Part shown: positions 1 to 34,872 of the stretch, in pieces
Layout of the letters: each line of letters opens with the position of its first letter
Position numbering within the stretch: the stretch's first letter is position 1
Notes under the pieces: generated by a model
What the model was told of the DNA's origin: nothing
Seen by the model: only the letters and a program-made list of their open reading frames with translations
Databases searched by the model: none
NCBI GenBank assembly: GCA_009380095.1
Contig: WHSL01000038.1
Location: 1 to 34,872 of the forward strand
DNA from: Streptosporangiales bacterium
GTDB taxonomy: Bacteria; Actinomycetota; Actinomycetes; Streptosporangiales; Streptosporangiaceae
Direction: 5' to 3'
DNA length: 34,872 nucleotides
Program-made: the position numbers and the translations under genes

Positions 1-222
1 ACGATCGGCGCCGAGAGCAGGATTACGGACACGATCGGCGCTGCGGAGATGTTCTTCCGGCATCCGGGCGGGGTGCTGTCCCGGGAGCAGCTGCTCAGTC
101 ACGTGTGGGGGTTCGACTTCGACCCGGGGTCGGACGTGTACGTCCGCTACCTGAGGCAGAAGATCGGCGCCGGGCGAATCGAGACCGTCCGCGGCATGGG
201 CTACCGCCTCCGCGCGCACTGA
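1..222 (+). CDS. OmpR/PhoB-type response regulator, C-terminal DNA-binding part (5' end outside window)
   Basis: The frame is open from the window edge to TGA at 220-222. From about residue 17 it reads as the second half of an OmpR winged helix: [17 protein letters not shown], then a VWG motif, the recognition-helix stretch [12 protein letters not shown], and the closing wing [12 protein letters not shown]. This domain binds promoter DNA when the (unseen) receiver domain is phosphorylated. The residues before EMFF ([15 protein letters not shown]) do not resemble the usual LTxxEFxLL start of the domain, and the DNA there holds an 11-bp direct repeat (ACGATCGGCGC at 1-11 and 31-41), so the stretch may be a rearranged junction. 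The genes that follow (DUF4956, VTC polymerase) are often found beside two-component systems in actinomycetes, which fits. The family is secure; integrity upstream cannot be judged. Confidence 0.8.
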
Positions 223-303
223 GCCTCAGCCCCGCGCGGGCCGATGAGACCCCTCTCATGGCGCTCTCACGGCCGTGCCATCCCCGCGCGATCGAATGCC
301 CCC

Positions 304-676
304 ATGACAGCACTCACCTGGTACGCCATGGCCGCGGACCTCGTCGCGATCGCCATCCTCGCCTACGCCGTGTACTTCCGCCGGCACGGGCGCCCGCGAC
401 CTCGTGCTCGGGTATGTGGCGGTCAACGCCGACGTCTTCACGGTCGTCACGCTGCTGGTCGGCCGGCCGGTGCTGCCGGCCATCGGCTTCGGGCTGTTCG
501 GTGTGCTGTCCATCATCCGGCTGCGGTCCAGCGCGATCAGCCAGGAGGAGGTCGGCTACTACTTCGTCGCCCTCGCGCTGGGCCTGGTCAACGGGCTCGC
601 CGCCCCCCTGCCCGGGCTGCCGCGCCCAGGCGGCGTGCGCCCGGCGCGGGGCGGCGTGCTGCGGGAGACGGTGTGA
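304..676 (+). pseudogene. DUF4956-type membrane protein, frameshifted and shortened
   Basis: ATG 304 opens a hydrophobic N-terminus (MTALTWYAMAADLVAIAI...) that leaves frame after HGR. Removing one C from the run at 393-395 restores RRDLVLGYVAVNADVF, which continues in the second frame through FGLFGVLSIIRLRSS and EEVGYYFVALALGLVNGLA, the recognisable core of DUF4956 membrane proteins. The frame ends at TGA 674-676, overlapping GTG 673 of the next gene. Relatives run to roughly 200 residues or more with a soluble C-terminal part. Here only about 25 unrelated residues follow the last membrane segment, so internal or C-terminal sequence also appears to be missing. The role of the family is unknown; it commonly neighbours VTC-type polyphosphate polymerases. 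The fault may be biological or a read error. Confidence 0.7.
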
Positions 677-1260
677 TCCTGCCCGAGCGCGCGGTCCCGT
701 ACGAGCCCGTCGCCCCCGCGGAGGAGCTGCGTACGGTCATCGCCGCGCTCCCTCCGATCGGCCTCGACGAGGTGACGGGCCGGGCGGAGCTTCGGGTACG
801 GCTGGACCGGAAGTACCTGGTGCCCACCCGGGTGCTCGGCGCGGTGCTCGCCCGGGTGGGGGAGCGGTACGCGGCGCTGGGCATCGGCGGCGTCCGGGCC
901 GGGCGCTATGTCTCCACCTACTTCGACACCCTGGCCCTCCTCACGTACCGGCAGCATCTCCAGGGCCGCCGGCGCCGCTTCAAGGTACGCACCCGCGGCT
1001 ACCTGGACACCGACGGCTGCATGTTCGAGGTCAAGCTGGAGGGCTTCCGCGAGGCCACCGACAAGCGCCGGATGCCGTCCGAGACCGCGTATCCGGCCCG
1101 TCTCAGCGAACACGCCCGGGATTTTCTCGCCGACACCCTGCTACGCGCTTACCACGCCAACCCGCCGGAGACGCTAGGTCAGCAAGCACTGCGTGGCGGT
1201 GGCCGCCCCCGGCGTCCGGTCCAACCCCTGGCACCCGGCGCTCCGCCTCCTCGGCGTGTC
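673..1260 (+). pseudogene. VTC-domain (polyphosphate polymerase) protein with internal deletion
   Basis: GTG 673 overlaps the preceding stop (GTGA), implying translational coupling. The first about 168 codons match the N-terminal half of a VTC domain: RVRLDRKYLVP, YVSTYFDTLALLTYR, RRRRFKVRTRGYLD and FEVKLEGFRE, which are the basic tunnel-wall strands that bind nucleotide and polyphosphate. At about 1174-1178 the frame breaks and a second frame gives VSKHCVAVAAPGVRSNPWHP, which resembles the C-terminal end of VTC proteins (the SKYC region). The intervening strands, about 80-100 residues in relatives, are absent, so head and tail look joined by an out-of-frame internal deletion. No natural stop follows in the tail frame and the end given is approximate. 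The product is predicted inactive unless the join is an assembly error. Confidence 0.65.
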
Positions 1261-1358
1261 ACCCCGGTGTTCCACATCCGGCATACCCGCGGGTCACGTT
1301 CGATCATCGAGGTCGTCGGCCGGTGGCGAACGGCGTTCCGGGTGGGCGGACCGGGGGT

Positions 1359-1364
1359 TACCGT
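1359..1364 (+). promoter_or_regulatory. -10 element of alpha/beta hydrolase, leaderless type
   Basis: TACCGT lies 7 nt before ATG 1372, so transcription would begin at or next to the start codon. No Shine-Dalgarno sequence is seen. The same arrangement recurs elsewhere in the window. Confidence 0.4.
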
Positions 1365-1371
1365 TCCGGGC

Positions 1372-2063
1372 ATGGTGGCAGAGGCGAGCGTTCAGGCAGG
1401 GAAGATACGGCTGGCGTACCGGGTCTGGGGGGAGGCCGGGGCGCCGCCGCTGCTGTTGCTGCACGCCTTGGGGGAGCGGGCCGCGAGCTGGGACGCGATC
1501 GCGCCGGCGTTCGCGCGGCACTTCCGGGTGTACGCGCCGGACCTGCGCGGTCACGGCGACAGCGGGTGGCCGGGCACACCTACTCCACCGCTCTGATGCG
1601 CGACGACACGCTCGCCTTCCTCGACGCGCTGGGCGTGGCGCGCGCCGACGTGATCGGGCACTCGATGGGCGGCGTGGTCACGTACCAGCTGGCGTCGGAT
1701 CACCCGGACCGGGTGGGCCGGATCGTGATCGAGGACGTGGTGCCCCCGTACAAGCGGGACCGGCCCATGCCGGACCGGCCCGACACGCCGCTGCCGTTCG
1801 ACTGGGCGGCGATCACGTCCCTGCGCGCCGAGTCCGACCGGCCCGGCCCGGAATGGGACGGCCGGCTGGAGAAGATCGCCGCGCCGGTGCTGATCATCGG
1901 CGGTGGCGCGGAGAGTCCCAACCCGCCGGAGCTGCTGGAGGACGCGGCGCGCCGCATCCCTGACTGCCGGCTGCTGACGATCCCGGCCGGGCACATGGTG
2001 CACGACGAGAAGCCCGCTGAGTTCACCGAGGCGGCGCTGGAGTTCCTGATCGGGCATCGCTGA
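1372..2063 (+). pseudogene. Alpha/beta hydrolase, broken by a 2-nt insertion
   Basis: ATG 1372 starts MVAEASVQAGKIRLAYRVWG, followed by the oxyanion strand LLLLHALGERAASWD and DLRGHGDSGWPG. The frame then runs to an early stop at 1594-1596. Deleting one AC of the duplicated ACAC near 1584-1587 restores WPGTYSTALMRDD and the second frame, which carries the nucleophile elbow GHSMGG, a short cap, the LIIGGGAES strand and the catalytic His in PAGHMVHDE, ending at TGA 2061-2063. The repaired length is about 229 residues, short but plausible for the family. The acid position reads Glu (GAES) where Asp is more usual. The substrate cannot be told. All catalytic parts are present, so a recent mutation or a read error are both possible. 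Confidence 0.75.
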
Positions 2064-2076
2064 TCCGGGCCGGCCC

Positions 2077-3426
2077 TCACTGGGGGCAGGTCTCGTCCAG
2101 CGACTTGGCCTTCTTCTTCTTGCCCCGGCCGCTCTTCGGCCTGTCGGAGTCGGCGATGGCCTCGGCGGTCAGCGCACGGATCCGGCGCCAGTTGGGATTG
2201 CCGGGCCAGATGCCCTCCTTGGGCACGAACGGCATGCTGTCGATGTCCGCCCCGCGTACCTTGGTGGACAGGTCCATCAGCGCGGGCAGCACGTCCTGCG
2301 GGATGTCGGTGGAGACGGCCCGTTTGGTGGCGCTGGCCAGCTGCTGGAAGCGGGTGAGCAGCTTCACCGGGTCGGCCTGCCGGGCGATCGCGCCGAGCAC
2401 GCACTTCTGCCGCCCCATCCGGGTGTAGTCGTCGCTGCCGACGCGCGACCTGCCGTACCAGAGCGTCTCCTGGCCGGTGAGCCGGCGCCGCCCCGCCTCG
2501 ATGACGCCACCCTCGAGGCCGTACGGGATGGGCCGCTCGACGTTCATCATGACCCCGCCCATGGCGTCCACGAGCTGGGCGAAGCCGCGCATGTCGACGA
2601 GCGCGTAGTAGTCGATCTCCAGGCCGAGGATGCCGCCGATGGTCTCCTTCAGCACCTGCGCGGCGGGGTCGGCGGCGCCCAGCGGCTGCATGTCGGGGTG
2701 CTCGGCGACGTACTCGTACACCTCGTTGAGGAGCCCGTCGAAGCCGAACGGGTACGTGTCGCGCAGCTTGCCGCGGGGGAGCGGCACGTTCTCCATGTTG
2801 CGCGGCAGGCTGAAAATGACCGTGTTGCCGGTCTTCACGTTGACGCTGGCCACGGTCATGCTGTCGGTGCGCACGCCGGTGCGGTTGCGCGCCGCGTCGC
2901 CGCCCAGCAGCAGGATGTTGATCCGCTGCCGGCCCTCCCACGGGTCCTCCGCGGGCGCGGCGCCGCCGCCCTTGCCGTCCCGGAACAGGCTGGTGACGAG
3001 GTCGTACTGGACGTAGGAGTAGCCCGCGGCCGCGCCCAGCGGGGCCGCCACGACGAGGCAGAGCGTGGCCACGAAGGCCGCGGAGGCGAAGCGTGCGAGC
3101 GGGCCCATCCGGTGGGGCCGTACCAGCAGGTACGAGCGCAGCACCACGCCCGCCCAGAGCAGCGCGACGACGATCGCCACGGCGCCGAACGCGATCAGCC
3201 AGCGCGGCTGCACCACCAGCCGCTGGATCAGCGCGAGGTCACCGGCGGCGAGGCCGAGCCCGATGAACGCGCCGAGCGAGACGACGAGCAGGATCGCGCC
3301 CGCGACGCGCCGCCCGGCCCACAGGTGGGCCAGTCCGGGGAGGATCGTCGATGCCAGTGTGAGCAGCAGCGCACGGCCGACCCCTCGGCGCTCGTTCTGC
3401 CGCGCAGCGGTGCCCTCCGCCGCCAT
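2077..3426 (-). CDS. LytR-CpsA-Psr (LCP) family cell-wall glycopolymer ligase
   Basis: LCP proteins transfer polyprenyl-linked glycopolymers to peptidoglycan outside the membrane. The N-terminus holds several membrane spans (about residues 18-145: RALLLTLASTILPGLAHLWA, GAILLVVSLGAFIGLGL, AFGAVAIVVALLWAG, FVATLCLVVAAPLGAAAG). The extracellular LCP domain follows, with NILLLGGD, the phosphate-binding Arg in GVRTDSM (R186), FSLPRN, and the terminal YGRSR..DDYTRMGRQ block. It ends in a basic KKKKAK tail. About 449 residues; the several spans before the domain are more than the single span of most LCP proteins. ATG 3426 is chosen because GGAAGGAG sits 5-6 nt upstream; a GTG 15 nt further up lacks a better site. 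It converges on the broken hydrolase and diverges from the AsnC gene across about 435 bp. Confidence 0.9.
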   Translation of the reverse strand: MAAEGTAARQNERRGVGRALLLTLASTILPGLAHLWAGRRVAGAILLVVSLGAFIGLGLAAGDLALIQRLVVQPRWLIAFGAVAIVVALLWAGVVLRSYLLVRPHRMGPLARFASAAFVATLCLVVAAPLGAAAGYSYVQYDLVTSLFRDGKGGGAAPAEDPWEGRQRINILLLGGDAARNRTGVRTDSMTVASVNVKTGNTVIFSLPRNMENVPLPRGKLRDTYPFGFDGLLNEVYEYVAEHPDMQPLGAADPAAQVLKETIGGILGLEIDYYALVDMRGFAQLVDAMGGVMMNVERPIPYGLEGGVIEAGRRRLTGQETLWYGRSRVGSDDYTRMGRQKCVLGAIARQADPVKLLTRFQQLASATKRAVSTDIPQDVLPALMDLSTKVRGADIDSMPFVPKEGIWPGNPNWRRIRALTAEAIADSDRPKSGRGKKKKAKSLDETCPQ

Positions 3427-3491
3427 GCGTGCTCCTTCCACAGGGCCCGGGGCTCAGGGGACCCGAGGGGGGTTCCAGGGCATTGGACGCC

Positions 3492-3529
3492 CACAAAGTA
3501 CCGATTGGTTCACCAACCGGGACTTTGGG
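3492..3529. promoter_or_regulatory. 38-bp imperfect palindrome upstream of LCP gene
   Basis: The site centres at 3510/3511. The inner arms are TTGGT/ACCAA, then CCG/CGG, then CAAAGT/ACTTTG, with single mismatches between blocks; 15 of 19 pairs match. It is AT-richer than its surroundings and lies 66 bp before the LCP start codon. It looks like an operator for a dimeric or tetrameric regulator, possibly the divergent AsnC protein, rather than a terminator, because no T run follows on either strand. Confidence 0.45.
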
Positions 3530-3621
3530 CACCGAGCGTAATCCTTCCCCGAAGCCGCCGGCGCCCGCCGTGAATCGGGTGGACCGTACCGTGTTGGGAC
3601 GAACCCGGCCATAACCGGGGG

Positions 3622-3652
3622 CGACTTGACTCAAGATCCGCACCGACTTGAC
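3622..3652. repeat. Direct repeat CGACTTGAC x2, 22 bp apart
   Basis: CGACTTGAC occurs at 3622-3630 and 3644-3652, a spacing of 22 bp or about two helical turns, in the LCP/AsnC intergenic region. Each copy contains TTGAC, so -35 elements or same-face regulator sites are both possible. Confidence 0.35.
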
Positions 3653-3741
3653 GTGGCTCGTGGCAATTGTCCCGAGTTTCGGACGACCGTAACGACCTGC
3701 GGTAAATCCCGCCGAACCAGCGCTGTCCCGATCCGGACGAG

Positions 3742-3759
3742 GAAGAAACCGGCTTCTTC
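3742..3759. promoter_or_regulatory. Palindrome GAAGAAACCGGCTTCTTC before AsnC gene
   Basis: Arms GAAGAA and TTCTTC flank a CCGG centre; only the pair next to the centre mismatches. It lies about 100 bp before the AsnC start. Lrp/AsnC proteins commonly bind such sites in their own promoters, so autoregulation is inferred. Confidence 0.4.
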
Positions 3760-3861
3760 GTGACAACCCGTAGTCAAATTCTGGGTCAGGTGCCATCATC
3801 TCGCCCCTAGGGAGTGGGGCGGGCGGTCCTGAGCGGCCGCCTGGAGGAAAGGGAAAAACCG

Positions 3862-4788
3862 GTGCTCGATGCGGTCGACGCCGCTCTCATACGGGAACTG
3901 CAGCGCGACGGACGCGCCACCTTCCAGGCACTGGCCGACCGTGTCGGCCTGTCGCGGACGGCGGTACGCGCCCGGGTGCAGCAGCTTCTGGATGCCCGGG
4001 TGGTCGGTGTGGTCGGGATCGTCCACGCCGAGGTCGCGGGGCTGTCCGCGCTGGGTCACGTGTCCGTCCAGTTGGACGGGCCGGCCCGCGTGGCGGTCGC
4101 CGCCATCGCCAAACGGGACGCGGCAACCTTCGTCTCCTTGACCGCCGGGCGCGCCCCGGTCGTCGTGGAGCTTCGCGCGCGCGATGACGTCGCGCTCGCT
4201 CATGAACTCAACGCCGTACGCGACCTGCCCGGCGTGAGCGGGGCCGAGGTGTTCCGATGCGTGGAGGTCATCAAGGACCTCACGCTCGACGCCCGTACCC
4301 CGCAGGGTGTGGCGCTGGATCCGATCGACTGGCGCCTCGTGCAGCAGTTGCAGCAGAACGGGCGCACCTCGTACGCGCAGCTGGCCCGTACCGTCGGGCT
4401 GTCCCAGGCGGCGGCCCGGGCGCGGGTGGTCCGGCTGCTGGACGGCGGCGCCGTACGGGTCACCGCGCTGGTCGACTCGACCTCGCTGGGCGTCAGCGAG
4501 AACATCGGGTTCGGCCTGCGGGTGCGCGGCGACGCGGACGCGGCGGGCCGGCGGATCGCGGAGCTGTCCGGGATCCAGACCGTGCTGGCCGGATTCGGCC
4601 GATTCGATGTGGTCTGTGGGGCCACGGCCGCGGATCGGGCGGGTCTCGTGGAGACGCTCGAGGCGGTGCGGTCGTCCGGGTATGTGCGGCACATGGAGGC
4701 GTGGCAGCACCTCTCCGTGGTCAAGGAGTCGTACGAGGTCGACGTGACGAACGTGCCGGGGTATCTGCCGGCCGCGGTCGCCGGGTAG
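3862..4788 (+). CDS. Lrp/AsnC-family regulator with two tandem modules
   Basis: The protein contains two complete AsnC units. The first has a helix-turn-helix in LDAVDAALIRELQRDGR through LADRVGLSRTAVRARV, followed by a ligand-sensing alpha/beta domain. The second repeats it as LDPIDWRLVQQLQQNGR and LARTVGLSQAAARARV, followed by another sensing domain ending near VVKESYEVDVTNVPG. About 308 residues, twice the usual 150. GTG 3862 is preferred because the conserved start LDAVDAALI follows at once and GGAGGAAAGGG lies before it; an in-frame GTG at 3814 would add 16 residues. Such proteins respond to amino acids or similar small molecules. A fused dimer with two different sensor domains could read two effectors. 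No amino-acid gene lies beside it; the divergent LCP gene and itself are the likely targets. Confidence 0.85.
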   Translation: MLDAVDAALIRELQRDGRATFQALADRVGLSRTAVRARVQQLLDARVVGVVGIVHAEVAGLSALGHVSVQLDGPARVAVAAIAKRDAATFVSLTAGRAPVVVELRARDDVALAHELNAVRDLPGVSGAEVFRCVEVIKDLTLDARTPQGVALDPIDWRLVQQLQQNGRTSYAQLARTVGLSQAAARARVVRLLDGGAVRVTALVDSTSLGVSENIGFGLRVRGDADAAGRRIAELSGIQTVLAGFGRFDVVCGATAADRAGLVETLEAVRSSGYVRHMEAWQHLSVVKESYEVDVTNVPGYLPAAVAG

Positions 4789-4854
4789 GCGGGTTCGGGC
4801 GTCGTCGCGCGGAGTGCCGGGGGCGTCGTGAGGTCTCGTGCGGTCTCGTGGTGT

Positions 4855-4912
4855 GTCGTGAGCCGTCGTGAGCCGTCGTGAGGTAGGGCCTGCCCTACCG
4901 GCGAGGTAGGGC
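4855..4912. repeat. 10-bp tandem repeats followed by GGTAGGGC elements
   Basis: Three GTCGTG(AGCC) units start at 4855, 4865 and 4875. They run into GGTAGGGC (4882-4889) facing its inverted copy GCCCTACC (4892-4899) across 2 nt, and a third direct copy follows at 4905-4912. The group lies between AsnC and the next promoter. It may be an operator cluster or a weak hairpin; no T tract follows. Confidence 0.4.
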
Positions 4913-4960
4913 GAGGGCCCGCATCCGTGCGATCTTTTCGCGGTGGCGGGCCCGGTGCTC

Positions 4961-4966
4961 TAGATT
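4961..4966 (+). promoter_or_regulatory. -10 element TAGATT, leaderless start of membrane-protein gene
   Basis: TAGATT ends 8 nt before GTG 4975 and no ribosome-binding site is visible, so the mRNA probably starts at the GTG. Confidence 0.5.
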
Positions 4967-4974
4967 TCCCGACT

Positions 4975-6612
4975 GTGCACGACAGGCTGGAAACCCAACG
5001 CGACGGCGCGCCCGACGACGGCTCCGGCGCCTCTTCCGGTGGTCCTGGTGCGCCTGGCGCCCCTTCCGGCGCGCCCGGTGCGTCCGGCGCTTCCTCCGGC
5101 GGTCCCGGTGCGTCCGGCGACCTCAGTGCGCCCGAGGGCGGCGCTGCCTCCGGCGTGCCCGCTGCCTCGGGTGCGCTCGGCGCTTCCGGAGCGCCTGGTG
5201 GCGGGGCGGCCGTGCGGGCGCCCGGTGTCGGTCTCGGGCCCGTACTGACCATCGCGGGCGGCCCGCTGCTCGGCGGCCTGCTCGCGCCCATCGCGCTGCG
5301 CCGTGGCACGGAGGCCGTGCTGTTCTGGCGGTTCCTCACCGGGTCGGCGCAGACGCCGTTCCGGGTGCCGCTCGAGGCGCCGGCGTTCGGCGCCGTGGCG
5401 TTCGCGGCGGTGGCCGTCGGCCTGTGGCTGTCCCTCCGCTGGACGGCCGCGCGCTCGCTGATCGCGGGCAGCGTGGTGCTGTTCCTCGCGGTCCTGTTCT
5501 CCGGTGCGCTCGGCGGCATGACCGGCTTCGACGGCACCCTGGTACTCGTGATCGTGGCGCTCGCCACCGGGGCCGGCGCGGGCATGATGGCCGGCGGCGG
5601 CCTGCGCGCTGCGCAGGAGGCCGGCGGTGCGCCCATCTACCGGGCGGTCTGGGCGGGTGCGTGCGCCGCCGGGCTGCTGCTCGCACTGCGCCCGGTGCTG
5701 CGCCTCGCCATGATCAGCTGGGCGGCCGGCATCGGCCCGTACGGACTGTCGGCGCCCCTGGTCGCCGTCGGCGTTGTGGTGATCGTCTGGTTCGCCGGGC
5801 GCGGCGTGAGCCCGTCCGTGCCGGCCGAGGTGCCGCGGCCGGTGGCGGCGCGGCCCTGGCTGATCGCCGCGCTGGTGATCGCGGTGGGCCTCGCCACGTT
5901 CGAGTTCACCGGGTACCAGTGGGGGCCGGTGCTCGACATCGTCGCGGCGCTCGCCGTCGTCGCCTTCTGTGGCCTGGCCGCCGGGGTGCGCGCGTCGGCC
6001 GGCATCACCGCGCCGGCGCTGCCGATCGTCGTGGCGCCGCTGCTCGCCGGGGCCATGTGGGCGGCCGGCGAACTGGCGATCGCCGCAGCCGGGCTGGCCG
6101 GCGACCCGGAGACCGCGGGCCGTACGCCGATCTTCATCGCGATCGTCGCCGCGCTGCTCGGCGCGGCGTACGCGGCGGCCAGCAAGCGCCAGGCCGCGCC
6201 GGCCGTGCTGGGCTGCGTGCTGATCGCCGCCGCGGCCATCTGGTGGCTCGCCGTTCCCGCCGCGCCGGCGGGGCCGGCCGGTTTCCTCGCGGGCACGGGT
6301 GCGGGGGCGGCGCTGCTGATCGCCGCGGTGCTACGGCTGCGTCCGCCGGCCGCGGGGGCGCTCCTGGTGCTGGCGGTCGCCGCGATCCCCGCCGGGCGGC
6401 TCGCGGCTTACGCCGTCGCCGGGCACATCACCGCCAACACCGCGGACCCGCGCCCCACCGCGGCCGAGGAGCCCCCCGCTCTCGACCTGCTGCGCATCTC
6501 CGGCGAGCCCGGCCCCTGGCTGATCATCACCCTCGTCGTGGCCACCCTCGCCGCCGTGGCGCTGGCGCGCAGGATCCTCCGCGAGGCGCCGGCCGCAGCC
6601 GTCGATGCCTGA
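4975..6612 (+). CDS. Large multi-span membrane protein with Gly/Ala/Ser/Pro-rich head (streptophobe-like)
   Basis: GTG 4975 is selected because a TAGATT -10 lies 8 nt upstream; GTG 4927 is a less likely alternative. The first about 80 residues are low-complexity, made of GAP, GAS and SGGP triplets reminiscent of collagen-like Gly-X-Y runs, and are predicted disordered and cytoplasmic. Some twelve hydrophobic spans follow (for example VLTIAGGPLLGGLLAPIAL, SLIAGSVVLFLAVLFSGAL, PWLIAALVIAVGLATFEF, ending with WLIITLVVATLAAVALAR). No transporter or enzyme motif is recognised. The next gene starts inside its last codons (ATG 6605) and is a paralogue: both end in a matching alanine-rich span, xAGxGxGxxLLxxxxLRLR. 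The pair resembles actinomycete membrane proteins annotated as streptophobe family. Function unknown. Confidence 0.7.
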   Translation: MHDRLETQRDGAPDDGSGASSGGPGAPGAPSGAPGASGASSGGPGASGDLSAPEGGAASGVPAASGALGASGAPGGGAAVRAPGVGLGPVLTIAGGPLLGGLLAPIALRRGTEAVLFWRFLTGSAQTPFRVPLEAPAFGAVAFAAVAVGLWLSLRWTAARSLIAGSVVLFLAVLFSGALGGMTGFDGTLVLVIVALATGAGAGMMAGGGLRAAQEAGGAPIYRAVWAGACAAGLLLALRPVLRLAMISWAAGIGPYGLSAPLVAVGVVVIVWFAGRGVSPSVPAEVPRPVAARPWLIAALVIAVGLATFEFTGYQWGPVLDIVAALAVVAFCGLAAGVRASAGITAPALPIVVAPLLAGAMWAAGELAIAAAGLAGDPETAGRTPIFIAIVAALLGAAYAAASKRQAAPAVLGCVLIAAAAIWWLAVPAAPAGPAGFLAGTGAGAALLIAAVLRLRPPAAGALLVLAVAAIPAGRLAAYAVAGHITANTADPRPTAAEEPPALDLLRISGEPGPWLIITLVVATLAAVALARRILREAPAAAVDA

Positions 6613-8220
6613 CACCGGCGCGGTGGCGACCGGCGCGATGGCGAGGCGCGTGCTCGTCGCGATCGCGGCCGGGCCGCTGCTGGCCGGCGCCCTGCTGCCG
6701 TACGTCGCCCTTTCCGACGAGGTGCTGCGCTTCGGTGAGCCGCTTCCCGCGCACCTGTTCGCCGTGGGCGCCGTCGCGCTGTGGTGGTCCGCGCGCCGGG
6801 CACCCGGCCGCGCCATCACGGTGGCGCTGGGCGGTGCCGTCGTCCTCGCCCTGCTGAGCCTGGTGGCCGTGGCGACGTCGGGCGAATACGACCTCGGGAG
6901 CACGCTCCTGACGCTGGCCGGGGCGGCCGCGGCCGGCTGCGCCGTGGGCGGTGCGCTCGCCCGGGCACGGATGTCCCGCGGCGGCGTCGTGGTGTGGTCC
7001 GCCTCGGCGGCGGCTGCGGCGTTCCTGCTCGCCCGGCCCGTGGCCGGGGATCCGCGCTCGTCCGAGGCCATCATGTCCCTGGTCGTCGCTCTGGGGGTCG
7101 CATGTGTCGCGGGCCTCGCCGCGGTGGCGCTGGCGCCGCGCGCCGGAGCCGGCGTTGAGACCTCGGCGCCGCTGCGGCTGGGAGAGCGGGCGGCCTTCGG
7201 GCTCGTAATCCTCGCCGTGTTCGGGCTGGGAGCGTCCCCCGGGCCGTACGGGTCCGGCGAGGGGGCGGCCGTCGCGCTGATCCTGCTGTGCGCGCTCGGG
7301 GTGGCGGTGATCTTCATCGGCGTCGCGCCGCAGCGCAACGGCGCGGTGTACGCGGCCGCCGCCGGGCCGGCCGTGGTGGCGCTCGGCTGGGACGGCGTGG
7401 AGTCCGCCATGGTCGTCTCCCCGGGCCCGGTCCTCCTGCTCGTCGGCGTCGCGGCGGCGATCGTAGGTGTGCTCGCCGCTTTCCGTTTGCCGGAACGCCC
7501 GCGCACGCTAACGATCGCCGGTGCCGCGGTGCTCGCGCTGGGCGCCGTGTGGTGGGTCTGGCAGCCCGGGTGGGCCGGACCGGAGGCGTTCGCGGCCGGT
7601 GCCGGCCTCGGCGGCGGCTGCTACTCGGCGCGCTCCTGCGGCTCCGCCGCCCGCTCGCCGTGGCGGTGCTCGCACTGGCCGTGTGCGCGGCGCCCGTGGG
7701 CCGGATCGCGGCCGACGGCCTCGGCGGCCGTCCCACGCCTCCCGGTGCCCAGACCCTCGGCAACGACCAGTTCGCCCGCCCCGGCATCAGCTTCGGCGCT
7801 CCCGGCTCAGGCTCCGGCTCCGGTCTCGGTTCCGGCTCGGCCCCCGGCGCCGGCCCTGGGCCCGGTTCCGGCTCCGCCCACGACCCTGGGCCCGGCTCCG
7901 GCCTCGGCTCTGGCTTGAGCCGAGGCGAGGACGGCGGAGGGACGGCGGCCCCGGCCCTCCGGGACGAGCTGCCGTACGGCGAGAACCTGCCCCAGGGTCA
8001 CGGCACGTACCAGCCGATGGAGCCGTGCCCGGATCAGGGGCGGCCCGGGACGCGCGTCTGCCTCAGCGACGAGCGGAGGCCACTCGTCGCCACCGTGACT
8101 CTGCGGGCCGAGGCGCCCACCCGCCCGACCGGCCTACTCGTCGCCCTTGCGCTCCTGGCCGGCGGCGCCGCCCTCGCTCTCTCCCCGCTCCGCGTCCGGC
8201 TCCGCCGACGCTCCAGCTGA
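6605..8220 (+). pseudogene. Paralogous multi-span membrane protein, one-base frameshift near 7618
   Basis: ATG 6605 overlaps the end of the preceding gene by 8 nt. The first 337 codons encode about ten hydrophobic spans. At 7612-7620 the paralogue and hydrophobicity predict AGAGLGGG followed by LLLGALLRLRRP; the sequence gives that only if one C is restored in GGCGGCTGC. Downstream, the shifted frame continues with a span (VAVLALAVCAAPVG), a Gly/Ser/Pro low-complexity loop (about 7795-7920), a loop with two cysteines (MEPCPDQ...RVCLSDE) that suggests an extracytoplasmic disulfide, and a final span before RLRRRSS and TGA 8218-8220. Unrepaired, the original frame runs on to 7918 as nonsense. 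No slippery heptamer is seen, so programmed shifting is unlikely. Its 3' end overlaps the convergent gene by 87 bp. Confidence 0.65.
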
Positions 8221-8754
8221 CCCGGACGGGGCATCTCCCTCGCCCGCGACTACGGCGGTCGTGGTGGGCGCGGCGTTACCTGCGGTCGCGGGCTCGGCGG
8301 GGGAGAGGCGGATCGCTGCCAGGAAGAGGAGGGCTGCGGCGATCACGTAGCAGGCGGCGAGGGCCAGGGCGGCGAAGAGTGGCGAGAACTCGCCCTGGGG
8401 GGTGACGGCGGCAGGGGTGCTGCCGAGCAGCAGCCGTACGCCGCCCAGGACCAGCCCGCCGGCGAGCAGCACCGCGCCCGCGCCCCAGGCCGTCCAGCGC
8501 CGTACGAACAGCAGCGGAAGCACGGCGACGAGCGCGGGCACCGCGAGCTGGATCAGCGTCATGGACCAGCTGAGGATGTTCATCACCGTGATCAGGAGGT
8601 CCATCGACAGCGGGGTGTAGGCGAACCAGCCGAAGGCCACCTCTTCGGAGCGCGTAGACCGGCTGGCGACCCACATCAACAGCGTCGGCAGCGCGGCGAT
8701 GATCAGCGCGGCGATCCGGGGGGCACGGGAGCCGCGCATCCAAGTCGAATTCAC
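8134..8754 (-). CDS. Membrane protein with acidic C-terminal tail, unknown function
   Basis: About 206 residues. Hydrophobic spans include PRIAALIIAALPTLLMWVA, LLITVMNILSWSMTLIQLAV, PALVAVLPLLFV, WGAGAVLLAGGLVLGGVRLL and LFAALALAACYVIAAALLFL. A hydrophilic tail of about 40 residues, rich in Ala, Gly, Glu and Ser, follows. GTG 8754 is chosen because TAGGGT lies exactly 8 nt upstream; ATG 8739 is the alternative. Its last 87 bp overlap, tail to tail, the end of the paralogous membrane-protein gene, so antisense interference between the transcripts is possible. No family recognised; neighbours suggest a membrane context only. Confidence 0.65.
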   Translation of the reverse strand: MNSTWMRGSRAPRIAALIIAALPTLLMWVASRSTRSEEVAFGWFAYTPLSMDLLITVMNILSWSMTLIQLAVPALVAVLPLLFVRRWTAWGAGAVLLAGGLVLGGVRLLLGSTPAAVTPQGEFSPLFAALALAACYVIAAALLFLAAIRLSPAEPATAGNAAPTTTAVVAGEGDAPSGSAGASAEPDAERGESEGGAAGQERKGDE

Positions 8755-8762
8755 GGGCAGGC

Positions 8763-8768
8763 ACCCTA
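8763..8768 (-). promoter_or_regulatory. -10 element TAGGGT for the convergent membrane protein
   Basis: Read on the minus strand, TAGGGT is followed by 8 nt and then GTG 8754. This matches the spacing before the genes at 4975 and 9504. Confidence 0.45.
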
Positions 8769-8888
8769 GCGCCCACCCGCCCGTCCCCACGCCGAAACGC
8801 CCACCTCGACACCGAACGCGGACATCCCCCCGAACGTGTACGCCTCCGCCCAGGCGTTGATCGCGTAGGGGCTGGAGTGCGAGGGTAG

Positions 8889-8912
8889 GTAGGTAAGCCT
8901 TAGCTCACCTAC
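8889..8912. promoter_or_regulatory. Iron-box-like inverted repeat (DtxR/IdeR type) before Rieske gene
   Basis: GTAGGTAAG at 8889-8897 and CTCACCTAC at 8904-8912 form an inverted repeat matching at 8 of 9 positions, separated by CCTTAG. Half-sites of the form TTAGGTNAG and their complement are the known building blocks of DtxR/IdeR/DmdR iron boxes, but those normally have a 1-nt centre, so this site is a variant. It lies 16 bp before the Rieske GTG, where bound repressor would block transcription. Confidence 0.5.
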
Positions 8913-8928
8913 TTCGAGAGCAGCCGCT

Positions 8929-9372
8929 GTGCGCCGCACCCATCCCGAGGCCTCCCTAGCGGGCAGGCCCACCGCCACCGCTACCGCCACCGCCACCCGC
9001 CCTGGCCGCGCCGTGGCGCGGGCCGGCGCGGGTGAGGGGTGGGTGCGGGCCTGCGCGGTGGAGGCGTTGCCGGAGGGGTCGGTGCGCGGCGTGCCGGGGT
9101 TGCCCATCGTCGTGGGCAGGAACGGCGCCGGGATCTTCGCGGTCGGCGGGTACTGTCCGCACACCGGGGCCCGGCTCGAAAAGGGCCGGATCGTGGGCGA
9201 CTGCGTGGAGTGTCCGGTGCATGGGGCGCTGTTCGCACTGGCCGGCGGGCGCCGCAGGCGAGGGCCGGCGCGGCGCGGCATCCCCAGCTTCGACGTCCAG
9301 GTCCGCGACGGCATCGTCTACGTGTCACCGCAACCACGCCGGCGCGGCCCCGCCGCGTGGCTCCGGCGGTGA
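8929..9372 (+). CDS. Rieske [2Fe-2S] domain protein
   Basis: A single-domain Rieske ferredoxin-like protein of 147 residues. The cluster ligands are C76 and H78 in YCPHTG and C95 and H98 in ECPVHG, the CxH...CxxH pattern of Rieske centres; the cluster would carry one electron. The domain starts at WVRACAVEALPEGS, is interrupted by a basic loop (GGRRRRGPARRG), and closes with FDVQVRDGIVYVSP. A 38-residue N-terminal extension contains a run of Thr-Ala pairs encoded by a CACCGC-type hexamer repeat; later in-frame GTG codons could shorten it. The iron-box-like repeat directly upstream suggests repression by an iron-loaded regulator. No oxygenase or reductase partner lies nearby. The stop codon sits inside the first unit of a 24-bp tandem array. 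Confidence 0.75.
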   Translation: MRRTHPEASLAGRPTATATATATRPGRAVARAGAGEGWVRACAVEALPEGSVRGVPGLPIVVGRNGAGIFAVGGYCPHTGARLEKGRIVGDCVECPVHGALFALAGGRRRRGPARRGIPSFDVQVRDGIVYVSPQPRRRGPAAWLRR

Positions 9373-9505
9373 GGTGTCGCGTTGCTCCGCGGGTGATGTC
9401 CTGCGGGGCTCCGGCGGTGATGTCCTCCGGGCTCCGGCGGTGAGGTCCTGCGTGGCTCCGGCGATAAGGGCGGGTGGCTGCTCCGGCGATAGGGTCGGTG
9501 GCTGT
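9361..9505 (+). repeat. 24-bp degenerate tandem repeat, six units
   Basis: CTCCG starts recur at 9361, 9385, 9409, 9432, 9456 and 9481, spaced 24, 24, 23, 24 and 25 bp. The units read CTCCGGCGGTGAGGTCCTGC with variation. The first unit includes the stop codon of the Rieske gene; the last two carry GATAAGGG and GATAGGGT in place of GGTGAGGT, the latter forming the putative -10 of the folP2-like gene. Confidence 0.75.
9490..9495 (+). promoter_or_regulatory. -10 element TAGGGT of folP2-like gene
   Basis: TAGGGT in the last 24-bp repeat is followed by 8 nt and GTG 9504, consistent with a leaderless mRNA. Confidence 0.5.
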
Positions 9506-10337
9506 GACGGGGTTGCGGTTGCGGGGGCGCACGTTCGGGCCCGGTGAGCATGCCGTGATGGCGGTGGTGAACCGGACGCCGGACTCCTTCTTCGACCAGG
9601 GCGCCACGTTCGCGTTCGAGGACGCCGTGGCGGCGGCGGGCCGGGCGGTGGCCGGCGGGGCGGACGTGGTGGACATCGGCGGGGTGAAGGCCGGCCCCGG
9701 CGAGGAGGTCGACGCCGCCGAGGAGATCCGCCGGGTGGGGGGCGTGGTGCGGGCTGTCCGGCAGCGCTTCCCCGACCTGATCATCAGCGTGGACACCTGG
9801 CGTGCCGAGGTCGGGGATGCGGTCGCCGGGATGGGCGCCGACCTGCTCAACGACACGTGGGGCGGACCCGACCCGGAGCTCGCATCCGTCGCCGCCGCTC
9901 ACGGCATCGGGCTCGTCTGCGCCCATGCGGGCGGGCTGCCGCCGCGCACCGGCCCGCATCGCAGCGCGTACGACGACGTGGTGGCCGACGTGGTCGAGCA
10001 CGTCACCGGGCTGGCCGAGCGGGCCGTCGAGGCCGGGGTACGGCCGGACGCGATCCTCATCGACCCCGCGCACGACTTCGGCAAGAACACCCGGCACTCG
10101 CTGGAGATCACCCGGCGCCTCGGTGAGCTCACCGAGACCGGGTGGCCGGTGCTCGTCGCGGTGAGCAACAAGGACTTCATCGGCGAGACCCTGGACCTGC
10201 CGGTCCAGGAGCGCGACACCGGCACCACCGCGGCGGTGGCGCTGTCGGCGTGGCTCGGCGCCCGCATGTTCCGAGTCCACGACCCCGCCGCCGCCCGCCG
10301 GGCCCTCGCCACCGTCACCAACCTGGCCCATCTCTAG
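9504..10337 (+). CDS. folP2: Dihydropteroate synthase homologue, FolP2 type
   Basis: A TIM-barrel pterin-binding protein of about 277 residues. Landmarks match the mycobacterial FolP2 group more closely than folate-pathway FolP1: MAVVNRTPDSFFDQGATF, DIGGVKAGPGE, ISVDTWRAEV, LLNDTWGG, GLVCAHAGGLPPRT, DPAHDFGKNTRHSLEI, VAVSNKDFIGETLD and ARMFRVHD. Dihydropteroate synthase joins p-aminobenzoate to hydroxymethyl-dihydropterin diphosphate. The FolP2 paralogue has been reported to lack this activity in mycobacteria, so the true role is open. GTG 9504 is favoured by the TAGGGT placed 8 nt upstream; GTG 9474 or 9498 would add a few residues. No other folate gene is near. Confidence 0.8.
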   Translation: MTGLRLRGRTFGPGEHAVMAVVNRTPDSFFDQGATFAFEDAVAAAGRAVAGGADVVDIGGVKAGPGEEVDAAEEIRRVGGVVRAVRQRFPDLIISVDTWRAEVGDAVAGMGADLLNDTWGGPDPELASVAAAHGIGLVCAHAGGLPPRTGPHRSAYDDVVADVVEHVTGLAERAVEAGVRPDAILIDPAHDFGKNTRHSLEITRRLGELTETGWPVLVAVSNKDFIGETLDLPVQERDTGTTAAVALSAWLGARMFRVHDPAAARRALATVTNLAHL

Positions 10338-10399
10338 CCCTCGCTCCTCGCTCCTCGCTCCTCGCTCCCCGCCCGCCGCTCCCCGCCCGCCGGCCGCCG
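10338..10399. repeat. Heptanucleotide tandem repeat (CTCCTCG/CTCCCCG/CCCGCCG)
   Basis: Directly after the folP2-like stop, 7-bp units follow each other from about 10344: CTCCTCG three times, then CTCCCCG and CCCGCCG alternating, then GCCGCCG. Non-coding; may vary in copy number. Confidence 0.6.
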
Positions 10400-10772
10400 G
10401 CTGCGCCGCCCGTCCGCTGCTGGCCGTGCCGCCGCGCACAGCCGCGCGCCGTGCCATGGCGTGCCGCGCCCGCCGGGGCGCCGTGCCGCCGGGAGCCGTG
10501 CAGGCCCCCCGGGGCCGCTTGGCGCTGGGTGCCGGGCCGGCCCCCGCCGCGCCGAGGGCCTGGTCCGCGGTCGGCTGGTCCGTAGTGACCAGGGGGTGGC
10601 CCGTTCGGGGGTCGGGCCTGATCAGTTCGGGGGAGATGCGGGGGAGTTGCGCGTGTTTTCGGGGTGAGCCAGGCCACACCGGGGCTATGGTGCCGTCAAC
10701 CGTCCAGGGGGATGTCGACCGTAGGCGGATCCACGGTTCGGCGCGGGGCGGGAGGCACGGAGGAGCAGTGAC
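10400..10772. other. Intergenic region without a supported gene
   Basis: GC-rich sequence whose open frames on both strands give only Arg/Gly/Pro/Ala-rich translations without hydrophobic or domain pattern. TATGGT near 10685 could be a -10 for the small operon that starts at 10773, and GGAGGAG at 10759-10765 is its ribosome-binding site. Nothing else is recognised. Confidence 0.5.
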
Positions 10773-11090
10773 ATGGCGCTGGCTTGGGTGCTCGTCGCCG
10801 TCTTATCGATCGCTCTGCCGCTCGGCTTCATCGCGATGCTGCTGCGGCTGATCAACCGGGTTCCGTCCCGGGCCTGCCGCGGGCTCGGCGGCGACCCGGA
10901 TGCCGACATTGATCCCGGCCATGGTGCCGGCCTCGGTCCCGGCCTCGAACGTGGCCTTGATCCCGGCCTCGACACCGCGCTGGAGTCCGGCCTCGGCGCC
11001 GGTCTGGGGACCGGCCTCGACTTGGCCGGGTTGGGACAGGACGCGGCCATCCGGGGACCCGGCCGCACACAGAGCCCTCCTATGCCCTAA
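10773..11090 (+). CDS. Small single-span membrane protein with GLxx tetrapeptide repeats
   Basis: A 105-residue protein. ATG 10773 is preceded by GGAGGAG at 10759-10765. Residues 2-27 form one hydrophobic span (ALAWVLVAVLSIALPLGFIA). Residues 53-84 are eight consecutive tetrapeptides: GLGP, GLER, GLDP, GLDT, ALES, GLGA, GLGT, GLDL. The Leu codons vary (CTC, CTT, CTG) and so do the Gly codons, so the pattern is not merely a short DNA repeat. The C-terminus (IRGPGRTQSPPMP) is Pro-rich. Only 44 nt separate it from the DGQRAQ-repeat gene, so the two may be co-transcribed. No known family recognised; a membrane-tethered repeat peptide is all that can be said. Confidence 0.6.
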   Translation: MALAWVLVAVLSIALPLGFIAMLLRLINRVPSRACRGLGGDPDADIDPGHGAGLGPGLERGLDPGLDTALESGLGAGLGTGLDLAGLGQDAAIRGPGRTQSPPMP

Positions 11091-11134
11091 GAACGTTGCC
11101 TGACACCACACGTCCCATACGAAGGGGTTGTGAC

Positions 11135-11311
11135 ATGACGGACGACGGCCAGCGCGCGCAGAAGGTGGATCCTGACGGCCAGCGTGCCCAGGAGGATGAA
11201 GAGACCGTGGAGACCGACGGTCAGCGTGCGCAAGGGGAAGAGGGCACTGTCAGCACGGAGGGGCAGCGCGCGCAGGGCGACGTCTCCACGGACGGCCAGC
11301 GCGCTCAGTAA
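11135..11311 (+). CDS. Small acidic protein with five [D/E]GQRAQ hexapeptide repeats
   Basis: A 58-residue protein. ATG 11135 follows GAAGGGG with an 8-9 nt gap. Hexapeptides DGQRAQ or EGQRAQ lie at residues 4-9, 14-19, 28-33, 42-47 and 53-58, the last directly before TAA. Units three and four extend to a 14-residue repeat of the form [EG][DE]E[EG]TV[ES]T[DE]GQRAQ; unit five is a shortened version (GDVSTDGQRAQ). Across the five copies every nucleotide difference lies in a third codon position, so the peptide itself appears to be under selection. There is no Cys, no signal peptide and no hydrophobic core; it is probably disordered and cytosolic. Neighbours are the GLxx membrane peptide upstream and two acyltransferases downstream. 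Family and function unknown. A repeat-core modified-peptide precursor, a multivalent binding scaffold or an osmoprotective peptide are possibilities; none is shown. Confidence 0.7.
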   Translation: MTDDGQRAQKVDPDGQRAQEDEETVETDGQRAQGEEGTVSTEGQRAQGDVSTDGQRAQ

Positions 11312-11475
11312 CCCCACCGTGTGACCCACCGCGTGACGAACACGCCAAGGCGCCCGGGCCGGCATCAGGTCCCGTTCGGGCGCCGCGGCACGTCCCGCTC
11401 GAACGGGAGCTGAGCGGGGTGAGGTCGGTCAAGGGGAGTTCAGGTCGTGTTCGCTTGGGGGACGCCGGGCGTCGC

Positions 11476-11481
11476 TAGCGT
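11476..11481 (+). promoter_or_regulatory. -10 element TAGCGT of first acyltransferase
   Basis: TAGCGT is followed by 6 nt and GTG 11488; no ribosome-binding site is seen, so the start is probably leaderless. Confidence 0.45.
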
Positions 11482-11487
11482 CCCGGC

Positions 11488-12618
11488 GTGACCTCCGCCA
11501 CCGCACGCGACCCGCACCTCGACAACGCGAAGTTCCTGGCGATCGTGCTGGTCGTCGTGCCGCACGCCTGGCATCCGCTGGGTGGCGGCCACCTGCCGGA
11601 CTCGGCGCACCTGTTCATCTACCTGTTCCACATGCCGCTCTTCATCGGGCTGGCCGGCTACCTCTCGCGCGGCTTCGTGGCCGGGCGCGACCGCACGGAG
11701 AAGCTGCTCTGCGGGGTGCTCGCGCCGTATCTGCTGTTCGACGCGCTCTACCCGGTGTTCCGTACGGTCCTCGCGGACCGCACCTACGTGTGGAGCCCGC
11801 TCTCCCCGTACTACCTCGCCTGGTTCCTGCTCGCGCTGCTGGCCTGGCGGCTGTCGGTGCCGCTCTGGCGCCGGCTCCGGCATCCGGTGCTCGTGGCCGT
11901 GGGGCTGTCGCTGCTCGCCCCGGCGGTGGCGCTGCCGGACCCGGTGGTGGCGCGGATCCTCGGCTACCTGCCGTTCTTCGTGCTCGGCCTGTGCCTTCGC
12001 GCGGAACACCTCCGGTACCTGCGTGTCCCGCGGGTCAGGATCGCCGCCGCCGCGCTGCTCGGCCTCACCGCGGTCGCGGCGCTGATCGCCGAGCCGTACG
12101 TCCGGCTGGAGTGGCTGCACTGGCGGGACACGTACGCCGACCTCGGGGTCACCCCGCTCACCGGCGCCGCGGTACGACTGGCGCTGATCGCGGCCGGCGT
12201 CGTGCTCGCCGTCGCGTTCCTCGCGCTGGTCCCCGCCCGCACGTTCCGCTTCACCCCGCTGGGCGGCAACACGCTCTACCCGTACCTGTGGCACGGCGTG
12301 TTCATCCAGGTTGCCGAGTACGCGGGCGCCTACGCTTGGCTGAACGCCGCGGTGGGCCGGCACGCCGCGTACGGGATCGCGGCGTCGCTCGGCGTCGTGG
12401 CGGCGGTCGTGCTCTCCGTGTCGTGGGTGCGCCGCCTCACCGGCCCGTTCGTGGAGCCGCGCCTCACCGCGCTGCTCCGCCCGCGCCCCGGCCCCGCGAA
12501 ATCCACAAGCCCGGCCGCCCACCCAGAGACGCCGCAGGGAGGCCGCCCGGCTGTGAACCCCGAGGTACCACAGGGACGCCACCCGGCCGTGCCGTCCGCC
12601 CGCGTGGGAGAGGAATGA
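11488..12618 (+). CDS. Membrane acyltransferase (acyltransferase 3 family), first of pair
   Basis: An integral membrane acyltransferase of 376 residues with about ten spans. The start RDPHLDNAKFLAIVLVVVPH carries the family hallmarks: an aromatic or Asn/Lys-flanked first helix and the H at its end. LYLFHMPLFIGLAGYLS and PYLWHGVFI supply the other conserved His-containing turns. Such enzymes acetylate sugars or polymers at the outer face using cytosolic acetyl donor; some relatives are annotated as fucose 4-O-acetylase-like. The C-terminal 50 residues are a Pro-rich tail with a repeated PQG.HPAV/PQGGRPAV motif. It overlaps the second acyltransferase by ATGA (12615-12618), so both are probably made together. 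Substrate unknown; a cell-wall or surface glycan is likely. Confidence 0.82.
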   Translation: MTSATARDPHLDNAKFLAIVLVVVPHAWHPLGGGHLPDSAHLFIYLFHMPLFIGLAGYLSRGFVAGRDRTEKLLCGVLAPYLLFDALYPVFRTVLADRTYVWSPLSPYYLAWFLLALLAWRLSVPLWRRLRHPVLVAVGLSLLAPAVALPDPVVARILGYLPFFVLGLCLRAEHLRYLRVPRVRIAAAALLGLTAVAALIAEPYVRLEWLHWRDTYADLGVTPLTGAAVRLALIAAGVVLAVAFLALVPARTFRFTPLGGNTLYPYLWHGVFIQVAEYAGAYAWLNAAVGRHAAYGIAASLGVVAAVVLSVSWVRRLTGPFVEPRLTALLRPRPGPAKSTSPAAHPETPQGGRPAVNPEVPQGRHPAVPSARVGEE

Positions 12619-13682
12619 CCGCCAGCACCGGCACCGGCACCGGCACCACCGGCACCACCGGGACCGCCACGACCGGCACCGGCACCACCGCCACCCCGCC
12701 GCCCACGACCGGTGCGCGCCCCCGGGACCCTCACCTGGACAACGCCCGCTTCCTCGCCGTGGTCCTGGTCGTCGCCGGACACGCCTGGGCGCCCCTGGCC
12801 GGCATGGGCGCCGTCGACGCCATGCACCTCGCGGTGTACACCTTCCACCTCCCGGTCTTCGTGCTCATCTCCGGCTACCTGGAGGCGAACTCCTCGGGCC
12901 GCGACCGCGCCCGCAGGCTGTTCACCGGCGTCCTGGTCCCGTACCTGATCTTCGAGGCGGCCTACCCGGCCTGGGCGGCGCTGGTCGCCGGGAGGCACTT
13001 CTCCTGGAGCCCGTTCGAGCCGTATTACGTGACCTGGTTCCTGCTGGCCCTGCTCTGCTGGCGGCTGTCCGCGCCGGTCTGGCGGCTGGTGCGATGGCCG
13101 GTGCCGATCGCGGTGGCCGTGGCGCTCGCGGCCGGCGCCGTCGCGCTGCCGGAGATCCTCCAGCGGGCGCTGGTGCTGATGCCGTTCTTCGTGCTCGGCA
13201 TGCGGCTGCGCGCCGAGCATCTCACGGTGCTCCGCCGCCCGGCGGTCCGCGTGGCGGCCGCGGCGCTGCTGCTGCTCGCGCCGGTGGCCGCGCTGTTCCT
13301 GGAGTCCCGGGTGGACGCGGAGTGGGTGCACTGGCGCGCGGACTTCGCCGGCCTCGGCCAGGGCGTGCCGCTCGGCGTCGCCGTACGGGCCGCCGCGCTC
13401 GCCGCCGCCACCCTGCTGACCGCCGCGTTCCTGGCGCTGGTCCCGTCCCGCCACGTCTGGTTCACCCGGTACGGCTCCGCGACCCTGCAGGTCTATCTCC
13501 TCCACGGCTTCGTGGTGCTGGCCGCGACCTGGGCCGGCTGGTACACCTACGCCAGGTCGATCCCCGGAGCGGTCATCGTGACCGTCGCCGCCGTCGGCCT
13601 GGCGCTGCTCCTGGCGCGGCCGATCGTGGCCCGGGTGACCCGCTGGGCGGTGGCCCCCAGATTGACCTGGCTCCTGCGCTAG
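12615..13682 (+). CDS. Membrane acyltransferase (acyltransferase 3 family), second of pair
   Basis: A 355-residue paralogue of the preceding gene, starting inside its stop (ATGA). After a 38-residue Thr/Gly-rich head (TGTGTTGTTG, from a GGCACC-type DNA repeat at 12620-12700) it begins RDPHLDNARFLAVVLVVAGH and follows the same plan: TFHLPVFVLISGYLE, PYLIFEAAYP, YYVTWFLLALLCWRLS, MPFFVLGMRLRAEHL and VYLLHGFVV. About ten membrane spans. The two proteins share nearly every motif in the same order, so the pair arose by tandem duplication. Functioning as a heterodimer or on two related substrates is possible. Confidence 0.82.
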   Translation: MTASTGTGTGTTGTTGTATTGTGTTATPPPTTGARPRDPHLDNARFLAVVLVVAGHAWAPLAGMGAVDAMHLAVYTFHLPVFVLISGYLEANSSGRDRARRLFTGVLVPYLIFEAAYPAWAALVAGRHFSWSPFEPYYVTWFLLALLCWRLSAPVWRLVRWPVPIAVAVALAAGAVALPEILQRALVLMPFFVLGMRLRAEHLTVLRRPAVRVAAAALLLLAPVAALFLESRVDAEWVHWRADFAGLGQGVPLGVAVRAAALAAATLLTAAFLALVPSRHVWFTRYGSATLQVYLLHGFVVLAATWAGWYTYARSIPGAVIVTVAAVGLALLLARPIVARVTRWAVAPRLTWLLR

Positions 13683-13871
13683 ACGGCTCCCGGGGGCGAC
13701 GCGCTACGCGGTCGGGCCGGCGTGGCCTGCGCTTTCCACCCCGGACCGCTTCCCGTCACGCAGGAGAACGGCTGCTCACCGGGCGGCGCCCGGGGTCCGG
13801 GGAGTGGTCCCACGGGCCGGCAGAGCGCTCGGTATCCACGATCGTTACCCACGGCGACGGCCCGGAGCGAC

Positions 13872-13877
13872 TATATT
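13872..13877 (+). promoter_or_regulatory. -10 element TATATT in the 245-bp gap before the VWA gene
   Basis: The gap 13683-13927 holds no gene. TATATT at 13872-13877 is a good -10 match and would give a leader of about 45 nt before ATG 13928, with GGGGA close to the start codon. The -35 is not clear. Confidence 0.4.
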
Positions 13878-13927
13878 CCAGGGAAATCAGCCGTCCGCGC
13901 GAGAAGGGGCCTGCCCGGGGATCCAGC

Positions 13928-16102
13928 ATGACCGAACACCGCGAGACCGGCCGTCCCGGCAGCGGTGGTGGCTCAGAACCACCCCCTGGCAACCCCCTGA
14001 TCCCCGATGACGGGGAGGACGCACGCGCCGGCTGGGCGCAGACCGCCGTACAGCCCCCGCCCGGCAACACGGTCGAGCGACTTCCCGTCACGATCTTCTT
14101 CTCGGTGGCCAGCGCGCTGCTCGCCGACATCGTGGCGCAGCAGGTCCCGGTGCCGTGGAGCGCCCTGCTCGTCGCGATGGCGGCGATCGTCGGTGCCGTC
14201 GGCGGGCGCATGCTGGAGCGGGTGATCGCCGCGGACTTCTCCTCCGCCACCGCCCGCGGCATCGCCGCCGTCCGGTCCGGGTTCGAACGGCTGCAGCCGC
14301 TCTGGCGGATGATGGGGCCGATCGACGACGCGGTGCTCAAGCTCGCCAAGTTCCTCATCCGGCCCACCGTGGCCGGGTTGACGGCCGCGGTGGTGCTCGC
14401 CGTGCTGATCGCCCCGAAGATCACCGCGATGGTCTCCCCGGAGCCGGAGTGCGCTCCGCCGAAGGAGCTGCCGGTGCTGATTTCGCCCGAGCTGGCCGGC
14501 CAGATCCGCACCGCCGCCGCCGGGTTCGAGGACGAGCAGGCCGCGAGCTCCGGCTGCCGGCGCGTACACGTGACCGTGTACACCGAGGAGAAGCTGCAGT
14601 CGGTGATCCGCGCGCTCCGCGTAGGCTGGCGTTCGGACACCGCAGGCGACCGCCTGTCCAGCGCCTTTAACACGATCGGCCCGCGCCCGGTGCTGTGGAT
14701 CCCGTCCTCCATGGCGGACGTCCAGCAGGTGCCGCGGTCCTCCGGCGAGCCGATGCCGGAGCTGCGGCCCCTCGGCCCGACGGTCTGGTCGCCGCTCGTC
14801 CTCGGCGTCCCGGAGAACCGGGCGAAGGACCTCGACCTCGCACACCGCGACTCCATGAACTGGACGCAGGCGCTCGCCGCGCTGCGCCGGGAGCGCATCC
14901 GGCTGGTCCGGCCCAACCCGGACTCCTCCGCCGCCGGCCTACTGCACACCACCGCCGTGCACGAGGCGCTGAACGGCGGTGGCGCCGACGCCTCCCGCGC
15001 GCGGGTGGAGTTCCGCCGCTTCGAGCACGCCGTCGGGCGCAGCCCCTCCAGCGACCACGAGCTCCTCTGCGCGTTGCGCGACGGCCGGCTGCCGCGCGAC
15101 GAGACGGCCGTGATGGTCAGCGAGGAGTCGCTGATCGCCTACAACGCCGGCCAGTCGCTCGGGGAGCCCTGCGGCGGCGCGCCGGGCGGGCTCGCCGCCG
15201 ATCCGAAGCTGCTCGCCTACTACCCGGAGAGCGGGTACGGCCTCGACTACCCGGTCGTCCAGGTGAACTGGCCGGGCTTCGGCGACGACCAGACGCAGGG
15301 CTTCGTCGGCCGGCTGTACCAATACCTGGCGCGCAACGTGGGCGGCCCGCTGATCGGCTCCGGGCTGCGCGACGCACACGGGGGCCACGGCCAGCGATAC
15401 CCGCCCGGCGGCGAGCCGCCCACCATGTACTGGGCCGGCAACGAGCCCGCGAGGCCGAAGCCCGAGTCCGTACGGCGCACCCTCGACGAGGTCGGACAGA
15501 CCCGCGACGCCACCCGGATGCTGCTCACCGTGGACACCTCGGACGGCATGGACGCCGAGGCGAGCCCCGGGCTGACCCGGCTCGACGTGGCCGCCGTGGC
15601 GGCCGAGGGGGCCGCCGGCTACCTCGGCGACGGGGACACGCTCGGCATGTGGACGGTGCCCGGCACGGACGGCCGGCCGTACACGGACGCCGTACGGCCG
15701 AAGAAGCTGGAGGGGGACCGCGGGCTCGACCAGCTGGACCTGATCCGGCAGGAGCTGCGGGAGCCGCGCCGGGGCGCCCGCCAGTCCGTGAACCAGGCGA
15801 TCGAGGCGGGGGTGGAGGACCTGGGGCGGCAGCGCACCCCCGGCACCACCGCGCTGGTCGTGTTCACCTCGGGTGATCCGGCACCGGACCGGGAGGGCCT
15901 GCTCCGCGTACGGGCCGCGATGGACGCCAACCCCGACGTGCGCGTCTTCGTGATCGCCCCGGGACGCGACGCCTGCAAGGCCGAGGGCATCGACGGGCTC
16001 GCCCGGGCCGCCGAGGTGACGTGCCATGACGGCGACCTCGTCGACGTGGAGGACACGGTGCGGGGCGTCTTCGAGGATCTCTGGAAGGTGACGACGCCGT
16101 GA
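13928..16102 (+). CDS. Membrane-anchored substrate-binding domain fused to VWA domain
   Basis: A 724-residue protein. After about 50 cytosolic residues there are two close spans (VTIFFSVASALLADIVA and WSALLVAMAAIVGAVGG, near residues 55-95) and a third (VAGLTAAVVLAVLIAP, near 145-165). Outside the membrane, residues about 175-500 resemble a bacterial solute-binding fold (LPVLISPELAGQIRTAA, VHVTVYTEE, MVSEESLIAYN, LLAYYPESGYGLDYPVV). Residues about 528-724 form a VWA domain. The metal-site motif reads LTVDTSDGMD (D536) in place of the usual DxSxS, and the later TDG loop is TSGDPAPD, so the MIDAS is altered and may not bind metal normally. GTGA overlap couples it to the next gene. Role unknown; a surface sensor or assembly platform is inferred. 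Confidence 0.78.
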   Translation: MTEHRETGRPGSGGGSEPPPGNPLIPDDGEDARAGWAQTAVQPPPGNTVERLPVTIFFSVASALLADIVAQQVPVPWSALLVAMAAIVGAVGGRMLERVIAADFSSATARGIAAVRSGFERLQPLWRMMGPIDDAVLKLAKFLIRPTVAGLTAAVVLAVLIAPKITAMVSPEPECAPPKELPVLISPELAGQIRTAAAGFEDEQAASSGCRRVHVTVYTEEKLQSVIRALRVGWRSDTAGDRLSSAFNTIGPRPVLWIPSSMADVQQVPRSSGEPMPELRPLGPTVWSPLVLGVPENRAKDLDLAHRDSMNWTQALAALRRERIRLVRPNPDSSAAGLLHTTAVHEALNGGGADASRARVEFRRFEHAVGRSPSSDHELLCALRDGRLPRDETAVMVSEESLIAYNAGQSLGEPCGGAPGGLAADPKLLAYYPESGYGLDYPVVQVNWPGFGDDQTQGFVGRLYQYLARNVGGPLIGSGLRDAHGGHGQRYPPGGEPPTMYWAGNEPARPKPESVRRTLDEVGQTRDATRMLLTVDTSDGMDAEASPGLTRLDVAAVAAEGAAGYLGDGDTLGMWTVPGTDGRPYTDAVRPKKLEGDRGLDQLDLIRQELREPRRGARQSVNQAIEAGVEDLGRQRTPGTTALVVFTSGDPAPDREGLLRVRAAMDANPDVRVFVIAPGRDACKAEGIDGLARAAEVTCHDGDLVDVEDTVRGVFEDLWKVTTP

Positions 16103-17418
16103 CCCGCCTCCCCCAGTTCATCCGTGGCAGCCGCTGGTTCTGGCTGGCGCTGGCGCTCGCGCTGCTGGTCGCGGTGCCGCTGGCGATCGTCGGCGGCCTG
16201 CGGATATGGGAGCGGCTGGCGGGCGACCTGGAGCCCGGGCCGATCGTGCTCGCCAGCGGCACCGACGTGAGCCTGAACCGGCAGCGCCAGCAGCTGATCG
16301 ACAAGTGGAACCTCGAGCACCCGGCCAACCCCGCCACCATGGTGGAGCTCTCGCAGGTGGCGGACCTGCAGCGGAGCCAGATGGTGACGGCGGCCCAGCA
16401 GCGGAGCGCGAACTACGACGTGCTCAACATCGACGCGCAGTGGACCGCCGAGTTCGCCCGCGGCGACCTGCTCCGGCCCATCGACGAGACCCGGCTGGAC
16501 ACCGGGGACTACCTCGACGTCGCGCTGGACGGCGCGCGCTACCGGGACCGGCTCTGGGGGGTGCCGTTCAACGCGGACGCCGGCCTGCTCTACTACCGCG
16601 CGGACCTGCTGCGCCAGTACGGGATCCAGCCTCCCGACCACTGGACCTGGCGGGCGATGAACGACACCTGGGTGAAGATCATCACCTTTGGGCGCCCGGA
16701 GGGGCTCCGGTCCGGGATCGGGCTGAACATGGGCGCGTACGAGGGCCGCACCATCAACATGCTGGAACAGGTCTGGGACGCGGGCGGCGAGGTGGTCCGG
16801 GACCCGAACATCGTGACCGTCGACACCGAGGTGGCCTCCGAGGGGTTCCGGCGGATCGCCAACGGCGTCGAGGGCGGGCGGTACGCCTTCATCGACCCGC
16901 GCTCCCGGGGCTGGGCCGAGGACAACGTGGTGCAGAGCTTCAACAACGGCGAGCTGCTGTTCATGCGCGGCTGGCCGGTGGCGTACCCGCAGGTCGACAA
17001 GGCCCTCGGCAAGGACGCGAACGGAAGGTCGCGGGTGGGCGTGGCGGCGCTGCCCGGCCCGAGCGTGCTCGGCGGGCAGAACCTGGCGATCGCGGCGGGG
17101 TCCCAGCGGCCCAAGGCGGCGCAGGCGCTGATCGAGTTCCTCACCTCGGCACCCGCGCAGCGGCAGCTGTTCTTCAGGGGCGGGCTGGCCCCCGCCCGGG
17201 AGAGCGTGCTGGAGGACACCGAGCCGAGCCAGGTCCCGTACGTGAACATGCTCCGCCTCGCGCTGGAGACCGCGCGGAACCGGCCGGTGACGCCGTACTA
17301 TCCGCTGTTCACCCGGGTCATGCAGGAGGAGGGCGCGCGGCTGCTGAGCGGCGACAGCGACGGCGCGGACACCCCCGCGCTGGCCGGCCGGCTGAAACGG
17401 GTCCTGCAGGGCGGCTGA
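16099..17418 (+). CDS. Membrane-anchored extracellular solute-binding protein (family 1 type)
   Basis: A 439-residue protein. GTG 16099 overlaps the upstream stop (GTGA). An N-terminal helix (WFWLALALALLVAVPLAIVGG, residues 14-34) has no lipobox Cys, so the protein is probably held by an uncleaved anchor. The rest matches sugar-type binding proteins of ABC importers: IVLASGTDVSLNRQRQQLID, YDVLNIDAQWTAEFARGDLL, LWGVPFNADAGLLYYR, ELLFMRGWPVAYPQ, LGGQNLAIAAGSQRPKAAQ and FRGGLAPARESV. No permease or ATPase gene follows; the next genes are convergent. Together with the VWA partner this suggests use of the binding fold for sensing or docking, or that the permeases are elsewhere. Confidence 0.82.
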   Translation: MTRLPQFIRGSRWFWLALALALLVAVPLAIVGGLRIWERLAGDLEPGPIVLASGTDVSLNRQRQQLIDKWNLEHPANPATMVELSQVADLQRSQMVTAAQQRSANYDVLNIDAQWTAEFARGDLLRPIDETRLDTGDYLDVALDGARYRDRLWGVPFNADAGLLYYRADLLRQYGIQPPDHWTWRAMNDTWVKIITFGRPEGLRSGIGLNMGAYEGRTINMLEQVWDAGGEVVRDPNIVTVDTEVASEGFRRIANGVEGGRYAFIDPRSRGWAEDNVVQSFNNGELLFMRGWPVAYPQVDKALGKDANGRSRVGVAALPGPSVLGGQNLAIAAGSQRPKAAQALIEFLTSAPAQRQLFFRGGLAPARESVLEDTEPSQVPYVNMLRLALETARNRPVTPYYPLFTRVMQEEGARLLSGDSDGADTPALAGRLKRVLQGG

Positions 17419-17436
17419 CCGGCTGACCGCGGCGGG

Positions 17437-18345
17437 TCAGCGCGGCGCCAGCGCGGCCATGGCCTCCTCGGTCCGGGCCATCGCGGCCTTCGGGTCGGCG
17501 TCCGGCCCGGCGATCTCCGGGTCGTAGTTCGGGTCCAGGAAGACCTCGGTGACGCCCTGCGCGGCGAGGTCGGCGAAGTCGCCGCGGATCTCCTCGTACG
17601 AGCCGGTGAGCCGCCGCCGGTCGTCCCGCCCGGCCGGGCGCACGTGCAGCGGGCCGCGGGAGATGAAGCGCAGCGACGCGGGGTCGCGGCCGGCCTCCTC
17701 CGCGGCGCGCCGTACCGTCGCGATCTGCCCGGCCAGCTCGCCGAGGTCGGCGCGGCTGCTGCTCACCCAGCCGTCCGCGACCCGCCCGGCCCGGCGCAGC
17801 GCCGGCTCCGACAGCCCGCCGAGGATGATCGGGGGGTGCGGCCGCTGCACGGGCACCGGCTCCCACACGCTGCGCGGGATCGCGTAGTACGGCCCGTCGT
17901 ACTCGACCTCGCCGCCCCGCCAGGTCAGCTTCAGCGCCTCCAGGAAGTCCTCGGCGCGCCGCCCGCGTCCGGCGAGCTCCGTGCCCGCCGCGGCGAACTC
18001 GTCGCGGTGCCAGCCGACCCCGAACCCGACGTCGAGCCGGCCCCGGCTCAGCAGGTCGAGGCTGGTCAGCGTGCGGGACATCAGCGCGGGCGCGATGAAC
18101 GGGATGTTCAGCACCGCGACGCCGAGCCGGATCCGCTCCGTGCGGGCGGCGACCGCCGACAGCGACACGATCGGGTCCAGCACGGTGCGGTACATCGCCG
18201 GCATCGTGCCGTCCTCGACGTAGAGCAGCCGCTGGAAGGTCCAGAGCGAGTGGTAGCCGAGCTCCTCGGCACGCCTCGCCACGGTGAACTGGGCGTCGGG
18301 GGTGGCCCACGGGCCGGCCTGGGGCAGCGCGAATCCGATCTTCAC
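17437..18345 (-). CDS. LLM-class (luciferase-like, probably F420-dependent) oxidoreductase
   Basis: A 302-residue TIM-barrel protein beginning MKIGFALPQAGPWATPD. Family features are RRAEELGYHSLWTFQRL, DPIVSLSAVAARTERIRLGV, LLSRGRLDVGFGVGWHRDEF, PPIILGGLSEPALRRAGRVADGW and the C-terminal VTEVFLDPN. Luciferase-like monooxygenases use FMN or F420; actinomycete members of this size with these motifs are mostly F420-dependent, which is inferred here. GTG 18345 is favoured by TAGGGT placed 7 nt upstream. It converges on the solute-binding gene with an 18-nt gap and lies downstream of the flavin disulfide reductase gene, in the same direction. Substrate unknown. Confidence 0.85.
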   Translation of the reverse strand: MKIGFALPQAGPWATPDAQFTVARRAEELGYHSLWTFQRLLYVEDGTMPAMYRTVLDPIVSLSAVAARTERIRLGVAVLNIPFIAPALMSRTLTSLDLLSRGRLDVGFGVGWHRDEFAAAGTELAGRGRRAEDFLEALKLTWRGGEVEYDGPYYAIPRSVWEPVPVQRPHPPIILGGLSEPALRRAGRVADGWVSSSRADLGELAGQIATVRRAAEEAGRDPASLRFISRGPLHVRPAGRDDRRRLTGSYEEIRGDFADLAAQGVTEVFLDPNYDPEIAGPDADPKAAMARTEEAMAALAPR

Positions 18346-18352
18346 GGCTGCC

Positions 18353-18358
18353 ACCCTA
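18353..18358 (-). promoter_or_regulatory. -10 element TAGGGT of LLM oxidoreductase
   Basis: On the minus strand TAGGGT is followed by 7 nt and GTG 18345; there is no Shine-Dalgarno sequence. Confidence 0.45.
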
Positions 18359-18392
18359 CGAGCGCCCCCCACGCCCCGTCGAGACCCCGGCC

Positions 18393-19823
18393 TCAGAACG
18401 CGCCGTCCGCCAGCAGGGCCTCCAGCAGGCGCAGCCAGATCTCGCTGATCGTCGGATACGCGGGCACCGCGTGCCAGAGCCGGTCCAGCGGCACCTCGCC
18501 GACCACCGCGATCGTCGCGGCGTGCAGCAGCTCGCCGACCTCGGCGCCGGTGAAGGCGGCGCCGAGCACGACCTTGCGGCCGGAGTCGATGACGAGCTTG
18601 GCCCGGCCCGAATATCCGTCGGCGAACAGTGCGGCGCCGGCGATCGAGCCGATCTCGTACTCCACCGTCCGGGTCGGCTGGGGGAGCTGCCGGGCCTCGC
18701 GCTCGGTCAGCCCGACGGAGGCGACCTCCGGCCGGGTGAACACCACCTGGGTGATGGCGGAGCGCTCCGCGGTGGTGGCCTCCGCCCCCCACGGCGCCGA
18801 GTCCGGCGTACGGCCCACGGCGCGCGCGGCGATCGCCCGCCCGCAGGCGCGGGCCGCGTACTTGCCCATGTGGGTGAGCGGGGCCCGGCCGGTGACGTCG
18901 CCGGCCGCGTACAGCCAGTCGCCCGCGACACCGGTGACCCGGCCGGTCTCGTCGGTGTTCAGCGCCTGCCCGGGCTCGAGGCCCACCGTGTCCAGCCCGA
19001 TGCCGGAGGTGTTCGGCCGCCGCCCGGTGGCGACGAGCACCTCGTCCGCGGTGACCGAGGGGCCGTGGTCGGTGAGCAGGGTGACGCCGAAGTCGTCGCG
19101 CTTGGCACTGGTGACGGCGACGTCGGACCGTACGGTGACGCCCGCCGCCACCAGCCCCTCCCGTACGGCCTCGCCGGCGAACGGCTCCATCCGGGGGAGC
19201 AGCAGCGGGTCCTTGGCCAGCAGCGTGACCCGGCTGCCGAGGGCGGCCCAGGCCGCGGCCATCTCGCAGCCGACGACCCCGCCGCCGACCACGGCGAGCC
19301 GGGCGGGCGCCCGCTTCGCGGCGGTGGCCTCGCGGCTCGTCCACGGCGACACGCCGGCGAGCCCGTCGATCGGCGGGACCACCGGCACGCTGCCGGTGGC
19401 CACGACCACGGCCTGCTGCGCGGTGAGCGTGCGCTCGCCGGAGCCGGAGGTGACAGTGACGTGCCGCTCCCCGCTGAGCCGGGCGTCGCCGCGGACCAGC
19501 TCGATGCCCGCGCCCTTGAGCCAGTCGACCTGGCCCTGGTCGTTCCAGTCGGAGGCGAAGGAGTCCCGCCGGGCGAGCACGCGGTCCACGTCGAGGCCGC
19601 CGGTCACCGCCTGCTCGGCGCCGTCCACGGAGGCGGCGCCCTCCAGGGCGGCCGGGGGCCGCAGCAGCGCCTTGCTCGGCATGCAGGCCCAGTACGAGCA
19701 CTCGCCGCCGACAAGCTCGGATTCCACGATGGCGACGTTGAGCCCGCCCTTGGTCGCGTAGTCCGCGACGTTCTCCCCCGTCGGGCCCGCGCCGATCACG
19801 ATCACATCGAAGTCGTCAGTCAC
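18393..19823 (-). CDS. FAD-dependent pyridine nucleotide-disulfide oxidoreductase
   Basis: A 476-residue class I flavoprotein. The FAD-binding start is DVIVIGAGPTGENVADYA; the redox disulfide is C42/C47 in GGECSYWACMPSKAL; the NAD(P) fold is LAVVGGGVVGCEMAAAW; the second FAD motif is WLYAAGDVTG; and the dimer domain follows from about residue 345. It resembles mercuric reductase or dihydrolipoamide dehydrogenase relatives. The C-terminal block reads AVPAYPTISEIW where dehydrogenases of this group carry an HxHPT catalytic His pair, so the proton-relay His is absent and classical lipoamide activity is doubtful; quinone reduction or another disulfide substrate is possible. GTG 19823 begins TDDFDVIVIG; longer starts add no conserved residues. 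Divergent from the pirin gene. Confidence 0.85.
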   Translation of the reverse strand: MTDDFDVIVIGAGPTGENVADYATKGGLNVAIVESELVGGECSYWACMPSKALLRPPAALEGAASVDGAEQAVTGGLDVDRVLARRDSFASDWNDQGQVDWLKGAGIELVRGDARLSGERHVTVTSGSGERTLTAQQAVVVATGSVPVVPPIDGLAGVSPWTSREATAAKRAPARLAVVGGGVVGCEMAAAWAALGSRVTLLAKDPLLLPRMEPFAGEAVREGLVAAGVTVRSDVAVTSAKRDDFGVTLLTDHGPSVTADEVLVATGRRPNTSGIGLDTVGLEPGQALNTDETGRVTGVAGDWLYAAGDVTGRAPLTHMGKYAARACGRAIAARAVGRTPDSAPWGAEATTAERSAITQVVFTRPEVASVGLTEREARQLPQPTRTVEYEIGSIAGAALFADGYSGRAKLVIDSGRKVVLGAAFTGAEVGELLHAATIAVVGEVPLDRLWHAVPAYPTISEIWLRLLEALLADGAF

Positions 19824-19901
19824 ACGACCAGCCTTACCCTCGGGCTCGGGATTCACATCCCCTGCACGCCGTGTCGCGGGGTTGTGCCGCGGCACGGAAT
19901 A

Positions 19902-19915
19902 GTTGAAGATTAAAC
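19902..19915. promoter_or_regulatory. AT-rich partial palindrome GTTGAAGATTAAAC before pirin gene
   Basis: An AT-rich island in otherwise GC-rich DNA between the divergent oxidoreductase and pirin genes; 5 of 7 pairs match. It could be a promoter element or regulator site. Weak. Confidence 0.3.
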
Positions 19916-19959
19916 CGAGTTCGCCTGGGTGACCGACCCGACTCTAGGGGGAGATCCCG

Positions 19960-20970
19960 ATGCCAGCCGTCACCGCCGACACGCTGACCCTTCCGCGGCT
20001 GCCGCAGCCGTCCGAGCAGGAGACGCGGTGGCGCCGCGTGACCCATACCGTCACCGCGGCCCGCTCCCTGGAGGGGGAGGGCTTCGAGGTACGGCGCCCG
20101 TTCCCCGGCGTGGACCTGTCCATGGCCGACCCGTTCCTGCTGCTCGACCACATGGGCGCGGTGGAGTACGGCCCGGGCGAGGCCAAGGGCACCCCGTGGC
20201 ACCCGCACCGCGGCTTCGAGACGGTCACGTACATCATGGACGGCGCGTTCGCGCACCAGGACACCACCGGGGGCGGCGGCCTGATCTCCGACGGGGCCAC
20301 CCAGTGGATGACCGCCGGCGCCGGCATCCAGCACATCGAGCAGCCGCCGCCGGAGCTCGTCGCCAAGGGCGGGCTGTTCCACGGCGTGCAGCTCTGGGTC
20401 AACCTGCCGCGCGACGCCAAGTGGACCCGGCCGCGCTACCAGGACATCCGTGCCCGCGACGTGAAGCTGCTGTCGTCCGCCGACGGCGCCTCGCTGGTCC
20501 GGCTGATCGCCGGCGAGCTGGCCGGGCACCAGGGTCCGGGGCTGACGCACACCCCGATCACGTACCTGCACGCCACCATCGCGCCGGGGGCGCGACTCGG
20601 CCTGCCGTGGCCGCGCGACTTCAACGCTCTCGTCTACCCGGTCTCCGGCGAGGGCTTCGCGGGCGTCGAGGAGCGGCCGCTGCCGGAGGGCACGCTCGCC
20701 GTGTACGCGGGGCCGGGCGCGGGCGACGCGCTGCGCGTACGCGCCGCCGACCGGCAGCCGCAGGCCGCGGCGAACGGCTGGGAGGTGCTCATCCTCGGCG
20801 GCCGTCCGCTGCGCGAGCCGGTCGCCCGGTACGGGCCTTTCGTGATGAACACCCGTGAGGAGATCGTGCAGGCGTTCGAGGACTTCCAGGCGGGCCGGAT
20901 GGGGTCCATCCCGGCCGTCGAGGTCCCGCACCGTACGTCCGCCGACGAGCCGGTCAAGCCGCAGGACTGA
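19960..20970 (+). CDS. Pirin family protein
   Basis: A 336-residue bicupin. The metal ligands are seen as H81 and H83 in PWHPHRGFETVTY and H125 and E127 in GAGIQHIEQ, the pirin pattern for one Fe in the N-terminal cupin. GLFHGVQLWVNLP and the C-terminal cupin (TYLHATIAPGARL to LILGGRPLREPV) complete the fold. Some bacterial pirins act as quercetin 2,3-dioxygenases or as redox-sensitive binding partners; which applies here is unknown. ATG 19960 follows GGGGGAG. It is divergent from the flavin disulfide reductase, which may point to redox stress. Confidence 0.9.
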   Translation: MPAVTADTLTLPRLPQPSEQETRWRRVTHTVTAARSLEGEGFEVRRPFPGVDLSMADPFLLLDHMGAVEYGPGEAKGTPWHPHRGFETVTYIMDGAFAHQDTTGGGGLISDGATQWMTAGAGIQHIEQPPPELVAKGGLFHGVQLWVNLPRDAKWTRPRYQDIRARDVKLLSSADGASLVRLIAGELAGHQGPGLTHTPITYLHATIAPGARLGLPWPRDFNALVYPVSGEGFAGVEERPLPEGTLAVYAGPGAGDALRVRAADRQPQAAANGWEVLILGGRPLREPVARYGPFVMNTREEIVQAFEDFQAGRMGSIPAVEVPHRTSADEPVKPQD

Positions 20971-21062
20971 TCCCCTCGCGCCACCCGTGCGGGCGGACGG
21001 CGCGGGTGATTACGGACGGTCGTATATCCGCCGGAGGGGTCGCGCCGCCTGATCGGGGTCGG

Positions 21063-21068
21063 TACGGT
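21063..21068 (+). promoter_or_regulatory. -10 element TACGGT before small membrane protein
   Basis: TACGGT ends about 28 nt before ATG 21097, leaving room for the GAAGGGAAGG ribosome-binding site. Confidence 0.35.
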
Positions 21069-21096
21069 GGCGGCGCCTCGTGAAGGGAAGGTGGAA

Positions 21097-21552
21097 ATGC
21101 GGCATCTGCTCGGTCTCGTTCTCGGGATCCTGCTGGCCCCCGCGTTGCTGCTCGGCACCGGTTGGGCCTATCCACGCGCTCTTGAGGCGGCGGGCGGCAC
21201 CCTCGGCCCGCTGTCCAACCAGGCTCTCGGCGCGTACGGCGCGCTGCTCGGGGCGGGCCTGGTCCTCGGCCTGATCATCGCCTCCCGCGTCTCACCGCTG
21301 ATCCCGGTGCTGCCCGGTCTCGCCATGCTCGGCTGGACCGGTGCGCTGCTGGCGCTCGGCACCCGTGCCCTGGAGCTGCCGTCGTGGGCGCTGCCCGCCG
21401 GCGACGTCACCCAGGGTGTCACCACGCTGCTGCAGGGCGGCGTCTACGCCATGCTCGGCCTGGCCCTGTTGATCCCTCTGTTCCAGCCCTCGCGCTGGCG
21501 CCGCCGTGAGCACGACGACGCCTTCGCCACCGACGACGAGGTCCTCGTCTGA
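21097..21552 (+). CDS. Small four-span membrane protein, unknown function
   Basis: A 151-residue protein with about four hydrophobic spans (LLGLVLGILLAPALLLGTGWA, LGAYGALLGAGLVLGLIIAS, LIPVLPGLAMLGWTGALLAL, GGVYAMLGLALLIPLF) and an acidic tail (EHDDAFATDDEVLV). ATG 21097 is preceded by GAAGGGAAGG; an in-frame GTG at 21067 is unlikely because it would sit within the promoter. It converges on the ABC exporter operon with 7 nt between stops. No domain recognised. Confidence 0.7.
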   Translation: MRHLLGLVLGILLAPALLLGTGWAYPRALEAAGGTLGPLSNQALGAYGALLGAGLVLGLIIASRVSPLIPVLPGLAMLGWTGALLALGTRALELPSWALPAGDVTQGVTTLLQGGVYAMLGLALLIPLFQPSRWRRREHDDAFATDDEVLV

Positions 21553-21559
21553 GCTGAGC

Positions 21560-22357
21560 TCACAGCGCGGGCCCCTGCCCGTCACGGGCGGGGGCCTCGC
21601 CGTGCGCGGGGCGGGTGGAGAAGAGGCGGGTGACGGCGGCCTCCATGGTGTCGTCGCCGCGCAGGCCGTCGAGGTCGCCGTCGTAGCCGAGGCGGCCGTG
21701 GTCGATGACCAGCACGCGGCGGCAGAGCCGCTCCACGTCGCCCAGGTCGTGCGTGGTGAGCAGCACCGTCGTGCCGCGCTCGGTGTTCAGCGACTCCAGC
21801 ACGCCGCGCACCGTGGCCTTGCTGATCACGTCCAGCCCGATGGTGGGCTCGTCCAGGATCAGCAGCGGCGGCTCGTGCAGCAGCGCCGCGGCGAGGTCGC
21901 CGCGCATCCGCTGTCCCAGGCTGAGCTGCCGTACGGGCGTGCGCAGGAACGGCTCCAGCTCCAGCAGCCCGGTCAGCTCGGCGAGGCGCCGCGCGTGCGC
22001 CCGCGCGTCGAGCCCGTACAGGTGGCGCACCAGGGCCAGGCTGTCCCGCAGCGGCAGGTCCCACCAGAGCGTGGTGCGCTGCCCGAACACCACCCCGATG
22101 TGCCGGGCCAGCCGGGTGCGCTGCCGGGACGGCTCCAGCCCGGCCACCCGTACCCGCCCGGAGCTGGGCCGGAGGATGCCGATCAGCATCTTGATGGTGG
22201 TCGACTTGCCCGCGCCGTTCGGCCCGAGCAGCCCGACGAACTCGCCGGGCTCGATGGTGAAGGTCAGGTCCGCCACGGCGGGCACGCGGCGGCGGCGCCG
22301 GGTGAACACGCGGGTCAGTCCGGTGGTCTCGATGATCCCCGTGGTTTCGATGAGCAC
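21560..22357 (-). CDS. ABC exporter ATP-binding protein
   Basis: A 265-residue ATPase. Walker A is GPNGAGKST, the Q-loop lies in VFGQRTTLWWDLP, the signature is LSLGQRMRGD, Walker B is LLILDEPTIGLD and the switch His is in TTHDLGD. It powers the two membrane subunits encoded just upstream and is the last gene of that operon, separated by 7 nt. GTG 22357 has GAGG 7-8 nt upstream. The N-terminus repeats IETTG (LIETTGIIETTGLTR), a short in-frame duplication before the first strand. The substrate is unknown; the architecture suits export of a lipid, antibiotic or polymer. Confidence 0.9.
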   Translation of the reverse strand: MLIETTGIIETTGLTRVFTRRRRRVPAVADLTFTIEPGEFVGLLGPNGAGKSTTIKMLIGILRPSSGRVRVAGLEPSRQRTRLARHIGVVFGQRTTLWWDLPLRDSLALVRHLYGLDARAHARRLAELTGLLELEPFLRTPVRQLSLGQRMRGDLAAALLHEPPLLILDEPTIGLDVISKATVRGVLESLNTERGTTVLLTTHDLGDVERLCRRVLVIDHGRLGYDGDLDGLRGDDTMEAAVTRLFSTRPAHGEAPARDGQGPAL

Positions 22358-22364
22358 TGCATCC

Positions 22365-23192
22365 TCAACTTCCGGTGGAGCGATAGCGGCGCAGCCCCGC
22401 GCGCCAGCACAGCGCGGCCACGGCGGCGGTGGCCAGCGCTACCGCGGGGGAGGCGTGGCGCAGCCACTCGGGGAGCCCGAGCGGGTCGGGACGGTCCAGC
22501 ACGTACAGCGCGGGCTGCCAGTTCACGAACGCCAGCGGCACCACGAACGTGGTGAAGCGGACCAGGTCGCGGGGGTAGATGGCCATCGGGTACGAGGTCA
22601 GCTCCTTCCCGCCGTAGGTGAAGGCGTTCGACGCCTGCGCCGCGTCCACCGCGATGAACTGGAACGCGGCCCCGACCACCCAGATCGACGAGGCGATCAC
22701 CGTGCCGGACACGACGAACAGCACTGTGAAGGCGACGAGCCCCGGCGTCCACGCGACGTCGAGGCCGGCCGCGCCTATCAGCAGGGCCGCCAGCGCCGGG
22801 GCGAGCTTGCCGAGCCGGCGCGGGGAGAACCGGTCGACCGCGACCTGGACGAGCGGGCTGACCGGGCGGGTCAGCATCACGTCCAGCCAGCCGCTGCGGA
22901 TGTGCGCGCCGATCCGCTCGAGCGAGCCGACGAGCGTGTCGGCCAGAGCGAACGCCGTCGCCGCGGTCCCGTACAGGAACAGCACCTCCGGCTCCGTGAA
23001 CCCGGCGATCCGGGTGGTGTGCGCGAACACGATGAGGATCGCGGCGACGTCCAGCGCCGCGCCCACGGTCTGCGCCAGCGTGAGCATCGCCAGCGAGACC
23101 GGGTACTGCAGCAGCGCCCGGCACCACACGCCGGCCAGCCGGAGGTAGGCGTGGACCGGGCCCATCGGCCGGGGGCGGGCGAGCTCAGCCAC
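22365..23192 (-). CDS. ABC-2 type permease subunit (second)
   Basis: A 275-residue membrane protein with six or so spans, of the ABC-2 type found as paired permeases in actinomycetes and cyanobacteria. Typical stretches are YLRLAGVWCRALLQYPVSL, LFLYGTAATAFALADTLVG, the coupling region GAHIRSGWLDVMLTRPVSPL, and YPMAIYPRDLVRFTTFVVPLAFVNWQPA. GTG 23192 overlaps the stop of the first permease by 8 nt, so the two are translated together as a heterodimer. Confidence 0.87.
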   Translation of the reverse strand: MAELARPRPMGPVHAYLRLAGVWCRALLQYPVSLAMLTLAQTVGAALDVAAILIVFAHTTRIAGFTEPEVLFLYGTAATAFALADTLVGSLERIGAHIRSGWLDVMLTRPVSPLVQVAVDRFSPRRLGKLAPALAALLIGAAGLDVAWTPGLVAFTVLFVVSGTVIASSIWVVGAAFQFIAVDAAQASNAFTYGGKELTSYPMAIYPRDLVRFTTFVVPLAFVNWQPALYVLDRPDPLGLPEWLRHASPAVALATAAVAALCWRAGLRRYRSTGS

Positions 23193-23976
23193 CCTGGACC
23201 ACCACCCGGCGCTCCGCCACGCCGGTCAGCAGCCGCCCGGCCAGCAGCAGCGCCACCGCCCAGAACGCCTGGAAGGCCAGGGCCCCGGCCACCCCGCCGG
23301 TGGTGCCGAGGTAGACGTCGATCGGGACCTGTACGGTGGCGGCCCACGGCAGCAGCCGGACGACCTCGCCGAGCGTGCCCGGGAAGATGTTCAGCGGCAG
23401 CAGCATGCCGGAGCAGAACATCGCGGCCAGTGTGCTGATGTTGACGAGCCCGCGGTCGTCCATCAGCCAGAACGTGCCGAGCGCCACGAGGTAGCGGACG
23501 CCGAAGCTGGTGAGCGTCGCGAGCGCGATCGAGACGGCGAAGAGTACCCCGGTGGCGAGGTCGGCCGGGGTGTTCAGCCCGAACACCAGGGCGCCCGCGG
23601 CGAGCGGCGGCAGGCTGCGGAACAGCGTGCCGTGGCCCGCCTGCCCCAGGTCCAGCGCGAACCACCAGGCCTGCAGGCCGGCGGGGCGGGACAGATCGAT
23701 CGCCACGTCCCCGGTACGGATGCGCTCGGCCAGCTCGGGGATGCCTCCGCTCAGCGTCCGCACCGGGGCGATCATCGCCTGGGAGAGGAAGCAGAACGTG
23801 ATGGCGTCGCCGACGTCGTAGCCGGCGAGGCCGGGGCGGGCCTGCCACAGCGCGATCAGCACCGCGGCGCGGACGAAGCCGAAGACGGTGTTGGTGAAGG
23901 CGCCGGCGATCGTGGCCAGCGCGTACGTGGCCTGCTTGCGCAGGCCGAGCCAGGCGACGGTGGCGTAGACGCGCAC
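23185..23976 (-). CDS. ABC-2 type permease subunit (first)
   Basis: A 263-residue paralogue of the second permease with matching landmarks: LGLRKQATYALATIAGAF, FCFLSQAMIAP, IRTGDVAIDLSRPAGLQAWWF, FGVRYLVALGTFWLMDDRG and FCSGMLLPLNIFPGTL. GTG 23976 has AGGAGGAG about 6 nt upstream, the strongest ribosome-binding site of the operon, consistent with its being the first gene. A divergent TetR regulator about 295 bp away is the likely repressor. Confidence 0.87.
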   Translation of the reverse strand: MRVYATVAWLGLRKQATYALATIAGAFTNTVFGFVRAAVLIALWQARPGLAGYDVGDAITFCFLSQAMIAPVRTLSGGIPELAERIRTGDVAIDLSRPAGLQAWWFALDLGQAGHGTLFRSLPPLAAGALVFGLNTPADLATGVLFAVSIALATLTSFGVRYLVALGTFWLMDDRGLVNISTLAAMFCSGMLLPLNIFPGTLGEVVRLLPWAATVQVPIDVYLGTTGGVAGALAFQAFWAVALLLAGRLLTGVAERRVVVQGG

Positions 23977-24082
23977 CGGAGATCTCCTCCTGTCGAGGCC
24001 GTGGTCGGGATGGTCCGGCACGGCCCTGCGAGGAGGTCCGGTACGCCTGGGCGCGCCCTCGGGCGGGCGCGGCGAGCGAGAA

Positions 24083-24088
24083 ATACTA
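24083..24088 (-). promoter_or_regulatory. -10 element TAGTAT of ABC exporter operon
   Basis: On the minus strand TAGTAT lies in an AT-rich spot within GC-rich DNA, about 105 nt before the first permease start. A perfect palindrome GGCGGGCCCGCC (24099-24110) sits just upstream in the -20 to -35 zone and could be an operator, though its GC content makes chance likely. Confidence 0.4.
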
Positions 24089-24227
24089 ACGGCGGGCGGG
24101 CGGGCCCGCCACCGGTTCGGCCCAGTTCGGGGCGGAGGTCCGGCCGCGGGGGAGGCCGGGTGGCGGGGGACCGGAGATCTTCCGTTCGCGGTGAGCACAT
24201 CGCCGGGCACGCCGGGTAGGCGAAAGG

Positions 24228-24233
24228 TACAGT
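24228..24233 (+). promoter_or_regulatory. -10 element TACAGT of TetR gene
   Basis: TACAGT is about 37 nt before ATG 24271; a GGAGGAG site follows it. Confidence 0.4.
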
Positions 24234-24270
24234 CGAGCCTCCTTGCCGGTACGCGCGGAGGAGCCCCCCA

Positions 24271-24912
24271 ATGAACCCCGCGGATCAGGACAACCTCACC
24301 GCGCGCGGAGCCGCCACCCGGCAGCGCCTGATCGACGCGGCGCACCAGGAGCTGCTGGAGACCGGCGGGCGGCTGGAGGTCGCGGCGGTGGCGCGCCGTG
24401 CCAAGGTGGCGGTGGGCCTGCTCTACCGGTATTTCGGCAGCAAGGACGGCCTCGTCGAGGCGGTGGTCAACGCCTTCTACGACCGGTACGACGCCCAGGT
24501 CTTCGCCGCCGACATGGGCCCGGGGCTGGACTGGCGGCAGCGCGAGCGGCTCCGGCTGCGGCGCGAGATCGAGTTCCTCTACCACGACCCGCTGGGCCGG
24601 ATCGTGCTCGCCCGGCGGCTGCACGAGCCCGCCGCGGCGCAGGCGGACGCCGTACGGCTCGCCACGCAGATCGACCTGGGCGCGCGCAACGTGGCGCGGG
24701 GCCAGCGGGAGGGCCAGCTCGACCCGGGGATCGACCCGCGGCTCGCGGCCGCGGCGTTCCTCGGCGCGTTCCGCGCCGTGATGGGGGAGGCGCTGAACCG
24801 GGAGGAGAAGCCGTCGCCGGACATGCTGTTCGAAGCGGTCTGGCGGCTCGGCTTCCGTCTCATCGCGCACCGCGACGAGACGGAACCCGTCGAACCGCCG
24901 GCCGTGAGCTAA
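24271..24912 (+). CDS. TetR family transcriptional regulator
   Basis: A 213-residue protein. The N-terminal helix-turn-helix is RQRLIDAAHQELLETGG, then VAAVARRAKVAVGLLYRYFG with SKDGLVEAVV, a classic TetR DNA-binding unit. The C-terminal helical half (from about residue 75) would bind a ligand. It is divergent from the ABC exporter operon and its stop (TAA 24910-24912) overlaps that of the convergent MFS gene. TetR proteins beside exporters usually repress them until the exported compound binds; the ABC operon is the expected target. GGAGGAG precedes ATG 24271. Confidence 0.88.
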   Translation: MNPADQDNLTARGAATRQRLIDAAHQELLETGGRLEVAAVARRAKVAVGLLYRYFGSKDGLVEAVVNAFYDRYDAQVFAADMGPGLDWRQRERLRLRREIEFLYHDPLGRIVLARRLHEPAAAQADAVRLATQIDLGARNVARGQREGQLDPGIDPRLAAAAFLGAFRAVMGEALNREEKPSPDMLFEAVWRLGFRLIAHRDETEPVEPPAVS

Positions 24913-26186
24913 CGGAGGTCGTCCTCCAGGTATCTGTCGCGGCCCGCGAACCAGCCGATGGCGAGCTGGGTGAGGACGGTGGCGAAGATCAGCGCGAACG
25001 GCGCCGCCCAGCCGCCGGTGGCCTCGAACAGCACGCCCACCAGCAGCGGGCCCGCGCCCGCCACAAGGTAGCCGAGGCTCTGCGTGAAGGCGGACAGTGC
25101 GGCCGTGCCCTCCGCCGTACGGGCCCGCAGGGCGAACAGCATCAGCGCCAGCGGGAACGTGCCCATCCCGAACCCGATGAGCAGGGTCCACAGCCAGGTC
25201 GCCGCCGTGGGGGCGAGCGCCAGCCCGCCGAACCCGCCCAGGTAGCTGAGGCCCAGCACGATCATCCAGACCCGGACGCCGCCGGCCTTCGCGATGAGCA
25301 GCGGCACGAGCAGGTTGACCGGCACGCCCATCGCGGTCAGCACGGCGAGCAGCAGGCCGGCCGCCGAGGGGGAGAAGCCGGCGCTCTTGAGGATCTCCGC
25401 GTACCAGCCGAACAGGATGTAGGCGACCGTGGACTGGGTGCCGAAGTACCCGGCGATCAGCCATGCCGTGCGGGAATGGAGCAGCCCGCGCAGACCGATC
25501 GTCGCGGGGACGGTTCGGGTCTCGCCGGGAGCGTCCGCCGTCCCCGGGGCGCCCGCGCCGGCGGTGCCGTACGGGGTGGACGCCCGATGGCGGAGCAGGG
25601 CCAGCCAGGGCAGCACGGCCACCACGCCGAACGCCGCCCAGACGCCGAGCCCGAGCCGCCAGTCGCCCGACATCCGCTCCACCGGGCCGGTGCCGGCCGC
25701 CACCAGCGTGGTGCCCGCCGCCATGGCGGTCGTGTACGCGGTGGTCAGCGCGCCCACGCGGTGCGGGAAGTGCCGCTTGACGAGCGTCGGGATGAGCACG
25801 TTCCCGGCCGCGCCGCCGGCCAGCGCGAACGCGCTCACCAGCAGGAACGGGATGGCCGAGCCGACCAGAGGGCGGACCGCGATTCCCGCGGTGATCGCGA
25901 ACAGCGCGCACAGCAGCACCGGGTGCTCGCCGAACCTGCGGGCCAGTATCGGGGTGAGCGCGCCGAAGGCGGCGAAGCACAGCACCGGCAGGGTGGTGAG
26001 CACCCCCGCGAGCGTGCCGGACATGCCGAGCGCCGCCTGCACCTCGCCGAGCAGGGGGCCGATGCTGGTCACGGCGGTACGGAGGTTGAGCGCGGCGAGC
26101 ACGATGGCGGCCGCGAGCAGGATGGTGAGGCCACGGGGCCGGCGGGTGCCGGCGTCGGGGGTGGCCTCGGTGAGGGCGAGGGTCAT
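24909..26186 (-). CDS. MFS transporter, CynX/NimT type
   Basis: A 425-residue, twelve-span carrier. It starts at ATG 26186 (AAAGGCG upstream) with a short cytosolic leader, then GLTILLAAAIVLAALNLRTAVTS cut by the family's NLR motif, GVLTTLPVLCFAAFGALTP, the first-loop motif ARRFGEHPVL, and later GIWLGFGMGTFPL-like stretches (LLIGFGMGTFPLALMLF). The NLRxAVTSIGPLL start and loop pattern match the CynX/NimT group (cyanate or 2-nitroimidazole export). A longer start would overlap the divergent promoter region. It diverges from a FadR-type GntR gene and shares stop-codon bases with the TetR gene. Confidence 0.88.
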   Translation of the reverse strand: MTLALTEATPDAGTRRPRGLTILLAAAIVLAALNLRTAVTSIGPLLGEVQAALGMSGTLAGVLTTLPVLCFAAFGALTPILARRFGEHPVLLCALFAITAGIAVRPLVGSAIPFLLVSAFALAGGAAGNVLIPTLVKRHFPHRVGALTTAYTTAMAAGTTLVAAGTGPVERMSGDWRLGLGVWAAFGVVAVLPWLALLRHRASTPYGTAGAGAPGTADAPGETRTVPATIGLRGLLHSRTAWLIAGYFGTQSTVAYILFGWYAEILKSAGFSPSAAGLLLAVLTAMGVPVNLLVPLLIAKAGGVRVWMIVLGLSYLGGFGGLALAPTAATWLWTLLIGFGMGTFPLALMLFALRARTAEGTAALSAFTQSLGYLVAGAGPLLVGVLFEATGGWAAPFALIFATVLTQLAIGWFAGRDRYLEDDLR

Positions 26187-26256
26187 TGCGCCTTTCGGGT
26201 GTCTCGGAGGCGGGCGCCCGGGCCGGAGCGGGACGGCGCTCGCCGATAAACATGGG

Positions 26257-26277
26257 ATGACTGGATGTATGACTAGA
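26257..26277. promoter_or_regulatory. Direct repeat ATGACTGGA/ATGACTAGA between MFS and GntR genes
   Basis: ATGACTGGA (26257-26265) and ATGACTAGA (26269-26277) are 12 bp apart, start to start, in an AT-richer stretch of the divergent region. They are candidate sites for the GntR regulator and overlap possible -10 sequences (TAGACT). Confidence 0.4.
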
Positions 26278-26357
26278 CTATCCCCTGAGGGCGTCTCCGG
26301 TCGCCAACGGGTCTCCGGGTACGCGATCATGGCTCTAGTAACAGAGAGGAGCGCGCG

Positions 26358-27041
26358 GTGCCTCTTCAGTCAGCCCGGCGTTCCGGGCTCGTCGACGAGA
26401 TCATCAACCAGCTGCGTGACCAGATCGCCTCGGGTGAGTGGACCGTCGGCGACCGGATCCCCACGGAGCCGGAGCTCGCCGGCCAGCTCGGAGTGGGCCG
26501 CAACACCGTACGCGAGGCGGTGCGGGCGCTGGCGCACGCCGGCCTGCTGGAGATCCGGCAGGGTGCCGGCACCTTCGTCCGTGCCCGTAGCGAGCTTACC
26601 GGCCCCGTACGACGGCGCCTCGCGCGCGCCCGGCAACGCGAGACCCTGGAGGTGCGCCGGGGCCTCGAAGTGGAGGCGGGGAGGCTCGCCGCCCTGCGCC
26701 GTACCGAGACCGATCTCACGGACCTGGACATTGCCGTCTCCCACCGGGAGGCCGCCTGGCGGGACGGGGACGTGGAGGGCTTCATCGCCGCCGACGTCGA
26801 ACTGCACCGGCTGATCGTGGCGGCCGCGCACAACGAGCTGCTGTCCGAGCTGTACGCGGAGATCACCGACGCACTGCACGAGTCGCTGCGGGCGACGCTG
26901 GGGGACCGGCTGCGGCCCTCCGACTACGTCGACCACGGGCCGCTGGTGGCGGCGATCCTGATCGGTGACCCGGGCAAGGCGGCGGCCGAGGCGGCGGGCT
27001 TCCTCGACGAGCTGCTCGCCCAGTATCAGGGCGCGGAATGA
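26358..27041 (+). CDS. GntR family regulator, FadR/FCD subfamily
   Basis: A 227-residue protein. The winged helix is at residues about 10-75 (LVDEIINQLRDQIASGEW, GDRIPTEPELAGQLGVGRNT, VREAVRALAHAGLLEIRQGAGTF). The all-helical FCD ligand domain follows (RRGLEVEAGRLAALR, DVELHRLIVAAAHNELL, DHGPLVAAILIGDP), with His and Asp residues of the usual metal site. FCD members sense carboxylic acids. GTG 26358 has GAGAGGAG upstream. It is divergent from the MFS gene, which it probably controls through the repeats in between. Its stop overlaps the ATG of an 8-codon mini-ORF that leads into the NUDIX gene. Confidence 0.88.
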   Translation: MPLQSARRSGLVDEIINQLRDQIASGEWTVGDRIPTEPELAGQLGVGRNTVREAVRALAHAGLLEIRQGAGTFVRARSELTGPVRRRLARARQRETLEVRRGLEVEAGRLAALRRTETDLTDLDIAVSHREAAWRDGDVEGFIAADVELHRLIVAAAHNELLSELYAEITDALHESLRATLGDRLRPSDYVDHGPLVAAILIGDPGKAAAEAAGFLDELLAQYQGAE

Positions 27042-27060
27042 CCGAGGGCTCGTGCGAGGG

Positions 27061-27549
27061 ATGAGGCGGTCGGCCGGTCTGCTGTGCTACCGCGTCCCCG
27101 GGGACGGTGTGCCCGTGGCGGAGACGCTGGAGGTGCTGCTGGTGCACCCTGGCGGGCCGTTCTTCGCGCGCCGCGATGCGGGCGTGTGGACCATACCCAA
27201 GGGGGAGTACGAACCGGACGAGGAACCGTACGCGGCCGCCCGGCGCGAGTTCACCGAGGAGACCGGTGCGCCCCCGCCAGAAGGCGAGCCGCTGCCGCTG
27301 GGTGAGGTGAAGCAGCGCGGTGGCAAGCTCGTCATCGCCTGGGGTTACGCGGGTGACCTCGACGCCGACGCCATCGTGAGCAACACGTTCCCGCTCGAGT
27401 GGCCGCCCAGGTCCGGGCGGTTCCGCCAGTTCCCTGAGGTCGACCGGGCCGGCTGGTTCCGCGTCGAAGATGCCCGCGAGAAGATCAACCCAGCCCAGGC
27501 CGTCTTCCTCGACCGCCTCCTCGCCGCCCTCACCGACACGGCCTCCTAA
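27061..27549 (+). CDS. NUDIX hydrolase
   Basis: A 162-residue protein. The Nudix box is complete: G of PKGEYEPDEE, then RREFTEETGAP, fitting Gx5Ex7REUxEExGU. Nearby LLVHPGGPFFARRDAGVWTIP matches the group of predicted NTP pyrophosphohydrolases that clean up modified nucleotides or related diphosphates; the true substrate is not known. ATG 27061 is chosen; GTG 27052 would add three residues. It lies 19 nt after the GntR gene, linked by a mini-ORF whose start and stop overlap both genes, so co-translation is likely. Confidence 0.87.
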   Translation: MRRSAGLLCYRVPGDGVPVAETLEVLLVHPGGPFFARRDAGVWTIPKGEYEPDEEPYAAARREFTEETGAPPPEGEPLPLGEVKQRGGKLVIAWGYAGDLDADAIVSNTFPLEWPPRSGRFRQFPEVDRAGWFRVEDAREKINPAQAVFLDRLLAALTDTAS

Positions 27550-27628
27550 CGGCGCGCCAATGCGCGGACGGGGCGTGTGAGCGCTCCCAGACTTTGCGAA
27601 GCTGGTGGCGGCCGGAGTGATGTGCCCG

Positions 27629-27634
27629 GATAAT
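27629..27634 (+). promoter_or_regulatory. -10 element GATAAT before histidine kinase remnant
   Basis: GATAAT ends 7 nt before GTG 27642, again a leaderless-type arrangement. Confidence 0.45.
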
Positions 27635-27641
27635 CCCCTGC

Positions 27642-27979
27642 GTGACCGATGAGGCCGTGCGGCTCCTCGAGCGGTTCGGCCGAAGGTACGCGGCGGCCGT
27701 CCACCTCGCCACCCTCCCCCCGATCGCGGCCATCGCCGTGCTCCGCGCCTCCCCGGAGAACACGCCCGCCACCGCCGCGGTCGTCGCCGTGGCCGTGCTA
27801 TGGACCGGCGCGTACGCGTGGTGGCTGACCCGCGGCACCGGCCGGCCCCCCATCTGGCTGGACGTGACGGCGCTGGCGGGCGTGTGCCAGAGCATCTTCT
27901 GGACCGGCGCGATCGAGGACACCAACCTCGGCTGGGCCGGTCGGTCTGGATGGAGGCGGAGTGGCGGCGGAACCGGTAG
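27642..27979 (+). pseudogene. Sensor histidine kinase remnant, internally deleted
   Basis: GTG 27642 starts MTDEAVRLLERFGRR and encodes the N-terminal membrane part of a sensor: VHLATLPPIAAIAVL, TAAVVAVAVLWTGAYAWWL and WLDVTALAGVCQSIFW, then EDTNLGW. There the kinase core (dimerisation helices and ATPase domain, some 250 residues) is absent. A shifted frame continues with SVWMEAEWRRNR and TAG 27977-27979, overlapping the response-regulator start at 27961, which looks like the genuine end of the kinase gene. Head and tail are thus present but the middle is missing and out of frame. In the literal frame the ORF runs on nonsensically to 28748 through the regulator. Family assignment rests on position beside a LuxR-type regulator and the membrane pattern. 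Confidence 0.6.
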
Positions 27980-28644
27980 CGGACAGGGCGCTCACCGCGG
28001 TGATCGTGGACGACCACGTGGCGATCACCGCGGGCGTACGGGCCTGGTGCGAGCGGGCCGAGCCGCCCATCGAGCTGATCGACGCGGGCGGCCGGCTCGC
28101 GCACGTGTGGACCGGCCCGGGCGCCGAGGCCGACGTGGTGATCTTCGACCTGGAGCTGGTCGCCGGCAAGCCGGACTTCGGCGAGCTGCGTCGGCTCGTG
28201 GACAGCGGCCGCCGGGTGGTCGTCTACTCCCAGCACGCCGACAACGCCACCGCGATCAAGTGCGTCGACCTCGGCGCGCTGGCCTACCTGACCAAGCGCG
28301 AAGGCCCCGAGCACCTGGTGCCCGCGATCCGCGCGGCGGCGGCCGGGGACTCCTACGCCCCGCCGTCGCTGTCCGGCGCGCTGATGTCCGACGACGCCCC
28401 CGGCCGGCCGCGGCTGTCGCAACGCGAGGCCGAGGTGCTGCGCGCCTGGTTCGCCTCCGCGTCCAAGGAGCTGGTCGCCGCCAAGCTCAACATCACCGCC
28501 AAGACCGTCGACACCTACATCGCCCGCGTCCGGGTCAAGTACGCGAACGCCGGCCGGCCCGCCCGGACCAAGAGCGAGCTCGTCGGCCGGGCGCTCGACG
28601 ACGGACTCATCACGCTCGCCGAGCTCAACCGGGACGCCACCTGA
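27961..28644 (+). CDS. LuxR/NarL-type response regulator
   Basis: A 227-residue regulator. The receiver has acidic D17/D18 (VDDH), the phosphoacceptor D63 in VVIFDLEL, S90 and K112 (YLTKREG). The C-terminal LuxR helix-turn-helix runs from LSQREAEVLRAWFAS through ELVAAKLNITAKTVDTYIARV. GTG 27961 has GGAGGCGGA directly upstream. Its partner kinase gene in front is internally deleted, so as the sequence stands the regulator lacks an obvious cognate kinase. A perfect palindrome lies 2 bp after its stop and just upstream of a promoter for small membrane proteins, the likely target. Confidence 0.88.
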   Translation: MAAEPVADRALTAVIVDDHVAITAGVRAWCERAEPPIELIDAGGRLAHVWTGPGAEADVVIFDLELVAGKPDFGELRRLVDSGRRVVVYSQHADNATAIKCVDLGALAYLTKREGPEHLVPAIRAAAAGDSYAPPSLSGALMSDDAPGRPRLSQREAEVLRAWFASASKELVAAKLNITAKTVDTYIARVRVKYANAGRPARTKSELVGRALDDGLITLAELNRDAT

Positions 28645-28645
28645 A

Positions 28646-28665
28646 TGTCGGGTGTTCACCCGACA
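28646..28665. promoter_or_regulatory. Palindrome TGTCGGGTGTTCACCCGACA, candidate response-regulator operator
   Basis: Perfect 9-bp arms with a TT centre, placed 21 bp upstream of the -10 at 28687, so its end reaches the -35 position. That is the position expected for an activator of the promoter. It could also act as a weak hairpin terminator for the regulator gene, but no T tract follows. Confidence 0.55.
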
Positions 28666-28686
28666 GTGCCCGCCCCCGCCCGCTTC

Positions 28687-28692
28687 TAGCGT
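28687..28692 (+). promoter_or_regulatory. -10 element TAGCGT of small membrane-protein operon
   Basis: TAGCGT lies 75 bp before ATG 28767 and just downstream of the palindrome; a -35 would fall at the end of the palindrome. Confidence 0.4.
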
Positions 28693-28766
28693 CTTCGCTG
28701 TCCGCGACGCCGGCCCGGCCGGCCGCGGCCTCGTGCGATCTCGACTGAAGCCTGAGGGGGGCGGCC

Positions 28767-28899
28767 ATGCCGTGGTCTCGTCGCGTCGCCGCCCACCCTG
28801 GGGCTCGACGCCGTGCTGACCTTCCAGGCCACGGTGCTCGGCCCGGCGTTCATCGTGCTCGGCGTCGTCATCCTCGTGGCCGGGCTGAACGCGTGGTGA
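28767..28899 (+). pseudogene. Tiny single-span membrane protein, one-base frameshift
   Basis: ATG 28767 follows a purine-rich site (GAGGGGGGCGG). The literal frame soon becomes Arg/Pro/Gly-rich. Removing one C from CCC at 28792-28794 yields MPWSRRVAATLGLDAVLTFQ, then a hydrophobic span (GPAFIVLGVVILVAGL) and NAW before TGA 28897-28899, a 43-residue protein. The coherent span and the exact fit of one base make this the likely original gene. It lies between the response regulator and another small membrane protein. Confidence 0.5.
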
Positions 28900-28930
28900 C
28901 GCCGGCGGGTCGGCGGGGGAGGGGTGTGCG

Positions 28931-29278
28931 ATGGACCTGGTGAAGTCCTGGCTCGCGGCCATCGTGGTGATGGTGGTGGCCGCCGTCGGCACGTCGTTCG
29001 CCGCCATCCTGACGTTCAGCCCCGACTGGCTGAACACGGCCCTCGGCGGGGCGGTCTGGGCGGGGAGCGCCGCGTTCGTCACGTACGCGCGTACCGCTAC
29101 TGAGCCGGCCTCGGCCCCGGAGACAAGGCGACGGCCCGTCCGCCCTGCGCCAGCCACGGAACGCAGGGAGGACGGGCCGTCCTCGGGGAAGGTCTCAGCG
29201 GTCGCGGTCAGTGCGCCTCGGCGAACTGCTCCTCCTCCGTCGACCCGGTCAGGGCCGTGGTGGAGGAGTCCGGGGTGA
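28931..29278 (+). CDS. Small two-span membrane protein; C-terminal part doubtful
   Basis: ATG 28931 follows GGGGGAGGGG. Residues 1-55 hold two hydrophobic spans ([21 protein letters not shown] and [16 protein letters not shown]) around [10 protein letters not shown]. The literal frame then runs through a strong terminator hairpin (29130-29181) and into the end of the antisense isocitrate lyase gene, giving a low-quality tail. One extra G near 29090 would instead give YARYRY and a stop at 29100-29102, 27 bp before the terminator, so the real protein is probably about 57 residues. Likely co-transcribed with the preceding tiny membrane protein, perhaps under the response regulator. No known family. 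Confidence 0.5.
29130..29181. terminator. Strong bidirectional stem-loop terminator
   Basis: Arms 29130-29149 and 29162-29181 pair at 19 of 20 positions (GACGGCCCGTCC... against ...GGACGGGCCGTC) around a 12-nt loop. It lies between the small membrane-protein gene and the convergent aceA stop, so it can serve both. T runs are absent, as is common in actinomycetes. Confidence 0.85.
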
Positions 29279-30542
29279 TCGCGGTGCTGACCAGGTCGAA
29301 GTAGCCGGTGCCGACCTCACGCTGGTGCCGCGTGGCGGTGTAGCCGGCGGCCTCGGAGGCGAACTCGGCCTCCTGCAGCTTCACGTAGGCGGTCATGCCG
29401 CTCTCCGCGTAGCCCTTGGCCAGGTCGTACATCGAGTGGTTCAGCGAGTGGAAGCCCGCCAGCGTGATGAACTGGAACCGGTACCCCATGTGCGCGAGCT
29501 CCCGCTGGAACTTCGCGATCGTGGAGTCGTCCAGGTGGGCCTTCCAGTTGAACGACGGCGAGCAGTTGTAGGCCAGCATCTGGTCCGGGTACTCTGCCTT
29601 GATCGCCTCGGCGAACTGCCGCGCCACCTCCAGGTCCGGCGTGGACGTCTCCATCCACAGCAGGTCGGAGTGGGGCGCGTAGGCGAGGCCGCGCGCCACG
29701 CAGGCCTCCAGCCCGTTGCGGACCCGGTAGAAGCCCTCGGCCGTACGGTCCCCGGTGGTGAACCGCTGGTCGCGCTCGTCCACGTCGCTGGTCAGCAGCG
29801 TGGCGGACTGCGCGTCGGTGCGCGCGATGACGAGGCTGGGCACCCCGCAGACGTCCGCGGCGAGCCGGGCCGCGTTCAGCGTCTTGATGTGCTGCCCGGT
29901 CGGGATCAGAACCTTCCCGCCGAGGTGGCCGCACTTCTTCTCCGACGCCAGCTGGTCCTCCCAGTGCACGCCCGCGGCGCCGGCAGCGATCATGCCCTTC
30001 ATCAGCTCGAACGCGTTGAGCACGCCGCCGAAGCCGGCCTCCGCGTCGGCCACGATCGGGGCCAGCCAGTTGATTGGAGACTCAGTGCCTCGACCTTCGA
30101 AGCTTTCCGACCAGGTGATCTGGTCGGCGCGCAGCAGCGCGTTGTTGATCCGGCGCACCACCTGCGGCACCGAGTTGGCCGGGTACAGGCTCTGGTCCGG
30201 GTACGTCTGCGCCGCCAGGTTGGCGTCCGCCGCGACCTGCCAGCCGGACATGTAGATGGCCTTCAGCCCGGCGCGGACCTGCTGGACCGCCTGGTTGCCG
30301 GTGAGCGCGCCGAGCGTGTGCACGTACTCCTCGGTCTGCAGCAGTTTCCACAGCCGCTCGGCGCCGAGCCGGGCCAGCGTGTTCTCCTCCTGGACCGAGC
30401 CGCGCAGCCGGATCACGTCCTCGGCGCTGTACGTCCGCTCGATGCCGGCCCAGCGCGGATTGGTCTCCCACTCCTCACGTAGCAGGCGGGCCTGCTCGTT
30501 AATGAGTGCCGAATTTCCGTTGGTGCGCGCGTTCTCCGCCAT
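29208..30542 (-). CDS. aceA: Isocitrate lyase
   Basis: A 444-residue cytosolic enzyme splitting isocitrate to glyoxylate and succinate in the glyoxylate shunt, needed for growth on acetate or fatty acids. Seen are [15 protein letters not shown], the active-site loop KKCGHLGGK with C204, [37 protein letters not shown] and [14 protein letters not shown] 30542 has GGAAGG upstream; a longer frame to 30596 has no conserved residues. A slightly AT-richer stretch at about 30070-30110 encodes [15 protein letters not shown], which is a variable surface loop in relatives. It is divergent from a RamB-like regulator, a known controller of this gene in mycobacteria and corynebacteria. Malate synthase is not in the window. 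Confidence 0.97.
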
Positions 30543-30596
30543 GACGCCCTGCCTTCCGTCGCGCCCTTGCCTGGTATGTCCGAGTCTTGGCCGCAC

Positions 30597-30611
30597 TGCA
30601 ACCGGTTTGTA
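30597..30611. promoter_or_regulatory. Palindromic site around AACCGGTT between aceA and ramB
   Basis: TGCAACCGGTTTGTA contains a perfect 8-bp palindrome AACCGGTT (30600-30607). GTTTG/CAA-type half-sites recall known RamB boxes. It lies in the aceA promoter region, 55-70 bp before the aceA start. Confidence 0.4.
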
Positions 30612-30634
30612 AGGGAGATTCGCGTGAAGAAGGT

Positions 30635-30645
30635 CGAAACTTTCG
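30635..30645. promoter_or_regulatory. CGAAACTTTCG palindrome overlapping ramB promoter
   Basis: Perfect CGAAA/TTTCG arms around one C. AAACTTT matches the core of published RamB sites (AAAGTTTGCAA and its complement). It adjoins the TAGAGT -10, a place suited to autorepression. Confidence 0.45.
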
Positions 30646-30646
30646 C

Positions 30647-30652
30647 TAGAGT
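30647..30652 (+). promoter_or_regulatory. -10 element TAGAGT of ramB-like gene
   Basis: TAGAGT is followed by 6 nt and ATG 30659; leaderless type. GTGAAG about 17 nt further upstream could be the -35. Confidence 0.5.
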
Positions 30653-30658
30653 GAACGC

Positions 30659-32131
30659 ATGGCCTACTTCGAGACCGAAGAACCCCTGGCTTTGACGAAC
30701 GACCTGGATCTCGTCACTTTCGGCCAGCGGTTGCGTCATCTGCGCCGTACGCGCGGCCTCACCCTGGCCGAGCTCGGCGAGAAGGTCGGACGTGCCCCCT
30801 CCCAGCTCTCGCTGCTGGAGAACGGCCGCCGCGAGCCCAAGCTGTCGCTGCTCAAGTCGCTCGCCCTGGCGCTCGGCGTGGGCGTGGAGGAGCTGCTGTC
30901 CCGGCAGGCGCCGAGCCGCCGCGCGCAGCTCGAGATCGCCCTGGAGGAGGCGCAGCGCGACCCGCTGTACACCTCGCTGGGCCTGCCGCACCTCAAGGTC
31001 GGCAAGCGGGTCCCCAACGACGTGCTGGAGCACCTGCTCGGTCTCTACACCGAGCTGAAGCGGCGCCAGCTCAAGCCCACCGCCACGCCCGAGGAGGCGC
31101 GCCGGGCCAACGCCGAGCTGCGCCGGCGCATGCGGGAAAGAGGCAACTATTTCGCTTCCATCGAAAAGGCGGCCGCGGAGACCCTGGAGACGGTGGGCTA
31201 CCAGGCCGGCGCGCTGTCCCAGGGGCTGATCCTGTCGATCGTCACGCACTGCGGCTTCACGCTGCGGTACGTACCGGACCTGCCGCGCTCGGTGCGCTCG
31301 GTCACCGACATGCGGAACCGGCGGATCTACCTCAAGCGCGAGTCGCTCGGCATGCACACACCGCGCACGATCCTGCTGCAGACGCTGGGCCACTTCGTGC
31401 TCGGGCACAGCCAGCCGCGCGACTTCGCGGACTTCCTGCGCCAGCGGGTGGAGGCCAACTACTTCGCTGCCGCGGTGCTGGTGCCGGAGAAGACCGCGGC
31501 GCCGTACCTGCAGAAGGCCAAGGCCGACCGGGACCTGTCGGTGGAGGACCTGCGCGACGTGTACTCGGTGTCGTACGAGATGGCCGCGCACCGCTTCACG
31601 AACCTGGCCACCCGCTACCTCGATCTCGTCAACCACTTCGTCCGCAACGACGAGACAGGGATCATCTACAAGGCGTACGAGAACGACGGGCTGATCTTCC
31701 CCGCGGACGGCACCGGCGCCATCGAGGGCCAGCGGATGTGCCGGTACTGGGCGGGGCGGCAGGTGTTCTCCTCACCGGACCGGTACTCGCTGTACTACCA
31801 GTACACCGACAAGCCGAACGGGACGCACTTCTGCGTCGCGCACGTCGACCCGAGCCGGGAGCGCAACTTCGCGATCACGCTCGGGGTGCCGTACGCGGAG
31901 TCCCGCTGGTTCCGCGGCCGCGAGACCACCATGCGGGCCAGCTCGCAGTGCCCGACGGGGGAGTGCTGCGTGCGTCCGCCGGCGGACCTGGCGGCCCGCT
32001 GGGAGGGCATGGCCTGGCCGTCCGCGCGCGCCCATTCGCACGTCCTCGCCGCACTGCCTCCCGGCACGTTCCCCGGCGTCGACGAGACCGACGTCTACGC
32101 CTTCCTGGAGGCCCACTCCACCGAGGCCTGA
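30659..32131 (+). CDS. ramB: RamB/ScfR-type short-chain fatty acyl transcriptional regulator
   Basis: A 490-residue regulator. Residues about 20-78 are an XRE helix-turn-helix ([36 protein letters not shown]). A central part resembles IrrE/ImmA peptidases, but where these have HExxH the sequence reads [10 protein letters not shown], and [12 protein letters not shown] follows, so the zinc protease motif is degenerate and the domain is probably a ligand sensor. The C-terminal ScfR domain contains a Cys cluster ([12 protein letters not shown]). In mycobacteria and corynebacteria RamB represses or adjusts isocitrate lyase and acetate genes; divergence from aceA supports the same role here. It begins at ATG 30659, 6 nt after a -10 hexamer. 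Confidence 0.9.
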
Positions 32132-32143
32132 CCCAAGATCAAC

Positions 32144-33460
32144 TCAGCCGGTCGGTTGCATGAGGCCGTTGAGGCCGGGCTGGTTGGCCGAGGTGTTGTC
32201 GTCGGAGCCGCCGAAGCTGGCGCCCTCGCGCACCGGGGCGTTGCGGGCCGTCACGTTGCCGACCGGGCCGTACGCGTCCGGCGGCGGCGGGACCACGTCG
32301 AAGCGGGTCGTGGCCTCCGTGAGGAACGACAGGTCGAACGTGGTCAGCTTGGACAGCGGCGCGCCGAGCGCGTTCAGCGGGCCGAGCAGCTTCTCGCACT
32401 GCGAGGGCGGCGCGCCGAGCGAGTGCACCAGCGAGCAGACCCACATCGCGAGGTTGTCGGTCTGCGCGATGTTCACCCGGGAGTAGAGCGTGCCGGTGCC
32501 CGCGTCGTACGCCAGCGCCGCGTTGGACAGGCCGGTCGGCGCCACGTCGAGGAACTCCTCGACGGTCTTCTTCTGCTTGACCAGCACCGCGGTGACCTTG
32601 GCCAGGCCCTCGACGTTGCGCTGCAGGTCGTCCTTGTTGTCGCGGATGAACTGGACGACCCGCTTGAGCGCCACGTTGAGGTTGATGAGCGCGGCGGACA
32701 GCTCCTCCTTCTCCGCCTTGAGCTGGGCGGAGACGCCGGTGAGGTCCTTGCTGAACTGACGGTACCGCGCGTCGTTCTCCTTGAGCGCGGTGATCAGCCG
32801 GTCCAGGTTCCGTACGGTCTGCTGCAGGTCGGTGCCGTTGCCGCGGAGCGCGCCGGCCGCGGAGCCGAGCCCCTTCAGGGTGGCCTTGACGTCGTCGCCC
32901 TGGCCCTTGAGGTTGTCGGCGCCGACCTCGAGCAGCCGGGAGAGCGCGCCGTTGGAGTTGGCGCCCTTCGGGCCGAGCGCCTCGGTGAGCTCGTTCAGCG
33001 TGCCGAAGGCGTCGTCCAGCTCCACCGGCGTGGCGGTGCGCTCGACCGGGATGAACGCGCCGTCCCTCATGGTCTCGCCGCCCCGGTAGACGGGGGCGAG
33101 CTGCACGTACCGGTCGGCGACCACGGAGGCGGCGACGAGGACGGCGTTGGCCTTGGCGGGGATCTTGTACTTCGACTCCACCCAGAAGTCGACCTGCACC
33201 TTGGTGCCCACCGGCACGACCTGCTCCACCTGGCCGACCTTGACGCCGAGGATGCGCACCTCGGAGCCCTTGTAGAGGCCGACGGCCCGGCTGAAGTGGG
33301 CGGTCACATGGGTCTTTCCGGCCTGCGGCCACAGCACGGCCACCGCGCCCGCCGCCGCCACGAGGGCGACCACCACGACCCCGGCGATCAGCATCGCCGT
33401 GGGAGAGGCTCCCCGCCGCAGGATCCCAAGCTGTCGCACCCGTACCTCGCCTTCCGACAT
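32144..33460 (-). CDS. Mce family (MlaD domain) lipid-transfer protein, solitary
   Basis: A 438-residue protein. After a short basic N-terminus there is one anchor helix (PTAMLIAGVVVVALVAAAGAVAVLW). The MlaD/Mce domain follows: THVTAHFSRAVGLYKGSEVRILGVKVG and VQVDFWVESKYKIPAKANAVL to ADRYVQLAPVY. A long helical needle-type region with heptad-like Leu/Ala spacing runs from about 130 to 320, then a Pro-rich C-terminus. Mce proteins form hexameric lipid conduits and in actinomycetes normally come as six genes after two permeases; here only one gene is present, between ramB and an acyl-CoA dehydrogenase. ATG 33460 has GGGGG upstream; ATG 33475 is possible. Lipid or sterol uptake is inferred. Confidence 0.87.
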   Translation of the reverse strand: MSEGEVRVRQLGILRRGASPTAMLIAGVVVVALVAAAGAVAVLWPQAGKTHVTAHFSRAVGLYKGSEVRILGVKVGQVEQVVPVGTKVQVDFWVESKYKIPAKANAVLVAASVVADRYVQLAPVYRGGETMRDGAFIPVERTATPVELDDAFGTLNELTEALGPKGANSNGALSRLLEVGADNLKGQGDDVKATLKGLGSAAGALRGNGTDLQQTVRNLDRLITALKENDARYRQFSKDLTGVSAQLKAEKEELSAALINLNVALKRVVQFIRDNKDDLQRNVEGLAKVTAVLVKQKKTVEEFLDVAPTGLSNAALAYDAGTGTLYSRVNIAQTDNLAMWVCSLVHSLGAPPSQCEKLLGPLNALGAPLSKLTTFDLSFLTEATTRFDVVPPPPDAYGPVGNVTARNAPVREGASFGGSDDNTSANQPGLNGLMQPTG

Positions 33461-33480
33461 CCGTGCCCCCACCATGGGGC

Positions 33481-33508
33481 CGAACTCGCCTTGGTTAACG
33501 AGAGTTCG
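33481..33508. promoter_or_regulatory. Inverted repeat CGAACTC-N14-GAGTTCG in mce/acyl-CoA dehydrogenase divergent region
   Basis: Perfect 7-bp arms with 14 nt between, 21 bp upstream of the mce start, overlapping an AT-rich GTTAAC. A perfect TCACGTGA (33513-33520) adjoins it. Possible operator. Confidence 0.35.
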
Positions 33509-33581
33509 ATGATCACGTGACGCGTCCGACGACGGAAACTCGCCGCCCGGGGTTGCGGTTCGGACACCCCACCAGCGATGC

Positions 33582-33592
33582 TACCGTCGGTA
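33582..33592. promoter_or_regulatory. Palindrome TACCGTCGGTA before acyl-CoA dehydrogenase
   Basis: Perfect 5-bp arms around T. TACCG/CGGTA half-sites are common in operators of TetR regulators of fatty-acid genes. TACCGT within it may also be the -10, so a bound repressor would cover the promoter. Confidence 0.4.
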
Positions 33593-33614
33593 ACAAGCGA
33601 TCGAGGAGTGGCAA

Positions 33615-34841
33615 GTGACTGATCCGCAGGGGATGTTCTCCCTCGAGCTCTCCGACGACCTGCGCGAGATGCGGCAATGGGTCCACCAGTTCGCCAAGGA
33701 CGTCATCCGCCCGGCCGCGGCCGAGTGGGACGAACGCGAAGAGACCCCGTGGCCGATCATCGACGAGGCGGCCAAGATCGGTCTGTACTCGCTCGACTTC
33801 TTCGCCGAGCAGTGGTTCGAGCCGGCCGGGCTGGGCATCCCGATCGCCTTCGAGGAACTGTTCTGGGGCGACGCCGGCATCGGCCTCTCGCTCGTCGGCA
33901 CCGGCCTCGCGGCCGTCTCGATCAGCGCGAACGGCACCCCCGACCAGATCGGCGAGTGGGTGCCGCAGATGTTCGGCGAGCCGGGGGACGTCAAGCTCGG
34001 GGCGTTCTGCGCGTCCGAGCCCGGCGCCGGCTCCGACGTCGGCGCGATCCGTACGCGGGCCGCGTACGACGAGGCCGCCGACGAGTGGGTGATCAACGGC
34101 ACCAAGACCTGGGCCACCAACGGCGGCATCGCCAACGTGCACGTCGTGGTGGCCTCCGTCGACCCGGAGCTGGGCACCCGCGGCCAGGCCAGCTTCATCG
34201 TGCCGCCCGGCACGCCGGGGCTGTCGCAGGGCCAGAAGTTCAAGAAGCACGGCATCCGCGCGTCGCACACGGCGGAGGTCGTGCTGGACGGCGTACGGGT
34301 TCCCGGGCGCTGCCTCGTCGGCGGCAAGGAGAAGCTCGACGCCCGCCTCGCCCGGGCCCGCGAGGGCCGGCGCAGCCAGGGCCAGGCCGCGATGCGGACG
34401 TTCGAGGCATCCCGGCCCTCGGTCGGCGCCATGGCGGTCGGCATCGCCCGCGCCGCCCTGGAGTACGCGCGGGACTACGCCCGCGAACGGGAGCAGTTCG
34501 GCAAGCCGATCGGCGCGAACCAGGCCATCGCGTACAAGCTCGCGGACATGCAGACCCAGGTCGACGCCGCCCGGCTGCTGGTCTGGCGGGCCGCCTGGAT
34601 GGCGCGCCAGGGCAAGACGTTCGAGCACGCCGAGGGCTCCATGAGCAAGCTCGTCGCGGGCGAGACCGCGGTCCGCGTCACCGAGGACGCCATCCAGATC
34701 CTCGGCGGCAACGGCTACACCCGCGAGTACCCCGTCGAACGCATGCACCGCGACTCTAAGATCTTCACCATCTTCGAAGGCACCTCGGAGATCCAACGCC
34801 TGATCATCGGCCGTGCGGTTACCGGCCTGGACGTCAGGTAG
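33615..34841 (+). CDS. Acyl-CoA dehydrogenase
   Basis: A 408-residue flavoenzyme for the first oxidation step of acyl-CoA beta-oxidation. The N-terminal helical domain is followed by the FAD/substrate segment [19 protein letters not shown] and [19 protein letters not shown], a C-terminal helical bundle with [44 protein letters not shown], and the catalytic-base Glu E388 in FEGTSEIQR. Chain-length or branched substrate preference cannot be read. GTG 33615 follows GAGGAG at 7 nt. A slightly long basic loop ([12 protein letters not shown]) precedes the last domain. It diverges from the solitary mce gene, suggesting a shared lipid-use function. Confidence 0.93.
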
Positions 34842-34872
34842 CGTTCCCGCGGGTCACAGCCCGCCGCGGCGC

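Follow-up and report, generated by a model that had tools for sequence, protein, structure and literature searches.

An orphan open reading frame for a probably disordered repeat protein with five GQRAQ units in a Streptosporangiales bacterium

A small open reading frame (ORF) in a Streptosporangiales draft genome encodes five copies of one short peptide motif. The window analysed here, meaning the whole stretch of 34,872 nucleotides, is contig 130 of a draft genome of 6.09 Mb in 413 contigs, and the repeat gene lies in it between a dihydropteroate synthase (DHPS) gene and two acyltransferase-3 family genes (Table 1). The 105-residue ORF upstream of the repeat gene consists of a hydrophobic N-terminal segment, recognised by eye, followed by GL-type repeats, and no family match was found for it. 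It stops 44 bases 5' of the repeat gene and both share the start context GTGACATG. A predicted hairpin is located between the repeat gene and the first acyltransferase gene; the 176-nt stretch as a whole shows no unusual stability (z -1.05), and a scan found no standard terminator around the repeat gene. No promoter was found by a scan limited to the sigma-70 type. The two adjoining acyltransferase-3 genes share 52% identity across residues 2-335 of the 376-residue query, and six places in the same genome match the first of them. Further upstream, a DNA tandem repeat with a period of 24 and ca. 4.7 copies (9353-9463) is present between the end of the Rieske gene and the start of the DHPS gene. 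At another locus (L015) a Rieske relative (49%) adjoins DHPS, as at 8929-10337 in the window.

Table 1. Positions of the repeat gene, its units and surrounding features in the window
Feature	Position	Strand	Remark
Rieske ferredoxin-like protein	8929-9372	+	
Dihydropteroate synthase (DHPS)	9474-10337	+	
ORF, 105 aa	10773..11090	+	possible upstream partner
Leucine-rich ORF, 92 aa	11087-11365	-	antisense to the repeat gene
Shine-Dalgarno-like GAAGGGG	11121..11127	+	7 nt 5' of the repeat-gene ATG; read from the sequence
Acidic repeat protein, 58 aa, probably disordered	11135..11311	+	ORF from ATG to TAA
Nonamer unit 1, MTDDGQRAQ	11135..11161	+	
Nonamer unit 2, VDPDGQRAQ	11165..11191	+	
Nonamer unit 3, VETDGQRAQ	11207..11233	+	
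Nonamer unit 4, VSTEGQRAQ	11249..11275	+	
Nonamer unit 5, VSTDGQRAQ	11282..11308	+	abuts the stop codon
Predicted hairpin	11370..11408	+	13-bp stem, no U run; possible terminator
Acyltransferase-3 family gene, first	11488-12618	+	
Acyltransferase-3 family gene, second	roughly 12630-13682	+	
Large protein without match	to 16102		downstream of the acyltransferases
Extracellular solute-binding protein	16099-17418		downstream
ABC transporter pair	21560-23192		with the next entry, 10-19 kb from the repeat gene
Regulator-like protein with Peptidase_M78 domain	30659-32131		downstream

The product of the repeat gene is composed of nonapeptide units and short linkers. Its full sequence, MTDDGQRAQKVDPDGQRAQEDEETVETDGQRAQGEEGTVSTEGQRAQGDVSTDGQRAQ*, contains four copies of DGQRAQ and one of EGQRAQ with the last unit directly preceding the TAA stop codon, in agreement with the sequence and frame described in the initial annotation. 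Aligned on GQRAQ, the five units follow the consensus [M/V]-x-[T/P/D]-[D/E]-G-Q-R-A-Q, in which GQRAQ is identical in 5/5 units and the first three positions vary freely. No residues precede the first nonamer or follow the fifth, and the linkers K, EDEET, GEEGT and GD (1, 5, 5 and 2 residues) are mostly acidic. Nonamers joined by variable linkers are a better description than the 14-residue repeat originally proposed for two of the units, which is recast here in these terms. Unit-to-unit spacing is 30, 42, 42 and 33 nt, each a multiple of 3. Units 1 to 3 begin with ATG, GTG and GTG, respectively, and units 4 and 5 with GTC. In 20,000 residue shuffles of the protein, no 5-mer was present more than twice. 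An alternative TTG start at 11096 would add 13 residues to the product.

Differences between the units are largely synonymous in the sense frame. Across the hexapeptide DNA, 5/6 third codon positions and 0/12 first and second positions are variable (Fisher p 0.0007, assuming independent columns). This bears out the earlier remark that the copies differ in third positions only, but not all of these changes are silent, as GAC/GAG swaps D for E. The 10 pairwise comparisons between hexapeptides give 28 base differences, of which 24 are silent (pN 0.029, pS 0.600). This corresponds to a pN/pS of 0.05, a value that is descriptive given five units, few events and non-independent pairs. The same comparison in the other five frames yields 3.31 for the antisense frame of the same phase and 0.41 for antisense +1, with no synonymous differences in the remaining three. 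For the whole nonamer pN/pS is 0.33, and since its first three positions vary freely only [DE]GQRAQ represents a firm motif. Tandem Repeats Finder, run with a lowest score of 30, reports no array within 11135-11311, which indicates that the repeat lies in the peptide and not in a recent DNA array. The absence of a recent DNA repeat expansion, as first claimed, is thus upheld, and selection at the amino acid level, the second part of that claim, is backed by the mostly synonymous change between units.

Codon usage lends weak support to the repeat gene because its GC3 of 0.81 is below that of the 18 long genes in the window (0.89-0.98). Its GC content by codon position is 0.83/0.47/0.81; most long window genes show a lower-first, high-third pattern. 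The per-codon usage score of the repeat gene is 0.09. DHPS and the acyltransferase, both used in training, score 0.44 and 0.46, respectively, and the antisense frame of the same phase reaches 0.19. The antisense score is important here: on the opposite strand DGQRAQ becomes LRALAV, and in GC-rich DNA a Leu/Ala-rich gene can cast a shadow frame that is acidic and rich in Gln and Arg. The antisense ORF nevertheless fails the unit comparison despite its better codon score, so it was probably the sense peptide that was under selection. In addition, of the two start codons, the sense ATG has the clearer ribosome-binding site as read from the sequence. Judged by its sequence, the repeat ORF is probably a real gene, in which the motif core is preserved despite varied DNA spelling.

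GC-rich DNA also yields other repeated 5-mer peptides whose copies differ synonymously. Among 139 sequences, five copies of the present locus being excluded, other synonymously varying 5-mers with at least four copies show comparable or larger differences. Some are of low complexity (five SASPS in L093, five PGEPG in L083) and others are not (four LPGAV and four TAPGR in L043). The SASPS copies of L093 have five distinct DNA spellings within a 469-residue frame, and L045 contains three copies of PGQRP. Look-alikes of the repeat protein occur in other genomes. One, L073 (DPDGQRQ ... VETDGQQEQ), appears to be an antisense shadow: the longer frame on the other strand (501 aa, GC3 0.95) has the profile typical of coding sequence. 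Another, the ADGSRAS heptapeptide repeats of L144, arises in one frame of a DNA array (303-427, 21-base unit, six copies, 94% matches) and is a DNA-level repeat, unlike that of the window.

The 58-residue protein has a calculated mass of 6.2 kDa, a pI of 4.08 and a GRAVY of -1.67. It contains no aromatic, Cys, Leu or Ile residues and consequently neither a folded core nor an export signal is evident; a membrane segment, signal peptide or leader is likewise not evident in the sequence. The single-sequence AlphaFold2 model is of low confidence (mean pLDDT 62.2, pTM 0.21) and lacks any helix of at least four or strand of at least three residues, which is weak evidence. Pfam and NCBIfam profiles, including those of LEA families, gave 0 matching families at E up to 1.

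No homologue of the 58-residue protein was confirmed in any search. Within its own genome, the protein search returned one match, the repeat gene itself, and a nonamer profile (GTG rendered as M in two rows of the alignment) recovered the five units followed by nine matches at E 0.92 or worse. Counting the gene itself, and with genome draws that overlap, matches were obtained in 5/297 family genomes at E<=0.01 (four of them non-own, in frames 363-1087 aa long), 34/394 class genomes at E<=0.05 (nine non-own matches in frames <200 aa), 5/396 phylum genomes at E<=0.01 (non-own frames 268-422 aa long) and 58/80 relatives at E<=10 (best non-own E 0.0097). In many genomes candidates were scored in part, with a maximum of 21 in the family search and 16 in the class and phylum searches. 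The match stretches inspected (eight plus hits, 15 minus hits and one further plus hit; L070 in part, L120 excluded) include two with a single GQRAQ (L064 and L080) and none with two. Two GQRAQ in one open frame were also absent from 20 further places, namely seven short-frame class hits, five short-frame places of the 80-relative search and eight DNA matches touching the repeat gene, and overall from the 148 retrieved loci other than its own (0/148). The ungapped hexapeptide pattern occurs in 331/345 genomes of the order and is uninformative without clustering. Scans of GTDB with the protein (225 pattern-matched stretches) and with a spacer-masked copy (13 stretches, the sole pattern being the N-terminal MTDDGQRA), of viral contigs (seven matched stretches) and with the DHPS neighbour (20 stretches) yielded 0 confirmed cases. 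Nothing in phages or plasmids matched at E up to 1, and the only PDB match (E 0.26) was judged to be chance.

The surroundings of the repeat gene were compared in the same way. DHPS relatives are found in 54/60 genomes, the most similar being 76% identical, and across 30 DHPS loci with flanks of up to 1.5 kb the repeat protein, the 105-residue ORF and the acyltransferase occur at the gene's own locus only. Acyltransferase relatives are present in 20/41 genomes, and among the 64 sequences compared repeated GQRAQ is confined to the window and copies of the same locus. Relatives of the 105-residue ORF were detected in 9/150 genomes; five of seven match loci represent simple GL-type repeats and the matching frame is not displayed in the other two. 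A DNA search with the locus matched 71/200 family genomes, two candidates being scored per genome, and the listed non-own matches are short (<= about 140 bases) and mostly located in the low-complexity 105-residue ORF. GQRAQ was not found in the accessible portions of the literature, and listings and abstract openings on hydrophilins, small repeat proteins and RiPP repeats contained nothing on the 58-residue protein. The initial annotation had looked to homologues in relatives for support and to their absence for refutation. The outcome is negative throughout, though a weak negative, as the three fully listed searches (60, 345 and 80 genomes) include no second genome of the same genus. The relatives covered belong to other genera; sequence searches could miss a disordered protein of 58 residues at this distance, and several searches scored part of their candidates, so this result is not proof of newness.

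We tentatively favor, with a probability of roughly 0.4, a lineage-restricted gene for a cytosolic disordered protein that would present five equal short linear motifs to one partner and act by multivalency. We count in its favor the constancy of GQRAQ, the free third positions, the acidic hydrophilic chain and the lack of a family match, and against it the lack of a homologue, the weak codon usage and the fact that no neighbor points to a partner. The apparent target of selection is an acidic residue followed by GQRAQ, with linker length being free. Unit boundaries at both ends of the protein together with linkers that vary in length and sequence suggest that the motif rather than the spacing is the function. 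Since the acidic residue and GQRAQ are held while the linkers vary, a repeated binding or modification site fits better than a chain defined by composition only. If translated, the protein may be bound, or modified, at all five equal sites by one partner protein, which the five-site peptide could gather, titrate or buffer. The stretch around T-V-E-T may resemble phosphothreonine sites in regulators with FHA domains, GarA among them. In a bolder version, duplication of a nonapeptide ORF produced an adaptor with five sites for clustering or titrating a dedicated partner, under strong selection in one lineage; this would make it a bacterial multivalent protein of a new, minimal kind. Growth by such duplication is suggested by the ATG, GTG and GTG codons still found at the start of units 1 to 3, but we regard this version as quite unlikely.

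Both the multivalent ligand and the stress-type disordered protein initially proposed remain under consideration. The latter, a hydrophilin acting as a soluble Gly- and charge-rich disordered protectant in drying or osmotic stress, is doubtful in its own right and nearly as likely as the multivalent reading. Its repeat would reflect composition. The accessible text of PMC7448490 defines hydrophilins by glycine >6% and hydrophilicity >1.0, and the 58-residue protein exceeds both values (13.8% and 1.67), a likeness to hydrophilins and LEA-like proteins that the predicted model without regular structure may extend. It differs from them in matching no Pfam or NCBIfam family at E up to 1, and composition alone is not expected to keep GQRAQ exact in five of five units. 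We know of no hydrophilin or LEA-like protein with exact nonamer units. No finding speaks for stress control: the promoter scan was negative and covers the sigma-70 type alone. It is unlikely that the ORF is non-functional, that is, that it arose recently or by chance in GC-rich DNA, possibly as a shadow of the antisense Leu-rich ORF. The missing homologue, the low GC3, the higher codon score of the antisense frame (0.19 against 0.09), the L073 look-alike opposite a typical coding frame and the other 5-mer repeats of GC-rich frames are all consistent with this explanation. Against it, unit differences are mostly synonymous in sense (0.05) and mostly amino acid-changing in antisense (3.31), units are always spaced in threes and the sense start has the clearer ribosome-binding site.

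A modified-peptide precursor, also suggested initially, is now disfavored. Multi-core RiPP precursors contain short repeated units with spacers, and the alternation of equal short units with acidic linkers is similar, each unit being a potential core; Thr immediately precedes D/E in units 3 to 5, and the window encodes an ABC transporter pair and a Peptidase_M78 regulator-like protein, but 10-19 kb away. In contrast to such precursors, unit 1 begins at the ATG without a leader, the usual modified residues are absent (Cys, Trp, Tyr and Phe) and no peptide-maturation enzyme was recognised nearby among the 33/35 window ORFs searched against Pfam, 15 entries being searched against NCBIfam as well, making this origin very unlikely. 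Least probable of all is an acyl-donor (glutamine) substrate of microbial transglutaminase: the chain appears flexible and carries two Gln per unit, but an export signal is not evident and PF09017 is unmatched in the genome, as it equally is in all 14 control genomes. The strands of beta-propellers (WD40, PD40, YVTN) often contain SPDGQR-like words, and the word [ST/P]-D-G-Q-R is shared with the 58-residue protein, whose units are however just 10-14 residues apart, lack hydrophobic strands and have no Pfam match to the respective propeller profiles at E up to 1.

The original observation is confirmed and sharpened, and its interpretation is supported in part: the locus appears to encode an orphan, probably disordered repeat protein, and the present evidence does not make it more than that. 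Comparing synonymous with amino acid-changing differences between units in every frame helps to distinguish real repeat proteins from antisense shadows and can be applied in GC-rich genomes when homologues are absent. If translated, the product would offer a clean natural case of a protein in bacteria made solely of repeated short motifs, and could help in studying the origin and the binding partners of multivalent disordered proteins.
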